A DNA stretch of 64,000 nucleotides from Streptomyces indicus (GTDB taxonomy: Bacteria; Actinomycetota; Actinomycetes; Streptomycetales; Streptomycetaceae), in contig NZ_FNFF01000001.1 of the NCBI RefSeq assembly GCF_900100315.1, forward strand, positions 1,116,001 to 1,180,000, in the 5' to 3' direction. Positions within the stretch are counted from its first letter, which is position 1. Each line of letters starts with the position of its first letter. This document shows positions 1 through 64,000 of the stretch, one piece after another. The notes under the pieces are model-generated. The model was not told where the DNA came from and did no database searches. It was given only the letters and a program-made list of their open reading frames with translations. The position numbers and the translations under genes were made by a program.

Positions 1-1291
1 CGGTCTGGCCGAGGATCACGGACTGGACCGCGTCCTGGACCAGCGGGTTGATCTCGGTGCCGTGCTCGGTGACGGGCAGCAGGAAGGTGCCGTCCTTGGA
101 AGCGGCGGCGTCGGTGAAGGCCGTCACGTCACGGCCCTGCGCCTTGTGGGCCGCGAGGGCTTCCTCCGTGCCCGCCTTCTGGGCGGGGAACACGACGGCG
201 TGCTTGCCCACGCTCTTCTGGCACTCCGGCGAGGCGAGGAACTTCACCCACTTCCAGGCCTCCTCCTTGTGCTCGGTGCCCGCCCAGATCGAGTCCGCGA
301 GCCCGTTGATGGAGGACTTGCGCCCCTCGGGACCGGCCGGCAGCGGGGCGAAGGCGAACTTCTCCTTCACCTTGGGGTCCGTGAACATGGAGATGGTCCA
401 GGAGCCGACGATGGTCATCGCGCCCTTGCCCGCGGTGATCAGCTCGGAGTTGGCCACGTCGGAGGACTTGTCGAAGCGCGGTGCGTAGCCCTTGTCGATC
501 AGGTGCTTGAACCAGTCGATGGTGGCGGCGAGCTTGGGGTCGTCGTAGTTGTAGTGGGTGCCCCAGGGGTTCTTGTCGAGGTACTGGAAGCCTATGGAGG
601 CGGCGAGCGGGCCCCAGCCGTTCTGCCCGTGCCCGCCGTCGGCCCACTCGGGCAGGAAGCCGTAGGTCTTGACGTGCTTCTTGTCGAAGTCGGGGTCGAG
701 GCCGTTGCGGCCCTCGGCGTCGACGGTGGCCTTGGCGATCGCCTGCTCCAGGGTGCCGCCGTCCTGCGGGTTCCAGGTCAGGTCGGCGAGCTCCGCGGCG
801 GACACGCCCTGCTTCTCGAAGTGCGCGGTGTTGTAGACCAGGCCCATCGTGTCCCAGTCCTTCGGCAGCCCGTACCGCTTGCCGTCCTTCACCCAGGTGT
901 CGGCGAGGCCGGCCTGGAAGCCGCTGAGGTCCACCTTGTCGCGGTCGACCAGCGGCTGGACGTCGAGGAGCTGGCCGTTGGCGGCGAACTGCGGGTAGTA
1001 CGTGCTCTGGTTGGTCCACACGTCGGGCGCCTCGCCGGAGGCCAGCTGCGTGGTGAGGTTCTGCCAGTACTGGTCCCAGGCCGTCTGCGTGATCTTGACG
1101 GTGATGTCCGGGTTGGCCTTCTCGAAGGCGGTGGCGCACTCCTTGTACGCGGGCAGCTGCCGGTCGTCCCAGAGCCAGTAGTCGAGCGTGGTCTTTCCTC
1201 CGGCGCTGTCGGAACCTCCGCAGGAGACGAGACCGGCGGTGGCGGCCAGGCACAGCAGGGCTGCGCCCGCACGCCGGTTGATGGATCGCAT
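1..1291 (-). CDS. Extracellular solute-binding lipoprotein of a CUT1 sugar ABC importer, C-terminus cut by window edge
   Basis: Reading down from the ATG at 1291 gives an uninterrupted protein of at least 430 residues that runs off the window start, close to the usual family length. It opens with a basic, hydrophobic leader ending in the lipobox LVSC (Cys24), so it should be a lipid-anchored binding protein. The mature part (DYWLWDDRQLPAYKECATAF, then GEAPDVWTNQ and RYGLPKDWDTMGLVYNTAHF) is typical of family-1 extracellular binding proteins for oligosaccharides. GAGAGG lies about 8 bases before the start. It is the last gene of a permease-permease-binding protein operon; no ATPase is encoded here, so a shared MsiK-type ATPase is likely. 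The substrate is not readable from sequence; neighbouring genes suggest a galactose- or amino-sugar-type oligosaccharide. Confidence 0.93.
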   Translation of the reverse strand, partial: MRSINRRAGAALLCLAATAGLVSCGGSDSAGGKTTLDYWLWDDRQLPAYKECATAFEKANPDITVKITQTAWDQYWQNLTTQLASGEAPDVWTNQSTYYPQFAANGQLLDVQPLVDRDKVDLSGFQAGLADTWVKDGKRYGLPKDWDTMGLVYNTAHFEKQGVSAAELADLTWNPQDGGTLEQAIAKATVDAEGRNGLDPDFDKKHVKTYGFLPEWADGGHGQNGWGPLAASIGFQYLDKNPWGTHYNYDDPKLAATIDWFKHLIDKGYAPRFDKSSDVANSELITAGKGAMTIVGSWTISMFTDPKVKEKFAFAPLPAGPEGRKSSINGLADSIWAGTEHKEEAWKWVKFLASPECQKSVGKHAVVFPAQKAGTEEALAAHKAQGRDVTAFTDAAASKDGTFLLPVTEHGTEINPLVQDAVQSVILGQT

Positions 1292-1366
1292 GATGGCGAA
1301 CCTCTCTGATGGGTGGGTTACGGGAGGACGTGCGTGGTGCGGTGGGGGGGGGAGGAACCTGCCGGG

Positions 1367-2329
1367 CTACTTGATGCCGGTGAAGTTCAGGGACTCCACG
1401 AGGCGGCGGCCGACCAGGAGCAGGAGCAGCAGGACGGGCAGCACGGACAAGGTCGAACCCGCCATGAGGCCGGTCCAGTCGGGGTTGGTGTTGGGCGACT
1501 GCTGCTGGAAGATGCCGAGGGCCACGGTGAGCAGCCGGGTCTCCTCGTCGCGGCCGGTGAGCAGCGGCCAGAGGTAGTCCTTCCAGGCCCATACGGTCGT
1601 GGTCAGGCCGATGGTGATCAGCGGACCGCGGCTCATCGGCAGGACGACCCGCCAGAACACCCCCCAGGCGCCGACACCGTCGAGCACGGCGGCCTCCTCC
1701 ACCTCGCGCGGGATGGAGAGGAAGAACTGCCGCAGGAAGAACACGGCGAACGGGGTCATGAGGATGCTGGGCGCGACCATGCCGGCGAAGGTGCCGAGCC
1801 AGCCGAGGTTCTTCACGAGGACGAAGTTGGGCAGCAGCGTGAAGATCGGCGGCACCATCAGGGCGGCGATCAGGATGCCGAAGACGGCGTCGCGTCCGGG
1901 GAAGCGGAGCCGGGCGAACGCGTAGCCGGCCATCGCGCAGAACAGGGTCTGGAACGTGGCGATCAGCCCGCTGTAGACCACGGAGTTGAGCAGATAGCGC
2001 AGGAAGTCCACCTGGGCGCCGGACCCGCCGGCGGCCACGGCCTCCTCCTGGCTGGTCAGACCGAGCACCCGCAGGAAGTTGACCAGGGTGGGGTGGTCGG
2101 GGACGAGCCCGGCGGAGTCGGTGTAGAGGTCGCCCGCCGGGGTGAGGGCGGTGCGGACCATCCAGTAGAAGGGGAAGAGGGTGGCGGCGAGGGCGAGGAC
2201 GAGCACCGTCCAGGCGGCGATCCGGGCGGGCGAGATCCTCGTCGGGGTACGGCGCTTGGTGCGCAGGTCACTGCGGCCGATGGCGGGCGTCGTGGCGGCA
2301 GTCGTGGTGGCGGTCGTGGTGCGGCTCAT
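1367..2329 (-). CDS. Carbohydrate ABC transporter permease (MalG type)
   Basis: This 320-residue inner-membrane protein has a Thr/Ala-rich cytoplasmic N-terminus, a first membrane segment around residues 35-55, about six segments in all, and the ATPase-contacting EAA loop (EEAAVLDGVG) roughly two thirds along. It should be one half of the translocation pore of a CUT1 sugar importer. The start at 2329 was chosen because the longer in-frame extension is Arg/Pro-rich and overlaps the upstream permease, while MSRTTTATTT begins 14 bases after the upstream stop. It is followed by the binding-protein gene after 75 bases, which puts the binding protein last in the operon, an unusual order. Confidence 0.94.
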   Translation of the reverse strand: MSRTTTATTTAATTPAIGRSDLRTKRRTPTRISPARIAAWTVLVLALAATLFPFYWMVRTALTPAGDLYTDSAGLVPDHPTLVNFLRVLGLTSQEEAVAAGGSGAQVDFLRYLLNSVVYSGLIATFQTLFCAMAGYAFARLRFPGRDAVFGILIAALMVPPIFTLLPNFVLVKNLGWLGTFAGMVAPSILMTPFAVFFLRQFFLSIPREVEEAAVLDGVGAWGVFWRVVLPMSRGPLITIGLTTTVWAWKDYLWPLLTGRDEETRLLTVALGIFQQQSPNTNPDWTGLMAGSTLSVLPVLLLLLLVGRRLVESLNFTGIK

Positions 2330-2343
2330 GGTCGTCGTCCTCC

Positions 2344-3297
2344 TCAGGCCAGGTCCGAGCGGGAGGCGCGCAGCAGCCGCATCTGCACGGCGGTCAGCAC
2401 GCCGAGCAGCAGGGCGAGGACGACTGCGATGGCCGAGGCGTAGCCCATGTGGAACTGTGTGAAGGCCTGTTCGTAGATGTAGTAGTAGATGACCCGGGTG
2501 GCGCTCACCGGGCCGCCCTTCGTGGTCACGGCGATGGTGTCGAAGATCTGGAACGAGCCGATCAGCGAGACCACCAGGACCAGCGCGAGCACGGGCCGCA
2601 GGAGCGGCAGGGTGATCCGGCTGAACATCCGCCACTCGCCGGCGCCGTCCAGGGAGGCGCTCTCGTAGAGGTGCTGCGGCACCTGGAGCATTCCGGCGTA
2701 CAGGAGCAGGGCCGTGTAGCCCGTGTACGCCCAGGTGTTGACGAGGGCCACGGTCGGCATGGCGAGGGAAGGCGAGTTGAAGAAGCTGGTGGTCTCCATG
2801 CCGAGCGCGTCGAGCATGTGGTTGACGAAGCCGAGGTTGGCGTCGAGCAGCCAGAGCCACACCAGGCCGACGGTGACGTTCGGTACGAGCCACGGCACGA
2901 GCAGCAGCGCCCGCAGCGCCACCGACCGCGTCAGGCGGTGCATCAGCGTCGCGAGGATCAGGGCGAGCAGGATCTGCGAGCCGATGTTCAGGACCACGTA
3001 GTAGCCGGTGACCCGGAGCGCGTTCCAGAACTGCTCGTCCCCGATGAGCTGCTGGTAGTTCTCTGCGCCCGTGAAGTTCGGCGGCGCGAGCATGTTGTAG
3101 TCGGTGAGCGAGTAGTAGACGCCGCGGAGCGTCGGATACGCGTAGAACAGCGCGAAGCCCACCAGGACCGGGGCCAGGAACAACCAGGCCGCCTTGCGGT
3201 CGTCGCGCGGCCGTCGCGGCTTCTCCGGCCCCGCGGCCTCACCCGTGCGTATGCCGTTGCTCTTGTGCGGCGGCGCAACTGCCGTGTTGGCGCCCAT
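2344..3297 (-). CDS. Sugar ABC transporter permease (MalF/UgpA type)
   Basis: This 317-residue integral membrane protein begins MGANTAVAPP, has a short charged cytoplasmic head and then six hydrophobic segments starting at AAWLFLAPVL. The EAA motif (YESASLDGAGEW) near residue 215 marks the docking site for the ATPase. The ATG at 3297 has GGAGG about 8 bases upstream, which decides the start against longer basic extensions. It is the first gene of the importer operon, reads away from the secreted DUF4832 protein, and its promoter should lie in the 213-base gap to that gene. It pairs with the MalG-type permease downstream. Confidence 0.94.
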   Translation of the reverse strand: MGANTAVAPPHKSNGIRTGEAAGPEKPRRPRDDRKAAWLFLAPVLVGFALFYAYPTLRGVYYSLTDYNMLAPPNFTGAENYQQLIGDEQFWNALRVTGYYVVLNIGSQILLALILATLMHRLTRSVALRALLLVPWLVPNVTVGLVWLWLLDANLGFVNHMLDALGMETTSFFNSPSLAMPTVALVNTWAYTGYTALLLYAGMLQVPQHLYESASLDGAGEWRMFSRITLPLLRPVLALVLVVSLIGSFQIFDTIAVTTKGGPVSATRVIYYYIYEQAFTQFHMGYASAIAVVLALLLGVLTAVQMRLLRASRSDLA

Positions 3298-3332
3298 GGT
3301 TACGCCTCCGAAGAGAACTCGTGCCGCACCTC

Positions 3333-3395
3333 TTGTCAGTGTGGCGCCGTGCACACATATTGATGAGCAACAGCGAAAGTTTGTCAATGCTGGCG
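3333..3395. promoter_or_regulatory. Direct repeat with minus-strand -35-like boxes in the divergent promoter region
   Basis: Two similar segments, TTGTCAGTGTGGCGC (3333-3347) and TTGTCAATGCTGGCGC (3381-3396), sit 48 bp apart between the ABC operon and the secreted protein gene. Read on the minus strand each contains TGACAA, and the second contains TTGACA, a good -35 box pointing toward the ABC operon. CGAAAGTTTG at 3374-3383 lies just before the second copy. These could be promoter plus operator elements; the assignment is inferred only. Confidence 0.35.
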
Positions 3396-3510
3396 CATAA
3401 CCCTGTGAGACCGGGCCGAACATCCGGCTCGGCTCGGGGCTCTCGGGCCCGGTACGCACGGGCCGACGGAACCGACCTGCAACTCCCCCCGATTTCCTGG
3501 AGGTTGATCC

Positions 3511-5523
3511 ATGCGCATGTCCCTGCGCAGACGCGGCAGAGGACTGACGGCCGCCCTCGGCGCCGCGGCGGCGGCCCTGGCCCTCGTGGCGCTGCCCGCC
3601 GGCGCCCACGCCGCGGACCCCGAGGCACAGACCGCCCGCAAGAAGGCCGCCGTCGCGGCCGCGGGCGTCCCCGAGCGCCCGGCACCCGGCCCGAGCCCGG
3701 ACCCCTCACTGCCGGTCCACGCCCTGGCGCCGGGCCAGTCCCCCGTGGACAACCCGCTCAAGGGCTTCGCCCGCTTCTACCAGCCCGGCGGCGACCAGAA
3801 CGCGGGCTACCCGCACTCCCTGACCTGGGCGTACTTCGGGCTCTCCGAGGTCATGAACAACGCCTCGAACTGCGGGAGTTACGACTGGAGCGTGCTCGAC
3901 AGCGCCCTGGCGGAGATCGCCGAGGAGGGGCACCAGGCGGCCATCCGCTTCTACCTGGAGTATCCGGGCGGCACCGGCACCCACCCCGCCAACGCCATCC
4001 CGCCCTGCTTCGCCGGCAAGGTCGCCAACCGTGACAACGCGTACTGGGGCACGACCAGCCCCGACTACGACGACCCGGACCTGCTCGCCGGGCTCAAGAA
4101 CTTCATCGCCGCCTTCGGCGCGCGCTACGACGGCGATCCGCGCCTGGGCTACATCCACCTGGGTCTGATCGGCCTGTGGGGCGAGTGGCACACCTGGCCC
4201 TACGACACGGACACGGCGGGCGACTCGTATCCGAACTACATGCCGACCGACGCGCACGGCGCGGAGATCATGAACGCGTACAACACGGCGTTCAAGAAGA
4301 CCCGCCTCGAAGTGCGCTACCCGGAGTCGGCGGGCGGCGCCGCGAACAGCCTGCCCGCCATCGGCTACCACGACGACTCCTTCTGCTACCGCGAAGGCAG
4401 CCCGGCGGCCGGTGTGACGCTGCCGGTCTCGATGGGCGGCGCGCCCTGGGCGCAGTTGCAGAAGGCCGTCGAGCAGGGCGTGGAGAACAAGTGGATCACC
4501 GCGTCCATGGGCGGTGAGGTGCGCCCGGAGATCCAGAGCACCGCGTTCGCGAACTGGCCCGGCGGCTCGGGCAGCGTCGACGACATGAAGGCCTGCATCG
4601 AGCTGGAGCACACCACCTGGAAGATCAACGAACGCAGCGGCGAGTACGCGGCCGGCGATCCGAAGGTGGCCGAGGCGGTCCGGCTCATGGGCTACGACCT
4701 CAGCGTCAAGAATGCGTACTTCCACGGCAGCGCGCAGGGCAGCACCAAGGTGGGCGTGCAGCTCGCCAACAACGGCGTGGCGCCCTTCTACTACCCCTGG
4801 CAGGTCAGCCTCGGCCTCAAGGACAGTGCCGGGAACCTGGTGAAGACCTGGAACACCTCCTGGGACCTGCGCAAGGTCATGCCGCTCAAGATCCGCGCCT
4901 TCCCGGACTGGAACGTCGGATCCGACCCCACGTACCTGGACTTCGGCCGGCCGCACTACTTCGACACGACGGTCGACCTGTCCGCCGTGGCGGCCGGTGA
5001 CTACCAGTTGGTCATGAAGGCCAAGAATCCGCTGGAGGACATCAGTCCGAACGCGAAGAAGCTGCGCTTCGCCAACGCCGGGCAGGGCGCCGACGGCTGG
5101 CTCGACCTCGGTGACATGACGGTGGACGCGGGCCAGGGCTCGGATCCGAAGAGCTACGAGGCCGAAGCGGGCGGCAACACGCTCGCGGGCGGCGCGGTGG
5201 TCGCCGACTGCGGCGGCTGCTCCGGCGGCAAGAAGGTCGGATACCTCGGCAACGGCGGCACGCTCACCTTCAACGGAATCGACGGCGGCAGCGGCGGCAC
5301 CCGCACGGTGACCCTGCACTACGCCACCGGCACCGCGCGCACCGCCACCGTGCAGGCGAACAACGGCACGGCGCAGACCGTCCAGTTCGGTCCTACCGCC
5401 GACTGGTGGACCACCTCGACGGTCACGGTGCAGGTGAATCTCCAGGCGGGGACGGGTAATCGCGTCACGATCGCCAACCCCTCCGGCTGGGCTCCCGACA
5501 TCGACCGGATCACCGTGAGCTGA
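3511..5523 (+). CDS. Secreted DUF4874/DUF4832 glycoside-hydrolase-like protein with C-terminal carbohydrate-binding module
   Basis: The 670-residue product starts with an Arg-rich Sec leader ending near AHA (residue 34). Residues about 70-250 match DUF4874 in feel (DNPLKGFARFYQP, then a TIM-barrel-like stretch with LGLIGLWGEWHTW), and about 255-480 match DUF4832 (VRYPESAGG, GYHDDSFCY, MGGEVRPE). The last 125 residues, from YEAEAGG to APDIDRITVS, are a CBM6/CBM35-like beta-sandwich. The family is only partly characterised, so an extracellular glycan-degrading role is inferred from the barrel features, the binding module and the divergent sugar importer. CTGGAGG about 8 bases before ATG 3511 sets the start. 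A strong hairpin follows the stop. Confidence 0.85.
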   Translation: MRMSLRRRGRGLTAALGAAAAALALVALPAGAHAADPEAQTARKKAAVAAAGVPERPAPGPSPDPSLPVHALAPGQSPVDNPLKGFARFYQPGGDQNAGYPHSLTWAYFGLSEVMNNASNCGSYDWSVLDSALAEIAEEGHQAAIRFYLEYPGGTGTHPANAIPPCFAGKVANRDNAYWGTTSPDYDDPDLLAGLKNFIAAFGARYDGDPRLGYIHLGLIGLWGEWHTWPYDTDTAGDSYPNYMPTDAHGAEIMNAYNTAFKKTRLEVRYPESAGGAANSLPAIGYHDDSFCYREGSPAAGVTLPVSMGGAPWAQLQKAVEQGVENKWITASMGGEVRPEIQSTAFANWPGGSGSVDDMKACIELEHTTWKINERSGEYAAGDPKVAEAVRLMGYDLSVKNAYFHGSAQGSTKVGVQLANNGVAPFYYPWQVSLGLKDSAGNLVKTWNTSWDLRKVMPLKIRAFPDWNVGSDPTYLDFGRPHYFDTTVDLSAVAAGDYQLVMKAKNPLEDISPNAKKLRFANAGQGADGWLDLGDMTVDAGQGSDPKSYEAEAGGNTLAGGAVVADCGGCSGGKKVGYLGNGGTLTFNGIDGGSGGTRTVTLHYATGTARTATVQANNGTAQTVQFGPTADWWTTSTVTVQVNLQAGTGNRVTIANPSGWAPDIDRITVS

Positions 5524-5546
5524 CCCGGCGCGCACCGACCCCGAGG

Positions 5547-5586
5547 GTGAGCCGCCCCGGACCGCCACCGGCCCGGGGCGGCTCAC
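5547..5586 (+). terminator. Intrinsic terminator-type hairpin after the DUF4832 gene
   Basis: A perfect 14-bp stem, GTGAGCCGCCCCGG at 5547-5560 and its complement at 5573-5586, encloses a 12-base loop and begins 23 bases after the stop at 5523. There is no U-run, as is usual for Streptomyces terminators. Its right arm is the sequence that is repeated downstream as a 29-bp tandem array. Confidence 0.7.
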
Positions 5587-5682
5587 CCGCTCGATACCGG
5601 CCCAGGGCGGCTCACCCGTCCGCCACCGGCCCGGGGCGGCTCACCCGCCCGATACCGGCCCGGGCGGCTCGCCCGCCCGATC
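5567..5682. repeat. Four-copy 29-bp tandem repeat
   Basis: Units start at 5567, 5596, 5625 and 5654. Each begins ACCGGCCC, continues with the GGGCGGCTCACCCG block and ends in alternating CGAT or CGCC; the last unit is one base shorter in the G run. The array lies wholly between the DUF4832 and Gfo/Idh/MocA genes and reuses the right arm of the preceding terminator hairpin, so every copy could in principle pair with the single left arm. Confidence 0.9.
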
Positions 5683-5702
5683 CACCGAAAGGCACACCGC
5701 AC

Positions 5703-6911
5703 ATGCCCCACCCCTCCTCCGACCTGCGCCTCGGCGTCCTCGGCTTCGGACTGCGCGGCTCGATCGCCCGCCTCGCGCACCGGCCCGGCGAAGGGTCGCG
5801 CGTGGTCGCACTCGCGGACCACCTTCCGGCCGTACGGGCCGAGGCGGCCGCGGCGTTCCCCGGCGCGCGGATATCCGAGGACCACCGGAAGGTGCTCGAC
5901 GACCCGGAGGTCGAGGCCGTCCTCGTCCTGACCCCGGACCACACCCACGCCGACCTCGGCTGCGCGGCACTGCGCGCGGGCAGACCGGTCTTCGTGGAGA
6001 AGCCCCTGGACATCACCGTCGAACGCTGCGACGAGCTGCTCCGTACCGCCCGCGAGACCGGCACCCGCCTCTACGTCGGGCACAACATGCGGCACATGCC
6101 CGTGATTCGCCTGATGCGCGAGGTGATCGCGCGCGGCGAAATCGGACGGGTCAGGTCGGTGTGGGTACGGCACTTCGTCGGGTACGGCGGCGACTGGTAC
6201 TTCAAGGACTGGCATGCCGAACGCCGGTACACAGGCGGCCTGTTGCTCCAGAAGGCCGCCCACGACCTCGACGTGCTGCACTGGCTCGCGGGCGGTTACG
6301 CGCGGCAGGTGCAGGCGCTCGGCGACCTCATGGTGTACGGGGACAATCCGCACCGGCGCGCACCGGGCGAGCCCAAGCGGGACGACTGGAACACCGCGGA
6401 CGCCGAATCCGCCGACGAGGACCACTGGCCCCCGCACACCCAGCGCGGCCTGAACCCGGTCATCGATGTGGAGGACGTGTCCCTGGTCAACCTGCGCCTG
6501 GACAACGGGGTGCTGGCCGCGTACCAGCAGTGCCACTTCACGCCCGACTACTGGCGGAACTACACCGTCATCGGGGACGCGGGCCGGCTGGAGAACTTCG
6601 GGGACGGTCCGGGGGCGGTCGTGAAGGTGTGGAACGCGCGCCGGTCCGCGTACCGGGCCGAACCCGACGCCGCCTACCGGGTGCCGGACGCGGACGGTGA
6701 CCACGGGGGCGCCGATCCGCTGCTCGTCGACGAGTTCCTCCGGTTCGCGCGCGAGGGCGGCCCGACCGACACCTCGCCGGTCGCGGCACGGATGGCCGTG
6801 GCGGCGGGGGTACGGGCCACGGAGTCGCTGCGGGACGGGGGCATGCCGCGTGCGGTCCCGGACCTGGATCCGGAGCTTGTCGCGTACTTCGAGCGGGGGC
6901 AGAGCCTGTAG
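5703..6911 (+). CDS. Gfo/Idh/MocA-family NAD(P)-dependent oxidoreductase
   Basis: The 402-residue cytoplasmic protein opens with a Rossmann fold (LRLGVLGFGLRGSIARLA), followed by the family signature EKPLDITVERCDEL near residue 100, where the Lys of EKP is the usual catalytic residue. The C-terminal alpha/beta domain includes GGLLLQKAAHDLDVLHWLAG, which carries the conserved His/Asp region. These enzymes oxidise or reduce sugars and inositols at a hydroxyl or carbonyl. The start at 5703 is preferred because the in-frame extension would translate the 29-bp repeat array; GAAAGG lies upstream. Its location beside sugar importer and glycosidase genes suggests a role in catabolism of the imported sugar, with the substrate unknown. 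Confidence 0.92.
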   Translation: MPHPSSDLRLGVLGFGLRGSIARLAHRPGEGSRVVALADHLPAVRAEAAAAFPGARISEDHRKVLDDPEVEAVLVLTPDHTHADLGCAALRAGRPVFVEKPLDITVERCDELLRTARETGTRLYVGHNMRHMPVIRLMREVIARGEIGRVRSVWVRHFVGYGGDWYFKDWHAERRYTGGLLLQKAAHDLDVLHWLAGGYARQVQALGDLMVYGDNPHRRAPGEPKRDDWNTADAESADEDHWPPHTQRGLNPVIDVEDVSLVNLRLDNGVLAAYQQCHFTPDYWRNYTVIGDAGRLENFGDGPGAVVKVWNARRSAYRAEPDAAYRVPDADGDHGGADPLLVDEFLRFAREGGPTDTSPVAARMAVAAGVRATESLRDGGMPRAVPDLDPELVAYFERGQSL

Positions 6912-6920
6912 GCAGCATCG

Positions 6921-6955
6921 GCGGCGCCCTTCCCGCCGGACGGGAAGGGCGCCGC
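6921..6955. terminator. Bidirectional terminator between convergent genes
   Basis: A perfect 15-bp stem (6921-6935 with 6941-6955) closes a 5-base loop, CCGGA. It lies 10 bases after the oxidoreductase stop and 10 bases from the stop of the convergent GH4 gene, so it can serve both transcripts. Confidence 0.85.
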
Positions 6956-6964
6956 ACCGCTGCG

Positions 6965-8284
6965 TCAGGAACCCAGCAGCGCCCGCAACCCCGGCTGCAG
7001 CCGCTCCCCGTGCGCCCGCACCATCGCGTCGCACAGCTCCCAGATCCGCTCGACCGGCAGGGCCGCCGCGGTCGCCGGGTCCGTCATCGCGGCGTGCCGG
7101 ATGTGCCGGGGATCGTCGTCGAGGGCGGCGCGCACGACGAGGTCGTTGGCGCTCAGATACGTACGGTTCAGCGCGGTCAGTTGGGGAGGCAGTGAGCCGA
7201 TGCGCGTGGGCTGGAGGCCGGAGGCGTCGACCAGGCACGGGACTTCCACCACGCCGTGCGCGGGCAGGTTGTCGATCAGGCCGTGGTTCGGGACGTTGCC
7301 GTAGACGGTGCGCGGGGTGCCGGTGACGACGCTGTGGATGATCTGCGGCGCGTACTCCATCGTGCCCTCGACGGGCAGCGGCCGGCCGGTCGCGAGCGAC
7401 TCCCTCGTGCGGTGGTACGCGGCCACGTTCTCCTCGACGATGCCGAGATACGCGCCCACCGGCAGCCGCAGCCGCTCCACCTCGCTGTCGTGGCGCAGAT
7501 ACCAGGGCACGTACTCGCTGGAGTGCTCGCTCGTCTCGGTCGGGTAGGCGCCGAGCCTGCGGTACATGTCGACGCGGACGCGGCGGCGCAACTCCGGGTC
7601 GGCGGCGATGCGTTCGTCGAGTACGGGGTAGAGGTCGCGGCCCTCGTGCTCGAAGCGCAGGACCCACGCCTGGTGGTTGACGCCCGCGGCCCGGTAGGTG
7701 ATCTCCTCGTAGGGGACGTTCACCAGCTTCGCCAGGTCGTGCATGGTCCAGTACACCGAGTGGCACAGGCCCACGACCTTCGTGAGGCCGGTGGCGGCCG
7801 TGACGTACTGGACGTTCATCGCCATCGGATTGGTGTAGTTGAGCAGCCAGGCGTCCGGGCAGAGTTCCGCGATGTCCTCGCCGAGCTCCTTCAGGAACGG
7901 GAAGGTGCGCAGGGCGCGGAAGATGCCGCCGATGCCGAGGGTGTCGCCGATGGTCTGGCGCAGCCCGAAGCGGGCGGGCACGTCGAAGTCGGTGCGGGTG
8001 GCCTCGCCCATGCCGATCTGCACGATGTCGATGACGAAGTCCGCGTCCGCGAGGGCCGCGCGGCGCTCGGCGTGCGCGGTGACCGTCGCGCGGGCGCCGC
8101 GCTCGTGCGCGATGTACGCGGCGGCGGCCTGTGCGGTGGCGAGGCGCCCGGGGTCGATGTCGTGCAGGGCGATATGGGCGCCGGCGAGTTCGGGGAAGGC
8201 GAACAGGTCGGCGAGCAGGCCCTGGGTGAAGACGACGCTGCCGGCGCCGATGAAGGCGATCTTCGGGCGGGGTGCGTGGCTCAT
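6965..8284 (-). CDS. GH4 family glycosidase, alpha-galactosidase (MelA) type
   Basis: This 439-residue cytoplasmic enzyme has the GH4 plan: an N-terminal NAD-binding loop (FIGAGSVVFTQ, residues 11-21), NYTNP at 149-153, the metal-binding CHSV at 174-177 and GVNHQAW at 201-207. GH4 enzymes use NAD+ and a divalent metal to cleave glycosides by an oxidation-elimination route. The CHSV form is the one I associate with MelA-like alpha-galactosidases rather than the phospho-beta-glucosidases. Its ATG at 8284 overlaps the stop of the PfkB kinase gene in ATGA, so the two are translationally coupled. Imported alpha-galactosides would be opened here and the product passed to the kinase, SIS protein and aldolase nearby. 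Confidence 0.88.
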   Translation of the reverse strand: MSHAPRPKIAFIGAGSVVFTQGLLADLFAFPELAGAHIALHDIDPGRLATAQAAAAYIAHERGARATVTAHAERRAALADADFVIDIVQIGMGEATRTDFDVPARFGLRQTIGDTLGIGGIFRALRTFPFLKELGEDIAELCPDAWLLNYTNPMAMNVQYVTAATGLTKVVGLCHSVYWTMHDLAKLVNVPYEEITYRAAGVNHQAWVLRFEHEGRDLYPVLDERIAADPELRRRVRVDMYRRLGAYPTETSEHSSEYVPWYLRHDSEVERLRLPVGAYLGIVEENVAAYHRTRESLATGRPLPVEGTMEYAPQIIHSVVTGTPRTVYGNVPNHGLIDNLPAHGVVEVPCLVDASGLQPTRIGSLPPQLTALNRTYLSANDLVVRAALDDDPRHIRHAAMTDPATAAALPVERIWELCDAMVRAHGERLQPGLRALLGS

Positions 8285-9237
8285 GCGAGGTGTGCTCCGG
8301 TGTGGGCGAGGGCTTCGTCCCGGGTGGCCTGGGCCGCGGTGCCGCCGTGGGCCCGCGTGGACAGGCCACCGCAGGCCACGGCGAACCGCAGGGCTTCGTA
8401 AGGGGGTTGGCCGTCGAGGGTCGCGGCGACGAAGCCGGCGTCGAAGCTGTCGCCCGCGCCGACGGCGTCGGCGACCTCCACCGGAAGGCCGGGCGCGCTG
8501 TGCAGGGTGCGGCCGTCGTGGCAGAGCGCGCCGTCCGCGCCGTTCTTGACCACGGTCAACGGGCCCTGTGCGGCGAGGAGTTCGGCCGCCTCGTGCGGGG
8601 TCCGTGCGTCCGGTCCGGCGAGGCGCCGGGCCTCCTGGGCGTTCGGCAGCAGGATGTCGGTCTCGGCGAGCACCGGGCCGAGTCCGTGCCACCGTCCCGA
8701 CGGATCGTCCTGGGTGTCGAGCGAGGTGGTCGCCCCGTACGAGCGTGCCGTGTGCAGGAGCCCGGGCAGGTCGGCGGCGAGCCGCGGCTGGAGGAAGTAC
8801 GAGGAGGTGTGGACGTGCCGGGCGGCGGCGAGCAGCTCCTCGGGTACGTCCGCGCCACTGACGGCGGTGAGGGTGCCGGGCGAGGTGAGGACGGCACGGT
8901 CGTCGCCGCGGGTGAGGACGACGGTGAGCGGGGTGGGCAGGGCGGGGTCCATGTGCAGGGCGCGGGTGTCCACGCCGCGGGCGGCGAGGGCGTCGCGCAG
9001 ATAGCGTCCGGCGTCGTCGTCCCCGACCCGGCCGGCGAAGGCCGTCCTCAGGCCGAGGCGCGCGGCCCCGCAGGCCATGATCGCGGCGGAGCCGCCGACG
9101 GTGAACGAGCCCGATGCCACGAGCTGTTCGCGCTGTCCGAAGGCGAGTGGTTCGGTGAGGGGGCCGAGGATGACGTCGGGGTTGGCGTCCCCGACGACGA
9201 GCAGGTCGTACCGGTGCGGCACACGATCGAGGCTCAT
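8281..9237 (-). CDS. PfkB-family carbohydrate kinase
   Basis: The 318-residue protein has both ribokinase-family signatures: the N-terminal substrate region (ASGSFTVGGSAAIMACGAARLG, about residues 40-62) and the C-terminal DAVGAGDSFDAGF motif, whose Asp is the catalytic base and whose GAGD forms the anion hole. It should phosphorylate a sugar with ATP. Start 9237 (MSLDRVPHRYDLLVVGDANPD) is preceded by GGTGGAG. It is the first gene of a two-gene operon with the GH4 glycosidase, reads divergently from the DeoR regulator, and with the SIS protein and class II aldolase could form a tagatose- or fructose-phosphate route. The exact sugar cannot be read from sequence. Confidence 0.9.
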   Translation of the reverse strand: MSLDRVPHRYDLLVVGDANPDVILGPLTEPLAFGQREQLVASGSFTVGGSAAIMACGAARLGLRTAFAGRVGDDDAGRYLRDALAARGVDTRALHMDPALPTPLTVVLTRGDDRAVLTSPGTLTAVSGADVPEELLAAARHVHTSSYFLQPRLAADLPGLLHTARSYGATTSLDTQDDPSGRWHGLGPVLAETDILLPNAQEARRLAGPDARTPHEAAELLAAQGPLTVVKNGADGALCHDGRTLHSAPGLPVEVADAVGAGDSFDAGFVAATLDGQPPYEALRFAVACGGLSTRAHGGTAAQATRDEALAHTGAHLA

Positions 9238-9438
9238 CACGGAGCTCCACCTGTGGAGGGCACGTCCCCGCCTCGGACACGGAACGGTCCTGGCGACTCG
9301 GTCCGGACTCACGGCGCTGCGGCCTGCATTACCGGCTGGGCGTACCTCTGCGCCGAGGTGCGGCATCGGCGCGCCAGGGAGTAAACCGAGCGCGCTCAGC
9401 CATGTCAAGAGCACGGAGTTGAGCGGAAGCGCGCCTGA

Positions 9439-9476
9439 TCGCGCAGATTCGCGCAAGATGCAGGTCCCGTACGGGA
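9439..9476. promoter_or_regulatory. Candidate DeoR operator: phased direct repeats and a 12-bp palindrome
   Basis: TCGCGCA occurs at 9439-9445 and again at 9449-9455, a 10-bp period, and a perfect palindrome TCCCGTACGGGA follows at 9465-9476. DeoR/GlpR proteins commonly bind helically phased direct repeats. The block lies in the 272-base divergent space between the kinase/glycosidase operon and the deoR-type gene, so it could control both. The rest of that gap shows only a short GAGCGCGCTC palindrome at 9389-9398. Confidence 0.45.
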
Positions 9477-9497
9477 TCAGGAACGCGCCCTCGGCAC

Positions 9498-9510
9498 TAT
9501 GCTCACCACG
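9498..9510 (+). promoter_or_regulatory. -10 box placing transcription start at or near the DeoR start codon
   Basis: TATGCT at 9498-9503 is a good -10 hexamer, and its expected start point falls on or next to the GTG at 9510. No Shine-Dalgarno sequence is visible before the GTG, so a leaderless mRNA is plausible. The matching -35 region is weak. Confidence 0.4.
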
Positions 9511-10268
9511 TGCTGAAAAGCGACCGCCACCTGCGCATCATCGAGCACGTCGCCGCGCACGGCAGCGCGGACGTGAGCCGTCTCTCGCTGCTGCTCGGCG
9601 TCTCCCAGGCGACCGTGCGCCGCGATCTCCAGCAGCTGAGCGAGCAGCGTCTGCTCGAGCGCACGCACGGGGGTGCGGTGCGCGGCGGGCTCAGTCTCGA
9701 ACTGCCGCTCCAGCACCGCCTCGACCAGCGCTCCCCGCAGAAGCAGGCGATCGCGCGGGCCGCGGCGGATCTCGTGCCCGAGGGGGCGGTGGTCGGCCTG
9801 ACCGGCGGGAGCACCACCACGGAGGTGGCGCGGCTCCTCGCCGACCGCGGGCCCGTCACGATCGTGACCAATGCCGTGAACATCGCGGCCGCGCTGGTGC
9901 TGCGGCCCGAGGTCACGCTGATCGTGGTCGGCGGCACGGCGCGCAAGGAGAGTTACGAACTGGTCGGCCCCATCGCCGAGAAGACCCTCGCCGACCACCA
10001 CACCGATATCGCCTTCCTCGGCGTGGACGGCATCAGCGCGGCCCAGGGGTGCACCACCCACGACCAGTTGGAGGCCGCGACGGACCGGGCGTTCGCACGG
10101 CACACGAGCAGCACGGTCGTGGTCGCCGAGCACACGAAGCTGGGCCGCGCCACCTTCGCGAAGATCTGCCCGGTGTCCGAGGTGCACACCCTCATCACCG
10201 ACGAGCGGGCGCCCGAGGGCGAGTTGGCGGCCATCGCGGCGGCGGGGGCGCGGATCACGGTGGTGTGA
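9510..10268 (+). CDS. DeoR/GlpR-family transcriptional regulator
   Basis: The 252-residue protein has the N-terminal DeoR helix-turn-helix (VSRLSLLLGVSQATVRRDLQ, about residues 22-41, then the wing ERTHGGAV) and the C-terminal DeoRC sensor fold with GGSTTTEVARLL, VVGGTARKE and TDIAFLGVDGI, which binds phosphorylated sugars. It should repress sugar genes until a sugar phosphate accumulates. The GTG at 9510 is used because the ATG at 9500 runs straight into a stop; no ribosome site precedes it. Divergence from the PfkB/GH4 operon makes that operon the likely target. Confidence 0.93.
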   Translation: MLKSDRHLRIIEHVAAHGSADVSRLSLLLGVSQATVRRDLQQLSEQRLLERTHGGAVRGGLSLELPLQHRLDQRSPQKQAIARAAADLVPEGAVVGLTGGSTTTEVARLLADRGPVTIVTNAVNIAAALVLRPEVTLIVVGGTARKESYELVGPIAEKTLADHHTDIAFLGVDGISAAQGCTTHDQLEAATDRAFARHTSSTVVVAEHTKLGRATFAKICPVSEVHTLITDERAPEGELAAIAAAGARITVV

Positions 10269-10307
10269 GGCGACGGCCCGGCGCCGCCGCCTCATCGCAC
10301 CGTTGGC

Positions 10308-11297
10308 TCAGCCGCGCGCGAGGGCGATGGACCCGGCCAGCCGGTCTCCCGCCTCGTAGATCATGTACGGCACCCCGCCGTCCGTGCCGAAGCAGGGTGC
10401 GGCCGCGCGGCCGCTCTCCGGGGCCGCGGACGAGGAGTCGTAGAAGACGCCCAGGTGGGTGCGGCGGGAGAAGTCGTTGCCGAGTTCGGTGATCAGGATG
10501 TTGCCGCCGCTGGCCTTGTCCGTGTGGTAGACGACGTACGTGCTGCCGCCGCGCGAGAGCAGGTGCGCACCGGACACGTTGACCGCGCCGACGTCGGCGT
10601 GGTCGATCAGCGGCTCGGCGGCGTACTGCCAGCTCAGCCCGTCCGGGGACCAACCCCAGCCGATGTCGCGGTGGTTGGTGGTGTCGTTGCGCATGAAGAC
10701 CATGACGTACTTGGCACCCCGGGCCGGCAGGTCGTGCCGGAAGACCCGGGCGTAGGAGGCCTCGGTGGTGCCCGCCGGGAGCATGGACGTGGTCAGGACG
10801 GTCCGGTCGTACGTGAAGTGGATGCCGTCCTTGGAGCGGGCGAGGCGCGTGGTGGTGTTCTCGCCGTGGAAGTACAGCCACAGCTCGCGGTGTTCGGCGT
10901 TCCACATCACGTGCGGCGAGGACACGTGGCTGACCTTGTAGTGCGGGGACCAGTCGTTCGACACGACCGGGTTGCCCGGGTACTCGGTGAACGGCCCTTC
11001 CAGGGAGTCCGCGTACGCGAGGCAGATGCCGCCGGGGGCGTCGTGCGGCGCGTAGTAGAGGTAGTAACGGCCCAACGGGGAGGTCAGCTTGTCGTAGACA
11101 CCCCGTACGCACGGGAAGATGATCTCGCCGGTGGGGTTGTAGGCGAGCTGCCCCGGGGTGAGCAGGGTGCGCACGTAGCGGTAGTCGGGGAAGCCGCCGG
11201 GAGCGGCGGCGGCCGCGGGGGCGCCGAGGGCGCCGAAGGTGAGGGCGGCTCCTCCGGTGGCGGCGGTCCGCAGGAAACGGCGGCGGTCGAGTGACAT
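10308..11297 (-). CDS. Tat-exported GH43-like beta-propeller protein
   Basis: The 329-residue product begins MSLDRRRFLRTA, a twin-arginine signal, followed by an Ala-rich h-region ending near residue 32. The mature part has repeated blade-like stretches (YYLYYAPHDAPGGICLAYAD, SSPHVMWNAEHRELWLYFHG, KYVMVFMRNDTTNHRDIGWG, STYVVYHTDKASGGNILITE) resembling five-bladed GH43/GH117-type propellers. The spacing of SPHVMW and the aromatic rims supports a glycan-active enzyme, but I cannot assign catalytic residues with confidence. AAGGAG precedes the ATG. It reads in the same direction as the LacI gene upstream, 159 bases away, and may be controlled by it. Confidence 0.72.
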   Translation of the reverse strand: MSLDRRRFLRTAATGGAALTFGALGAPAAAAAPGGFPDYRYVRTLLTPGQLAYNPTGEIIFPCVRGVYDKLTSPLGRYYLYYAPHDAPGGICLAYADSLEGPFTEYPGNPVVSNDWSPHYKVSHVSSPHVMWNAEHRELWLYFHGENTTTRLARSKDGIHFTYDRTVLTTSMLPAGTTEASYARVFRHDLPARGAKYVMVFMRNDTTNHRDIGWGWSPDGLSWQYAAEPLIDHADVGAVNVSGAHLLSRGGSTYVVYHTDKASGGNILITELGNDFSRRTHLGVFYDSSSAAPESGRAAAPCFGTDGGVPYMIYEAGDRLAGSIALARG

Positions 11298-11456
11298 GAG
11301 ATGCGGCTCCTTCGGGTGCGGGTACGGGTGCGTGCGGGTGGTGGGGGCATGCGGTGTGGGGCATGCGGGCAGGGGTGGTCGGCAGCCGGCGCGGTGCGGT
11401 GCAAACTGCCGTGCGGGGTCGTCGAGTTGTGGAGCGGCCGGGTCCGGCCTGGCGGG

Positions 11457-12548
11457 TTACGGAGCGGGCGGCGGCGGTCCGGCGGTGTGCCCGGAACGGA
11501 ACGCGCAGGGCACGAGCGGGGAGCAGTCGGCCCCGCCTTCGGTGAGGAGTGCGGTGAGGGTGCGGACGGCGGCGGCACCCAACTCGGCCTTGGGGACGTC
11601 GAAGCCGGTGGGTTCGGTGCGGCCGGCGAGGTCGGCGGGCGGTGCGCCGAGGAGGGCGAGCGAGAGGTCGGCCGGTGCGGTGAGCCCGGCCGCGTCGACG
11701 GCGGCGACCAGGGCCCGCCAGGCGGCGCAGGTGTCGGTCTCCTCTGCCACGAACGCCGTGACGCCCTCGGCGAGCCGGGCGCGTACCCAGGAGGCCGTGA
11801 TCTCGGCGGCGGGGTCGGCGACGCGCACGACGGGGCCGGGCCCGGCGTCCGAAGCCCGCGCCAACTCCCCCTCCCCCAGGGCCGCGCGGAATCCGCGCTC
11901 GCGGTCGACGGAGGCGAGCGCCTGGTCGCTCTCACAGACGAGCACCATGCGCCGGTGGCCGAGGGCGGCGAGCCGCCGTACGACCTCCGCCGTGGCCGCC
12001 GCGTAGTCGGCACCGACCCAGGCCAGGCCCTCGAGTTCGTCGCGGCGGCCGATGTGCACCGCCGGATAGCCCTGCTCGACCAGCCGGCGCAACGGGTCCG
12101 CCGGCACGTGCCGCCCCAGGAACAGGCAGCCGTCGGCCAGCCGCACCCGGTTCAGCTCGGCCGCCCCGCCGCCGCCCCGCCCCGGTGCGGCGCTCGACCC
12201 GGTGAACAGCACGAGGTCGTAGCCGCGCGCGACGGCCTCCTGCTCGACCCCGACCAGGATCGGGTAGTACGAGTGCGCCACATCCGTGGGGAAGGTGGCG
12301 GTGAAGCTGAACACCCCGAGCAGGTCGTTGCGGGCCGCCGCCAGGCGCCGGGCGGCCGGGTCGGGCGCGTACCCCAACTGCCGTGCGGCTTCGAGGACTC
12401 GGGCCCGGGTGTCCGGGTGCAGCGCGATGCCCTGCTTGTTGCCGCTCAGGACCAGCGACACCGTGGTCTGCGAGACCCCGGCGAGCCGGGCCACCTCCGC
12501 CTGCCGCGGACGCCCCCGCCGCGCCTTCGCCACCGGCTGCTCGGCCAT
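11457..12548 (-). CDS. LacI-family transcriptional regulator
   Basis: The 363-residue protein has a basic tail, the LacI helix-turn-helix (AEVARLAGVSQTTVSLVLSG, about residues 17-36), the hinge (ARVLEAARQLGYAPDPAARRLA) and a periplasmic-binding-protein-like sensor domain. The sensor is somewhat diverged: the usual VFVANDQMA-type segment reads AFVAEETDTCAAW, and the typical VGFDD is LALLGAP. The C-terminus is Pro-rich. A perfect 20-bp palindrome lies 12 bases upstream of the start codon, which is strong evidence for autoregulation. Likely targets are its own gene, the GH43-like gene behind it and the divergent SIS/aldolase operon. Confidence 0.93.
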   Translation of the reverse strand: MAEQPVAKARRGRPRQAEVARLAGVSQTTVSLVLSGNKQGIALHPDTRARVLEAARQLGYAPDPAARRLAAARNDLLGVFSFTATFPTDVAHSYYPILVGVEQEAVARGYDLVLFTGSSAAPGRGGGGAAELNRVRLADGCLFLGRHVPADPLRRLVEQGYPAVHIGRRDELEGLAWVGADYAAATAEVVRRLAALGHRRMVLVCESDQALASVDRERGFRAALGEGELARASDAGPGPVVRVADPAAEITASWVRARLAEGVTAFVAEETDTCAAWRALVAAVDAAGLTAPADLSLALLGAPPADLAGRTEPTGFDVPKAELGAAAVRTLTALLTEGGADCSPLVPCAFRSGHTAGPPPPAP

Positions 12549-12560
12549 GGTCGACTCCCC

Positions 12561-12580
12561 TGACTAATGCGCATTAGTCA
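12561..12580. promoter_or_regulatory. Perfect 20-bp palindromic LacI operator
   Basis: TGACTAATGCGCATTAGTCA is a perfect palindrome with a central GC, as expected for a LacI-family operator. It overlaps the leader of the adjacent lacI-type gene, whose start codon is 12 bases away. It is AT-rich compared with its surroundings. Confidence 0.85.
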
Positions 12581-12667
12581 CCGGCAGCGCGCGGGGCGCC
12601 GTCGTGCGATGCGGATCGAGCCGAACCCTGCCGCCCCCGCGAAAGCAGCGTCAAGAGGGGTGGCCGG

Positions 12668-12683
12668 CTAATGCCCGACTAAT
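12668..12683. promoter_or_regulatory. Second operator region: two direct half-sites
   Basis: CTAATGC (12668-12674) and GACTAAT (12677-12683) repeat the half-site of the palindrome at 12561-12580, in direct orientation about one helical turn apart. They lie between the LacI gene and the divergent SIS operon, so looping or cooperative binding with the first site is possible. The remainder of the 328-base gap holds only the SIS promoter. Confidence 0.5.
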
Positions 12684-12810
12684 AGCGGACGGGCCCGATG
12701 CGGGCCTGCGACCAGGGGCGATACGGGTCCGCGAGGACGTGCGCCGGGGGCCTGGGAGCGATGCATCCCGCCCTGCGTCCGCGTGCTCGGCCGAGCGCTC
12801 ACCCGATTGC

Positions 12811-12838
12811 TTGCTCCTGCTCGAACAGAGGCTATATC
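12811..12838 (+). promoter_or_regulatory. Predicted promoter of the SIS/aldolase operon
   Basis: TTGCTC at 12811-12816 and TATATC at 12833-12838 are separated by 16 bp and lie 38 bp upstream of the SIS gene. The AT-rich stretch after them stands out in this GC-rich window. An alternative -35, TTGCTT at 12807, would give a 20-bp spacer. Confidence 0.5.
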
Positions 12839-12876
12839 TTGCAGAAACAATCATCCCGATGACTGGAGTCGCGCGC

Positions 12877-13761
12877 ATGAGCCACGTGCACAAGGAACTG
12901 ACCAGCCAGCCGGAGTGCTGGGAGCGCGCCGCGGCGCTGGCCGCGGAGCACCGCGATGTACTCGGCGCCTCCGGCGAGCGGATCGCCGTGGTGGGGTGCG
13001 GCACGTCGTTCTTCATGGCGCAGGCCGTCGCCGCGCTGCGGGAGTCGGCGGGACTCGGCGAGACCGACGCCTTCGCGGCCTCGGAGTTCCCGGTCTCGCG
13101 CGCGTACGACCGCGTCATAGCCCTGACCCGCTCCGGCACCACGACCGAAGTGCTGCGGCTGCTCGGCGAGTTGCGCGGCCGTACGGCGACGACGGCGATC
13201 ACCGCCGATCCGCACACGCCGGTGATGGAGGCCGCGGACGACGTGGTCGTGCTCGCGTTCGCCGACGAGGAGTCGGTGGTGCAGACCCGCTTCGCCACCA
13301 CCGCGTTCACGCTGCTCCGCGCCCACCTCGGGCTGCACACGCCGCAGGCCGTGGCCGACGCGCGCACCGCGCTGGCCGAGCCGCTGCCCGAAGGGCTCGT
13401 GGAGTGCGCCCAGTTCAGCTTCCTCGGCCGCGGCTGGACCAACGGCCTGGCACAGGAGGCAGCCCTGAAGATGCGTGAGGCCTCCCTGTCGTGGACCGAG
13501 GCCTACCCGGCGATGGAGTACCGGCACGGCCCGATCTCCATCTCGACCACGGACACGGCCACATGGATGTTCGGCGAGGCGCCGGAGGGTCTCGCCGCGC
13601 AGGTCGGCGAGACCGGTGCGCTCTGGATCGAGGGCACGCTCGACCCGCTGGCCGAGCTGGTGCGCGCCCAGCGCCTGGCCGTCGCCGTGGCCGCGCTCAA
13701 GGGCCTGGACCCGGACCGGCCGCGGCACCTGACCCGTTCCGTCGTCCTGCCCTCGGCCTGA
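12877..13761 (+). CDS. SIS-domain sugar-phosphate isomerase/deaminase-like protein (AgaS/GlmS-isomerase type)
   Basis: The 294-residue protein contains two SIS folds; the first has GCGTSFFMAQ near residue 40 and TRSGTTTEVL near 84, the Ser/Thr loop that binds sugar phosphates. MEYRHGP near residue 212 matches the GlmS isomerase family, and there is no N-terminal glutaminase domain. Such stand-alone proteins isomerise or deaminate amino-sugar phosphates. ATG 12877 is preferred over ATG 12859 because GGAG lies 9 bases before it. It is followed after 25 bases by the aldolase gene, consistent with a route from an amino-sugar or ketose phosphate to trioses. Confidence 0.87.
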   Translation: MSHVHKELTSQPECWERAAALAAEHRDVLGASGERIAVVGCGTSFFMAQAVAALRESAGLGETDAFAASEFPVSRAYDRVIALTRSGTTTEVLRLLGELRGRTATTAITADPHTPVMEAADDVVVLAFADEESVVQTRFATTAFTLLRAHLGLHTPQAVADARTALAEPLPEGLVECAQFSFLGRGWTNGLAQEAALKMREASLSWTEAYPAMEYRHGPISISTTDTATWMFGEAPEGLAAQVGETGALWIEGTLDPLAELVRAQRLAVAVAALKGLDPDRPRHLTRSVVLPSA

Positions 13762-13786
13762 CGGACAGGGAAGGGGGGAGAGTCCG

Positions 13787-14641
13787 ATGCCACTCGCCGA
13801 GACCGGCGCACTCGTCGCCGAGGCCGCCGCGAAACAGCGCGCCGTAGCCGCGTTCAACATCATCACGCTCGAACACGTCGAGGCCGTCGTCACGGGCGCC
13901 GAGACCGCCGCGTCCCCGGTGATCCTCCAGATCAGCGAGAACGCGGTCGCCTTCCGCGGCGGCCGGCTGCTCCCGCTCGCGCGGGCCGCCGTCGCCCTCG
14001 CCGAGACGGCTTCCGTCCCGGTGTCGCTGCACCTGGACCACGTCAAGAAGGACGAGCTGCTGCGGCAGGCGGCCGACGCCGGGTTCAGCTCGGTGATGTA
14101 CGACGCGGCGCATCTGCCGTACGGGAAGAACCTCGCCGCCACGCGCGCCGCCGCCGACTGGGCGCACACCCAAGGTCTGTGGATCGAGGCCGAGTTGGGC
14201 GAGGTGGGCGGCAAGGACGGCAGGCCCCCGCTCGACCCGCACGCGCCCGGCGCTCGCACCGATCCGGACGAGGCCCGCGCCTTCGTCGCCGACTCGGGGG
14301 TGGACGCGCTCGCGGTGGCCGTCGGCAGCTCGCACGCGATGACCTCGCGCACGGCGGCCCTCGACCACGCGCTGATCGCCCGGCTGCGCGAGACGCTCAA
14401 CGTGCCGCTGGTGCTGCACGGTTCCTCCGGCGTCCCGGACGCGGAGCTCGCCGAGGCGGTCGCCGGCGGCATCGCGAAGGTCAACGTCGGCACGGCCCTG
14501 AACATCGCCCTCACCGGTGCCGTGCGCACCTACCTCGCCGATCACGAGAGCGTGGTGGACCCGCGCAAGTACCTGGCGCCCGGACGCGAGGCGATGGCGG
14601 CAGCGGTGGCGCGGACGATTGGGGTGCTCGCCGCCGGGTGA
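13787..14641 (+). CDS. Class II ketose-bisphosphate aldolase (GatY/AgaY/Fba type)
   Basis: This 284-residue enzyme has the complete class II aldolase set: LHLDH (residues 81-85) with catalytic Asp84 and zinc ligand His85, EAELGEVGG near 134-142, zinc ligand His183 in GSSHAM, His211 in HGSSGVPD and the phosphate loop KVNVGT at 231-236. It cleaves a ketose 1,6-bisphosphate into two trioses using Zn2+. The length is that of the short tagatose/fructose bisphosphate aldolases. GGGGAG lies upstream of the ATG. Together with the PfkB kinase and SIS protein it supports a tagatose-bisphosphate-like route; fructose bisphosphate is the alternative substrate. Confidence 0.93.
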   Translation: MPLAETGALVAEAAAKQRAVAAFNIITLEHVEAVVTGAETAASPVILQISENAVAFRGGRLLPLARAAVALAETASVPVSLHLDHVKKDELLRQAADAGFSSVMYDAAHLPYGKNLAATRAAADWAHTQGLWIEAELGEVGGKDGRPPLDPHAPGARTDPDEARAFVADSGVDALAVAVGSSHAMTSRTAALDHALIARLRETLNVPLVLHGSSGVPDAELAEAVAGGIAKVNVGTALNIALTGAVRTYLADHESVVDPRKYLAPGREAMAAAVARTIGVLAAG

Positions 14642-14649
14642 CGCACCAC

Positions 14650-14681
14650 GGCAGCGGTGCGGCGCGGACCGCGCCGCTGCC
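14650..14681 (+). terminator. Terminator hairpin after the aldolase gene
   Basis: A 13-bp stem (14650-14662 with 14669-14681) containing one G-U pair closes a 6-base loop. It starts 9 bases after the aldolase stop. Confidence 0.75.
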
Positions 14682-14690
14682 ATGCCTGCC

Positions 14691-14750
14691 CTCGTTGCCG
14701 CTCATTCCCGCCCGTTGCCGTCCGTTGCCACCCGTTGCCGCTCGTGACGA
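14691..14750. repeat. 10-bp tandem repeat, about five to six imperfect copies
   Basis: Successive ten-mers read CTCGTTGCCG, CTCATTCCCG, CCCGTTGCCG, TCCGTTGCCA, CCCGTTGCCG and a decayed CTCGTGACGA. The repeated core is CCGTTGCC with exactly one helical turn between copies. It lies between the aldolase terminator and the PNPOx-like gene. Phased binding sites or simple slippage could both explain it. Confidence 0.8.
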
Positions 14751-14837
14751 AGTCCTTTACCGTACGGGCGATCAGCACGGAATGCGTCGTCACACCCGAG
14801 TACCACTGACGACATCAGCAGCCAGGGGGCCTTCACA

Positions 14838-15530
14838 GTGTCGGAAATCGTCGAAGCGCAGGCACAGAGCGAACAGCCCGGCGACCCCGAGATCGGCGTC
14901 ACCGAGCGGACCAGGCACCGCAGGCTGCGCGAGAACGGGAGGGTCCGCAAGGCCGACCTCGACGCCGTGCTGGCGGCCGGTTTCGTCTGTCACCTCGGGG
15001 TCGTGGTCGACGGCACGCCCATGGTCGTCCCGACGTGTTACGGCGCCACCGCGGACACGCTCTACTTCCACGGCTCGGTCGCGAGCCGGAGTCTGCGCGA
15101 GGCCCCGGCGGCCGAGGTGTGCGTGACGGTGACGCACGTGGACGGCCTCATCCTGGCCCGTTCGGTCTTCGAGCACGGGATCGCCTACCGCTGCGCGATG
15201 GTCTACGGCGTCCCCCGCGTGACCGAGGGCGAGGAGAAGCTCGAGGGTCTGCGCGTCCTCACCGAGCAGTGCGCCCCGGGCCAGTGGGACTACGCGCGCG
15301 GCCCGTCCCGCAAGGAACTGGCCGCCACCACGCTCCTGGCCCTCGACCTGGCCGAGGCCTCCGTCAAGATCGCGGCCGGCCCCCCGGACGACGGCGAGGG
15401 CCCGGACGCGGCTCTGGGTTTGTGGGCGGGCAACGTCCCGATCCGCACGGTGCGCGACGCCCCCGTCCCCGCCCCCGACTTGGCACCCGGCATCGAACTC
15501 CCGGCTCACATCGCCGCGTTGCAGGGCTGA
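14838..15530 (+). CDS. Pyridoxamine 5'-phosphate oxidase-family FMN-binding protein
   Basis: The 230-residue cytoplasmic protein has the split-barrel flavin fold: FVCHLGVVVDGTPMVVPTCY (about residues 48-67), TLYFHGSVASRSLR with the phosphate-binding Ser/Arg pattern, VCVTVTHVDG and a FEHGIAYRCAMVYGVPRV strand pair. It belongs to the broad PNPOx-like group related to NimA nitroreductases and heme/F420-binding proteins, so the true substrate is uncertain. The GTG at 14838 has only a weak GGGGG stretch upstream. It appears to be a single-gene unit between two repeat or terminator regions. Confidence 0.85.
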   Translation: MSEIVEAQAQSEQPGDPEIGVTERTRHRRLRENGRVRKADLDAVLAAGFVCHLGVVVDGTPMVVPTCYGATADTLYFHGSVASRSLREAPAAEVCVTVTHVDGLILARSVFEHGIAYRCAMVYGVPRVTEGEEKLEGLRVLTEQCAPGQWDYARGPSRKELAATTLLALDLAEASVKIAAGPPDDGEGPDAALGLWAGNVPIRTVRDAPVPAPDLAPGIELPAHIAALQG

Positions 15531-15626
15531 GGAGCGCCCGTGCGGGCCCCGGGACGGACCGCAGGACCCGCCTGGTCAGGGGAACCCCGAGACAACCCCG
15601 AGAAGCCCCCAGCCTTCCCCGACATG

Positions 15627-15644
15627 TGTCAGATTCCTTTGACA
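15627..15644. promoter_or_regulatory. Inverted repeat upstream of the winged-helix regulator
   Basis: TGTCA (15627-15631) and TGACA (15640-15644) form a perfect inverted repeat with an 8-base spacer, and the right arm is part of TTTGACA, a -35-like box. It sits 56 bases before the regulator start and is a plausible autoregulatory site. Confidence 0.45.
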
Positions 15645-15699
15645 GGTGCGGCGGGTGGGCGCGACGGTGGCAGGGCCCGGAACGAGCGGAGGGATCGGC

Positions 15700-16071
15700 A
15701 TGGCACACGGTCCCGTCCCCTCGGGAGACGAGTTGCTGAAGGTGCTCTCGGCGCTGGGCAATCCGCACCGGATGCGGATCGTCGCGGCCCTGGCCGAGGG
15801 CCGCAACTACGTCAGCGCGCTGGCCCGTGACATCGGCATCGGCCGGCCGCTGCTGCACATGCATCTCCAGCGCCTGGAGGCGGCCGGGCTGATCAGCGGG
15901 TCCCTGGAGCTGTCCGAGAGCGGCAAGGCGATGAAGTTCTACGAGCTGACCCCGTTCTCGTACGCCCTGACCCCTCAGGCCGTGGCGGCCGCCGCGCGGA
16001 CGCTCACCGAGGAAGAGCGGACGCTCAAGGAAGAAGAGAAGAAGACGCCAGTGAAGGAGACCTCGACATGA
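15700..16071 (+). CDS. Winged-helix (ArsR-like) transcriptional regulator
   Basis: The 123-residue protein has an N-terminal winged helix: LLKVLSALGNPHRMRIVAAL, recognition helix IGIGRPLLHMHLQRLEAAGL, and wing GSLELSESGKAMKFYELTP. That is the ArsR/PadR-type fold without obvious metal-ligand cysteines. The C-terminus is a charged helix (EEERTLKEEEKKT) that may dimerise. GGAGGG 6 bases before ATG 15700 fixes the start over upstream alternatives. The stop overlaps the next ATG, so it is coupled to the small membrane protein and may sense or control membrane stress. The ligand is unknown. Confidence 0.85.
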   Translation: MAHGPVPSGDELLKVLSALGNPHRMRIVAALAEGRNYVSALARDIGIGRPLLHMHLQRLEAAGLISGSLELSESGKAMKFYELTPFSYALTPQAVAAAARTLTEEERTLKEEEKKTPVKETST

Positions 16072-16325
16072 ACGGTGCGGACTGGGCGGGAGCGGTCGGC
16101 GCCGGCGGCCTCTTCCTCTTCCTGATCGTGGTCGTCTGGCAGCTCGCCGCGACCTGGCGGGCCCGGATGCTGGCCGCCCGCGAGGAGCAGTACAAGCTGA
16201 TGGCGCTGAAGTACCAGCAACTCCTGGAGGACAGCGTCGAGATGCAGCGCCGTACCGTCGAAGAGCTCACGCAGGCCCGGATGTCGGTGGCCTCGATGGA
16301 GAAGATGATGCGCGAGATCGAGTAG
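16068..16325 (+). CDS. Small membrane-anchored coiled-coil protein, function unknown
   Basis: The 85-residue protein has one N-terminal membrane segment (residues about 8-28, VGAGGLFLFLIVVVWQLAAT) followed by a long amphipathic, probably coiled-coil helix of about 50 residues rich in Glu, Gln, Lys and Met. That suggests a cytoplasmic stalk tethered to the membrane. Its ATG overlaps the regulator stop (ATGA), so the two genes are co-translated. I do not recognise a named family. The last 59 bases overlap the convergent CcdA-like gene on the other strand. Confidence 0.78.
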   Translation: MNGADWAGAVGAGGLFLFLIVVVWQLAATWRARMLAAREEQYKLMALKYQQLLEDSVEMQRRTVEELTQARMSVASMEKMMREIE

Positions 16326-17178
16326 GGCGGCCGCGGGCGCGAAGCCGCAGCACCCAGGCCCCCGCCGCCAGCACCACGACCAGCCCGCCGAAGGCCCAGG
16401 GGCCCGCGGTGTCCACGGCGTCGGCGAGCCCTCGCTGGACGGTGCCGGCCGCGTCGATCACCGGGTCCTCGTGGGCCGGGTCGCGCTGCACGCGGATCTC
16501 GTACCAGCCGTAGTACGCCACGTACGCCCCGCAGAGCAGCAGCAGCGCGCCGCCCGCCCGCGGTGCGCCGGCGCCGAGGCGGCGCAGCCGGGTCGCGGCG
16601 GTGCTGCGGGTCAGGGCGACGGTGAGGGCGGCCGCGCCGACGACGAGGCCCATCCCGGCCGCGTACGCGACGAACAGCAGGATGCCCTCGACGGTGGACC
16701 CGGCGCGGAACGCGGAGACGACGATGGCCAGGAACGGCGCGATGGTGCAGCCGAGCGAGGCGACCGCGTACGCCGCTCCGAACAGGAACATCGACGGCAG
16801 CGAGCGGGTCACGGACGGGGCCCGGCGCACCGTGGGCAGCGGCAGCGGCAGCCGCCGCCCGGCGAGCAGCAGGCCGCCCGCGCCGGCCATGAGCAGCCCG
16901 AACACCACGGTGAACCAGGGCAGTTGCTCCTGCACCCGGCCGGCCACCGGCTGCACGGCAAGGCCGAAGACGCCGAACACGGCACCGAACCCGAGCGTGA
17001 GTGCGAGCGTGGCGCCGAGCGCGCGCGTCACGGCGGTGCTGCGGCGCGCGGGCTGCGCGCCGGGTCCGTCGCCCAGGACGAGCAGGGAGAGATACGCGGG
17101 CAGCAGGGCGAATCCGCACGGGTTGACGGCGGCGAGCAGCCCGGCGCCGACCGCGAGGGCGAAGGGGATGTCGGCCAC
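16267..17178 (-). CDS. Cytochrome c biogenesis/thiol-redox transmembrane protein (CcdA/DsbD type)
   Basis: The 303-residue protein has about six membrane segments. NPCGFALLPAYLSLL near residue 20 and a second Cys in SLGCTIAPFLAIV near residue 130 form the CcdA redox pair that moves electrons from cytoplasmic thioredoxin across the membrane. A GTG at 17178 starts the gene 6 bases after the TlpA-like gene, so the two form a redox operon. The final 40 residues are an Arg/Ser/Pro-rich tail that overlaps the small membrane protein gene by 59 bases on the opposite strand; the tail is low complexity and probably dispensable. Confidence 0.92.
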   Translation of the reverse strand: MADIPFALAVGAGLLAAVNPCGFALLPAYLSLLVLGDGPGAQPARRSTAVTRALGATLALTLGFGAVFGVFGLAVQPVAGRVQEQLPWFTVVFGLLMAGAGGLLLAGRRLPLPLPTVRRAPSVTRSLPSMFLFGAAYAVASLGCTIAPFLAIVVSAFRAGSTVEGILLFVAYAAGMGLVVGAAALTVALTRSTAATRLRRLGAGAPRAGGALLLLCGAYVAYYGWYEIRVQRDPAHEDPVIDAAGTVQRGLADAVDTAGPWAFGGLVVVLAAGAWVLRLRARGRPTRSRASSSPSRPPTSGPA

Positions 17179-17184
17179 GGGGCG

Positions 17185-17766
17185 TCAGCCGGTGAGGCCG
17201 GTCAGCTTGTCCGCGAGGCCCTTGCCCGCGGGCAGCACGCCTTCGTACACCTGCTTGCCGTCCCCGTCGAGGATGACGTAGCGGCTCTGCTCGGTGACCT
17301 CGAACCGCCGCCAGATCTCGCCCTTCCCGTCGGACAGATGCGGGAATCCGCCGGTGCCGGTGCCGGCGACGAACTCCCGCATGGCGTCGTTGCCGTCGAG
17401 TCCTGCGACGCCGAGTACGTGTGCCTTCCCCGCGAAGTCCGCGGCGACGGACGCGGTTTCGGCCGCCTGCGCACGGCACTTGGGGCACCACGGCGCCCAG
17501 AACCACAGCACGACGGGCTTGCCGGCGAGCGTCGCGGCGTCGAACTCCTTGCCGTCCACGGTCGTTCCGGTGAAGCGCAGCGCTTCGGGCACCTCGGCGC
17601 CACCCTTGGACGGAGGCGTCGTGGACGGTGCGGCCGGGGTGGAACTCGCCCGCGCGGCAGGCTTGTCGGTGCCGGCAGCGGGGGGTTCCTCCGTACCGCA
17701 GCCGGTGGCGGCGGCGGTCAGAAGTGCGGCCGTCAACAAGGCGGGCACGGCGGTTCGGGGGCGCAT
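17185..17766 (-). CDS. Thioredoxin-like TlpA/ResA-family lipoprotein
   Basis: The 193-residue protein carries a lipoprotein leader ending at Cys23 (TAAATGC), a Thr/Pro/Ala-rich linker, then a thioredoxin fold with the active site WCPKC in VVLWFWAPWCPKCRAQA. It should reduce or oxidise extracytoplasmic thiols, receiving electrons from the CcdA-like partner encoded 6 bases downstream. AGGAGG before ATG 17766 chooses this start. FPHLSDGKGEIWRRFEVTE is the usual substrate-loop region before the cis-Pro. Confidence 0.92.
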   Translation of the reverse strand: MRPRTAVPALLTAALLTAAATGCGTEEPPAAGTDKPAARASSTPAAPSTTPPSKGGAEVPEALRFTGTTVDGKEFDAATLAGKPVVLWFWAPWCPKCRAQAAETASVAADFAGKAHVLGVAGLDGNDAMREFVAGTGTGGFPHLSDGKGEIWRRFEVTEQSRYVILDGDGKQVYEGVLPAGKGLADKLTGLTG

Positions 17767-17919
17767 CGCTCCTCCTGGCAGGGGCAGTTGCCGGTCGGAG
17801 CCGACCCTACGCACGGCAGGCGGACGGGCGGCCTGCCGTGCGGCTTACGGTTCTGTGACGTCGTGCAGTCGTGAAGTTGTGGCGGCGTGACGGTGCCCTC
17901 AGCCGGCCGGGCTCCGCAC

Positions 17920-19032
17920 TCAGGCGCCGACCGCCCCGTCCCGCCCCGGCACCCGGTTCGTGCGCGCCGCCTCCGCCTCAGCCTTCGCGTCGTTCACCGC
18001 GGCTGCCGCCTGCTCGGCGACCTCGTCGGCCGCCTTGGCGGAGTCCAGCGACGCGACGTCCGGCGCAGCGGAGTCCAGGGACAGCTGCCCGCCCGCTTCG
18101 AGCGCGGCCGCCGACCCGCCGTCGGAGCCGTCCGCGCCGCCCTCTCCCGGCCGCGCGGCGCCCGACTGGTCGCCGAAGGCGCTGGTCACCGTGCGGATCG
18201 CCTCGGTCAGCTCGCCCGGGATCACCCAGAACGTGTTGTTGTCGCTGCGTGCCAGATGCGGCAGCGTCTCCAGGTACTTGTACGCCAGGACCTTCGCGTC
18301 GGCGTTGTTGCGGTGCACCGCCTGGAAGACCCGCTCGACGGCCTTCGCCTCGCCGTCCGCCCGCAGGATCATGGCCTGCTGGGTGCCCTGCGCCTCCAGG
18401 ATGTCCTTCTGCTTGGTGCCCTCGGCCGTGAGGATCTTCGCCTGCCGCTCGCCCTCGGCGTGCAGGATCGCCGCGCGCTTGTCCCGCTCGGCGCGCATCT
18501 GCTTCTCCATCGCCTCCTTGATGGTGTGGGGTGGGTCGATGGCCTTGATCTCCACGCGGTTGACGCGGATGCCCCACTTGCCGGTGGCGTCGTCGAGGAC
18601 CGTACGCAGCCGGGTGTTGATCTCCTCGCGGGAGGTGAGGGTCTCCTCCAGGTCCATGCTGCCGATCACGTTGCGCAGCGTGGTGACGGTGAGCTGGTCG
18701 ATCGCCTGGAGGTAGTCGGCCACCTCGTAGGCCGCCGCCCGCGGGTCGGTGATCTGGTAGTAGAGCACCGTGTCGATGTTCACCACGAGGTTGTCCTCGG
18801 TGATCACCGGCTTGGGGTCGGAGGAGTACACCTGCTCGCGCACGTCGAGCTTGGTGTTGATGCGGTCCGCGACCGGCAGCACGAAGTTCAGGCCGGGCTG
18901 GAGCGTGCGCCGGTACCGGCCGAACCGCTCGATGTTGTAGCGGCGCGCCTGCGGAACGATCCGCACCGTCGAGGCCACCAGGAAGACCACGACGAGCGCC
19001 GCGACGAGTATCGGGATGACCACCGGATCCAC
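17920..19032 (-). CDS. SPFH/band 7 domain protein (QmcA/stomatin type)
   Basis: The 370-residue protein has a single N-terminal membrane helix (VVIPILVAALVVVFLVAS) and then the SPFH core (RFGRYRRTLQPGLNFVLP, DPKPVITEDNLVVNIDTVLY, QAIDQLTVTTLRNVIGSMDL), followed by the alanine/glutamate helix (EAMEKQMRAERDKRAAILHA, GERQAKILTAEGTKQKDILE). Such proteins oligomerise into membrane-attached cages that organise lipid microdomains and proteases. The GTG at 19032 has AGGAGG 7 bases upstream. It follows the NfeD gene by 55 bases; SPFH plus NfeD pairs are a conserved unit. The C-terminal 90 residues are low complexity. Confidence 0.93.
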   Translation of the reverse strand: MDPVVIPILVAALVVVFLVASTVRIVPQARRYNIERFGRYRRTLQPGLNFVLPVADRINTKLDVREQVYSSDPKPVITEDNLVVNIDTVLYYQITDPRAAAYEVADYLQAIDQLTVTTLRNVIGSMDLEETLTSREEINTRLRTVLDDATGKWGIRVNRVEIKAIDPPHTIKEAMEKQMRAERDKRAAILHAEGERQAKILTAEGTKQKDILEAQGTQQAMILRADGEAKAVERVFQAVHRNNADAKVLAYKYLETLPHLARSDNNTFWVIPGELTEAIRTVTSAFGDQSGAARPGEGGADGSDGGSAAALEAGGQLSLDSAAPDVASLDSAKAADEVAEQAAAAVNDAKAEAEAARTNRVPGRDGAVGA

Positions 19033-19087
19033 GTTTCCTCCTTCTCGAGGGGTCGGCCGTGCACGGACCGTTCCGTGCGAGGTCCGC

Positions 19088-19525
19088 TCAGGGCAGCAGC
19101 TCCCGGGGGTAGACCAGGGCGGTGGCGCCGTCGATCTCCATCACGTCCACCAGCGCGCCTGCGGGAATCACATGGCTTTCGTCGAGGCTGCGGGCGGACC
19201 ACTCCTCACCGGAGATCTTGATCAGCCCCCGGGTCGCGGTGACCTCCCGCAGCACCTCGGCCCGCTTGCCGATCAGGGCGTCGGTGCCGTCGCGCGAGAG
19301 GGGTGCCTGGTCCAGCTGGCGCAGGGCGACGGGCCGGACGACGAGGAGGCCCGCCGCGGCCGCCACGCCCAGGGCCACGAGCTGGCCGAGCAGCCCGACG
19401 CCCACGCCGGCGACCACCGCGGCGACCAGGGCCGCGCCCGCGAGCAGGCCGAGCACCAGCGTCATGGTGAAGAACTCCGCGACACCGAGCACCCCGGCGG
19501 CGAGCAGCCACAGGAACCACGGCAT
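19088..19525 (-). CDS. NfeD-family membrane protein
   Basis: The 145-residue protein has three closely spaced membrane segments in residues 1-70 (MPWFLWLLAAGVLGVAEFF, LGLLAGAALVAAVVAGVGVG, LGQLVALGVAAAAGLLVV) and a C-terminal OB-fold of about 60 residues (GKRAEVLREVTATRGLIKIS, ALVDVMEIDGATALVYP). This is the short NfeD form that works with SPFH proteins. A GGGAGG site precedes its ATG, which starts only 4 bases after the stop of the giant ATPase gene. The order ATPase, NfeD, SPFH in one transcript argues for a shared membrane complex. Confidence 0.92.
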   Translation of the reverse strand: MPWFLWLLAAGVLGVAEFFTMTLVLGLLAGAALVAAVVAGVGVGLLGQLVALGVAAAAGLLVVRPVALRQLDQAPLSRDGTDALIGKRAEVLREVTATRGLIKISGEEWSARSLDESHVIPAGALVDVMEIDGATALVYPRELLP

Positions 19526-19529
19526 GGGA

Positions 19530-22500
19530 TCAGCCTCCCTCGGGGGACTTGTCCACCACGCTACGCCGCGGAACCCGGACAGAACAGACTTCTCCCTGCG
19601 GCCGGGGGTCCGCGGCCCGCGTGCCGAGGGCCGTCCCGATCGCGCCGAGGCGGTCGGCGAGCAGACCGAGCGCGGCGACCGCCCGCACGGCGGGGTCCTC
19701 GTCCGCGCCGCCGAGCGTGTGCCGCCGTACGTGGGCGGCCTTGATCTCCGCCCAGCGCGCGGCCTGCCCCGGGGTGAGCGTCCCCCTGAGCTCGGCCAGC
19801 TTGAGCAGGTTGGCCTCGGCGCCCGTGGTCAGCGTCTGGGCCTCGGCCCGGTAGTGGTCCTCGACGACGGCGGCGAGCTCGGCCTCGTTCATCACCGGGG
19901 AGATCCGGGCCGCGATCTTGTTCATGTCGCGGTAGGAGCCCTGGAGGCGGAAGGGCGGCTCGGTGCGGGTCGCGTCGTCCTGGGCGGCCGAGGCGATGTA
20001 CGCCGCGTTCACGGCGAGGACGGTGGCCCGCGCGGTGAGCAGATGCCCCAACACGGCCAGGACCGCGTCGAGTTCGGCCGGCACCCAGGGGTGCTCCAGG
20101 CGGTCGCGGCGGGCGGCCGAATCGCCGGACGCCAGCCGTACCAGCAGGTCGAGGTCGGCGCGTGAGTGCCCGGCCAGCGGGGCGAGGAGCGGATGGGAGG
20201 TGAGGGCGTTCTCGACGAAGCTCAGCGCGAACGCCTCCTCCTTCCCGGTCAGGACGTCGCCCAGGTTCCACACGTCGGCCCGGTTGGCCAGCATGTCGGG
20301 GATACGGAAGCGGCTGCCCGACTCGGTGTACGGGTTGCCGGCCATGCACACGGCGAACCGCTTGCCGCGCAGGTCGTGGCCGTTGAGGGTGCGGGTCGCG
20401 TCGCACAGCGGGATGAACTTCTGGAGCAGTTCCGGCGCGAGGTGCTGGATGTCGTCGAGGTACAGCAGGGTGTTGGTGCCGGCGGCCAGCGCGAAGGCGA
20501 TCTTCTCCAGCTCCCTGCGGGCCGCGGCGTCGCGCGCCTCGGCCGGGTCGAGCGAGGTCACGGTGGAGCCGAGCGCGGGCCCGTCGACCTTGACCAGGAG
20601 CATGCCGAGCCGGTCGGCCACGTACTCCATGAGCGTCGTCTTGCCGTATCCGGGCGGCGAGACGAGCAGCAGCAGCCCGCTGGAATCCGTGCGCTTCGCG
20701 TCGCCCGCCGCGCCGATCTGCCGGGCGAGGCTGTCGCCGATCAGCGGCAGGAAGACTTCGTCGACCAGCCGGTTGCGGACGAACGTCGTCATCACGCGCG
20801 GGCGGTGCGCGTCCACGTCGAGGCGCGCGCGCTCGGCCGCGAGGAGTGCGCCGCGCCGCTTCTGGTACGCGCGGAAGCCGGGGACCTGCACCGCGGCGAA
20901 CTCCCCGGTGCGCGCCAGGAATTCGTCCAGGCGCAGGGCGAGCACGCCCCGGGTGATGCGGGGGTGGGTGCCGAGCAGACCGGTGACGACGGCGGTGGTG
21001 CGGCCCTCGGCCTCGTACCACGTGAGGTCCGGGCAGAGCTCGACGGCCACCGCCTCGGCGAGGTCCCCGGCGTCGAGGTCCTCGCCCGACGCCGCGGCGT
21101 ACGCGTGCAGCCACCCTTCGACGAGCTGCCGCCGCTCGGCCGGCCCGGTGAGCGCGCTCAGGTCGTCGGCGTAGGCCGAACCGCCCACCGCGCGGCGGAA
21201 CTTGTCCAGGAGCGTGCGGGCCGTGGCGGACCGCGCGAACCCGGCCGGGGCGCAGGTCAGCTCCTCGAAGAGGTACGCGGCGGCCGCGGCGCTGCCGGTC
21301 GCGGCGGCCAGTTCCGCCTCGAAGGCGGCCACGGCGGGCGAGGGCCCGAAGGTGTCGCGGGCCCGGGCGAGGGACACCGCCCGCCGCGACAGGGCGGCAC
21401 GCTCGTCCTCCGCGATGTCGTGAGCCCAGTACAGGGCAGCCGCCGCCCTGGCCCGGGGCGTGTGACGCAGCCGCCCGGCGCCGTCGAGCAGACGCAGCAG
21501 GGCGGTGAGGATCGCGGTGGCGTCGTGGTCGTGGACGCCGCGCTCGTAGCCTTCGTCGTACGCGGCCTCGGCCGCCCGCCTTACCAGCAAGGCGAGTTGA
21601 CCCGCGGCCAGGGCCTCGCCCAACGCCTCCGCACCGTGTGCGGCGAGCAATCGGGCGGCCAGGTGCTCGGCGCGGTACACCGACGCGGACTCCGAGGGCA
21701 GCTGCCGCTCCCCGTAAGGGCTGCCGGTGGTGACCTCGGGATCGGTGATGGGCGCGCGGTAGTCGGTGCCGGTCAGGGCGAACGCGAGGCCGTCCCCGTG
21801 CGGGACGAGGGTGAGCTCGGGCGGCTGCCGGTGCACGGCGAACCGGTGCCGGCCCAGCCGCACGGTGGCCCCTCCGTCGGCGAACAGCTCGGTGCGGTCG
21901 CGCAGGGACCGTACGGCCTCCTGGCGGGCGGACTTGAGCCGGCCGGCCAGCTCTTCGGACCGTGCCTGGTCGCCGAGTTCGCGCAGCTCGGCGGCGGTGC
22001 GGCGGACCTTGGCCACCATCGGGTCGGAGGCGAAGTACGTGGCGACCGCGTCCGCGGAGTCCAGTCGGGCGGCGCGGCGGGTGAGCGTCGCAAGGACGCG
22101 GGAGGCCGAGTCCGCGAGGTGCTGTGCGCGGCGGGCGCGGGCGTCCTGAAGGCCCTGTTTGCGCGCGGTGAACGCCTCGTGGATCTCCTCGCGCCGGCCG
22201 TCGAGTTCCGCGAGCAGGTCTTCGTGTTCGGCGAAGCGGGACTCCAGGCCCTCCAACTGGGCCAGGAGACCGCCGAGTTGGTCGTCACAGGCGTCCGGGG
22301 TGGTGGCCGCGGCGAGCGCGCCCGTGACGGACTGGCCGAGCAGGGCGAGTTCGGCGGCGAACTCCGCGCGGCCCTCCCGTTCGAGCAGTTCGGCTCGGCG
22401 GGCGGCGAGCGCGGCACGGGCGCGGTTCACGCCGCCGAGGACGGCCGCGATCCGCTCCAGGACGGCGGTGCGGACGGTGGCGTCGGCGATGTCGAGGCCG

Positions 22501-24590
22501 GTGACCACCTCGGTCAGGGTGCGCAGACCGGAGGTGAGCGCGTCGATGCGCTCGCCGACCGGCGCGGCCTCGGCGGCCGTTGCGATCGCTGCGGCCCGGG
22601 CGGTCAGCCGCTCGGTCTCCGCGTGGTGGTCGGCGAAGGCGTCCTCGCGCCGCAGGAAGGTCACGGCACGCCGGGCCGCCGCTTCGATGTCCCCCGCGAC
22701 GTCCGCGGCGAGGGCGTCGATCCGCTCAGTGTCCGCGTACCGCATCTCCTTGAGCGTCGCCAAGTGCCCCTGCGCCCGGCGCAGTTCGCTGATCCGGGAC
22801 ACCCACGCGTCGGCGCCGGCGGGGGCCTCGCCGCGGATCCGGCGCACGAGGCGCGCGATGTGGGCGGCCGAATCCGCCAGCGCTTCGGCGGCCTGCCGGG
22901 TGAGCGTCTGCACGGTCTCGAACTCGGTCAGGACCTGTTCGGCGGTGGCGCGCAGGGCGTCGAGCGGCGTGCGCAGATCGCCGGTGACGGGGTCGCCGAG
23001 CCAGTGGTGCCGGTCGGCGGCGCGGACGCAGGCGGCGGCCAGCGCCGCGTACACCGCGCTGTTCGGTGTCGCCTCCCGTGCCTGCCGGGCGAGCGAGAGG
23101 CAGTCGGAGATGCCGGTGACCAGGTCGGCGTTGCCGAAGCGGCCGAGGGGGCCGTCGCCCGCGGGCGCGATATGGGTGTCGGAGACGTACGGCGTCTGCC
23201 AGAACTGCAACGGGTGCACCCGCGCGGGCTCCCCCGCGCCGCCCCGCAGCACGGCCATCGTGCCGTCCTCGAACAGCGCGTGGCCCGCGCAGACGAGCGG
23301 GGTGGCGATCTCCTCGCGGATCAGGTTGTACGGCAGCAGGAGGCTGCGGCCCGATGCGCGGGAGTGGTAGGCGTACAGGAGGTCCTCGCCGTTCGGCGAG
23401 CGGACGCAGCGTTCGAACTCCAGGTCATCGGTGTCCGTGTCGAAGGTCTTCACCTCGCCGGTGGCCAGGCAGGAGCCGCCGGGGAAGACGATGCCCCGGC
23501 CGTCCGGCAGACGCCGGCAGGACCGGCCGATCGCGTCCAGGCGCACCACGCCGCGCGTGACCGTGTTGAAGACCAGGTGGCGGTAGGTGTCCTCCTTGTA
23601 CGGGCGGACGCGCAGGAGCACGAGCACACCGAGCCGTGCGTACGCGATCTCGGCGTCCGCGAGGGACTGCAACTGCTCCTCGACAGGCTCGGCGTGGATC
23701 CCCTCGCCCGTCTCGGTGTCGTCCTCGGTCTTGACGGTGAGCCGGCCGCCGACGGTCGAGACGTACACCGCACCGTCGTCGATCCGCACGTGCGGGTGAC
23801 GGCCGGTGACGTGGTCGTCGCGGGTGGCGGCGGTCCAGTCGAAGTCGTGGGGCGGCGGCAGGACATGGTCGCGTTCGCCGCGCGCGTCCAGGAACCGCAC
23901 GCCGTCCCGGGAGACGGACCAGCGCAGGACCCGGATGTCGTCCGGCTGTTCACCGGCCTGGAAGACGGCGAGCAGCTTGCCGTCCACGTGCCGCAGCCGG
24001 AGCAGCCGCGCACCCCGGAAGTAGCGGTGCAGGGCGGTGAACTCGTGGGCGAAGGAGGGATCGTCGAGCAATCCGGGCACGGCGTCGTCGGGCAGCCGGG
24101 TCAACTCCCGGTCATAGAGGGCGAGTACGTCGCCGACCGCGGGGGCGGCGCCCGGCGCGAGCGGCGTCCGCGCGCCGACGAGCAGGCGGCCGTCCACCGC
24201 GACGACATCCCGCAGCACCCGGGCGGAGTCGGAGCGCAGCTGCGCCGTCCCGGTGAGCGTGAGCCCGGTGGTGCCGAACTCGGCGATACGCGCCTCGTTC
24301 AAGGCCTGGGCGCGGCGGGCCAGTTCGGCGGCCTGCGCGGCGAGACGGTCGCGGAGCACCTCGTACGCGCCGGCGTCGATCCCGACGGCGGGGGCGGCGT
24401 CGCCCCCCTCAGGGCTCCGGCCCGCAGCCGCCACCGCGTCAGGCTTGCCCGAAGCCGTCACGTCCCCATCGGCTGACGTCGCGTCACCACGGGCCGCAGC
24501 CGACACACCACCGGCGCCCGCCCCCGTCACATCACCCACGCCCGCACCCGTCACATCGGCCCCCGCCGTCGCCTCCCTGCCGGTCCCCAT
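19530..24590 (-). CDS. Giant AAA+ ATPase, 'DNA repair ATPase' (DUF3686-like) family
   Basis: The 1686-residue cytoplasmic protein has a low-complexity Gly/Ala/Asp/Thr head (residues 1-60), a long region with beta-propeller-like strands (about 100-500), extended coiled coil (about 550-900) and a C-terminal AAA+ domain. That domain has Walker A PPGYGKTT with Lys1317 and Walker B LLYLDDI with Asp1379-Asp1380. Family members are usually labelled DNA repair ATPases, but I see no nuclease or helicase signature and the repair label is not supported by anything here. GGAGGG 6 bases before ATG 24590 fixes the start. It sits between a flotillin gene (105 bases upstream) and an NfeD/SPFH pair (4 bases downstream), which points to work at flotillin-organised membranes, for example remodelling or protein disassembly. 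Confidence 0.85.
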   Translation of the reverse strand: MGTGREATAGADVTGAGVGDVTGAGAGGVSAAARGDATSADGDVTASGKPDAVAAAGRSPEGGDAAPAVGIDAGAYEVLRDRLAAQAAELARRAQALNEARIAEFGTTGLTLTGTAQLRSDSARVLRDVVAVDGRLLVGARTPLAPGAAPAVGDVLALYDRELTRLPDDAVPGLLDDPSFAHEFTALHRYFRGARLLRLRHVDGKLLAVFQAGEQPDDIRVLRWSVSRDGVRFLDARGERDHVLPPPHDFDWTAATRDDHVTGRHPHVRIDDGAVYVSTVGGRLTVKTEDDTETGEGIHAEPVEEQLQSLADAEIAYARLGVLVLLRVRPYKEDTYRHLVFNTVTRGVVRLDAIGRSCRRLPDGRGIVFPGGSCLATGEVKTFDTDTDDLEFERCVRSPNGEDLLYAYHSRASGRSLLLPYNLIREEIATPLVCAGHALFEDGTMAVLRGGAGEPARVHPLQFWQTPYVSDTHIAPAGDGPLGRFGNADLVTGISDCLSLARQAREATPNSAVYAALAAACVRAADRHHWLGDPVTGDLRTPLDALRATAEQVLTEFETVQTLTRQAAEALADSAAHIARLVRRIRGEAPAGADAWVSRISELRRAQGHLATLKEMRYADTERIDALAADVAGDIEAAARRAVTFLRREDAFADHHAETERLTARAAAIATAAEAAPVGERIDALTSGLRTLTEVVTGLDIADATVRTAVLERIAAVLGGVNRARAALAARRAELLEREGRAEFAAELALLGQSVTGALAAATTPDACDDQLGGLLAQLEGLESRFAEHEDLLAELDGRREEIHEAFTARKQGLQDARARRAQHLADSASRVLATLTRRAARLDSADAVATYFASDPMVAKVRRTAAELRELGDQARSEELAGRLKSARQEAVRSLRDRTELFADGGATVRLGRHRFAVHRQPPELTLVPHGDGLAFALTGTDYRAPITDPEVTTGSPYGERQLPSESASVYRAEHLAARLLAAHGAEALGEALAAGQLALLVRRAAEAAYDEGYERGVHDHDATAILTALLRLLDGAGRLRHTPRARAAAALYWAHDIAEDERAALSRRAVSLARARDTFGPSPAVAAFEAELAAATGSAAAAAYLFEELTCAPAGFARSATARTLLDKFRRAVGGSAYADDLSALTGPAERRQLVEGWLHAYAAASGEDLDAGDLAEAVAVELCPDLTWYEAEGRTTAVVTGLLGTHPRITRGVLALRLDEFLARTGEFAAVQVPGFRAYQKRRGALLAAERARLDVDAHRPRVMTTFVRNRLVDEVFLPLIGDSLARQIGAAGDAKRTDSSGLLLLVSPPGYGKTTLMEYVADRLGMLLVKVDGPALGSTVTSLDPAEARDAAARRELEKIAFALAAGTNTLLYLDDIQHLAPELLQKFIPLCDATRTLNGHDLRGKRFAVCMAGNPYTESGSRFRIPDMLANRADVWNLGDVLTGKEEAFALSFVENALTSHPLLAPLAGHSRADLDLLVRLASGDSAARRDRLEHPWVPAELDAVLAVLGHLLTARATVLAVNAAYIASAAQDDATRTEPPFRLQGSYRDMNKIAARISPVMNEAELAAVVEDHYRAEAQTLTTGAEANLLKLAELRGTLTPGQAARWAEIKAAHVRRHTLGGADEDPAVRAVAALGLLADRLGAIGTALGTRAADPRPQGEVCSVRVPRRSVVDKSPEGG

Positions 24591-24695
24591 GAATTGCCCT
24601 CCTCCGTGGGCCCCGCCCACCTGCTGATTCCGGTGCCGGAGCCACCGCCCCCCGTGCGGCGGCTCCGGCACCCCGACCGCTCCCCCCTGGGGCGG

Positions 24696-26816
24696 TCAGG
24701 CCTTGGCGGTGCCGTTGAGCGTGGCGGCCGTGACAGGGTCCGCGTCCGCTGCCGTGCCGGTGGTCGCGCCCGCTCCGCTGCCGGTGGCCAGTTCGCTGAG
24801 CGGCATGTCGGCCACGCCCAACTGGCGTGCCTTGTCCAGGAGTTCACCCAGCGGCCCGCCCGGTGCGCCGCCGCCGGAGGGCATCAGCCGCATCAGGAGC
24901 GCCGACACCGTCAGGTTCTGCACATCGGCCGAGGACACCGAGCCGAGGACGCGGGTCAGGTCGTCTGTGAAGGAGGCCGAACCGTCCAGCCACGGGCCGG
25001 CCAGGGACTGCGCGGTCTGCGAGTTCTGCACGAAGCCGTCCACGCTCCGGCCGAGCGAGATCGACGAGAGCAGCCGGTCGAAGAACACCGACTCGCCGCC
25101 CACGATGCTGATGTCGGCGCTCTCCAGGCCGGTCGCGAGCACCGTGGCCTGCGCCTCGGCCACATGGCGCTGCACATCGATACCGGCGAGCCGGATGTCC
25201 TTCTCCGCCTCCAGGCGCAGCCGGTACTCCTCGTGTCCGCGCGAGGCCTCGTCGAGGGCGGCCATCGCCACGGCCTTCTGGTTCAGGCCCTCCGCCTCGG
25301 CCTTGAGCTTCTCGCCGATCGCGGTCGCCTCGGCCAGGGCCTTGGCCCGCAGGCCTTCCGCCTCGGCCCGCAGCCGCGCCTCGGTGGCCTCGGCCTCGGC
25401 GCGTCCCGCCTTCTCGATCGCGTCCGCCTCCTTCTCGCGCACCTGGACGGCGGCCAGGCCCTCGGCGGCGGACTCGGCCTGGATGCCTTCGGCCAGCCGC
25501 AGCTTCGCCTTGGCCTCCAGGTCGGCGGACTTCAACTGGGCTTCCGCCAGGGTGAGTTGTTCGGCGGCTTTGTGGGTGGCCGCGGCCTCGGCGGCCTCGG
25601 CCGCCTTGATGTCCTTGACCAGCTTCTCCTGCGCCTCGGCCTCCGCCGCGATGATCACGGCCTGCCGCTCCCGCTCGGCCTCCTCGACGGCCCGCAGCCT
25701 CTTGATGGACTCCTCCTGCTCGGCGACCGTACGGTCCACGGCCACCCGCTCCCGTACGACCTCGGCGATGTCCCGCTTCTCGGTCTCGACCTCCTTGTTG
25801 GCGGCGATCCGGGTCAGTTCGGTCTCGCGGTCGCGGGCGATGACTTCGAGGAGGCGGTCCTTCTCGATGCGCTCGTTCTCGATGGCGATGACGCGCTCGC
25901 GGTTCTTGGTGGCGACCGCGACCTCGCGCGCCTGGTTCTCGCGCTGGATGCCGAGCGCCTCCTCGGTGCGCAGGAAGGCGCTCTGCGCGCGCAGCCGCTC
26001 CTCCTCGACCACCTTCGCGGTCTCGGCCTCCTCGCGGGCCCGCACCGTCTCGATCTCGCGGCGCTGCTTGATCTCCGCGTCCGCCTGCCGGCGCTCGAGT
26101 TCGAGGATGGCCTCGCGCGCGTCGACGTTCTGCCGGGTGATCTCCTTCTCCTCGTGCCGCTGGAACTCGTTGGTGCGCACGTGCTCGACGGCGGTCAGCT
26201 CGGTGATCTTCCGGATGCCCTGCGCGTCCAGGACGTTGGCCGGGTCGAGCTGGGTGAGCGGGGTCTGCTCCAGGTAGTCGATCGCCGCGTCCTCCAGGCT
26301 GTAGCCGTTGAGGTCGATGCCGATCAACTCGATGATCTTGTAACGGAGTTCCTCGCGCTTGGTGTAGAGGTCGGTGAAGTCCATCTGCTTGCCGACGGTC
26401 TTGAGCGCCTCGGAGAACTTGGCGTTGAACAGCTCCTGGAGCGTGGCCTGGTCGCTGGCGCGTGCGGTGCCGATGGCCTGGGCGACCTTGATGACGTCGT
26501 CGACGGTCTTGTTGACCCGTACGAAGAACGAGATCCGGATGTCGGCGCGGATGTTGTCCCGGCAGATCAGCCCGTCCCGGCCGGTCCGGCTGATCTCGAT
26601 GGTCTTCACCGAGATGTCCATGACCTCGGCCTTGTGCAGCACGGGCAGCACGACCTGCCCGGTGAACGTGACGTCCACCTTGCGGAGTTTGGAGACGATC
26701 AGCGCCTTGCCCTGTTCGACCTTGCGGAACAGTCGGCTGAGCGCGAAGAGGACGGCGAGGGTGACGAGCAGGACGGCGGCAGCGGACAGGCCGATGCCCA
26801 CAGTGGTGGCATCCAT
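24696..26816 (-). CDS. Flotillin-family SPFH protein
   Basis: The 706-residue protein has an N-terminal membrane segment (GIGLSAAAVLLVTLAVLFAL), an SPFH domain (about residues 35-200, including FTGQVVLPVLHKAEVMDI and RDGLICRDNIRADIRISFFV), and a very long alanine/glutamate-rich coiled coil (about 230-560) with EAE and AEA repeats, as in flotillins. The C-terminal 150 residues carry a globular flotillin tail followed by a Gly/Thr-rich end. Flotillins form cage-like assemblies on the inner face of the membrane. MDATTVGIGL at 26816 is the sensible start because the longer reading has no leader sense. It is the second gene of the five-gene membrane operon. Confidence 0.94.
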   Translation of the reverse strand: MDATTVGIGLSAAAVLLVTLAVLFALSRLFRKVEQGKALIVSKLRKVDVTFTGQVVLPVLHKAEVMDISVKTIEISRTGRDGLICRDNIRADIRISFFVRVNKTVDDVIKVAQAIGTARASDQATLQELFNAKFSEALKTVGKQMDFTDLYTKREELRYKIIELIGIDLNGYSLEDAAIDYLEQTPLTQLDPANVLDAQGIRKITELTAVEHVRTNEFQRHEEKEITRQNVDAREAILELERRQADAEIKQRREIETVRAREEAETAKVVEEERLRAQSAFLRTEEALGIQRENQAREVAVATKNRERVIAIENERIEKDRLLEVIARDRETELTRIAANKEVETEKRDIAEVVRERVAVDRTVAEQEESIKRLRAVEEAERERQAVIIAAEAEAQEKLVKDIKAAEAAEAAATHKAAEQLTLAEAQLKSADLEAKAKLRLAEGIQAESAAEGLAAVQVREKEADAIEKAGRAEAEATEARLRAEAEGLRAKALAEATAIGEKLKAEAEGLNQKAVAMAALDEASRGHEEYRLRLEAEKDIRLAGIDVQRHVAEAQATVLATGLESADISIVGGESVFFDRLLSSISLGRSVDGFVQNSQTAQSLAGPWLDGSASFTDDLTRVLGSVSSADVQNLTVSALLMRLMPSGGGAPGGPLGELLDKARQLGVADMPLSELATGSGAGATTGTAADADPVTAATLNGTAKA

Positions 26817-26908
26817 GTGAAATCCCCGGTCGAGAGATGGGTGGAGCGCGGCGCGCGGGCGCGGACAACTGGCCGCGGGGCGCGACGGGTTCGGACGGGT
26901 CGAAAGCC

Positions 26909-27070
26909 TCAGACGGAGCGGTCGGCGGACGGCCGGGCGTCCGCCCCGGGTTCGTCGGGGACCCACTTCGCCGGCGCGGAGGCGGGCGGCCGGAAGGCGG
27001 AGGCGGCGAGCAGCAGGAGCGCGGCCACGGGCACGAGGGAAACGGCGAGGCTGTCGATGAAGCCGCCCAT
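26909..27070 (-). CDS. 53-residue single-span membrane peptide heading the flotillin operon
   Basis: The short frame MGGFIDSLAVSLVPVAALLL, continuing to a Pro/Asp-rich hydrophilic tail, has one clear membrane helix (residues about 8-26) and about 27 polar residues after it. GGAGGGG 6 bases before ATG 27070 is one of the best ribosome sites in the window, which is why I call it real despite its size. It lies 92 bases upstream of the flotillin gene in the same direction, so it is the first gene of that operon. It may be a flotillin partner or membrane adaptor. I know of no named family. Confidence 0.68.
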   Translation of the reverse strand: MGGFIDSLAVSLVPVAALLLLAASAFRPPASAPAKWVPDEPGADARPSADRSV

Positions 27071-27109
27071 GGTTCCCCTCCCTTGCCCGCGCGCCCTCGG
27101 GAAGCACGC

Positions 27110-27224
27110 ATTGCCGGTACCCGGCACCGGAATCTCACCGGAATCCCACCGGGATCCCCCTCGGTGCCGCTCGGAAGGCATCCTCGCATCGGAGCGCGCA
27201 CCGGCACATTGCCGTTGACCGGCA
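27110..27224. promoter_or_regulatory. Paired ATTGCCG-N4-CCGGCA operators in the flotillin/PucR divergent gap
   Basis: The same 17-bp frame, ATTGCCG then four variable bases then CCGGCA, occurs at 27110-27126 and 27208-27224. Only the four central bases differ, and the arms are inverted (TGCCG/CGGCA). The second copy overlaps the -35 box of the predicted PucR promoter, and the first lies 40 bases upstream of the small membrane gene. Two sites 98 bp apart flanking divergent promoters suggest a common regulator. Confidence 0.6.
27125..27157. repeat. Three 11-bp direct repeats in the same gap
   Basis: CACCGGAATCT, CACCGGAATCC and CACCGGGATCC follow each other without gaps from 27125 to 27157, one per helical turn. 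The first overlaps the end of the left 17-bp operator. They could be phased binding sites for an activator or repressor of the flotillin operon. Confidence 0.75.
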
Positions 27225-27243
27225 GTCTTGACGCGTCTTTAAT
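27215..27243 (+). promoter_or_regulatory. Predicted promoter of the PucR-type regulator
   Basis: TTGACC at 27215-27220 and TTTAAT at 27238-27243 have exactly 17 bp between them. The -35 lies inside the right-hand 17-bp operator, so binding there would block this promoter. The transcript would start about 130 bases before the regulator start codon. Confidence 0.6.
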
Positions 27244-27346
27244 GCCGGAGCGGTCCCATGGAGGCACCGCACCGTCCCCGGCCGACGCGCACCGGGCCCG
27301 CGCCACCGGGACGGCACGACCGGAGGGACGGCATGAGGGGCGGGCA

Positions 27347-27396
27347 GCATGACGGGCGGAACGGCATGACTGGCGGAACGGCATGACGGGCGAAGG
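27347..27396. repeat. 17-bp tandem repeat carrying start codons, ending in the PucR start
   Basis: GCATGACGGGCGGAACG at 27347-27363, GCATGACTGGCGGAACG at 27364-27380 and a truncated third copy from 27381 each contain a GGCGGAA-like ribosome site followed by ATG. Only the third ATG (27383) is in frame with the regulator. Upstream, 27321-27340 looks like a decayed copy. Confidence 0.8.
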
Positions 27397-28471
27397 CAGC
27401 ACGGGAGTCGGCACGCGGCCGGAGGTACCCGAGGAGCACCTGGCGGGATACGCCCGGTGTCTGACGGAGGCCTGCGCGACCGGCCGTCGCCTGACCCGCG
27501 ACGAACTCGACACGCAGCGCGCGCACGGCGAACTGGCCGCGGAGGCAGGCATCGGCCTGCGCTCCCTCGTCCGCGTCCTGCTCGCGGCCGCCGAGGACGT
27601 CCGTCCGTCACTTCCCGGCACGCAGACGGGCCACCTGCTGTCGGCCGCCGCCCAGGCCGTGGACGCGTTCGCCGAGGGCCACGAACGCGCGCAGCGCCTG
27701 GCGATCCGTCAGGAGGAGGCCGCCCGCCGGGAGTTCATCGACGACCTCCTCTACGGCCGCAGCGACCTGGGACGCCTGGCCGAGCGCGCCGAACGCTTCG
27801 GCCTGCTCCTGTCCCACGCCCATACGGTGGCGGTGGCCGAAGGCCCGGAACCGTACGCCGACGGCTACGCCGCGAGCCGCCGCATCGAAGCGGCACTCAC
27901 CGCCCGCTTCGGCCACCGCCGCATCCTGCTCACCACCAAGGACGACCGGCTGATCTGCATCGCGCCCGGCGACGAGTCCGAGGTCGTCACCTACTTCGCC
28001 AAACAGGCGTACGCGGCCACGGACGGCGGCCGCGTCGGCATCGGCCGCCCCCACCCGGGCGCGGGCGGCGTGGTCCACTCCTACGAGGAGGCGCTCGGCG
28101 CCCTCGACCTCGCCGCGCGCATGGACCTCGAAGGACCGGTGCTGCACGCGGCCGACCTGCTCGTCTACCCCGTCCTCGCCCGCGACCGGCAGGCCATGAC
28201 CGACCTGGTCGAGAGCGCACTGGGCCCGCTCGCCCGGGCCCGCGGCGGCGCCCAACCTCTGATCGACACCCTGGCCGCCTACTTCGACAGCGGCTGCGTG
28301 GCCGCCGAAGCTGCCCGCCGGCTGTCCCTGAGCGTGCGCGCGATGACGTACCGCCTCGAACGCATCCACACCCTCACCGGCTACGACACCGCGAATCCCA
28401 CCCACCGCTACACCTTGCAGACCGCCGTCATCGGGGCACGACTGCTCGGCTGGCCGGGCGAGGGCCTGTAG
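27383..28471 (+). CDS. PucR/CdaR-family transcriptional regulator
   Basis: The 362-residue protein has an N-terminal helical sensor region, a central GGDEF-like CdaR segment (about residues 120-250, HTVAVAEGPEPYADGYAA, DRLICIAPGD) and a C-terminal PucR helix-turn-helix (DSGCVAAEAARRLSLSVRAM, then TYRLERIHTLTG). Members regulate catabolic or stress genes in response to small molecules. The ATG at 27383 is the last of three repeat-borne ATGs and the only one in frame. It is divergent from the flotillin/giant-ATPase operon and shares a repeat-rich control region with it, so that operon is the most likely target. Confidence 0.9.
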   Translation: MTGEGSTGVGTRPEVPEEHLAGYARCLTEACATGRRLTRDELDTQRAHGELAAEAGIGLRSLVRVLLAAAEDVRPSLPGTQTGHLLSAAAQAVDAFAEGHERAQRLAIRQEEAARREFIDDLLYGRSDLGRLAERAERFGLLLSHAHTVAVAEGPEPYADGYAASRRIEAALTARFGHRRILLTTKDDRLICIAPGDESEVVTYFAKQAYAATDGGRVGIGRPHPGAGGVVHSYEEALGALDLAARMDLEGPVLHAADLLVYPVLARDRQAMTDLVESALGPLARARGGAQPLIDTLAAYFDSGCVAAEAARRLSLSVRAMTYRLERIHTLTGYDTANPTHRYTLQTAVIGARLLGWPGEGL

Positions 28472-28504
28472 GCCTCGGCCAAGACCTTGGCGCGGCCCGC
28501 CCGC

Positions 28505-30037
28505 TCAGTGGCTTGCTTCGAGCTCGCCGCTGAGCCGGCCGTGCAGGTGGGCGCTGTGTGCGTTCAGTCCGGTGATCTCCACGGACTTGCCGCGCTGGCG
28601 GTACTTGGCCTCGACGGTGTCGAGGGCGGCCACGGAGGAGGCGTCCCAGACGTGGGCGGCGCTCAGGTCGACGACCACCCTGTCCGGGTCGCCCGCGTAG
28701 TCGAAGCGGCCGACGAGTTCGTTGGCGGAGGCGAAGAACAGCTCGCCCGTCACCCGGTAGACCACGGTGGTGCGGTCGGGGTCGGTGACGGCCGTGACCT
28801 CGGCGACATGGGCGACCCGCCGGGCGAAGACGGCCATGGCGGTGACCGAGCCGACGACGACTCCGATGGCGAGATTGTGCGTGGCCACGACCACGGCGAC
28901 CGTGACCGCCATGACGGCCAGCTCGCCCGCGGGCATCCGCTTGAGGGTCTTCGGGGCGACGGAGTGCCAGTCGAAGGTGGCGAAGGAGACCATCACCATG
29001 ACGGCGACGAGCGCGGCCATGGGGATGTCGGAGACGACCGGCCCGAAGACGATGCAGAGCACCATCAGGAAGGCGCCCGCGAGGAAGGTGGAGAGCCGCG
29101 TGCGCGCCCCGGACACCTTCACGTTGATCATCGTCTGGCCGATCATGGCGCAGCCGCCCATGCCGCCGAAGAACCCGGTGACGATGTTGGCGATGCCCTG
29201 CCCGATGGACTCCCGGCGCTTGTCCGAGGGGGTGTCGGTGATCTCGTCGACGAGCTTGGCGGTCATCAGGGACTCCATCAGACCGACCAGCGCCATCGCG
29301 AAGGCGTACGGCGCGATGGTGCCGAGCGTGTCCAGGGTGAACGGCACGTCCGGCAGCCCCGGAACCGGCAGCGAGGAGGGCAGTTGGCCCTTGTCCCCGA
29401 CGGTCGGCACCGCGATGCCCGCGGCGAGGGTGACGACGGTGAGGACGACGATGGAGACCAGCGGCGCCGGCACCACCGTGGTGACCTTCGGGAAGAACAC
29501 CATCAGCGCGAGCCCGGCCGCGAGCATCGGGTAGACGGCCCAGGGCACGTCCGTCAGTTCCGGGATCTGGGCCATGAAGATCAGGATGGCGAGGGAGTTG
29601 ACGAAGCCGACCATCACCGAGCGCGGGATGAACCGCATCAGCCTGGCCACCCCGAGCAGGCCGAGGACCACTTGGAAGACGCCGGCGAGGATGACGGCGG
29701 CCACCAGGTGGCCGAGACCGTGCTCGCGGTTGAGCGGCGCGATCACCAGGGCCACGGCACCCGTGGCGGCCGAGATCATCGCCCGCCGGCCGCCGACGAC
29801 CGCGATGGTGACGGCCATGGTGAAGGAGGCGAACAGACCGATGGCCGGGTCCACCCCGGCGATCACCGAGAAGGAGATCGCCTCGGGGATCAGGGCGAGG
29901 GCCACGACGAGACCGCCGAGGATCTCGGTGCGCCAGACCTTCGGATCGGACCACCAGTCGGGCTTCAGGCCGCGCAGCCGCTCGGTGGCGGAGCGCGGGG
30001 ACACGGCAGCGGCAGAGGACACGGAACGCGGACCCAT
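28505..30037 (-). CDS. SulP-family inorganic anion transporter with STAS domain
   Basis: The 510-residue integral membrane protein has the SulP signature region (WWSDPKVWRTEILGGLVVAL, ALIPEAISFSVIAGVDPAIG) followed by about 11-12 membrane segments, including GGMGGCAMIGQTMINVKVSG, the conserved SulP loop. The C-terminal STAS domain (about residues 420-500, VTGELFFASANELVGRFDY, then DLSAAHVWDASSVAALD) has the regulatory helix with the DASSVAALD motif. It probably imports sulfate or another anion, perhaps bicarbonate. It is convergent with the PucR gene and divergent from the MerR gene, whose operator-like site lies about 200 bases upstream. Confidence 0.93.
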   Translation of the reverse strand: MGPRSVSSAAAVSPRSATERLRGLKPDWWSDPKVWRTEILGGLVVALALIPEAISFSVIAGVDPAIGLFASFTMAVTIAVVGGRRAMISAATGAVALVIAPLNREHGLGHLVAAVILAGVFQVVLGLLGVARLMRFIPRSVMVGFVNSLAILIFMAQIPELTDVPWAVYPMLAAGLALMVFFPKVTTVVPAPLVSIVVLTVVTLAAGIAVPTVGDKGQLPSSLPVPGLPDVPFTLDTLGTIAPYAFAMALVGLMESLMTAKLVDEITDTPSDKRRESIGQGIANIVTGFFGGMGGCAMIGQTMINVKVSGARTRLSTFLAGAFLMVLCIVFGPVVSDIPMAALVAVMVMVSFATFDWHSVAPKTLKRMPAGELAVMAVTVAVVVATHNLAIGVVVGSVTAMAVFARRVAHVAEVTAVTDPDRTTVVYRVTGELFFASANELVGRFDYAGDPDRVVVDLSAAHVWDASSVAALDTVEAKYRQRGKSVEITGLNAHSAHLHGRLSGELEASH

Positions 30038-30240
30038 CGGGCTCGGGCACTCCGGAGATCACCACCGGCGCGCGGAACTGCGCGCGGGAACGCACGAAGG
30101 TTCCCGCGCCGGACCCGCGGACGACGGCGGGCTGACGTCATGGGGCGGGAGCACCTGAGGGGGTTCCGCCCGAGATGCGGGATGATCGCTCCCGCACCAT
30201 GGAAGCGGGGACGGCACGGAGCCGGACCCGACGCTCACAA

Positions 30241-30264
30241 CTCTACCCTCACGTTACGGTAGAG
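30241..30264. promoter_or_regulatory. MerR-type operator dyad
   Basis: CTCTACC (30241-30247) and GGTAGAG (30258-30264) form a perfect inverted repeat with a 10-base spacer, the geometry of MerR-family sites that lie inside a long-spaced promoter. On the minus strand TAGAGT (30239-30244) is a good -10 for the SulP gene; on the plus strand TAGAGA (30260-30265) could serve the merR gene itself. Confidence 0.65.
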
Positions 30265-30315
30265 ATGAACCGGGTCCGGCGGCTCGGCGGAACAGAGAGA
30301 AGGGTGGCGGGCCAC

Positions 30316-30732
30316 GTGGGCAGCGGGCACATGCAGATCGGCGAGGTCGCCGCACGCACCGAGCTGTCGCTGCGCACGATCCGGCACTACGAGGAGACGG
30401 GCCTGGTCACGCCGTCCGCCCGCTCGCAGGGCGGCTTCCGTCTCTACACCGAGGCCGACGTGGCGCGCCTCATGGTCATCCGCCGGATGAAGCCGCTGGG
30501 CTTCACCCTGGAGCAGATGCGCGAGCTCCTGGACGCCACCGACCGCCTCGACACCGGCGGGGACCTGCCGCCCGAAGAGCGCCAGGACCTTCTCCAGCGT
30601 GTCCGGACCTACGAGCAGTCCGCGACGGAACAGGTCGAGAAGCTCCGCGTCCAGCTCGCCCGCGCCGAGGACTTCGCGGCCACGTTGCGCACACGGCTGC
30701 GGCAGGCCGACCCGGGGTCGGGGCAGGGCTGA
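30316..30732 (+). CDS. MerR-family transcriptional regulator
   Basis: The core protein MQIGEVAARTELSLRTIRHY starts with the MerR winged helix-turn-helix; ETGLVTPSARSQGGFRLYTE is the wing, followed by VARLMVIRRMKPLGFTLEQM and a C-terminal dimerisation coiled coil (about residues 85-125). There is no cysteine metal loop, so it is not a typical metal sensor. The start is uncertain: GTG 30316 gives 138 residues, ATG 30331 gives 133, and GTG 30304 is also open; AGAAGG lies at 30298-30303. The dyad at 30241-30264 suggests autoregulation and control of the divergent SulP gene. Confidence 0.9.
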   Translation: MGSGHMQIGEVAARTELSLRTIRHYEETGLVTPSARSQGGFRLYTEADVARLMVIRRMKPLGFTLEQMRELLDATDRLDTGGDLPPEERQDLLQRVRTYEQSATEQVEKLRVQLARAEDFAATLRTRLRQADPGSGQG

Positions 30733-30780
30733 CCCGCCGACCCCGGCAGCCGGGCGCCGGCGGACCAGCCGGTCAAACCG

Positions 30781-31026
30781 TCACTTGCCCGTCCCATACG
30801 GCAGCAGCGCCATCTCGCGCGCGTTCTTGACGGCCGTGGCGATCTGCCGCTGCTGCTGGGCGCTCACCCGCGTCACCCGGCGGCTGCGGATCTTGCCCCG
30901 GTCGGAGATGAACTTCCGCAGCAGGTCGGTGTCCTTGTAGTCGATGTACGTGATCCCTGCCTGATCCAGCGGGTTCGGACGGGACTTGAGGGGCTTGCGG
31001 GCGGCGCTGTCGCGGCGCGGGGACAT
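30781..31026 (-). CDS. rpsR: Alternative 30S ribosomal protein S18, zinc-ligand-free form
   Basis: The 81-residue protein has the S18 core ([51 protein letters not shown]). It contains no cysteine, unlike zinc-ribbon S18 forms. Streptomycetes carry such duplicates, which replace the zinc-binding copies when zinc is scarce. GGAGG lies 8 bases before the ATG and inside the end of the CobW-like gene, whose stop is 3 bases upstream. It is the last gene of the minus-strand arm of the zinc-starvation locus, and should be controlled from the Zur-box-like site at 32602-32620. Confidence 0.95.
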
Positions 31027-31029
31027 GGG

Positions 31030-32157
31030 TCAGACCTCCAGGAGGGTGTCGAAGTCGGAGTGCAGGTGCTGCCAGGCGGCGCGCCCGGCCGCGTACTCGC
31101 CGTCGGTCAACAGGCAGGATTCGAGGACCTGTTGCAGCCCGTCGCGGTCCAGACCCGGCGAGGTGAACACGAGATGCTGGCCGCAGTCGCCGTGCTCGGG
31201 ATGCCAGTCGAGGGCCGCCGCCGCGCGGCGCACGGGCGGTACGAGCTCCCAGGCGGCGTCGGGCAGCGAGGCCAGCCAGGGCCCGGCGCTCTCCACGCAC
31301 AGGGCGCCGCCCGCGGCGTCCCAGGCGAGCAGGGTGTCGGGCCGGTCGGCCAGCCAGAACCGGCCGCGGCTGCGAGCGGCGGCGCAGGTCAGATCCTCCA
31401 GGGCCGCGTACAGCCGCGCGGGGTGGAAGGGCCGGCGCGCCTGCCAGACGTACGTGGCGACACCGGCCTCGTCGGCCTCCTGCGGCAGCAGTGCGCAGGC
31501 GGGGTGCTGGGCGGCGGCGGCCGCCTCGACATCGAACCCGGCGAGCGCCGCGGCCGCCAAGTCGCACTCCCCCAGCCGCACTTGACGTGCGGTCGGGTGC
31601 AACTGGCGCAACAGCGCCCGGTCCTCGTCGTCCGCCTCCTCGCTGTCGGCCACGGCGAGCACATTCGCGTACTCCAGCTGCCGCGCGAAGGTGTCGGCGA
31701 CGGTGCGCTGGTCGGTGCGGGCGGCGGCCAGACCGGCGGCCGCGAGATCGTCCCCGTTGCCCAGGCAGGGCAGCAGCAGCGCCGGGTCGACGGCGGTGAT
31801 CACGGCGGTGACGGTGAACCCGCCGCCGGCCACGACCTCGGCCATCGCCTTGGGCTCGACCGAGTCCCACAGTTCGACGACCGCGAGCCGGGTCAGTCCC
31901 GCGTCGGCCAGCCGCTCCAGCTCGGGCAGCAGGTCCTCGCGCAGCGCGCAGCAGGCGCAGTCGTTGACGAGCGGCGCCTCGCCGCTGCTCACCGGGCCGT
32001 TCGCGTCGCGCAGGGTCCGTATCACCGTGCCGTGGGCGGCGGTTGAGAGGTCATGGTGCAGCGCCACGCTGCCGGGCACCGTGGCGAGCAGCCGCTCGAC
32101 GGCGGCCCGGCGCGCGTCCGCGTGCAGGCCGCCGACCAGGGCGACGGCGAGCTCCAT
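31030..32157 (-). CDS. CobW/COG0523-like protein with degenerate nucleotide-binding loop
   Basis: The 375-residue protein has the CobW family layout: central CxCC-type motif NDCACCALREDLLPEL (about residues 65-80), the VVELWDSVEPKAMAEV segment, and a C-terminal CobW_C domain (RRPFHPARLYAALEDL, SRGRFWLADRPD). The place of the N-terminal P-loop reads LVGGLHADARRAAVERLL, without the GxxGxGKT Walker A that COG0523 GTPases need. Normal family members are zinc or cobalt metallochaperone GTPases often switched on by Zur. It is flanked by alternative L31 (TGATG overlap) and S18 genes. It may bind metal but hydrolyse GTP poorly or not at all. Confidence 0.85.
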   Translation of the reverse strand: MELAVALVGGLHADARRAAVERLLATVPGSVALHHDLSTAAHGTVIRTLRDANGPVSSGEAPLVNDCACCALREDLLPELERLADAGLTRLAVVELWDSVEPKAMAEVVAGGGFTVTAVITAVDPALLLPCLGNGDDLAAAGLAAARTDQRTVADTFARQLEYANVLAVADSEEADDEDRALLRQLHPTARQVRLGECDLAAAALAGFDVEAAAAAQHPACALLPQEADEAGVATYVWQARRPFHPARLYAALEDLTCAAARSRGRFWLADRPDTLLAWDAAGGALCVESAGPWLASLPDAAWELVPPVRRAAAALDWHPEHGDCGQHLVFTSPGLDRDGLQQVLESCLLTDGEYAAGRAAWQHLHSDFDTLLEV

Positions 32158-32417
32158 CACTTCTCCCCGCCGCGCACGGAACCGTAGCGCCGCTCGAAGC
32201 GCTCGACGCGCCCCGCGGTGTCGAGGACGCGCGCGGTGCCCGTATAGAAGGGATGGCTGACGTTCGAGATCTCGACGTCGACGACGGGATAGACGTTGCC
32301 GTCCTCCCACTCGATCGTCTTGTCGCTGGTCGCGGTGGACCGGGTCAGGAAGGCGTGGTTCGCGGCGCGGTCACGGAAGACGACCGGGCCGTACGGCGGG
32401 TGGATGCCCTGCTTCAT
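32157..32417 (-). CDS. rpmE: 50S ribosomal protein L31 type B (zinc-free)
   Basis: The 86-residue protein is the longer type B L31 ([20 protein letters not shown], then [40 protein letters not shown]). It lacks the CxxC pairs of type A L31, so it does not use zinc. In many bacteria this paralogue is induced by zinc starvation and frees zinc bound in the standard protein. Its stop overlaps the start of the CobW-like gene by one base, and it follows the L33 gene after 6 bases. Confidence 0.96.
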
Positions 32418-32423
32418 GGATGC

Positions 32424-32588
32424 TCAGCGCTCCTCTCGGAAGTCGACGTGCCGCCCGGCCACGGGGTCGTACTTGCGCAGGACGAGGCGGTCGGGGTTGT
32501 TCCGGCGGTTCTTGCGGGTGACGTAGGTGTATCCGGTGCCTGCCGTGGAGCGGAGTTTGATCACGGGGCGCAGTTCGTTGCGGGCCAT
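32424..32588 (-). CDS. rpmG: 50S ribosomal protein L33 (cysteine-free)
   Basis: Reading down from ATG 32588 gives a 54-residue protein beginning [20 protein letters not shown], then [20 protein letters not shown] and a [14 protein letters not shown] end. This is a complete L33 of normal size, with none of the four cysteines found in zinc-ribbon L33. It is the first gene of the minus-strand arm. Its start codon is 13 bases from the Zur-box-like dyad, so repression by Zur would be direct. Confidence 0.95.
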
Positions 32589-32601
32589 GTCCGGTACAGT
32601 A

Positions 32602-32620
32602 AATGAAAATGGTTCCCATT
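32602..32620. promoter_or_regulatory. Zur-box-like dyad between divergent ribosomal-protein operons
   Basis: AATGAAAATGGTTCCCATT is an AT-rich imperfect dyad (13 of 19 positions symmetric) resembling the Streptomyces/mycobacterial Zur consensus built on TGAAAATnnTTTTCA. It lies between rpmG on the minus strand and rpmB on the plus strand, and would let one zinc-loaded Zur dimer shut both operons. Confidence 0.8.
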
Positions 32621-32677
32621 ACCAACCACGGTCTGCGACGAGCGCCGCAGGCCCGCCCACCGAAAGGCGACCGACCT

Positions 32678-32914
32678 TTGTCCGCGCACTGCATGCTGAC
32701 CGGCCGCAAGCCCGGCTTCGGCCACCGCATCTCCCACTCGCACCGGCGCACCTCGCGCCGCTTCGACCCGAACATCCAGCGCAAGCGCTACTGGCTCGCG
32801 AGCGAGGGCCGCCATGTCCGGCTCACGCTGAGCGCCGCCGCCGTCAAGACGGTGGACTCGATCGGCATCGAGGCCGCGGTGGCCCGGATCCGCGCGCGAG
32901 GGGTGAAGATCTGA
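32678..32914 (+). CDS. rpmB: 50S ribosomal protein L28 (alternative form)
   Basis: The true protein starts at TTG 32678 and reads (M)[20 protein letters not shown] followed by [20 protein letters not shown], 78 residues, the normal L28 length. GAAAGG lies about 10 bases upstream. The longer in-frame reading from 32603 would start inside the Zur box and adds a non-L28 head, so it is rejected. Only one Cys is present, so it cannot form the zinc ribbon of standard actinobacterial L28. It is first in the plus-strand arm and its stop overlaps the S14 start (TGATG). Confidence 0.95.
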
Positions 32915-33219
32915 TGGCGAAGAAGAGCAAGATCGCGGCGAACGAGCGGCGGCGCGCGACCGTCGCACGCCACGCGGCCCGCCGGGCCGAACTCAAGGAG
33001 ATCCTCCGCCGCCCGTCGTCCAGCGAAGCCGAACGCCTCGCCGCCCGCGAGGAGTTGTCCCGCCAGCCGCGCGACGCCTCCGCCACCCGCGTCCGCAACC
33101 GCGACAGCGTGGACGGCCGGCCCCGCGGATACGTGGGCGCGTTCGGCCTCTCGCGCGTGAACCTGCGGAAGCTGGCGCACGCGGGGCATCTGCCCGGGGT
33201 GCGCAAGTCGTCCTGGTAG
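32914..33219 (+). CDS. rpsN: 30S ribosomal protein S14 (zinc-free long form)
   Basis: The 101-residue protein begins [20 protein letters not shown], continues [20 protein letters not shown] and ends [20 protein letters not shown] then [14 protein letters not shown]. It is the long S14 type with no CxxC zinc knuckles. It overlaps the L28 stop and is followed 17 bases later by a strong hairpin. With S18, L31, L33 and L28 it completes a set of five zinc-independent ribosomal paralogues around one control site. Confidence 0.96.
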
Positions 33220-33235
33220 GACGCATGAAGGCGGA

Positions 33236-33265
33236 TGCCTCCCGCGGCGCGCGCTGCGGGAGGCA
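33236..33265 (+). terminator. Terminator hairpin after rpsN
   Basis: A perfect 10-bp stem, TGCCTCCCGC at 33236-33245 with its complement at 33256-33265, closes a 10-base GC-rich loop. It lies 17 bases after the S14 stop. The remaining 260 bases to the next gene show only a TTCCGGAA palindrome at 33477-33484 and a ribosome site. Confidence 0.8.
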
Positions 33266-33527
33266 TTCGTCTGTCGGGCCCGCGGAACCTCACGCCTGGA
33301 GGTCGGACGCGTACCCGCACCCCCTGCGAGCCGGCCGCAACTGGTCCGGCCGGCCCGCAGGGACGTTCGGCCGGGACGTCCGGCGCGGCGCGGGCGTAGA
33401 TTCTGGGGCGTGTGTCCGACGGGTCGGACGAGTTGGACGCCTCGACTGCCGGACGGACGCACCCATGCTCTACGGTTTCCGGAAGACGCCCGGCTTTTTC
33501 CGGACGTGACGTGACGGAGGTGTGACG

Positions 33528-34586
33528 GTGGCCCCGGATGCCGCTCAGCGCAAGACAGCCACGCGGAGCCCGGACGGGCCCGCCAAGGTGACGATCACCG
33601 AGATCGCGCGGGAGGCCGGGGTCTCCGTACCGACCGTGTCGCGCGTCGTCAACGGGAGGTCGGATGTCTCACCCGCCACCCGGGCCAAGGTCGAGGACCT
33701 GCTCCACCGGCACGGCTACCGGCGGAAGCCGCCCGCGCCCGGCGACCGCGCGGCCCTGATCGACCTGGTCTTCAACGATCTCGACAGCCCTTGGGCGGTG
33801 GAAATCATCCGAGGGGTCGAGGAGGTCGCGCACGAGTCCGGTGTGGGGACCGTGGTCTCCGCCCTGCACGACCGGGTGGGCTCGGCCCAGCAGTGGATGA
33901 CGAATCTGCGGGCCCGCGCCTCGGACGGCGTGCTCCTCGTGACGTCGGTGCTCGAACCGGTCTTCCACGAGGAACTGCGCCGCCTGGGCGTGCCGTTGGT
34001 GGTCATCGACCCCGCCGGTTCGCCCGCCTCGCAGGAGCCCACCATCGGTGCCACGAACTGGGCCGGGGGCATGGCGGCGACCGAGCATCTCCTGACGCTC
34101 GGGCACCGCAGGATCGGGTTCATCGAGGGCCCGCCCCGGCTGCTGTGCTCGCGCGCCCGGCTCGACGGCTACCGGGCGGCGCTCGACGTCGCGGGCGTGG
34201 CGGTGGACGACGCGCTCATCGTGCCCGGCGACTTCTACCACGAGTCCGGGTTCACCGGATGCAACCAGCTGCTCGACCTGGCGGACCCGCCGACCGCGGT
34301 GTTCGCGGCCAGCGACCAGATGGCGCTGGGCGCGATCGAGGCCCTGCGCCGGCGCGGCCTCAGGGTGCCCGAGGACATGAGCGTGGTCGGCTTCGACGAC
34401 CTGCCCGAGGTGCGCTGGTCCTCGCCGCCGCTCACCACGGTGCGCCAACCGCTGGCGGACATGGGAAAGTTGGGGGCCCGTACGGTGCTCGACCTCGCGC
34501 GGTCCGTCGCACCGGCCGCGCCGCGCGTGGAGCTGGCGACGGAACTCGTGGTCAGAGCCAGTACGGCGGCGCCCCGCGGCGTATAG
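33528..34586 (+). CDS. LacI-family regulator of the bxl-type ABC/GH3 operon
   Basis: The 352-residue protein has the LacI helix-turn-helix (VTITEIAREAGVSVPTVSRV, about residues 21-40), the hinge KVEDLLHRHGYRRKPPAPGD and the sugar-sensing fold (DLVFNDLDSPWAVEIIRGVE, ATEHLLTLGHRRIGFIEGPP, VFAASDQMALGAIEAL, VVGFDDLPEVRWSSPPLTTV). GTG 33528 is preferred over GTG 33522 because GGAGG at 33516-33520 is then 7 bases away. It lies just before, and in the same direction as, the sugar importer and GH3 gene. A 14-bp palindrome in that operon's leader is the expected binding site. Confidence 0.94.
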   Translation: MAPDAAQRKTATRSPDGPAKVTITEIAREAGVSVPTVSRVVNGRSDVSPATRAKVEDLLHRHGYRRKPPAPGDRAALIDLVFNDLDSPWAVEIIRGVEEVAHESGVGTVVSALHDRVGSAQQWMTNLRARASDGVLLVTSVLEPVFHEELRRLGVPLVVIDPAGSPASQEPTIGATNWAGGMAATEHLLTLGHRRIGFIEGPPRLLCSRARLDGYRAALDVAGVAVDDALIVPGDFYHESGFTGCNQLLDLADPPTAVFAASDQMALGAIEALRRRGLRVPEDMSVVGFDDLPEVRWSSPPLTTVRQPLADMGKLGARTVLDLARSVAPAAPRVELATELVVRASTAAPRGV

Positions 34587-34614
34587 CGGCGGCACCGCGA
34601 TCCGGCACTCCTCC

Positions 34615-34659
34615 CGGGGGTGTCAACGGCCTTTTTTGTTCAGGCCGTTGACACCCCCG
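34615..34659. terminator. 18-bp perfect inverted repeat: lacI terminator overlapping the next promoter
   Basis: Arms 34615-34632 and 34642-34659 are perfectly complementary and close a T-rich 9-base loop. The hairpin lies 28 bases after the lacI stop and looks like a terminator, but its right arm contains TTGACA (34648-34653), the -35 box of the following operon. It could therefore also act as a large operator. Confidence 0.75.
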
Positions 34660-34676
34660 TCGTGCGTCCGTAACTT
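34648..34676 (+). promoter_or_regulatory. Promoter of the ABC importer/GH3 operon
   Basis: TTGACA (34648-34653), a 17-bp spacer and TAACTT (34671-34676) make a near-consensus vegetative promoter. The predicted start is around 34683, directly upstream of the palindromic operator at 34690-34703. Confidence 0.7.
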
Positions 34677-34689
34677 CCGTGACCATCTC

Positions 34690-34703
34690 CCGATAATTAT
34701 CGG
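34690..34703. promoter_or_regulatory. 14-bp palindromic operator in the ABC operon leader
   Basis: CCGATAATTATCGG is a perfect AT-rich palindrome placed just after the predicted transcription start and 21 bases before the binding-protein ATG. Its position fits roadblock repression by the adjacent LacI protein. Confidence 0.75.
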
Positions 34704-34724
34704 ATCTCTTCCGGAAGGTGCGCC

Positions 34725-36032
34725 ATGCCGCATGCAGTCCGCTCGTCCTTCTCCCGGCGCCGGTTCCTCGGGGTGGTCTCCGTCGCCGGCCTCGGCACCG
34801 CCGTGCTCACCTCCTGCGGGGACTCCGACGACGGCGGCAGCACGGACAGCCAGGGCCGAACTGTCGTCGAGTGGTGGCACATCCGGACCACCGAGCCCGG
34901 CAAGACCCTGTGGCCGCAGCAGGCCAAGGCGTACGAGAAGGCGCACCCCGACACCAGGATCAAGCTCGTCCCGTTGGAGAACGACGCGTTCAAGGCGAAG
35001 ATGACGGCGCTCGTCGGCACGGGGAAGCTGCCGGACATGTACAACACCTGGGGCGGCGGTGTCCTCAAGCAGCAGGTGGACGCCGGTCTGACGGAGGACA
35101 TCACCGACCAGGTGAAGGACTGGATCGGCGACCTGGTGCCCGCGTCGCGCGTGCCGTACGAGTTCGACGGCAGGATCTACGCCGTTCCCGAGGAGATCGG
35201 CGCCGTCGGCTTCTGGTACAACAAGGCGCACTTCAAGGAGGCCGGGATAGCCTCCCCGCCCGCGACCTGGGCCGCGTTCCTCGACGCCGTCAAGAAGCTC
35301 AAGGACGCCGGCATCACGCCGATCGCCCTGGCCGGCAAGGAGAAGTGGCCCGGCATGTACTACTGGGCGTATCTGGCGATCCGCATCGCCGGGGTCGACG
35401 GCATGCAGAAGGCCGCCGACGCCAAGGACTTCACCGGCGACGAGTTCGTCAAGGCGGGCGAGCACCTCAAGGAGCTGGTCGACCTCGACCCGTTCCAGAA
35501 GGGCTTCCTTGGCGCCGCGTACCCGGGCCCGACCGGTCAGGGCGCGACCATGGGCAACGCCAAGGCGGCCATGGAGCTGATGGGCCAGTGGGCCCCCAAC
35601 GTGCAGAGCTCGGAGGGCAAGGGCCTCGGCGACGACCTCGGCTTCTTCCCCTTCCCGGCCGTCGAGGGCGGCAAGGGCAAGTCCACCGACGTCTTCGGCG
35701 GCGGTGGCGGCTACGCCCTGCGCAAGGGCGCGCCCAAGGAGGCCCTCGAGTTCCTGAAGTGGTTCGTCGGCCCCGAGAACAACCGCGTCATCGTCAAGGA
35801 CGGCGGGATGATCCCGGTGAACACGAAGGCCCTGGACGCGCTCACCGACCCCAACCTCAAGGCCGTCTCGGACCTGCTCAACTCGACCACGGCTTTCCAG
35901 CTCTACCTCGACCAGGCCTACCCGCCGGCCGTGGGCCAGGAGGTCAACGACTCGGTGGCCGCCCTCATCGCGGGCTCCAAGTCCCCGGCGGACGTGGCGC
36001 GTTCCATCACCCAGGTGGCGAAGAGCCAGTAA
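34725..36032 (+). CDS. Sugar-binding lipoprotein of a CUT1 ABC importer (BxlE-like)
   Basis: The 435-residue protein starts MPHAVRSSFSRRRFLGVVSV, combining a twin-arginine motif with a lipobox LTSC (Cys31), so it is probably Tat-exported and lipid-anchored. The mature part (VVEWWHIRTTEPGKTLWPQQ, GTGKLPDMYNTWGGGVLKQQ, GAVGFWYNKAHFKEAGI) is a typical oligosaccharide-binding fold. GGAAGG lies 8 bases before the ATG. It is followed at 6 bases by two permeases and then a GH3 enzyme, the arrangement of the xylobiose importer operon described in Streptomyces (bxlE-F-G-A). Xylo- or cello-oligosaccharides are the likely ligands. Confidence 0.93.
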   Translation: MPHAVRSSFSRRRFLGVVSVAGLGTAVLTSCGDSDDGGSTDSQGRTVVEWWHIRTTEPGKTLWPQQAKAYEKAHPDTRIKLVPLENDAFKAKMTALVGTGKLPDMYNTWGGGVLKQQVDAGLTEDITDQVKDWIGDLVPASRVPYEFDGRIYAVPEEIGAVGFWYNKAHFKEAGIASPPATWAAFLDAVKKLKDAGITPIALAGKEKWPGMYYWAYLAIRIAGVDGMQKAADAKDFTGDEFVKAGEHLKELVDLDPFQKGFLGAAYPGPTGQGATMGNAKAAMELMGQWAPNVQSSEGKGLGDDLGFFPFPAVEGGKGKSTDVFGGGGGYALRKGAPKEALEFLKWFVGPENNRVIVKDGGMIPVNTKALDALTDPNLKAVSDLLNSTTAFQLYLDQAYPPAVGQEVNDSVAALIAGSKSPADVARSITQVAKSQ

Positions 36033-36038
36033 CCGACG

Positions 36039-37028
36039 ATGACCTCGACCCAGATCAAGGAGGCGCGGCCCGCTCCCGCGAAGGAGCAGGCCGACCCGCC
36101 GGCCAACCGGCGCCCCCTGGCGCTGCGGGTACGGGACTGGCTGACCGCCTTCTCGTTCACCGTCCCCGCGCTCGTCCTGTTCGCGCTGTTCGTGCTCACA
36201 CCGATCCTGTACGCCCTGTACGTCAGCTTCTTCAACTGGGGCGGATTCGGGGCCCCTTCGGACTTCGCCGGGGGCGACAACTACTCCCGCCTCCTGGACG
36301 ACCCGGTCTTCCTCGGCGACCTGTGGCGCGGTCTGCTGCTCGTCCTGCTGTCCGTGGGCCTGCAACTGCCGTTCGCGCTCGCCATGGCGGTGCTGCTCAA
36401 CCAGAAGGTGCGCGGGCGGGCCGTCTACCGGATGCTGTTCTTCGCCCCGTACGTCCTGTCGGAGGTGATCACCGGAGTCCTGTTCGCGATGATCTTCGCG
36501 CCGGACGAGGGGCTCGCCGACCGGGTCCTCGGCGCCGTCGGCCTCGACCACGTCGGCGGCCTGTGGTTCGCCGACCAGGACTGGGTGCTGCCCACCCTGT
36601 TCCTGGTCATGATGTGGAAGTACTTCGGCTTCCACATGATGCTCTACCTCGCCGGTCTCCAGGGGATCCCCGCCGAGCTGCACGAGGCGGCCCGGATCGA
36701 CGGGGCGAACGCCTGGCAGCGGTTCCGCGCCATCACGCTGCCGCTGCTCGGCCCCACCATCCGGATCAGCGTCTTCCTCTCCGTGATCGGCGCCATCCAG
36801 CTGTTCGACCTCGTGTGGGTGACCACGCAGGGCGGCCCCGACCACCACTCCGAGACGATGGCGGTCACCCTCTTCCAGTTCGGCTTCAAGCGCTACCAGA
36901 TCGGCTACGCCAGCGCGATCAGCATCGCGATGTTCCTCATCAGCCTGGTCTTCGCCCTCGCCTACCAGCGGTTCGTGCTGCGCCGCGACACCGAAGGAGC
37001 CCTCACCACCATGCGAGGCAACCGATGA
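36039..37028 (+). CDS. Sugar ABC transporter permease (MalF type, BxlF-like)
   Basis: The 329-residue membrane protein has a 35-residue cytoplasmic head, six hydrophobic segments starting at FTVPALVLFALFVLTPILYA, and the ATPase-docking EAA loop (LHEAARIDGANAWQRF) near residue 215. It begins 6 bases after the binding-protein stop and its stop overlaps the next permease start in ATGA. It forms half of the channel. No ATPase gene is in the operon, so a shared MsiK-like ATPase is expected. Confidence 0.94.
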   Translation: MTSTQIKEARPAPAKEQADPPANRRPLALRVRDWLTAFSFTVPALVLFALFVLTPILYALYVSFFNWGGFGAPSDFAGGDNYSRLLDDPVFLGDLWRGLLLVLLSVGLQLPFALAMAVLLNQKVRGRAVYRMLFFAPYVLSEVITGVLFAMIFAPDEGLADRVLGAVGLDHVGGLWFADQDWVLPTLFLVMMWKYFGFHMMLYLAGLQGIPAELHEAARIDGANAWQRFRAITLPLLGPTIRISVFLSVIGAIQLFDLVWVTTQGGPDHHSETMAVTLFQFGFKRYQIGYASAISIAMFLISLVFALAYQRFVLRRDTEGALTTMRGNR

Positions 37029-37870
37029 GCGGCCTCAGCCACACCGCGCGCCGGCGCCTGCGCTCCACTCCCCTGTACGTCACCCTGTGGCTCGTCGGCG
37101 TCCTCATGGTCACGCCGATCCTGTACGCGCTGGTGTCCGGGTTCAAATCCACCGACCAGCTCTCCCAGAACCCCTTCGGGCTGCCGTCGCCGTGGAACGT
37201 CTCGAACTACACGGACATCCTCGCGGACAGCGCGTTCTGGCGGATGCTCGGCTCGTCCACGCTGATCGCCGTCGGCACGACGGTGCTCACCGTCGGCACG
37301 GCCGCGCTCGCCGCGTTCGGGCTCGCCCGGTTCGCCTTCAAGGGAAGAGAGGTGATGTTCACCCTCTTCACCGTCGGCCTGATGTTCCCGTTCGCCGTGG
37401 CGATCCTGCCGCTGTTCGTGCTGCTGCGCACCTTCGGGCTGCTCGACAACCCCTGGGGCGTGATCCTGCCGCAGGCCGCGTTCGGCCTGCCCATGACCAT
37501 CGTCATCCTGCGCGGCTTCTTCCGGGAGATCCCCGGTGAGCTGGAGGAGGCCGCCACGCTCGACGGCTGCTCGCCGCTGGGGTTCTTCTGGCGCATCCTG
37601 CTGCCGATGGCGCGCCCCGCGCTCGGCACGGTCTCGGTCCTCGCCATCGTCGCCAGCTGGAACAACTTCCTGCTCCCGCTGCTCGTGTTCAGCGAACCCA
37701 CCTGGTGGACGATCCCCGTCGGCGTGCAGCAGTTCCAGGGCCAGTACTCCAGCGACACGGCCCGCATCTTCGCCTACCTCGTCCTGTCCATGGCGCCCGC
37801 GCTCGCCTTCTACGCGGTGGCCGAACGGCAGCTGATCGGCGGCATCACGATGGGCGCGACCAAGGGCTGA
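37025..37870 (+). CDS. Carbohydrate ABC transporter permease (MalG type, BxlG-like)
   Basis: The 281-residue protein has six membrane segments (first VTLWLVGVLMVTPILYALVS) and the EAA motif LEEAATLDGCSPLGFFWR. ATG 37025 overlaps the previous stop by 4 bases, so translation is coupled. The GH3 gene starts 54 bases after its stop. It completes the pore of the importer. Confidence 0.94.
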   Translation: MSGLSHTARRRLRSTPLYVTLWLVGVLMVTPILYALVSGFKSTDQLSQNPFGLPSPWNVSNYTDILADSAFWRMLGSSTLIAVGTTVLTVGTAALAAFGLARFAFKGREVMFTLFTVGLMFPFAVAILPLFVLLRTFGLLDNPWGVILPQAAFGLPMTIVILRGFFREIPGELEEAATLDGCSPLGFFWRILLPMARPALGTVSVLAIVASWNNFLLPLLVFSEPTWWTIPVGVQQFQGQYSSDTARIFAYLVLSMAPALAFYAVAERQLIGGITMGATKG

Positions 37871-37924
37871 CCTGCGCCACCCACTCGCCAACACCACCTA
37901 CACGTACCGCACTTGAGGAGTTCC

Positions 37925-40150
37925 ATGGTCGAGCCATGGCAGGACACCACCCTGCCCGCGCACACCCGGGCGGCGGACCTGCTCGCCCGGATGACCACCG
38001 AGGAGAAGACCGCCCAACTGGCCAGTGTGTGGATCGGCGCCGATACCGACGGTGCCGACGTCGCTCCCGGCCAGCACACCTACGCCTCGCGCAGCGCCGC
38101 GCTCGAGGCGCTGCTCCCGTACGGACTCGGCCATCTCACCCGCCCGTTCGGCACGGTCCCCGTGGATCCGGCCGAAGGCGCCGAGCGCCTGGCCGGTCTC
38201 CAGCGCGCCATCCGGGCCGGCAACCGGTTCGCGCTGCCGGCGATCGCGCACGAGGAGTGCCTGACCGGGTTCACCGCCTGGCAGGCCACCGTCTTCCCGA
38301 CCCCGCTCGCGTGGGGCGCCACCTTCGACCCCGACCTCGTCGGCGAGATGGCCCGCGGCATCGGAGCGTCGATGCGCTCGGTCGGCGTCCACCAGGGCCT
38401 CGCCCCGGTGCTCGACGTCGTCAGGGACGCCCGCTGGGGGCGTACCGAGGAGGCCATCGGCGAGGACCCGTATCTGGTGGGCACGGTCGGCAGCGCGTAC
38501 GTGAAGGGCCTGGAGGCCGCCGGGATCGTCGCCACGCTCAAGCACTTCGCGGCGTACTCGGCCTCGCGCGCGGCCCGCAACCACGCACCCGCCTCGATCG
38601 GTCCGCGCGAGCTCGCCGATGTGATCCTGCCGCCGTTCGAGATGGCGATACGGGAGGGCGGCGCCCGGTCCGTGATGCCCGCGTACAACGACATCGACGG
38701 GCTGCCCGCGCACGCGCACCCGCAGTTGCTCACCCAACTCCTGCGCGAGGAGTGGGAGTTCACGGGGACGGTCGTCTCCGACTACTTCGGCGTCTCGCTC
38801 CTGGAGGAGGCGCACAAGGTCGCCGACGGCGAGGACGCGGCGGCCCGGCTCGCCCTCGCCGCCGGGGTCGACGTGGAACTGCCCGCCGCCCGCTGCTACA
38901 CCCCGGGCCGGCCCCTGGACCAGGCGGATCTCGACCGGGCGGTGCTGCGCGTCCTGACCCAGAAGTGCGAACTGGGGCTGCTCGACCCGGGATGGGAACC
39001 GGAAGGCACCGGCGGCGCGCCCGTCGACCTCGACCCGCCCCACCTGCGCGACCTCGCCCGCCGTGTGGCCGAGGAGTCGGTGGTGCTGCTCGCCAACGAC
39101 ACGGGGGTGCTGCCGCTGGACGACGGGCTGCGGATCGCCCTCGTGGGGCCGCTCGCCGAGGAGCAGGCGGCCATGCTCGGCTGCTACACGTTCCCGCGGC
39201 ACGTCGGGGTGCACCACCCCGAACTGCCCGCCGGCGTCGAGGTGCCGACCCTCGCCGAGTCGCTCCGTGCCGCGTTCCCGGGGTCCGAGTTCCTCGCCGG
39301 GCCGGACGGCGCGGACGTCGTCCTCGCCGTGGTCGGCGACCGGTCCGGCCTCTTCGGGCGGGGCTCTTCGGGCGAGGGCTGCGACGCCGAGGACCTGCAA
39401 CTGCCGTACGGGCAGGCCGAGATGCTCGACGAAGTGGCGGCCTCGGGCGTGCCGTTCGTGATCGTCGCGCTCAGCGGCCGGCCCTACGCCCTGGGCCGCT
39501 GGGCCGGGCGTGCGGCGGCCGTCGTGCAGGCCTTCTTCCCCGGACAGGAAGGCGGCCCGGCCGTCGCGGGAGTCCTGTCCGGGCGGGTGGAGCCGTCGGG
39601 GCGGCTGCCGGTCTCCGTGCCGCGCGGCCCCGGCGGCCAGCCTGCCTCCTACCTCGCTCCGCCGCTGGGCATGAACGGCTTCCCCAGCACCGTGGACCCC
39701 ACGCCGCTGTACCCGTTCGGGCACGGCCTGTCGTATACGAGCTTCGAGTGGGGCGTCCCCCAGTGCGAGGCACCCGAACTCCCCACCGACGGGGAGACCA
39801 CGATCCGGCTGACCGTCCGCAACAACGGCGAGCGGCCGGGCACCGAGGTCGTCCAGCTCTATCTGCACGACCCCGTGGGCACCGTCGCCCGGCCCGAGGT
39901 CCGGCTCGTCGGCTACGTCCGCGTGCCGCTGGAGGCCGGCGCGGAGGCGGAGGTCCACGCCACGTTCCCGGCCGACCTCGCCGCCTACACCGGGGCCGAC
40001 GGCCGGCGCGTCGTCGAACCCGGTGCGCTCGAACTGCGGGTCGCCTCCTCCAGCGCCCGCGTCCACCACACCGTGCCGCTCGCCCTGACCGGTCCGGTAC
40101 GCGAGGCCGGGCCCGGCAGGCGGCTGCGCTGCGAGCTGCGCGTCAAGTAG
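37925..40150 (+). CDS. GH3 beta-xylosidase/beta-glucosidase (BxlA-like)
   Basis: The 741-residue protein has no signal peptide, so it acts in the cytoplasm on imported oligosaccharides. The N-terminal TIM barrel includes APVLDVVRDARWGRTEEAIG, KHFAAYS and the nucleophile Asp286 in GTVVSDYFGV. The alpha/beta sandwich follows (VLLANDTGVLPLDDGLRIAL, QPAS-type segment GGQPASYLAP) and then a C-terminal fibronectin-III-like domain (ELPTDGETTIRLTVRNNGER). HEECLTGF and the overall layout resemble bacterial beta-xylosidases, but beta-glucosidase activity cannot be excluded. GAGGAG 4-9 bases before ATG 37925 sets the start. Confidence 0.92.
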   Translation: MVEPWQDTTLPAHTRAADLLARMTTEEKTAQLASVWIGADTDGADVAPGQHTYASRSAALEALLPYGLGHLTRPFGTVPVDPAEGAERLAGLQRAIRAGNRFALPAIAHEECLTGFTAWQATVFPTPLAWGATFDPDLVGEMARGIGASMRSVGVHQGLAPVLDVVRDARWGRTEEAIGEDPYLVGTVGSAYVKGLEAAGIVATLKHFAAYSASRAARNHAPASIGPRELADVILPPFEMAIREGGARSVMPAYNDIDGLPAHAHPQLLTQLLREEWEFTGTVVSDYFGVSLLEEAHKVADGEDAAARLALAAGVDVELPAARCYTPGRPLDQADLDRAVLRVLTQKCELGLLDPGWEPEGTGGAPVDLDPPHLRDLARRVAEESVVLLANDTGVLPLDDGLRIALVGPLAEEQAAMLGCYTFPRHVGVHHPELPAGVEVPTLAESLRAAFPGSEFLAGPDGADVVLAVVGDRSGLFGRGSSGEGCDAEDLQLPYGQAEMLDEVAASGVPFVIVALSGRPYALGRWAGRAAAVVQAFFPGQEGGPAVAGVLSGRVEPSGRLPVSVPRGPGGQPASYLAPPLGMNGFPSTVDPTPLYPFGHGLSYTSFEWGVPQCEAPELPTDGETTIRLTVRNNGERPGTEVVQLYLHDPVGTVARPEVRLVGYVRVPLEAGAEAEVHATFPADLAAYTGADGRRVVEPGALELRVASSSARVHHTVPLALTGPVREAGPGRRLRCELRVK

Positions 40151-40160
40151 CCCGCCGCGC

Positions 40161-40189
40161 GGGGCCACGGGCAGGGTGCCCGTGGCCCC
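40161..40189. terminator. Bidirectional terminator between GH3 and GH74 genes
   Basis: A perfect 12-bp stem (40161-40172 with 40178-40189) closes the 5-base loop AGGGT, 10 bases after the GH3 stop and 15 bases from the convergent GH74 stop. Confidence 0.85.
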
Positions 40190-40204
40190 GTCGTCGGTTC
40201 GCCG

Positions 40205-42844
40205 TCAGGACGCCGGGTCCCCGTACTGGAGCCCGCGCCCGTTGGTGCCGACGTACACGCGTCCGAACACGTCGGGGTCACCGGTGATGACGCCGGTGCC
40301 GCCGATGCCGCCCCACTGGTGGGCGTCGTCGTTGACCCGGAGCCAGGTGGCGCCCTTGTCGGTGGAGCGGAACACGCCCGTGACGTCCTTGACCGTGCCG
40401 ATCAGATACAGGGTCTGGTACGAGGCGTCCGGTGCCGCCTTGCCGTAGCCGACGGCCGAGGCGGACTGCACCGTGGCGAGCGGCGCGAAGGTGCGCCCGC
40501 CGTCGGTGGAGTGCAGCAGCCCCTTGCCGTGTCCGGCGATCCACAGGTCTCCGGAGACGCCGGGCACGGCCGTCAGGCGCCCTTCGGGCAGGCCCGTGGC
40601 GCGGGCCCGGAAGCTCGCGCCGCCGTCGGTGCTGGCGTACAGCGTGCCACCGGACAGGGAGTAGAACGTCCCGGCCGCGCGGCGGTCGGCGACCACCACG
40701 GCGTCCGTGCCGAGGCCGCCGACCTTCGCCCAGCTCGCCCCCATGTCCGTCGAGCGGTACGGCACTTGGCCCGCCTGGGTCCAGACGAGGGCGGAGCCGT
40801 CCGCGGACAGTGCGACGCGTCCGTCCTGGGCACCGGGCACCGGCTCCGCCTTGAAGCCCTGCCAACTGCGGCCGCCGTCGGTGGAGTAGGCCCCGTCCTG
40901 GGCGCCGCCCCGGCCGACGCGGACCATCGTCGAGGGCTCGGCCTGGGCGAAGTCGATGTCGGTGCTGTTGGTCATCAGCGGGTTGCTCAGGCGCCCTGCG
41001 GGCACCTTGGTCAGGTCGTCGTGGCGGAAGCCGCCCTGGTCCCCCATGGACGTGACGACGGAGGCGCCGCCGGGCGGGGCGACCGCGTCGAGCAGCGCGG
41101 TCTCCTCCAGACCCCGCGCGCCCACGCTCCAGTGGCTGGTGCCGCCGCTGTCGGTCGCCGTGGCGTCCCTGCTGCGCCAGATGCCGTTGCCGGTGCCGTA
41201 CAGCACATGCCCGGAGTCGAAGGGGTCGATGGCCAGGGCGGTCATCCAGTGGCCGGTGTGGGTGCCCACATACGGAGCGGCGGTGGCGTCACGTACCGAC
41301 TTCTCGGCCAGCGCCTGCCAGGTGGAACCGCCGTCGGTGCTGCGGTAGATCTCGTCCTCGGGCCACCAGCGGTCGAGGGTGGTGACCATCACCGTGTCCG
41401 GCCTGCGCGGGTCGACGGCCAGCCCGGAGAATCCGTAGGCGCCCTTGGACGGCGAGACGTTCTTCCACGTCCCGCTCGCCGGCGTGTACTTCCACACCGA
41501 GCCGGCGGTCACACCGTTGGGCCCGAGCTTGTCGGTGTACGTGAGGTACAGCGAGCCGTCGCCCGAGACCACGCCGTGCTGCGGCAGTTGGCCCGTGGGC
41601 TGCCCGGCGACGGCCCGCCAGGTGCTGCCGCCGTCCGTCGAGCGGTACAGCGAGGTCGAGGTGTCGCCGACGCCCACGTACACGGTCCGGCTGCCGGCTT
41701 TCCCGTAGGAGACGAAGGAGATCCCGCCGCCGCTGCTCGCCCCGTCCTGCACGGGGAACGAGGAGACCTGGCTCCAGGTCGCGCCGTGGTCGGTGCTGCG
41801 CCACAGGCCGTTCTTGCGGGTGCCGAGCAGCAAGGTGCGGTGGTCGGCGGGGTCGACCGCGAGGCGCTCGCCGGCGCCGCGTCCGTCCTCGTTGGCGCCC
41901 AGTTTGAACGGCAGTTCGGTGCGCTGGAAGGTGCGGCCCCGGTCGGTGGAGCGCAGGAGCGCGCCGTTGCCCGCCCAGCCGTTGGTGTAGGTGCCCGCGG
42001 CGAGGTAGAGGCGCCGGGGGTCGACGGGGTCCGTGGCGACCGCGTCGATGCCGAGCAGGTTCCAGTCCTTCTCGCCGATCCAGTCGGTCAGCGGGATCCA
42101 CTGCTCGGCGCCGGTGTCCCAGCGGTAGGCACCGCCCATGTCGGTGCGCGCGTAGAGCAGGCCCTTCTCGCTCGGGTTGAACACAAGGCCGGTGACGTAA
42201 CCGCCGCCCACCACCTGGGCGTTCTTCCAGGTGTACGGACCGGAGGCCGCGGCCTCCTGCGGGTCACCGGCCGGGGCCGCCTTCACCAGCTTCCACTGCT
42301 GGTTGGTGCCGCCGTGCCCCGGATACTGGATCACTGCCGCGCCGTCGGTGCGTGAGCCCCCCGAGACGTCGAGGACCTGTCCGCTCCTGCGCGAGACCAG
42401 GGTGACGGCGCCGGAGCCGCCCGCGTCCTCGATCCTCCACTCCTGCGCGGTCGAGGCGCTGTCGCTCTGCTGCTCGGCGGCGGCCCCGCGCGCGGCCGAT
42501 TCCCGCGCGATGCCGAGGACTTTGCCGCTGTTGCGGTTGACCAGCTCGTGATAGCCGTCCCCGGTGGGTCGCAGCCGCCACTGCTGGTTGGCGGTGTTCT
42601 GGTCCTTCCACTGCTGGACGCGGGTGCCGTCCGCGGTGGAGAAGGCGTTGACGTCCAGGACCTTGCCGCTGCGCACGGACACCAGCCGGTAGAAGACACC
42701 GTCCTCGACGGTCGCCGCCTGCGAGTCCTCCTGGGCGAACAGGAGATACGGCACGAGGACGGCCGGCACACCGACGACGAGTCCGGTGGCGGTCCAGCGG
42801 CGGCGGTGACGTCCGCGGCGTCTGCCGGGCGAGTGGTGGTTCAT
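40205..42844 (-). CDS. Secreted GH74 xyloglucanase with N-terminal ricin-type lectin domain
   Basis: The 879-residue protein has a long Arg-rich leader (h-region about residues 19-36), a ricin-type beta-trefoil (about 45-188, with three QxW repeats such as NQQWRL, AQEWRI and NQQWKL), then the GH74 double seven-bladed propeller (about 203-879). YVTGLVFNPSEKGLLYARTD ends in Asp235, the position of the GH74 catalytic base, and many STDxGxTW blades follow (LLRSTDRGRTFQ, LWRSTDHGATWS, IYRSTDGGSTWQ). It should cut xyloglucan outside the cell. An N-terminal lectin is unusual; many GH74 enzymes carry C-terminal CBM2. AAGGAG precedes the ATG. Confidence 0.94.
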   Translation of the reverse strand: MNHHSPGRRRGRHRRRWTATGLVVGVPAVLVPYLLFAQEDSQAATVEDGVFYRLVSVRSGKVLDVNAFSTADGTRVQQWKDQNTANQQWRLRPTGDGYHELVNRNSGKVLGIARESAARGAAAEQQSDSASTAQEWRIEDAGGSGAVTLVSRRSGQVLDVSGGSRTDGAAVIQYPGHGGTNQQWKLVKAAPAGDPQEAAASGPYTWKNAQVVGGGYVTGLVFNPSEKGLLYARTDMGGAYRWDTGAEQWIPLTDWIGEKDWNLLGIDAVATDPVDPRRLYLAAGTYTNGWAGNGALLRSTDRGRTFQRTELPFKLGANEDGRGAGERLAVDPADHRTLLLGTRKNGLWRSTDHGATWSQVSSFPVQDGASSGGGISFVSYGKAGSRTVYVGVGDTSTSLYRSTDGGSTWRAVAGQPTGQLPQHGVVSGDGSLYLTYTDKLGPNGVTAGSVWKYTPASGTWKNVSPSKGAYGFSGLAVDPRRPDTVMVTTLDRWWPEDEIYRSTDGGSTWQALAEKSVRDATAAPYVGTHTGHWMTALAIDPFDSGHVLYGTGNGIWRSRDATATDSGGTSHWSVGARGLEETALLDAVAPPGGASVVTSMGDQGGFRHDDLTKVPAGRLSNPLMTNSTDIDFAQAEPSTMVRVGRGGAQDGAYSTDGGRSWQGFKAEPVPGAQDGRVALSADGSALVWTQAGQVPYRSTDMGASWAKVGGLGTDAVVVADRRAAGTFYSLSGGTLYASTDGGASFRARATGLPEGRLTAVPGVSGDLWIAGHGKGLLHSTDGGRTFAPLATVQSASAVGYGKAAPDASYQTLYLIGTVKDVTGVFRSTDKGATWLRVNDDAHQWGGIGGTGVITGDPDVFGRVYVGTNGRGLQYGDPAS

Positions 42845-43181
42845 GGGGGGTGTTCTCCTTGCGTGCCGTTCATGGACGGAAGTCGGACGAACCGGGCCTG
42901 GTCGGAGCCGGGTTCCGCCTTCTGGTCGTCACGGGCGTCGCAAAGGTTGCCGTCGGTCGGCACTTTTCTCTCCGTCTTCTTCTCCGTCGCGCGGCGAAAC
43001 GGTCAACGTCCGGTATTTCGTACGGAGTTCGAAGTTTCGGTGCAGAAGGTAGAGCCGCGTTCCGGGCGCGTCAACACCTCTCACGGAACCGCGTCGGGAG
43101 CCCTCTCCCCATGGCCCGCACGCTTCGGCCGCGTTACGCAAACGTGACGTCGCCCTGCTGCGCGACCTCTTGACCGAGGTG

Positions 43182-43200
43182 AATTGTTAGCGCTCACAAT
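43182..43200. promoter_or_regulatory. Symmetric lac-operator-like site
   Basis: AATTGTTAGCGCTCACAAT matches the idealised symmetric lac operator at all but one position. The inner TTGTTAGC/GCTCACAA dyad has a single mismatch and a central GC. It lies 42 bases before the ATG of a LacI-family gene and downstream of a TTGACC -35-like box (43170-43175), in the 398-base gap to the GH74 gene. The rest of that gap holds TTCGAAGTTTCGG at 43028-43040. Confidence 0.85.
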
Positions 43201-43242
43201 GACCCCCGCGGTTGTCCAATCGGCTTGAGGGGGTGGGTGGTT

Positions 43243-44289
43243 ATGACGCAGGCGCAGCTTCGGCCGCCCACCATGGCCGATGTCGCGCGGCTGGCCGGCG
43301 TGTCCCACCAGACCGTCTCGCGCGTCCTGGGGAACCACCCCAACGTGCGGCAGGAGACCCGGGCCAAGGTGCTCCGGGCGATCGAGGAGATGGGCTACCG
43401 CCGCAACTCCTCCGCACGCGCCCTGGCCACCCGGCGCACCAGGACCCTGGGCGTGGTCGCCTCCGACACCACGCTGTACGGCCCCGCCAGCACATTGTTC
43501 GCACTCGAGGAGGCCGCACGAGCCGAGGGCTATCTCGTCTCCACGGTCAGCCTGCGCAGGCTGACCGTGGACAAACTGTCCGAGGCGCTCGACCACCTCA
43601 GCGAGGGCGGAGTGGAGGGCGTGGTCGCCATCGCACCGCAGCGGTCGGCGGTCGAGGCGCTCGCCGGACTGCGTTACCCGTTCCCGGTGGTGACGGTGGG
43701 CAGCGGATCCGGCCTCGGCATCCCCAGCGTCTGCGTGGACCAGTACGCGGGAGCGTGTCTGGCCACCGGCCATCTGCTCGCCGCGGGCCACCGTCAGGTC
43801 TGGCACCTCGCCGGCCCAGAGGACTGGCAGGAAGCCGCCGACCGGGCCGCCGGCTGGCGGGCCACGCTCGAAGCGGCGGGCGTGGAACCGCCGTTGATGC
43901 TGCGCGGCGACTGGAGTCCGCAGTCCGGCTACCGGGCGGGCCAGGAACTGGCCCGCCGGGCGGGCAGCGGGCTGACCGCGGTCTTCGTCGCCAACGACCA
44001 GATGGCACTCGGGGTGCTGCGGGCGCTGCGCGAGGCGGGCGTGCGCACTCCTGAGGATGTGGCCGTGGTCGGATTCGACGACATTCCGGAGTCGGAGTTC
44101 TACGCTCCTCCGCTCACCACCGTGCGGCAGGACTTCCCGGCGGTGGGCCGGCAGAGCATCGCCATGCTCCTCGGATTGATCGAGGGGTGCGGCCCGCCCG
44201 GTCCCGCGCCGATCGCCATCGAGCCCCAACTGGTCGTGCGCGCCAGCACTTTCCCGTACACGCCCGGGCAGGATGCCCGCACCGCCTGA
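43243..44289 (+). CDS. LacI-family regulator of the Ytf-type importer
   Basis: The 348-residue protein has the LacI helix-turn-helix (ADVARLAGVSHQTVSRVLGN, about residues 12-31), the hinge ALATRRTRTLGVVASDTTLY and the sensor fold (LFALEEAARAEGYLVSTVSL, ATGHLLAAGHRQVWHLAGPE, VFVANDQMALGVLRAL, VVGFDDIPESEFYAPPLTTV). ATG 43243, after GAGGGGGTGGG, is preferred over TTG 43225. It directly precedes the importer genes (114 bases) and has a lac-like operator 42 bases upstream, so it likely controls itself, the importer and perhaps the divergent GH74 gene. Confidence 0.94.
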   Translation: MTQAQLRPPTMADVARLAGVSHQTVSRVLGNHPNVRQETRAKVLRAIEEMGYRRNSSARALATRRTRTLGVVASDTTLYGPASTLFALEEAARAEGYLVSTVSLRRLTVDKLSEALDHLSEGGVEGVVAIAPQRSAVEALAGLRYPFPVVTVGSGSGLGIPSVCVDQYAGACLATGHLLAAGHRQVWHLAGPEDWQEAADRAAGWRATLEAAGVEPPLMLRGDWSPQSGYRAGQELARRAGSGLTAVFVANDQMALGVLRALREAGVRTPEDVAVVGFDDIPESEFYAPPLTTVRQDFPAVGRQSIAMLLGLIEGCGPPGPAPIAIEPQLVVRASTFPYTPGQDARTA

Positions 44290-44403
44290 GACGGCACCCG
44301 ACGTACCACCGATGTTCCACCCCGTTTTTTTGGCCGAGATTTCGAACAGTGATCGGCAGGCTGGACAACGCGCAGCCTGTCCCGGAACGCAAGGAGATGG
44401 ACC

Positions 44404-45417
44404 ATGCTCAACCGAAGGAAGTTCCTGACCGCCGCGGTCGGCGTGGCATCCGCGGGTGCCCTGGCGGCCTGCGCCAAGGAGGACAAGGGCTCGACGGGCA
44501 CCGGCAGCAACGGCGGCGGGGGCGGCAAGAAGCTCACCCTCGGCTTCTCGCAGGTCGGCTCGGAGAGCGGCTGGCGCACCGCCAACACCGAGTCGGTGAA
44601 GTCCGCCGCCCAGGAGGCGGGGTTCACCCTCAAGTTCTCCGACGCACAGCAGAAGCAGGAGAACCAGATCTCCGCGATCCGCAGCTTCATCGCCCAGAAG
44701 GTGGACGTCATCGCCTTCTCGCCGGTGGTCGTCACCGGCTGGGACGCGGTCCTGAAGGAGGCCAAGGCCAAGAACATCCCGGTGGTCCTCACCGACCGCA
44801 GCGTCGAGACCTCCGACGAGTCCCTGTTCGTGACCCTGGTCGGCTCGGACTTCACGGACGAGGGGCGGCGTGCCGCCAAGATCCTGGAGAAGGTCCTCGA
44901 GAAGGCCGGCCACAAGGGCCCTGTGAAGATCGCCCAGTTGGAGGGCACCACCGGTGCCGCCCCGGCGATCGAGCGCGCCAAGGGCTTCAAGGAGGTCATG
45001 GACGCGGAGCACAAGGACGACTGGAAGATCGTCGTCAGCCAGACCGGTGACTTCACCCGCGCCGGCGGCAAGCAGGTCATGTCGGCCTTCCTCCAGTCCA
45101 ACCCGGACATCGACGTGCTGTTCGCGCACAACGACGACATGGGCATCGGCGCGATCCAGGCCATCGAGGCGGCCGGCAAGAAGCCGGGCAAGGACATCCT
45201 CATCGTCACCGTCGACGGCGTGAAGGACGGCTTCGTCGCCATGTCCGAGGGCAAGATCAACGCCATCGTCGAGTGCAACCCGCTGCTCGGCCCCCAGCTG
45301 ATGGAGGTCGTGCAGAAGGTCAAGAACGGCGAGAAGGTCGAGCGCTGGGTCAAGACCGAGGAGAGCGACTTCCTTCAGGAGCAGGCCAAGGACGCGCTCC
45401 CCACCCGCAAGTACTGA
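44404..45417 (+). CDS. ytfQ: Sugar-binding lipoprotein, galactofuranose/pentofuranose type
   Basis: The 337-residue protein starts MLNRRKFLTAAVGVASAGAL and ends its leader at Cys23, combining an RR motif with a lipobox. The mature protein is a type I periplasmic-binding fold of the YtfQ kind (LGFSQVGSESGWRTANTESV, VDVIAFSPVVVTGWDAVLKE, VLLTDR-like VVLTDRSVETSDESLFVTLV, VDGVKDGFVAMSEGKINAIV). E. coli YtfQ binds galactofuranose; relatives bind L-arabinofuranose. The GH62 arabinofuranosidase nearby makes arabinofuranose an attractive ligand. AAGGAG precedes the ATG, and TTTCGAA lies about 60 bases upstream. Confidence 0.93.
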   Translation: MLNRRKFLTAAVGVASAGALAACAKEDKGSTGTGSNGGGGGKKLTLGFSQVGSESGWRTANTESVKSAAQEAGFTLKFSDAQQKQENQISAIRSFIAQKVDVIAFSPVVVTGWDAVLKEAKAKNIPVVLTDRSVETSDESLFVTLVGSDFTDEGRRAAKILEKVLEKAGHKGPVKIAQLEGTTGAAPAIERAKGFKEVMDAEHKDDWKIVVSQTGDFTRAGGKQVMSAFLQSNPDIDVLFAHNDDMGIGAIQAIEAAGKKPGKDILIVTVDGVKDGFVAMSEGKINAIVECNPLLGPQLMEVVQKVKNGEKVERWVKTEESDFLQEQAKDALPTRKY

Positions 45418-45426
45418 CCTGCCGCA

Positions 45427-45540
45427 CGCAGGTCACGACCCACCGCGCGCGCAGATCACGACGCACCGCGCGCACGTCAGGACCCACCTGCACGCGCACG
45501 TCACGACCCGCTGACGCGCACGTCACGACCCACCGCACAC
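45427..45540. repeat. Imperfect 21-24 bp tandem repeat, five copies
   Basis: The core GTCACGACCCAC recurs at 45432, 45455 (as ATCACGACGCAC), 45476 (GTCAGGACCCAC), 45500 (GTCACGACCCGC) and 45522, joined by CGC/GCACG-rich spacers. It fills the gap between the binding-protein and ATPase genes, just ahead of a strong hairpin. Confidence 0.75.
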
Positions 45541-45547
45541 ACCGGCA

Positions 45548-45598
45548 GGGAGCCCCGCTCGGCCGGCCCGACGACCGAGGGCCGGCCGGAGGGCTCCC
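45548..45598 (+). terminator. Intra-operon hairpin (attenuator-like) between ytfQ and ytfR
   Basis: GGGAGCCC (45548-45555) pairs with GGGCTCCC (45591-45598), and an inner arm GGCCGGCCC pairs with GGGCCGGCC, giving a very stable interrupted stem of about 20 bp. Such a structure could stop part of the transcription and make the binding protein more abundant than the ATPase and permeases. Only 36 bases separate it from the ATPase start. Confidence 0.7.
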
Positions 45599-45633
45599 CG
45601 CAGGCGGATACGACATCCATGAGGAGCGCTGCC

Positions 45634-47166
45634 ATGGCAGAGCCGCGGCCCGTCCTGGAGATGACGGGCATAGTCAAAGAGTTTCCGGGGGTGCGAGCTC
45701 TGTCGGGTGTCGACTTCCGGCTCTTCCCCGGCGAGATCCACGCCCTGCTCGGCGAGAACGGCGCCGGGAAGTCCACCCTCATCAAGGTGCTGACCGGAGT
45801 CCACACCCTGGACGGCGGCAGCATCACGCTGAGCGGCCGGCCCGTACGCTTCGCCGGCCCGGCGCAGGCGCAACAGGCCGGCATCAGCACCGTGTACCAG
45901 GAGGTCAACCTCTGCCCCAACCTGTCGGTGGCGGAGAACATCTTCATCGGGCGCGAGCCCACCCGCTTCGGCCGCATCGACTGGAAGCGGCTGCGCCGCG
46001 AGGCCGCCGGGCTCGTCGACCGGCTCGGCCTGGACATCGACGTCACCGCTCCGCTGTCCTCGTACCCGCTGGCCGTGCAGCAACTGGTCGCGATCGTACG
46101 GTCGGTGGGCACCGCGGACGGCGAGGGGGCGGGCACCAAGGTGCTCGTCCTGGACGAGCCGACCTCCAGTCTGGACCGCGGCGAGGTGCTCGAACTCTTC
46201 GCCCTGATGCGGCGGCTCAGGGACGAGGGCGTCGCGATCCTGTTCGTCTCACACTTCCTCGACCAGATCTACGAGGTCTGCGACCGCATGACGGTGCTGC
46301 GCAACGGCACCCTCGTCGGCGAGCACATGGTCCGCGATCTCGACCAGGTCGGCCTCGTCCAGCTGATGATCGGCAAGGCCCTCGGCCAGCTCGACGAGCT
46401 GCACGAGCACCAACTGCACGCCGACGTAGGCGAGCCGCTGCTCGAGGCGGAGGGCGTCGGCCGGGCCGGCGGCATCGAGCCGTTCGACCTGGAGATCAAG
46501 AAGGGCGAGGTCATCGGACTCGCCGGATTGCTCGGCTCGGGCCGCACCGAGCTCGCCCGGCTGCTCTTCGGCGCCGACCAGCCGGACAGCGGCAAGGTCA
46601 CCGTCGGCGGCAAGGAGGTCGCGATGAGCGCGCCGAACGACGCGATCGGCGCAGGCGTCGCCTTCTGCTCGGAGAACCGCAAGACCGAGGGCCTGATACC
46701 GGACCTGACCGTGCGCGAGAACATCATCCTCGCGCTCCAGGCAGCCCGCGGCTGGACCCGTCCCATCCCCACCGCCCAGCGCGACGAACTCGTCGCCAAG
46801 TACATCGCGGCCCTCGACATCCGCCCCGCCAATCCGGAGGCGCGAGTCGGCCAACTCAGCGGCGGCAACCAGCAGAAGGTGCTGCTCGCCCGCTGGCTGA
46901 TCACCCGGCCCCAGCTGCTGATCCTGGACGAGCCGACGCGCGGTATCGACATCGGCGCGAAGGCCGAGATCCAGAAACTCGTGGTCTCGCTCTCCGAGGA
47001 GGGCATGGCCGTCCTGTACATCGCGGCCGAGCTGGAGGAGGTCCTCCGGCTCAGCCACACCATCGGCGTGCTGCGCGACCGCAAGCTCGTGGCGCGTATC
47101 GCCAACGGGCCGGAGATCACGCCCACCCGGATCCTGGAGACCATCGCGAGCGGAGAGCACCAGTGA
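45634..47166 (+). CDS. ytfR: Sugar ABC transporter ATPase with two nucleotide-binding domains
   Basis: The 510-residue cytoplasmic protein fuses two ABC domains. The first has Walker A GENGAGKST and Walker B VLVLDEPTSSL. The second has a degenerate Walker A GLLGSGRTE, the signature LSGGNQQKV and Walker B LLILDEPTRGID. This pattern is normal for CUT2 importers (RbsA/AraG/YtfR), where the second site is impaired. ATG 45634 has GAGGAG 9 bases upstream, which rules out ATG 45619. The stop overlaps the permease GTG in GTGA. Confidence 0.95.
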   Translation: MAEPRPVLEMTGIVKEFPGVRALSGVDFRLFPGEIHALLGENGAGKSTLIKVLTGVHTLDGGSITLSGRPVRFAGPAQAQQAGISTVYQEVNLCPNLSVAENIFIGREPTRFGRIDWKRLRREAAGLVDRLGLDIDVTAPLSSYPLAVQQLVAIVRSVGTADGEGAGTKVLVLDEPTSSLDRGEVLELFALMRRLRDEGVAILFVSHFLDQIYEVCDRMTVLRNGTLVGEHMVRDLDQVGLVQLMIGKALGQLDELHEHQLHADVGEPLLEAEGVGRAGGIEPFDLEIKKGEVIGLAGLLGSGRTELARLLFGADQPDSGKVTVGGKEVAMSAPNDAIGAGVAFCSENRKTEGLIPDLTVRENIILALQAARGWTRPIPTAQRDELVAKYIAALDIRPANPEARVGQLSGGNQQKVLLARWLITRPQLLILDEPTRGIDIGAKAEIQKLVVSLSEEGMAVLYIAAELEEVLRLSHTIGVLRDRKLVARIANGPEITPTRILETIASGEHQ

Positions 47167-48257
47167 CCACCACGCCACGCTGGCGAGCGCTGACGCACCA
47201 TCACCTGTTCTGGCCGGTCGCGGTCCTGGTCGTCCTGCTGCTGGTCAACATCCCCTTCACGCCCGACTTCTTCTCGATCAAGATGACGGACGGCCACCTC
47301 TACGGCAGCCTCGTCTCGATCGTGCTGTTCGGCTCGCCCCTGATCCTGGTCGCGGTCGGCATGACCCTCGTCATCGCCACCGGCGGCATCGACCTCTCCG
47401 TCGGCGCCGTGGTCGCCATCACCGGCGCCCTGACCTGTGCGCACCTCAGTGAACAGGCCGACCAGAACGCCCTGTCCGGGGTGTTCACGGCCCTGGCCAT
47501 CGGACTCGCGGCCGCGGTCGTCTGCGGTCTGTGGAACGGCTTCCTGGTCGCCAGGATGGGCATCCAGCCCATCATCGCCACGCTGATCATCATGGTCGCC
47601 GGGCGCGGTGTCGCCCAGCTGATCACCGACGGGCAGATCATCACGGTCAGCAGCGAGCCGTACAAGCTCATCGGCGGCGGCTACTGGCTGACCCTGCCCT
47701 TCTCGATCTTCGTGGTGCTCGCCGTCGTGGCCGTCACCGCGCTGCTCACCCGCCGCACCGCGCTCGGCCTGCTCGTCGAGTCCGTCGGCGGCAACGCCGA
47801 GGCCAGCCGGCTGGTCGGCATCCGCTCCCGCCGTATCAAAATCATGGTGTACGTGTTCTGCGCGCTGTGCGCCGGCATCGCGGGCCTCATGATCAGCTCC
47901 AACACCTCGGCCGCGGACGGCAACAACGCCGGTCTGTGGATCGAACTCGACGCCATCCTCGCCGTGGTCATCGGCGGTACGGCGCTGACGGGCGGCCGCT
48001 TCTCGATCGGCGGCACGGTCGTCGGCGCCCTGGTGATCCAGACGCTGACCACCACGATCTACACCATCGGCGTACCGACCCAGACCAACCTCGTCTTCAA
48101 GGCCGCCGTCGTCATCGTCGTCTGCCTGATGCAGTCCCCGAAGTTCCGCGCCAAGGTGTTCGGCGCGAAGCGCGCCGCCCAGCAGCCCCCGGCACCGGCG
48201 GCCCCCGCGGACACCGCCCCGACCGCCGATGCCGCACCGAAGTTGGAGGTGTCGTGA
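47163..48257 (+). CDS. ytfT: CUT2 ABC permease (YtfT type)
   Basis: The 364-residue membrane protein has about eight to ten segments with the family motif GGIDLSVGAVVAITGALTCA and VGGNAEASRLVGIRSRRIKI. A Pro/Ala-rich 30-residue cytoplasmic tail follows the last segment. Its GTG overlaps the ATPase stop and its stop overlaps the next gene's ATG (TGATG), so all three are translationally coupled. With YjfF it forms a heterodimeric pore, the arrangement of the galactofuranose importer in E. coli. Confidence 0.93.
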   Translation: MTTTPRWRALTHHHLFWPVAVLVVLLLVNIPFTPDFFSIKMTDGHLYGSLVSIVLFGSPLILVAVGMTLVIATGGIDLSVGAVVAITGALTCAHLSEQADQNALSGVFTALAIGLAAAVVCGLWNGFLVARMGIQPIIATLIIMVAGRGVAQLITDGQIITVSSEPYKLIGGGYWLTLPFSIFVVLAVVAVTALLTRRTALGLLVESVGGNAEASRLVGIRSRRIKIMVYVFCALCAGIAGLMISSNTSAADGNNAGLWIELDAILAVVIGGTALTGGRFSIGGTVVGALVIQTLTTTIYTIGVPTQTNLVFKAAVVIVVCLMQSPKFRAKVFGAKRAAQQPPAPAAPADTAPTADAAPKLEVS

Positions 48258-49279
48258 TGAGCACGACCACCGCGAGGCCGAAGGCGGCCGACAGCCACCC
48301 CACGAGCAAGGCCGCACGCGTCCTCGCCGACCGGCGGCTGCCCGTCATGGTGACGGCCGCGCTCTTCCTCGTGATGTACGCGGCCGGCCTGAGCCGCTAC
48401 CAGAACTACGGGTTCGGCGAGGCGCAGGTCTTCCTCAACCTGTTCATCGACAACAGCTACCTGCTGGTCGCCGCGGTCGGTGCCACCTTCGTCATCCTCT
48501 CGGGCGGCATCGACCTGTCCGTGGGCTCCGTCATCGGCTTCACCACCATGTTCACCGCGTGGCTGGTGGAGCGGCAGGGCCTGCCGCTCGTGCTCGTGAT
48601 CCCGCTGGCACTCGGCGTGGGTGCGCTCGGCGGCTTCCTGATGGGCTATGTGATCCACAACTTCGAGATCCAGCCGTTCATCGTGACGCTCGCCGGTCTG
48701 TTCCTCTACCGGGGCCTGTGCCTGGTCATCAGCAAGGAGTCCATCGCGATCGGCGACGCCTCGGTGAGCAGCATGGCCCAGACCCAGGTCTCCCTGGGCG
48801 GAGCCTTCCTGTCGATCGGGGCGATCGTCGCTCTCGTCGTCCTCGCGGCGGCCTTCTACGTCCTGCACTACACGCGGTTCGGGCGGCGGGTGTACGCCGT
48901 CGGCGGCAACGAGCAGTCGGCCCTGCTGATGGGTCTGCCGCAGGGCGGCACGAAGATCTCGGTCTACACGGTGAGCGGCTTCTGCTCGGCGCTCGCCGGG
49001 CTCCTCTTCACGCTCTACATCCAGTCCGGGGACCCGCTGCACGCCACCGGCATGGAGCTGGACGCGATCGCCGCGGTGGTCATCGGCGGCACCCTCCTGA
49101 CGGGCGGTTCCGGCTTCGTGATCGGCACGCTGTTCGGCGTCCTCGTCCTGGGCCTGATCAAGAGCCTGATCCAGTTCGAGGGCACGCTCAGCTCGTGGTG
49201 GACGAAGATCGCGACAGGCGTGCTGCTCTGCGCGTTCATCCTGATCCAGCGGGCGATGACGGCCCGCAGGAAGACCTGA
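48257..49279 (+). CDS. yjfF: CUT2 ABC permease (YjfF type)
   Basis: The 340-residue membrane protein has the family motif LSGGIDLSVGSVIGFTTMFT, VGGNEQSALLMGLPQGGTKI and about eight segments. Two different permeases in one operon (YtfT plus YjfF) are a mark of the Ytf group rather than ribose or xylose importers. GGAGG lies 7 bases before ATG 48257. A strong hairpin follows the stop by 17 bases. Confidence 0.93.
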   Translation: MSTTTARPKAADSHPTSKAARVLADRRLPVMVTAALFLVMYAAGLSRYQNYGFGEAQVFLNLFIDNSYLLVAAVGATFVILSGGIDLSVGSVIGFTTMFTAWLVERQGLPLVLVIPLALGVGALGGFLMGYVIHNFEIQPFIVTLAGLFLYRGLCLVISKESIAIGDASVSSMAQTQVSLGGAFLSIGAIVALVVLAAAFYVLHYTRFGRRVYAVGGNEQSALLMGLPQGGTKISVYTVSGFCSALAGLLFTLYIQSGDPLHATGMELDAIAAVVIGGTLLTGGSGFVIGTLFGVLVLGLIKSLIQFEGTLSSWWTKIATGVLLCAFILIQRAMTARRKT

Positions 49280-49295
49280 GCGACAGCAGGACGGA

Positions 49296-49323
49296 GCCGG
49301 CCCGAGGGGGAGCTCGGGCCGGC
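49296..49323. terminator. Bidirectional terminator between yjfF and the GH62 gene
   Basis: An 11-bp perfect stem (49296-49306 with 49313-49323) closes a 6-base loop, GGGGAG. It lies between convergent genes whose stops are at 49279 and 49336. Confidence 0.85.
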
Positions 49324-49335
49324 CGCGTCACGCCG

Positions 49336-50817
49336 TCAGCGCTGGAGGGTCAGCAGGCCGGGGCGGTACGGCAGGAGGCCGTAGTCGGTGCCGTCCGAAC
49401 TCGGGCTGCGCCCCTGGTAGAGCAGCTGAAGGTTGCAGGGGTCGACAGTCATGGTCTGATCCGCGCTGGTGCGGAGCAGTTCGCCGTGGCTGATGTCGTC
49501 GGTCCAGGTCGCACCGCTGTTGGCCTTGCCCGCGAAGGGGTTGGCCTCCGTGGCGGCCTGCGGGGTCCAACTGCCGTTCAGGCTGGTGGCGGTGAAGGAG
49601 CGGAAGTAGCGCTTCTCGTCCGCGCCACGGGCCTCGACGAGCATCAGGTACTGGTTCCGGTCCTTGATCTTGTAGACCTGCGGGGCCTCGAAGAGGTTCT
49701 TCACCGTGTCGCTCATGATCGTCGTGTACGAGGATCCGAAGCTGCCGGGGAAGTTCCCGATCGGCATGCTCGCCCGGTAGATCTTGCCGTTGTCACCGGC
49801 GAAGAACAGGTACATGTTCGACCCGTCGGCGATCAGCGTCTGGTCGATGGGCCCGGTTCCGGAGTCGGAGATGTTGCCGGTGAACAGCGGCTGCTCCGCG
49901 GACCAGCCGTTCGGGTTGGTGGGATCGCTGGAGGTCCGGTACGTGAACTTGGCACTGCCCCACTGGTAGGCGAGCACCCAGATGTTCTTCGGCCGGAAGT
50001 AGAAGAGCGTCGGGGCGACGGCGTTGAACGGTGTCGCGTTCTGGCCGGCCGTGGCCATCTCCGGCCAGTTGGTGAAGGGAGTGAAGGCCATCGAGCCCCA
50101 CGCCTTGCCCGTCCCCGCGGCCCCGTGCGTCGTCGCGTAGACGAGCTGTCTGCCGTTGTACGGGGCGACGGTGAAGTCCTTCAGCGAGGCCCAGCCCGGG
50201 TTCGGCTGCGCCAGCGCACCCGTGGACGACCAGCGGTAGCTCGAAGGCAGGGCGCAGGTGCCGGGGTTGCCGCCGCCCACCTTGACCAGCTGCCACTGCT
50301 GATTGGCGCCGCCCCAGTCGTCGTACTGGACGATGTTCGCGCCGTCGGCGGTCGAAGCCCCCTGCACTTCAAGGGCCTTGTTGCTGTGGCGCGCGATGAG
50401 CCGCACGTATCCGTCCGGGCTGTCGGCGAGGCGCCACTGCTGGTTGGCGGCGTTCACGTCGGTCCACTGGTGGACCGCGGCGCCGTTGGCGGTGGAGGCG
50501 CCGCTGACGTCGAGCACCTTGCCGGAGTGGCGGGACTTGATCCGGAAGTAGCCGCCGCCGGAATCGACGAACTGCCACTGCTGCTGGGGCTGGTCGTTCC
50601 TGGCCCACTGGGTGATGCGGGCGCCGTCGCCGGTCGCCAGGTTGTAGACGTCGAGTGCCTTGCCGCTGCCGCGGTTGACCAGCACATACGAGGCGGTGGG
50701 GTCGACCGTCGCCGCACCGGCGGGCTGGGCGCCCAGGACGCCGGCCACGAGGAGCAGGGGCGCGAGGACGGCGAGCAGTCGTCTGAGGTGGAGCAGGGTG
50801 ATGGAGCGGAAACGCAT
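49336..50817 (-). CDS. Secreted GH62 alpha-L-arabinofuranosidase with N-terminal ricin-type lectin
   Basis: The 493-residue protein has a Sec leader ending near QPAGAA (residue 36), a ricin-type beta-trefoil (about 38-178, QxW repeats QQQWQF, NQQWRL and NQQWQL), then the GH62 five-bladed propeller (about 187-493). [13 protein letters not shown] holds the expected catalytic-base Asp and [11 protein letters not shown] the acid Glu, with [14 protein letters not shown] and [13 protein letters not shown] typical of GH62. It removes arabinose from arabinoxylan. AGGAG before ATG 50817 excludes a longer start. The lectin closely resembles that of the GH74 enzyme in this island. Confidence 0.95.
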
Positions 50818-52562
<1,745 letters not shown>

Positions 52563-52567
52563 TCCAG

Positions 52568-52609
52568 CCTGCCCGGCCCGGTCTGGAGGAGCGCTCCGGG
52601 CCGGGCAGG
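52568..52609 (+). terminator. Terminator after the xylanase gene
   Basis: A perfect 14-bp stem (52568-52581 with 52596-52609) closes a 14-base loop, starting 5 bases after the xylanase stop. Confidence 0.85.
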
Positions 52610-52688
52610 TGACACCCTTGCGCGTCCGGATGGGCGGGCGACACCCCGGGCGCACCCGCGACCCCGGGGCGTCGCCCGCCCGTCCTGA

Positions 52689-54080
52689 TCAGCCGAGGTA
52701 CTGGCTGGTCCCCCGCGCCAGATAGGCGCCGTGTCCGGCCCGGCCCACGAACTCCCGCTTGTCGATGACGAGTTCACCGCGCGAAAGGACCGTCTCCACC
52801 TGCCCGGTCACGCGCTTGCCCTCATACGCCGAGTAGTCCACGTTCATGTGGTGCGTCTCGGCGGACATCACCTGCTCCGCGTGCGGGTCGTAGATCACCA
52901 CGTCCGCGTCCGCGCCCGGGGCGATCGTGCCCTTCTTGCCGTAGAGGCCGAACATCCGGGCCGGGGTGGCGCAGGCGATCTCGATCCAGCGGCGGCGGGT
53001 GATGCGGCCCTCGACGACCGCCTGGTGGAGGAGGTCCATGCGGTTCTCGACGCCCGGCATGCCGTTGGGGATCTTCGAGAAGTCGCCGCGGCCCAGCTCC
53101 TTCTGGCCCACGAAGCAGAACGGGCAGTGGTCGGTGGAGACCACCTGGAGGTCGTCGGTGCGCAGGCCCCGCCACAGGGCGGCCTGATGTTCCTTCGGGC
53201 GCAAGGGAGTTGAGCAGACGTACTTCGCGCCCTCGAAGTCCGGCTCGGCGAGGTTGTCCGTGGAGAGGAAGAGGTACTGCGGGCAGGTCTCGCCGAAGAC
53301 CGGGAGGCCCTCGTCCCGGGCGCGGGCCAGCTCCGCGACCGCCTGCTCGGCCGAGACGTGCACGACGTAGAGCGGGGCGCCGGTCACCTGGGCCAGTTTG
53401 ATGGCGCGGTGGGTCGCCTCGGCTTCGAGCAGGGCCTTGCGCACCTCCCCGTGGTAGCGGGGGTCCGTCTCGCCGCGCTGGAGGGCCTGTTCGACCAGGA
53501 CGTCGATCGCGATGCCGTTCTCCGCGTGCATCATGATCATGCCGCCGTTGGCCGCGGCGCGCTGCATCGCCCGCAGGATCTGTCCGTCGTCGCTGTAGAA
53601 GACGCCGGGGTAGGCCATGAACAGCTTGAAGCTGCTGACGCCCTCCTCGACCAGGAGGTCCATCTCCTTCAGGGACCGCTCGGTGACATCCGACATGATC
53701 ATGTGGAAGCCGTAGTCGATCGCGCACCGGCCGTCCGCCTTCGCGTGCCACGCGTCGAGGCCGGCGCGCAGCGACTGCCCCTTCGACTGCACGGCGAAGT
53801 CCACGATCGTGGTCGTACCGCCCCAGGCCGCCGCCTGCGTGCCCGTCTCGAACGTGTCCGAGGCGAAGGTGCCGCCGAACGGCAGCTCCATGTGCGTGTG
53901 GACGTCGACGCCGCCCGGGATCACGAACTTCTGGGCTGCGTCGATCACGCGGTCGGCCGTCCACCCGTGCGTGCCCGGCGTGCCGAGCGCGGCGATCCGG
54001 CCGCCCTCGATCAGCACGTCGGCGTGGATCTCGTCGGCAGCCGTGATGACGAGGCCACCAGTGATCAGCGTGCGGGTCAT
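52689..54080 (-). CDS. hydA: Dihydropyrimidinase (D-hydantoinase family)
   Basis: The 463-residue amidohydrolase has metal ligands in DVHTH (His61, His63), the bridging carbamylated Lys152 in FKLFMAYPG, the HAENG and HVSAE histidines, and STDHCPF with the catalytic Asp region. It hydrolyses dihydrouracil or dihydrothymine to N-carbamoyl-beta-amino acids, the second step of reductive pyrimidine breakdown. GGAGG lies 8 bases before ATG 54080. The gene is divergent from the nucleobase permease and separated from it by a gap with a strong operator. Beta-ureidopropionase, the next enzyme, is encoded at 60955-61797. Confidence 0.95.
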   Translation of the reverse strand: MTRTLITGGLVITAADEIHADVLIEGGRIAALGTPGTHGWTADRVIDAAQKFVIPGGVDVHTHMELPFGGTFASDTFETGTQAAAWGGTTTIVDFAVQSKGQSLRAGLDAWHAKADGRCAIDYGFHMIMSDVTERSLKEMDLLVEEGVSSFKLFMAYPGVFYSDDGQILRAMQRAAANGGMIMMHAENGIAIDVLVEQALQRGETDPRYHGEVRKALLEAEATHRAIKLAQVTGAPLYVVHVSAEQAVAELARARDEGLPVFGETCPQYLFLSTDNLAEPDFEGAKYVCSTPLRPKEHQAALWRGLRTDDLQVVSTDHCPFCFVGQKELGRGDFSKIPNGMPGVENRMDLLHQAVVEGRITRRRWIEIACATPARMFGLYGKKGTIAPGADADVVIYDPHAEQVMSAETHHMNVDYSAYEGKRVTGQVETVLSRGELVIDKREFVGRAGHGAYLARGTSQYLG

Positions 54081-54259
54081 CGTTCGCACCTCCTCAACCG
54101 CGGGTGGCACACCCCGGTTCGGTCGTCGGGTCGGGTGTCGGGGTTCTTTCCAGGTCAGGTCGCCGGTGAACCCGCCGGCCCGCAGGTCGGCAGGCGTCGA
54201 TCCCCCGACCCTCTCTCGCGCGCGGGCCGCTGCCAAGAGGGCCCGCCGCGCGGGACCCC

Positions 54260-54288
54260 TTGACGGCCCACCCACACCCTCGGATACT
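54260..54288 (+). promoter_or_regulatory. Predicted promoter of the permease/deaminase operon
   Basis: TTGACG (54260-54265) and GATACT (54283-54288) are 17 bp apart. The expected start point falls at the beginning of the twin palindromes at 54292-54321, so a bound regulator would block initiation. Confidence 0.55.
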
Positions 54289-54291
54289 GAC

Positions 54292-54321
54292 GGCCAAATC
54301 GATTTGGCCAAATCGATTTGG
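54292..54321. promoter_or_regulatory. Two contiguous CCAAATCGATTTGG palindromes
   Basis: The 14-bp perfect palindrome CCAAATCGATTTGG occurs at 54294-54307 and again at 54308-54321 with no gap. The first extends to an 18-bp palindrome with flanking GG/CC. A central CG flanked by AAAT/ATTT is LacI-like, and a LacI gene lies in the same cluster at 58378-59442. The rest of the 309-base gap shows only a GC-rich imperfect hairpin around 54210-54255. Confidence 0.85.
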
Positions 54322-54389
54322 CTCTCCGCTCCAGGGCCGGATCGAAGTGGACATCCGAGCGTGCCGAGACTCCCGAGAGGAGCCCGAAC

Positions 54390-56039
54390 GTGTCCCGACC
54401 ACGCCAGTCCCCGCCCGGTACGGAAGCCCGGTCCAGTGCCGGAGCCATGCCCAGCGCCGAGACCCACTCCAACACCGAAGCTCTGCCCAGCGCCGAGGCC
54501 AAGCCCGGTGCGGAGGCCCGGCCCGGTACCGAGGCCCAGCCCGACGCCGAAGTGCTCCCCGGCACGGAAACTCTCTCCGGTACGGAGCAGGTCGCAGTAC
54601 CCGCGCCCCGCGCCGCCGAAGTCCCCCCGCCCATGGACGCCGAGCCACCACCCGAGGCCGGGGCAGGGGCAGGGTCCGGGTCCGGAACCGAGGCCGGGGC
54701 GCAACGTCAACTCCCCCACCCCGTAGACGAATCCCGCCCCCGCGGGCGGATCCTGCTCTTCGGGATCCAGCACGTCCTCGTCATGGCGGCCACGCCCATC
54801 TCGGCCATCTTCCTGATGAGCGCCACGCTCCGGCTCGACCCCGAGCTGACGGTCGGGCTGCTCTCCGCGGCCTTCGTGCTCTCCGGCGTCGGCTCGCTCG
54901 TCCAGTCGCTCGGGCCCTGGAAGTTCGGGCCGCGGCTGCCGTTCGTGATGCTGCCGGGCGGTGCGCCGCTCATCCTCTTCCTCGCCATCGCCGAGCAGCA
55001 CGGCCTGCCCACGGCCACCGGCGCGGTGGTCCTGACCGCGGTGTTCTACTTCGTCGTGCTGCCGGTGTTCTCGCGGCTCCTGGCCTTCTTCCCCGCCCTG
55101 GTGATCGGCACGATGATCGTCATCGTGGGCGTGAACCTGGTGAAGGTCGGCGCGACCCTCGTCACCGGGCGGCCCGGCGAGCCCGGCTTCGCCGACCCGG
55201 GCAACCTCGGTCTCGGCATGGCGACGATCGGCTTCACCGTCGCGTTCTATCTGCTGTTCAGCGGCATCCTGCGGCAACTCGCGGTGATGCTCGGCCTGTT
55301 GGCGGGCACCGCGCTCGCCGCCGTGCTCGGCGGCATCGACTTCGGCGCCGCCGGGGCGGACGGTCTGCTGAGCGTGCCGCAGCCGATGCCGTTCGGTTCA
55401 CCGCAGTTCAACCTCGTGGCCGCGCTGCCGCTGATGCTCTACAGCCTGGCGTCCATGGCGGAGGCCACCGGCCAGACCGTGATCAACGCCGAGGCCGTGG
55501 GCAAGGAGATCGACCGGCGCACGGCCGTGCCCAAGACCATCCGCGGAGATGCGCTCACCTCGCTCGCCGGCGGCTTCTTCGGGCTGCCGCTCATGGTGAC
55601 CAGCGGCGAGAACATCGGCATCGTCCGGGTCACCGGCGTCCGCAGCCGGTACGTGACCGCCGCGGCCGGTGTGGTGCTCATCGCGATCGGCTTCCTCGCC
55701 CCCGTGACCCACGCGATCAGCGTGATCCCGTCGGCGGTGGTCGGCGGCACCGCGATGGTGGTGTTCGCGGTGATCACCGTGCTCGGGGTGCAGATGCTCG
55801 GCCGTTCCGACCTCGACCGGCACACCAGCACGTTCATCTGCGCGGTCGCGCTGGCCCTCGGTCTGCTGCCGATCCTCGTCCCGGGGGTGTACGGCGGCTT
55901 CCCGCCGAACCTCCGCATCCTCCTCGAAAGCGGAGTCGCGGTCGGCGCGTTCGTCGCCGCCGTCCTCAACGTCCTCTTCCACCACGTCAGGCCCGGCGTC
56001 GTCGCCCGCCTGACCCGCCCCCGTACCGAAAGCGACTGA
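54390..56039 (+). CDS. NCS2-family nucleobase permease with repetitive N-terminal tail
   Basis: The 549-residue protein has about 12-14 membrane segments from ILLFGIQHVLVMAATPISAI onward. SMAEATGQTVINAEAVGKEI and GGFFGLPLMVTSGENIGIVR are the conserved transport motifs of xanthine/uracil permeases. Residues 1-115 are a soluble Glu/Pro/Ala/Ser/Thr-rich tail built of about nine imperfect hexapeptides of the form xxPxxE. GTG 54390 is chosen because GAGAGGAG lies 7 bases upstream; earlier ATGs would overlap the operator. It should import uracil or a purine base. It overlaps the amidohydrolase start (TGATG). Confidence 0.9.
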   Translation: MSRPRQSPPGTEARSSAGAMPSAETHSNTEALPSAEAKPGAEARPGTEAQPDAEVLPGTETLSGTEQVAVPAPRAAEVPPPMDAEPPPEAGAGAGSGSGTEAGAQRQLPHPVDESRPRGRILLFGIQHVLVMAATPISAIFLMSATLRLDPELTVGLLSAAFVLSGVGSLVQSLGPWKFGPRLPFVMLPGGAPLILFLAIAEQHGLPTATGAVVLTAVFYFVVLPVFSRLLAFFPALVIGTMIVIVGVNLVKVGATLVTGRPGEPGFADPGNLGLGMATIGFTVAFYLLFSGILRQLAVMLGLLAGTALAAVLGGIDFGAAGADGLLSVPQPMPFGSPQFNLVAALPLMLYSLASMAEATGQTVINAEAVGKEIDRRTAVPKTIRGDALTSLAGGFFGLPLMVTSGENIGIVRVTGVRSRYVTAAAGVVLIAIGFLAPVTHAISVIPSAVVGGTAMVVFAVITVLGVQMLGRSDLDRHTSTFICAVALALGLLPILVPGVYGGFPPNLRILLESGVAVGAFVAAVLNVLFHHVRPGVVARLTRPRTESD

Positions 56040-57610
56040 TGAACCAGCGCACCGACGCTCCCCCGGCCGGCCCTGAGCCCGTGGACAACCTCGAACGCCC
56101 GGACCGCCCGGACCGCCCGGACGACCCGCGCCACCCCGGAACCCCCGCCGCTCCCGATCGGCTCCGTTCCCAACTCCTCGACACCACCGGCCCGTTGCTC
56201 CTCGCCCCCGACGCCGTCCTGCTGCCGGAGGGGCCGGCCGACGGGTACGGCGTGGTGGTGGACGGCGGTGTCTTCCGTGCCGTCGGTCCCCTCGCGGAGC
56301 TGCGGCGCACCCACCCCGGCCTCGCCCCGGTCCGCCTGGCCGGCCACCTCCTGATGCCGGGCTTCGTGGACGCCCACCACCACCTCACCCAGAGCTTCGG
56401 TTCCGCGCTGGCCTTCGGTGAGCCCTCGGAGATCTTCCGCCGCGTGTGGGTGCCCCTGGAGAACGCGCTCGACGAGGAATCGGCGTACGTGGCCGCCAAG
56501 TTGGCGGCGCTGGAAGCCCTGCGCGGCGGTTTCACCACGGTCGCCGACGCCGGCACGCGCGCGCCGGTCGACGTGGACGTGATCGCTTCGGCGGCCCGGG
56601 ACGCGGGCCTGCGGTGCGTGCTCGGGCTCGTCTGCAACGACGCCCCCGCGGAGGACCCGGCCCGCACATCCGCCGCTCCCGTGGCCGAGGCGACTCCCGG
56701 AGGCTCCACCGTCGCCGAGCGTGCCGAGAAGCACCTCGCCCGGTACGCCGGCGACCCGCTCGTCCACCCCTCCCTCGCGATCTCCATCCCCGAGGCGGCC
56801 ACCGAGCGGACTCTGCGGCACACCGCACGTCTGGCCGCCGAGGCCGGTGCCGTGGTGCAGATCCACGTGAACGAGCACCTCGCGGGCGTCGAGCGCTCCC
56901 TCGTACGCCACGGTCTGCGCCCGCTGGAACACCTGCACCGGATCGGCGCACTCGGCCCTCAACTCCTGGCCGCGCACGCCACGTTGCTCACGCCGCGCGA
57001 GCTGACCCTGCTCGCCGACACCGGGACCGCCGTCAGTTACAACCCGGTCGCCAGCGCCTGGAAGGGCAACGCGGTCGCGCCCGCCGTCGCCCTGGCCGAG
57101 CGCGGCATCCGCTTCGGGCTCGGCACCGACGGCACCCGCGGCGACGGGTTCCGGCTCGCCGACGCCGCGGAGTTCGCCCAGCGGCTCGCGTACGGACTCG
57201 CCACCGGCGACTCGTCCTGCGGCGCCGGCTGGACCTGGCTCGAACAGGCCACGCGGGGCGGCGCCGACGCCCTGGGACTCGGCGCCCGCACCGGCACGAT
57301 CGCCGCGGGGCGCGCCGCCGACTTCCTGCTCGTGGACACCGAGACCCCGGAACTCGCGCTCTCCTGGGACCTGCCCTGGGAGCTGGTGCGGCGCGGCAAC
57401 CGCGACCAGATCAGCGCGGTGTTCGTCGGCGGGCGGCTGCGCCTGTGGCAGGGCGCACCGGTCGGCTGGGACGGCCGCGCGTTGGTGCGCAGAGCCGGCG
57501 AACTGGCCCGCACCGTAAGGGAAAGGGCCGAGGTGAGACGCGCCCATCCCACCTCCACGACGGCCCGCGCGCGGGCCCTGACGGCACCGGGACGGAGTGC
57601 GGAGCGGTGA
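56039..57610 (+). CDS. Amidohydrolase of the 8-oxoguanine deaminase/chlorohydrolase group
   Basis: The 523-residue protein has a 45-residue Pro/Asp/Arg-rich head, then the metal-dependent amidohydrolase barrel. FVDAHHHLTQSFGSALAFGE carries the HxH pair (with an extra His), HVNEHLAG and AAHATLLTP supply the other ligands, and GTDGTRGD the Asp. The W-Q-type region LTQSFG is what I associate with 8-oxoguanine or isocytosine deaminases rather than urease-type hydrolases. It should deaminate a purine or pyrimidine ring imported by the permease. Its start overlaps the permease stop and its stop overlaps the exporter GTG. Confidence 0.82.
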   Translation: MNQRTDAPPAGPEPVDNLERPDRPDRPDDPRHPGTPAAPDRLRSQLLDTTGPLLLAPDAVLLPEGPADGYGVVVDGGVFRAVGPLAELRRTHPGLAPVRLAGHLLMPGFVDAHHHLTQSFGSALAFGEPSEIFRRVWVPLENALDEESAYVAAKLAALEALRGGFTTVADAGTRAPVDVDVIASAARDAGLRCVLGLVCNDAPAEDPARTSAAPVAEATPGGSTVAERAEKHLARYAGDPLVHPSLAISIPEAATERTLRHTARLAAEAGAVVQIHVNEHLAGVERSLVRHGLRPLEHLHRIGALGPQLLAAHATLLTPRELTLLADTGTAVSYNPVASAWKGNAVAPAVALAERGIRFGLGTDGTRGDGFRLADAAEFAQRLAYGLATGDSSCGAGWTWLEQATRGGADALGLGARTGTIAAGRAADFLLVDTETPELALSWDLPWELVRRGNRDQISAVFVGGRLRLWQGAPVGWDGRALVRRAGELARTVRERAEVRRAHPTSTTARARALTAPGRSAER

Positions 57611-58317
57611 CCGTCACAACCCTCGTGGTGCTCGCCCTCACGGTGGCCGCCGCCTCGTTCGTCCAGGGCAGCAGCGGGCTCGGCTTCGCGCTGATCGTGG
57701 CACCCGTGGCCGGGATCCTCGATCCCGGCCTGCTCCCGGTGTTCGTCCTCGCATCGATGATCCCGCTCAACGTGTACGTGGCATGGCGCGAGCGGGACGC
57801 GCTCGATCTGCGCGGGGCCGGCTGGATCACGGTGGCGCGCATCGCCGCCACTCCCGGCGGGCTGGCGCTGCTCTGGCTGATCCCCGACCGCAGTCTCGGG
57901 CTCTTCGTGGGCCTCGCGACGGTGCTCGCGGCGGTGGTGAGCCTGCTCGCTCCGGCGTTCGCGCCCGGGCGTTCCGCGTACGTGGCGGCGGGTGCGGTCA
58001 CCGGCCTGACGGAGACCGCGACGGGAGTGGGCGGCCCTCCGCTGGCCCTCGTCTACCAGCACCGGCCGCCCGCCGAACTGCGCGCGACGGTCGCCCTGTG
58101 CTTCCTCGTCGGTGAACTCGCGTCCCTGCTGCTGCTGTTCGCCACCGGTGAGGGCCATGCGGCCGACCTCGGCTGGGCGCTCGCGCTGCTGCCCGCGATC
58201 GCGGTGGGCGCGTGGCTGAGCCGCCTGGTGCACCACCGCTTCGACGCACGCAGGATGCGCCTGTTCGTGCTCGTCTTCGCGCTGGTCTCGGGGGCCGTGT
58301 TGATGCTGGGCCTGTAA
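57607..58317 (+). CDS. TauE/SafE-family (TSUP) membrane transporter
   Basis: The 236-residue membrane protein has seven to eight hydrophobic segments (LVVLALTVAAASFVQGSSGL, GLLPVFVLASMIPLNVYVAW) and the TSUP repeat around GAVTGLTETATGVGGPPLAL. TSUP proteins export or import sulfite, sulfoacetate and other small organic anions. In this operon it may export a product of nucleobase breakdown, for example a carboxylate such as malonate semialdehyde-derived acid; that is a guess. GTG 57607 overlaps the preceding stop (GTGA). Confidence 0.88.
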   Translation: MTVTTLVVLALTVAAASFVQGSSGLGFALIVAPVAGILDPGLLPVFVLASMIPLNVYVAWRERDALDLRGAGWITVARIAATPGGLALLWLIPDRSLGLFVGLATVLAAVVSLLAPAFAPGRSAYVAAGAVTGLTETATGVGGPPLALVYQHRPPAELRATVALCFLVGELASLLLLFATGEGHAADLGWALALLPAIAVGAWLSRLVHHRFDARRMRLFVLVFALVSGAVLMLGL

Positions 58318-58340
58318 CCGGCCGCGTGCGCGCAGGAGTT

Positions 58341-58375
58341 GGGAGGGCCGGTCCCGGTCGGGCGCCGGCCCTCCC
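58341..58375. terminator. Bidirectional terminator between TSUP and LacI genes
   Basis: An 11-bp perfect stem (GGGAGGGCCGG at 58341-58351 with its complement at 58365-58375) closes a 13-base loop between convergent genes. Confidence 0.8.
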
Positions 58376-58377
58376 CG

Positions 58378-59442
58378 TCAATTGCCGGGCTGCGAGGGCT
58401 TGTTCCGTACCGACGAAGCCCTGACGACCACCCGGGGCGCCGGCGCCGTGGCCGTTCGTGCGGCCTCCGCGTCGCCGCGCAGGCGGGCGAGCAGCAGTTC
58501 CACGGCATCCGCCGCCGCCCGGTCCAGGTGCAGGTCCACGGCGGTCAGCGGCGGTTCGCAGGTGCGGGCGCGCAGCCCGTCGTAGCGCGTGACGACCAGG
58601 ACGTCGTCCGGGACGGCGCGTCCGCTGTCCTTGATCGCCCGGACCGCGCCGACGGCGAACACGTCCACCAGGGCGCAGACCGCGTCGATGCCGGGGTGTT
58701 CGGCGAGCAGCTGCGCGCAGGCCGCGTAACCGGCCTCCTCGCCGCCCGCCTCGGGCGCCGTACGGACGAGCGGCGTCCACCCCTCTGCCGCGGCGGTGCG
58801 TTCGTAGGCCTCCCGCGCGTCCACCGACGAGTGCCGCGCGCCGGAGCCGATGATCAGCGCGGGCTGCCGCGCGCTCTGCTCCTTCAGGTGGGACAGGAGC
58901 AGGTCCGTGACGAGGGCGCCGCGCAGGTCCACGTAAGGCGCGTCCTCCTCCGGCGCCACGGGACGGCCGAGCGTGACGTACGGCAGGCCGCGCTCCTTGA
59001 GCCGGGCCGTGGCCGCGTCGTCCACGTCGGGCTCGACGACGATGGCGCCGTCGATGTCCACGGAGTACAGCGCCGATCCGGACGCCTCCACCGGGGGCAC
59101 GAGCACGAGGGCGTAGTCGTGGGCGAGGGCGCTCTCGGCGGCAGCGGCGGCCACCTCCATGTAGAAGCCGAGCCGCGACGGTCCGCCGGCCACGGAGAAG
59201 GGCATCGACGAGGCCAGCGCGATGGCCTTGGCCTGCCCCCGACGCAGGCGCTGCGCACGCAGGTTCGGCCGGTAGCCGAGGTCGGCGGCGACCTGCTTGA
59301 TGCGCTCCCTGGTACGGGGGTCCACCTTGCCGAGCCCGTTCAGCGCGTGCGAGACCGTCGTACGCGACACTCCGGCGACCCGGGCGACATCGGCGATCGT
59401 CGGCGGCCGCGTACCGGACGTACCGGAACCGGAAGGTGACAT
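58378..59442 (-). CDS. LacI-family regulator within the pyrimidine-catabolism cluster
   Basis: The 354-residue protein has the LacI helix-turn-helix (ADVARVAGVSRTTVSHALNG, about residues 18-37), the hinge VAADLGYRPNLRAQRLRRGQ and a diverged sensor domain (VCALVDVFAVGAVRAIKDSG, and VVTRYDGLRARTCEPPLTAV in place of VVGFDD). The divergence suggests a non-sugar ligand. MSPSGSG at 59442 is the start; GAGGAG lies about 11 bases upstream. It reads from the same strand as the aminotransferase and ureidopropionase genes, downstream of a hexanucleotide repeat. Its likely site is the LacI-like twin palindrome at 54292-54321. Confidence 0.92.
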   Translation of the reverse strand: MSPSGSGTSGTRPPTIADVARVAGVSRTTVSHALNGLGKVDPRTRERIKQVAADLGYRPNLRAQRLRRGQAKAIALASSMPFSVAGGPSRLGFYMEVAAAAAESALAHDYALVLVPPVEASGSALYSVDIDGAIVVEPDVDDAATARLKERGLPYVTLGRPVAPEEDAPYVDLRGALVTDLLLSHLKEQSARQPALIIGSGARHSSVDAREAYERTAAAEGWTPLVRTAPEAGGEEAGYAACAQLLAEHPGIDAVCALVDVFAVGAVRAIKDSGRAVPDDVLVVTRYDGLRARTCEPPLTAVDLHLDRAAADAVELLLARLRGDAEAARTATAPAPRVVVRASSVRNKPSQPGN

Positions 59443-59596
59443 CTGGGCGCGGACTCCTCGCGTGCGGACGGCGGACGACGACCCTATCCTCGCCCACCGG
59501 ACACAGGCGATCCCCATCGACCGGGCAGCCGCCGCCTCATCGGCCGGGCCCGGCGCCCGGAGCACCACGCGGCACTCCACGCCCCGGGCCCGCCCG

Positions 59597-59653
59597 CAGC
59601 TACAGCTACAGCTACAGCTACAGCTACAGCTACAGCTACAGCTACAGCTACAG
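59597..59653. repeat. (CAGCTA) hexanucleotide microsatellite, about 9.5 uninterrupted copies
   Basis: Perfect CAGCTA units run from 59597 to 59653, ending in CAGCC. The array starts 10 bases downstream of the aminotransferase stop and 155 bases upstream of the LacI start, in the transcript direction of both. At 50% GC it stands out sharply in this window. Confidence 0.97.
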
Positions 59654-59662
59654 CCACGCGTC

Positions 59663-60958
59663 TCACACCTCGCGCAGCGCCCGCTCCAGAATCGCCGCGC
59701 CCTCTTCCGCCTCCGCCACGGTCAGGCTGAGCGGGGGCGCGATGCGCAGGGCGCTCGTGCTGTGGCCGCCGCCCTTGCCGATCAGGAGGCCGCCGGCGCG
59801 TGCGGCCTCCAGGACCGCCGTGGCGCGCTGCGGCGACGGCTCGTCCGTGCCCGGTTCGCACAGCTCGATGCCGAGCATCAGACCCCGGCCGCGGACCTCC
59901 CGTACGGCGGGGACCGAGGCGCAGGCCGCGCGCAGGCGCTCCAGGAGGAGGCCGCCCACGCGGCGGGCGTTGCCCTGGAGGTCGTGTTCCAGGAGGTACG
60001 AGAGGTTCGCCAGGCCCGCCGCCATGGTGACCGGAGAACCGCCGAAGGTGGAGATGGAGTTGGCGTCCAGGCAGTTCATGACCTCGGCGCGGGCGACGAC
60101 CCCGCCGATCGACATGCCGTTGCCGATGCCCTTGGCGAAGGTCAGCATGTCCGGCGGCCCGGACTGCGCGTGCGCCTGCCAGCCCCAGAAGTGGTCGCCG
60201 GTGCGGCCCCAGCCGGTCTGCACCTCGTCCGAGATCCACAACACCCCGCGCGCGGCGAGGACTTCGCGGAAGGCGGCGTAGAGGCCGTCGGGAGGCGAGG
60301 TGAAGCCGCCGACGCCCTGGATCGGCTCGGCGATCAGGGCGGCAGGGGTACGGCCGTGGCCGAGGAGGTCCTCCAGGTCGGCCACGCACGCGGCGATGAA
60401 CTCGGCATCGCTCAGCGAGGCGTACGGGCCCCGGGTGCGGACGCCGCCGTGCACGTACAGCGTCTGGAGCGGGGACAGCGACGTGGGCGACCACGCGCGG
60501 TTGCCCGTGATGCCGACCGCCGAGAACGAGCGGCCGTGGTAGCTGTTGCGCATCGCGAGCAGGGTGTTCGAGCCGCGGTAGGCCGTCGCGAGCAGCAGCG
60601 CCGTGTCGTTGGCCTCGGTGCCCGAGCTGGTGAAGAACACGCGGGCGTCGGGGATGCCGGACAACGCGGCGATGCGCTCGGCGAGTTCGACCATCGGGCG
60701 GTCGAGGTAGAGCGTGGACGAATGGATGATCCGGCCCGCCTGCTCACTGATCGCCTTGGTCACCTCGGGCAGCGCATGCGCGGTCATCGTGGTGAGGATG
60801 CCGCCGAAGAAGTCCAGGTACTTGGTGCCGTCGGCGTCCCAGACGTGGCGGCCCTCGCCGTGCGTCAGCTCGATCGGGTCCTCGTAGTAGAGGGCGAGCC
60901 AGTCGGGCAGCACCTTGCGGTGCCGTTCGTACAGCTCCGCGGATGACGTCGACGTCAC
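59663..60958 (-). CDS. Class III PLP aminotransferase (beta-alanine/omega-amino acid type)
   Basis: The 431-residue protein is a class III aminotransferase: YLDFFGGILTTMTAHALPEV, VFFTSSGTEANDTALLLATA, VLWISDEVQTGWGRTG and the PLP Lys276 in MLTFAKGIGNGMSIGGVVA. In a reductive pyrimidine route it would move the amino group of beta-alanine or beta-aminoisobutyrate to pyruvate or 2-oxoglutarate, giving a semialdehyde. GTG 60958 overlaps the beta-ureidopropionase stop by 4 bases (GTGA), linking it with the enzyme that makes its substrate. The length and motifs fit AGXT2-like proteins, so other omega-amino acids are possible. Confidence 0.92.
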   Translation of the reverse strand: MTSTSSAELYERHRKVLPDWLALYYEDPIELTHGEGRHVWDADGTKYLDFFGGILTTMTAHALPEVTKAISEQAGRIIHSSTLYLDRPMVELAERIAALSGIPDARVFFTSSGTEANDTALLLATAYRGSNTLLAMRNSYHGRSFSAVGITGNRAWSPTSLSPLQTLYVHGGVRTRGPYASLSDAEFIAACVADLEDLLGHGRTPAALIAEPIQGVGGFTSPPDGLYAAFREVLAARGVLWISDEVQTGWGRTGDHFWGWQAHAQSGPPDMLTFAKGIGNGMSIGGVVARAEVMNCLDANSISTFGGSPVTMAAGLANLSYLLEHDLQGNARRVGGLLLERLRAACASVPAVREVRGRGLMLGIELCEPGTDEPSPQRATAVLEAARAGGLLIGKGGGHSTSALRIAPPLSLTVAEAEEGAAILERALREV

Positions 60959-61797
60959 GGCTGCACCAGCCCTTCGTACGCGTCGGGACGGCGGTCGCGG
61001 TAGAACGCCCACTGGTTGCGCACTTCCTCGATCAGGCCGAAGTCCAGGTCCCTGACCACCAGTTCCTCGGTCTTGTCGCTCGCGGTCTCGCCGACGAACT
61101 GGCCGCGCGGGTCCACGAAGTACGAGGTCCCGTAGAAGTCGTTGTCGCCGTACTCCTCCTGGCCGACCCGGTTGATGGCCGCGATGAAGTACTCGTTGGC
61201 GACCGCGGCGGCGGGCTGCTCCAGCTGCCAGAGGTACGCGGACAGACCGCGCGAGGTGGCGGAGGGGTTGTAGACCAACTGGGCACCGTTCAGGCCGAGT
61301 TGCCGCCAGCCCTCGGGGAAGTGCCGGTCGTAGCAGATGTACACGCCGACCTTGCCGACCGCGGTGTCGAACACCGGCCAGCCCAGGTTCCCGGGCTTGA
61401 AGTAGTACTTCTCCCAGAAGCCCTTGACCTGCGGGATGTGGTGCTTGCGGTACTTGCCGAGATACGTGCCGTCCGCGTCGATCACGGCCGCGGTGTTGTA
61501 GTAGAAGCCGGCCTGCTCGACTTCGAAGACCGGGACGACGATCACCATGCCGGTCTCGCGGGCGAGTGCCTGCATCCGGACCACCGTGGGCCCGTCCGGC
61601 ACCGGCTCGGCCCAGCGGTAGTGCTCCGGCTCCTGCACCTGGCAGAAGTACGGCGCGTTGAACACCTCCTGGAAGCCGATCACCTGCGCACCCTGGCGCG
61701 CGGCCTCCCGGGCGTGCTCCTCATGCTTGGCGATCATGGATTCGGTGTCGCCTGTCCAGGTCGCCTGGACCAGTGCGGCGCGTACGACGGTGGCCAT
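60955..61797 (-). CDS. Beta-ureidopropionase (N-carbamoyl-beta-alanine amidohydrolase), nitrilase superfamily
   Basis: The 280-residue enzyme has the nitrilase triad: Glu44 (GFQEVFN), Lys118 (KYRKHHIP) and Cys155 (VYICYDRHFPEGWRQ). HFPEGWR and the FKPGNLGWPVFDT segment match beta-ureidopropionases. It releases ammonia and CO2 from N-carbamoyl-beta-alanine, the product of the dihydropyrimidinase encoded at 52689-54080. AAGGAG lies 8 bases before ATG 61797. It is first in the minus-strand arm, followed by the aminotransferase. The 205 bases upstream hold no supported gene. Confidence 0.94.
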   Translation of the reverse strand: MATVVRAALVQATWTGDTESMIAKHEEHAREAARQGAQVIGFQEVFNAPYFCQVQEPEHYRWAEPVPDGPTVVRMQALARETGMVIVVPVFEVEQAGFYYNTAAVIDADGTYLGKYRKHHIPQVKGFWEKYYFKPGNLGWPVFDTAVGKVGVYICYDRHFPEGWRQLGLNGAQLVYNPSATSRGLSAYLWQLEQPAAAVANEYFIAAINRVGQEEYGDNDFYGTSYFVDPRGQFVGETASDKTEELVVRDLDFGLIEEVRNQWAFYRDRRPDAYEGLVQP

Positions 61798-62002
61798 GAG
61801 CTGCTCCTTCGACGAGACGCTCGCTGTCGACCTCTCGACCCCGCCGGGCTCTACGCCCGTAGACGACGGAGGTGGAGCCATGAACGTACGACCAGTCCAG
61901 GTGCGGGGCAAGACCGCCTGCCGCAAGCCCGCGCCACCGGCGGCTTTTCCTACTCGTACGGGTGAGGGACGCTCCCGGCGCGCGGGCACCGGGAGAGGCG
62001 GG

Positions 62003-63361
62003 CTAGACCCCGAATCCCGCCACCCGCAGCGCGTGCGCCAGGTCGCGCCGGCAGTCCCCCGAGACCGACTCGGCGGCCTTGAGCAGCGGCGGGATCAGAC
62101 GGTCCGGGTCGGCGGTGACGATGCGCGCGGCCTCCTCCGGCGTACGGACGCGCAGGAACGCCTCGAGCAGCACCTCGGCCTGCACCCTGCGCCCGGCGTC
62201 GGCCATCACGAGCGCGGCCTCGCCGATCTCGGACGCGGGCCGGCCCACGCCCTGGCGCAGCAGACGCTTCGCGTCGTCGTGGCGGCCGGCGGTGCCGAGC
62301 GCCTCGGCGACGGCGACGAGGTCGGCGGGCGGCAGCGAGGCCGCCTCCCACAGGAGCGTGGCCCAGTCGGCGCCGAGCCCGGCGCGCTGCAACTCCTCGG
62401 CGAGCAGCGGCAGTTGCCCGGGCGGCCGGCGGGCCGCCTCGCACAGCAGCACATGGGCCTCGCCGGTGCGGCCCGCGCCGCGCAGCGCGATCAGCTGGGC
62501 GACGGTGGCGGCGGTGGCGCGGGCCGCGGCGCCGGGTGCGCTCCCGGGCGGCGCCGCGGGTGCGGCCTGCTCGGACATGCGGCCGTGGCGGGCGCCGCGG
62601 GGCGGGGTCTGCTCGGCGATCTGGCCGTAGCGGGCGCCGCGCGGCGGGGTCTGCGCCGCGGTCGGCGGGACGGAACCGGCGGTGTCCGCCCCGGGCGCGT
62701 ACCGGGCGCCTCTGCGCGCGAACCGGCGCGGGTGCGGGGCGCCCCGGCTGCTCCGCTCCTCCTCGGCGGGTGCCGCATCCGGCTGCCGGGGTGCGAAGAA
62801 GTGGTCCGTGTCGGGCGGCATGACGCGGGGCTCGTGGCGCGGCTGTCCGTGCCGCGGCGGTGCCTGGATCCGCTGCAACCGCCCCTGGAGTTCCGCCACG
62901 CGCGCGCTCGCCCGCTCGTGGTCGTCCTGCGCCCACGCGAGGTCGAGCCGCAGCCGGTCGGCGTCGAAGGGGGAGGCGGTCTGGAGCAACTCCCCTATCT
63001 CGCCCTGCCGTTCGGCCGCGTACCGCTGTTCCTTGAGCATCAGCTCGAGCCGCTCGCCGAGCCGTTCGCGCGCGCCGGGGCGGGTGTCGACATGGCGGAG
63101 CAGGCGCTGGTGCAGGGCGCGGGCGTGGGCCATCTCCTGGGCGGCCCGGTCCCGGCCGTGGGCTGCCGCGAGATCGTTGAGCAGCGCCTCGACCACGTCC
63201 CAGGGCGGGGCCTCGCGTCCTTGCAGGCAGGCGCGCATCCCGTCGGGGTCGCGGCGGAGGAACACGCCGCACCACCCACCGTCCTGGTCGATGCGTCCGA
63301 CCAGGCCTCGCAGATACTCCGCGAACTCCCGCACAGGGTCCGCGTGTTGCCCCGCCGTCAT
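62003..63361 (-). CDS. Hypothetical protein with helical N-terminal domain and TPR-like C-terminal half
   Basis: The 452-residue protein is not a family I can name. Residues 1-170 are mostly helical, beginning PVREFAEYLRGLVGRIDQDG and GGWCGVFLRRDPDGMRACLQ, a form seen at the front of several streptomycete regulatory or effector-like proteins; it then forms a coiled-coil stretch. Residues 170-275 are Pro/Arg-rich and include two near-identical segments, EQTPPRGARYGQI and EQTPPRGARHGRM. Residues 280-450 are short helical repeats (TGEAHVLLCEAARRPPGQLP, DAKRLLRQGVGRPASEIGEA) resembling TPR/SEL1 scaffolds. It may sense or bind partners; there is no membrane segment. A GGGGGAC site precedes ATG 63361. 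Confidence 0.75.
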   Translation of the reverse strand: MTAGQHADPVREFAEYLRGLVGRIDQDGGWCGVFLRRDPDGMRACLQGREAPPWDVVEALLNDLAAAHGRDRAAQEMAHARALHQRLLRHVDTRPGARERLGERLELMLKEQRYAAERQGEIGELLQTASPFDADRLRLDLAWAQDDHERASARVAELQGRLQRIQAPPRHGQPRHEPRVMPPDTDHFFAPRQPDAAPAEEERSSRGAPHPRRFARRGARYAPGADTAGSVPPTAAQTPPRGARYGQIAEQTPPRGARHGRMSEQAAPAAPPGSAPGAAARATAATVAQLIALRGAGRTGEAHVLLCEAARRPPGQLPLLAEELQRAGLGADWATLLWEAASLPPADLVAVAEALGTAGRHDDAKRLLRQGVGRPASEIGEAALVMADAGRRVQAEVLLEAFLRVRTPEEAARIVTADPDRLIPPLLKAAESVSGDCRRDLAHALRVAGFGV

Positions 63362-63530
63362 GTGTCCCCCACCAGACTGGACCCTTCCGGTCCATGTGTG
63401 TCCGGCAGCATTCCACACCTCGCGCGTTACGGGGCGGCTACGCGGAGTTTTCGTAGGTGCGCATAAGAGCCGAGGAAAAGGTGGCACCGCGGGGTCTGCC
63501 GGGCAGAGTGACAAACCGCCCCGTTCCCTC

Positions 63531-63890
63531 TCACATGGACCCGGTCTCCGGATGTTCCGCCACCAGCCTCTTGGGCGCCGCCTGCCGCCACGAGTCGGCG
63601 AGGATCGCGGCGAGCTCCTGCTCGTCGTCCAGCGCGCCGAGCCGCACCCGCAGCCAGGGGTAGCGGTCGTCGTGGCCCTCGCGCAGGAAGAACTTCTCCG
63701 GTTCCGCGGCGATCAGTTCGGCCCGGTCCTCCTGCGGGCACTTCACGCCGAGCACCGTGTCGGAGTCGTCGAGCGAGGCGAACACCTTGCCGCCCTCGAC
63801 CCGGAACGTGGGCAGTCCCCACGCGAGCTTCTCGAAGGCGCCCGGCAGGGCGAGCGCGATCCGGCGTGCGTCGTCGGAGTTCAGGGGCAT
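63531..63890 (-). CDS. MmcQ/YjbR-family DNA-binding-fold protein
   Basis: The 119-residue protein has the CyaY-like YjbR layout: ARRIALALPGAFEKLAWGLP, FRVEGGKVFASLDDSDTVLG, VKCPQEDRAELIAAEPEKFF and DDRYPWLRVRLGALDDEQEL. Members have a double-wing DNA-binding-like fold but no settled function. ATG 63890 is preferred over the adjacent GTG 63893 because GGAGG is then 5 bases away. It is on the same strand as the hypothetical protein, 169 bases apart. The 110 bases between its start and the window end show no gene. Confidence 0.88.
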   Translation of the reverse strand: MPLNSDDARRIALALPGAFEKLAWGLPTFRVEGGKVFASLDDSDTVLGVKCPQEDRAELIAAEPEKFFLREGHDDRYPWLRVRLGALDDEQELAAILADSWRQAAPKRLVAEHPETGSM

Positions 63891-64000
63891 CACGGCCTCC
63901 GGGCGGTCCGGGGCACGAGGGCCCCGGGTGTGCGGGCGCCTCGCGGCCCGGGTGTCGGGCCGGCGCAGTCGCCCTTGTGGTCTCAGGTCTGCGACAGGCT

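Follow-up and report, generated by a model that had tools for sequence, protein, structure and literature searches.

The closest solved structure to the regulator studied here is that of a CelR/CebR-type actinobacterial repressor (5ysz; E 2.8e-34, and 4.2e-23 by Foldseek, with 29% identity in the Foldseek alignment), captured in complex with cellobiose. Repressors of this type recognize short CG-centred palindromes, and the targets of CelR are cellulase genes, whereas the operon described below contains no sugar genes. The regulator also shares the LacI fold with E. coli PurR, whose residues R190, T192, and D275 are aligned to Arg, Ser, and Asp in our protein and whose F221 is replaced by Gly. 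To our knowledge, the R190, T192, and D275 positions are not purine-specific across the LacI family. A ligand assignment from the pocket residues was set aside, the partial similarity to PurR being uninformative.

PurR is described as a global regulator, and HpxR, AdeR, and UriR as local LacI-family regulators of nucleoside utilization (PMC4052901). HpxR (RegPrecise) could belong to the same orthologous group as the regulator reported here; the main text of that paper names it once, without a motif or gene list. The UriR model gives 72.7 bits against our protein, with a cut-off of 550. LacI-family sites that overlap at a distance of about 13 bp are noted upstream of 110 operons and called structurally unexplained (PMC4052901, section 9), and the E. 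coli GntR sites ahead of gntKU have this spacing (PMC4052901). In the present locus, which belongs to an unrelated regulon, the spacing is instead 14 bp and two 14-mers abut exactly; the puzzle lies in this 14-bp distance between paired sites. We found no published description of the operator or of its module in the literature covered, with supplements and most subscription papers outside, and an earlier report is possible; the passages of PMC3596328 and PMC7142369 that came up are not about the module.

Since the palindrome is found together with this repressor gene in many Streptomyces and some unrelated bacteria, it is very probably the landing site of the repressor. The palindrome thereby becomes a testable regulon, comprising one repressor, one operator, and three coupled genes, from Streptomyces to Sinorhizobium meliloti.

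Two abutting palindromes at the permease promoter

The window (the whole stretch of 64,000 nucleotides from S. indicus that was analysed) carries at 54292–54321 a block made up of GG followed by two exact copies of CCAAATCGATTTGG. Copy 1, the putative primary operator, occupies 54294–54307, and copy 2, the putative auxiliary one, occupies 54308–54321; the two palindromes abut, with a centre-to-centre distance of 14 bp and no strand assigned. A first-pass annotation had described two contiguous perfect palindromes here, in agreement with these exact copies. The block also contains two 18-bp perfect palindromes, GGCCAAATCGATTTGGCC (54292–54309) and TCGATTTGGCCAAATCGA (54299–54316), and the perfect symmetry of copy 2 reaches 16 bp only.

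A scan of the window with up to three mismatches recovered only these two copies, where 0.59 would be expected; this loose test alone is not striking, because 15 of 100 shuffles also gave two. Likewise, the near-matches in the genome look like chance, with five sites at up to two mismatches vs three for the reversed control. Exact copies, in contrast to such near-matches, occur nowhere else in the 8.2-Mb genome, where a scan suggested by the annotation found two, both in the 54294–54321 block. The central CG and the even symmetry are features of CCAAATCGATTTGG, and its attribution to LacI rests on co-occurrence. Judged by its conservation, the site is functional.

The consensus scan reports a single promoter in 54081–54400, on the forward strand, with a –35 box TTGACG (54260–54265) and a –10 box GATACT (54283–54288) separated by 17 bp and matching at 9 of 12 positions, a quality for which 0 are expected in 50 shuffles. 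Copy 1 begins after a gap of 5 bp from the end of the –10 box (54288), so transcription should, by the usual distance, start within copy 1, at about 54295. The palindromes had been said to sit where transcription should begin, and their place just downstream of a consensus-like –10 box fits that description. On the 3′ side of the operator, a leader stretch at 54322–54350 (about CCGTCCAGGGCCGGATCG) shows conservation in many of the 70 loci aligned below and could fold into a small hairpin.

A probable coupled operon and its proposed convergent regulator

The promoter faces a gene for an NCS2 family (xanthine/uracil type) permease (54390–56039, forward strand; PF00860, E 1.2e-61), whose start is probably the GTG at 54390. 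The permease matches the pbuX (xanthine permease) model at E 7.4e-97, yet stays below the model's cut-off. An N-terminal extension of more than 110 residues, with degenerate short repeats, precedes the NCS2 domain (54390–54750). The start of the next gene, for an amidohydrolase of the deaminase/TRZ-ATZ type (56039–57610, forward strand; PF01979, E 7.2e-44), overlaps the permease stop, and the start of a TauE/SafE family exporter gene (57607–58317, forward strand; PF01925, E 1.9e-25) overlaps the amidohydrolase stop. This end-to-start overlap suggests that the three genes (54390–58317) form one coupled operon.

The solved relatives of the amidohydrolase include MTA/SAH deaminase and 8-oxoguanine deaminase, and the enzyme resembles triazine hydrolases too; its NCBIfam matches, among those listed, all fall below cut-off. 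Its HxH, HVNE, H, and D residues are invariant across 25 rows of the alignment, and its structure model is poor (mean pLDDT 57.6). By family membership, the module most likely imports an amino-substituted nucleobase-like compound and deaminates it hydrolytically. Export of a product by TauE is a guess, and the ligand of the regulator can, from the permease and enzyme families, be called at most 'a nucleobase-like compound'.

Convergent with the operon lies the gene of the LacI-family regulator, the proposed repressor, on the reverse strand at 58378–59442, as the annotation had it. The protein combines an N-terminal helix-turn-helix (PF00356, E 2.2e-16) with a periplasmic-binding-protein-like sensor (PF13377, Peripla_BP_3), which had been called diverged and which we find to be an ordinary match to that family (E 8.7e-23). 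Its model has a mean pLDDT of 81.2, and a Foldseek search against the PDB matches full-length CelR, CcpA, PurR, and LacI. Within the recognition helix, residues TTVSH are invariant in 82 rows, the residue just before them (position 15) being Arg in 79 and Pro in three, and all 82 rows carry a leucine at the PurR L54 position in the hinge helix. In the LacI family, this hinge leucine intercalates into DNA.

No operator was found before lacI in the window at up to three mismatches, which we count against the operator reading, and over three-fourths of local LacI regulators are called autoregulated (PMC4052901). In all 12 proteobacterial loci inspected (see below), lacI and the operon point away from each other across a shared gap, in which both sites lie. 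The interval from the aminotransferase stop to the LacI gene contains a run of CAGCTA hexamers (59597–59656).

The palindrome accompanies the regulator gene

Among 392 Streptomyces genomes, the exact palindrome occurs in 43 (reversed control, 0/392) and the regulator, at a threshold of E 1e-60, in 45; all 43 palindrome genomes fall among the 45 (Fisher p 2e-55, with shared ancestry ignored). Conversely, none of the 347 Streptomyces genomes without the regulator at that threshold contains the palindrome. The first-pass annotation had read the palindromes as the target of this LacI protein in control of pyrimidine catabolism; from co-occurrence, the cognate regulator is strongly supported, and the pathway assignment (discussed below) is not. 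The two LacI genomes without the palindrome, G332 and G119, are counted against the association; in G332, the small contig with the permease begins at or inside that gene, so that the upstream DNA is missing, and in G119 LacI is broken up and the permease and amidohydrolase survive as fragments.

A one-protein search gave 79 named LacI loci, close relatives with at least 66% best-segment identity, which share many genomes with the set of 392 and are not independent of it. The exact palindrome is present in 71 of the 79; the eight exceptions are six loci that stop short of the site, L127 with a single mismatch, and the decayed L139. LacI, TauE, amidohydrolase, and permease occur together in 74 of the 79 loci (L139 counted with fragments), the remaining five comprising three that end at a contig border, one that is rearranged (L078), and one that is partial (L096). 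In the partial locus (11053–11620), from Streptomyces achromogenes, LacI, TauE, and the operator are still present, and the fetched stretch gives no permease or amidohydrolase match. The module of Streptomyces altiplanensis (L139, L148; probably the same assembly as G119) is decayed, with LacI in pieces, fragments of the permease and amidohydrolase, and the operator gone.

We also considered the operator as a feature common to related amidohydrolases and rejected this. At E 1e-100, a related amidohydrolase is found in 59 of 392 genomes, 15 of them without LacI; 12 of these 15 LacI-less loci were fetched, and their best site has four to five mismatches. None of the 12 loci contains the permease, TauE, LacI, or the operator. 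Near these LacI-less enzymes (about 61–68%), eight of the 12 loci (L170–L181) show a distant match to a class-III aminotransferase.

Copy 1 is constant and copy 2 comes and goes

For alignment, the window and the 79 loci were anchored on one of five –10 variants together with a site of at most one mismatch, which retained 70 of 80 rows; an alternative selection requiring TTGAC retained 68 of 80. Six of the ten rows outside the anchored set (L069, L076, L092, L111, L121, and L124) end before the site by locus length, three others (L071, L086, and L126) contain the exact palindrome, and L139 has lost it. In all 70 anchored loci, window included, TTGAC begins 33–36 bp before the operator; its spacing to the –10 box is 16–19 bp (17 in 43/70). 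Mean pairwise identity is 0.91 for the –10 box, selected by the five variants, and 0.992 for the operator, both raised because the anchoring demanded these features (the unanchored counterpart for the operator is the 71 exact palindromes in 79 loci). Outside the promoter boxes, in the spacer and further upstream, mean pairwise identity is 0.33–0.44 in the same 70 loci.

Within the limit of one mismatch set by the anchoring, the copy 1 position is exact in 66 of 70 loci and has one mismatch in four. Copy 2 is exact in 37, has one to three mismatches in 11, and is absent (more than three mismatches) from 22, an absence that we count against the operator reading. On a quick LacI tree of the 70 loci, the presence and absence of copy 2 require at least nine changes. 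Copy 1 is thus the stable member of the pair, and copy 2 is present in some loci and missing from others. In L130 (14656–14714; Streptacidiphilus pinicola), two sites lie 45 bp apart, as in Proteobacteria and unlike the 14-bp tandem.

The module outside Streptomyces and on plasmids

A class-wide sample gave LacI in eight of 394 genomes, all Streptomyces, and the named loci include some outside the genus, from two Actinophytocola bins, Streptacidiphilus, and Nocardiopsis. In a protein search of plasmid records (E 1e-60), 20 records were found, four of them from Streptomyces and the other 16, at 49–61% identity, from Caballeronia (1), Paracoccus (7), Ensifer (7), and Sinorhizobium (1). A further search, started from the Caballeronia protein (E 1e-40), gave 94 records, 62 of them Sinorhizobium.

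We inspected 12 proteobacterial loci, with a LacI 47–60% identical to ours and with close relatives included (e.g., two S. meliloti pSymB). Each of them has LacI adjacent to the same set of permease, amidohydrolase, and TauE genes and in divergent orientation to it, and in each the gap between permease and LacI holds exactly two CAAAWCGWTTTG sites, 43–47 bp apart. All 24 CAAAWCGWTTTG sites in the 224 kb of sequence sit in this gap, against 0.01 expected by composition. In Caballeronia sp. NK8 (LacI 60%), one exact and one single-mismatch copy of the Streptomyces 14-mer precede the same operon. Each of the 11 alphaproteobacterial loci contributes two CAAAWCGWTTTG sites, and the outer pair is G..C in 14 of these 22. 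This outer pair, found in Proteobacteria with Val, Ala, or Pro, and not Arg, at position 15 of the recognition helix, gave a lead for a co-change of helix and outer base pair, which was dropped; the Streptomyces rows with Pro (L099, L110, and L132) retain the usual palindrome, as does the Caballeronia LacI with Thr.

Four Streptomyces plasmids carry the module, three typed as non-mobilizable and one as mobilizable. On three Streptomyces linear plasmids (L168, L190, L196, and L197), LacI lies about 6–16 kb from the operon with the operator intact, which we count against the association. Because the distribution is patchy, transfer of the module between genomes appears likely.

Proposed repression and alternative readings

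The site stands at the promoter, co-occurs near-perfectly with the LacI gene, and has a core conserved across phyla. With high confidence, we read the palindromes as the operator of the LacI protein at 58378–59442, which would repress the coupled permease operon until relieved by a ligand, the whole forming a self-contained module. Beyond these observations, we infer the binding itself, repression instead of activation, and induction. LacI would sit on copy 1, covering the predicted start, and would keep polymerase from initiating at the permease promoter or from escaping it, so that the permease–amidohydrolase–TauE operon would stay silent; a small molecule entering via the permease, or its product, would then free LacI from the operator. 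The best reading is thus of a four-gene module with a patchy distribution, whose LacI would repress uptake and hydrolysis of a nucleobase-like compound. As such, the system would be a well-supported addition to the local regulators of the LacI family, and the regulator could become a sensor for its ligand once that is known.

The neighbourhood in S. indicus suggests another reading: the operator of the window has the permease on one side and a divergent dihydropyrimidinase on the other, and three loci (L085, L091, and L097) have parts of a pyrimidine cluster in their fetched flanks. On this basis, LacI might govern reductive pyrimidine catabolism (with uracil, dihydrouracil, and N-carbamoyl-beta-alanine) and the neighbouring dihydropyrimidinase, as the annotation had proposed; from its distribution and synteny, we reject this as the regulated pathway and regard it as very improbable. 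Dihydropyrimidinase (E 1e-150) is present in 374 of the 392 Streptomyces genomes and LacI in 45. In flanks of up to 10 kb, nitrilase and aminotransferase were found at three of the 79 LacI loci and dihydropyrimidinase at one, and all three genes are missing from the fetched flanks of the other 76; two of the three positive stretches end within the cluster, and several other flanks are cut by contig ends. Four genomes with LacI (G046, G289, G304, and G383) have the three pyrimidine-type genes grouped at a site away from the LacI module, and two of 13 cluster loci examined (L152 and L160) have a PucR gene inside a gap of the cluster. Moreover, the genome gives no obvious sign of the opening step of the reductive pathway, because matches to PF01180, the family that dihydropyrimidine dehydrogenase would presumably match, are confined to one region of the genome, read as carB-pyrD-pyrF; a dissimilar reductase is possible.

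Two further readings keep the operon and change what acts at its promoter. A few LacI-family proteins activate some promoters, and LacI could be an activator here; a site over the start and downstream of the –10 box, as found, usually blocks polymerase, and activation is the least probable of the readings considered. That another regulator binds, or that the palindrome acts as a 5′ RNA hairpin, with LacI tied to it by mere linkage among co-travelling genes, is only slightly less improbable than control of the pyrimidine pathway. Co-occurrence by itself does not separate linked genes, a transcript starting inside the palindrome could fold, and a further stretch of the leader is conserved downstream. 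However, LacI is the sole regulator among the four co-conserved genes, and the core of the site persists in Proteobacteria despite a different gene orientation and site spacing. The second copies that carry mismatches divide on the hairpin, five of 11 retaining all seven pairs if G-U is counted and six breaking one to three. Even palindromes centred on CG are a signature of the LacI family, as described for 1173 transcription factors (PMC4052901).

A bolder extension of repression by LacI, which we hold to be doubtful, is that a cross-phylum, plasmid-borne module would place two LacI dimers on abutting operators, 14 bp apart and about 120 degrees round the helix, in a binding mode unexplained by published LacI-DNA structures; base uptake and deamination would thereby be switched, and the product exported by TauE. 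For the unexplained 13–14-bp spacing in the LacI family, the locus offers a clean case, with single, double, and degraded double-site promoters available in nature.

A module within a dihydropyrimidinase cluster

In the S. indicus genome, a nitrilase–aminotransferase–dihydropyrimidinase cluster (52689–61797) is interrupted by the LacI module, which seems to have been inserted into it. Insertion is the simplest account, because the module stands exactly between aminotransferase and dihydropyrimidinase. A misleading neighbourhood is thereby corrected, the adjacency of dihydropyrimidinase to the operator looking like a result of insertion. Thirteen dihydropyrimidinase loci from other genomes, chosen non-randomly among the best matches, were compared; in 12 of them, aminotransferase and dihydropyrimidinase run in the same direction, with less than 250 bp between them in six and more in six. 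The LacI module lies between the two genes in none of these 12 loci, four of which are those of G046, G289, G304, and G383, whose LacI module lies elsewhere. The junction itself is variable in relatives, L149 having 2.6 kb of other DNA at this place and L154–L156, in our reading of the fetched loci, dihydropyrimidinase-like sequence.
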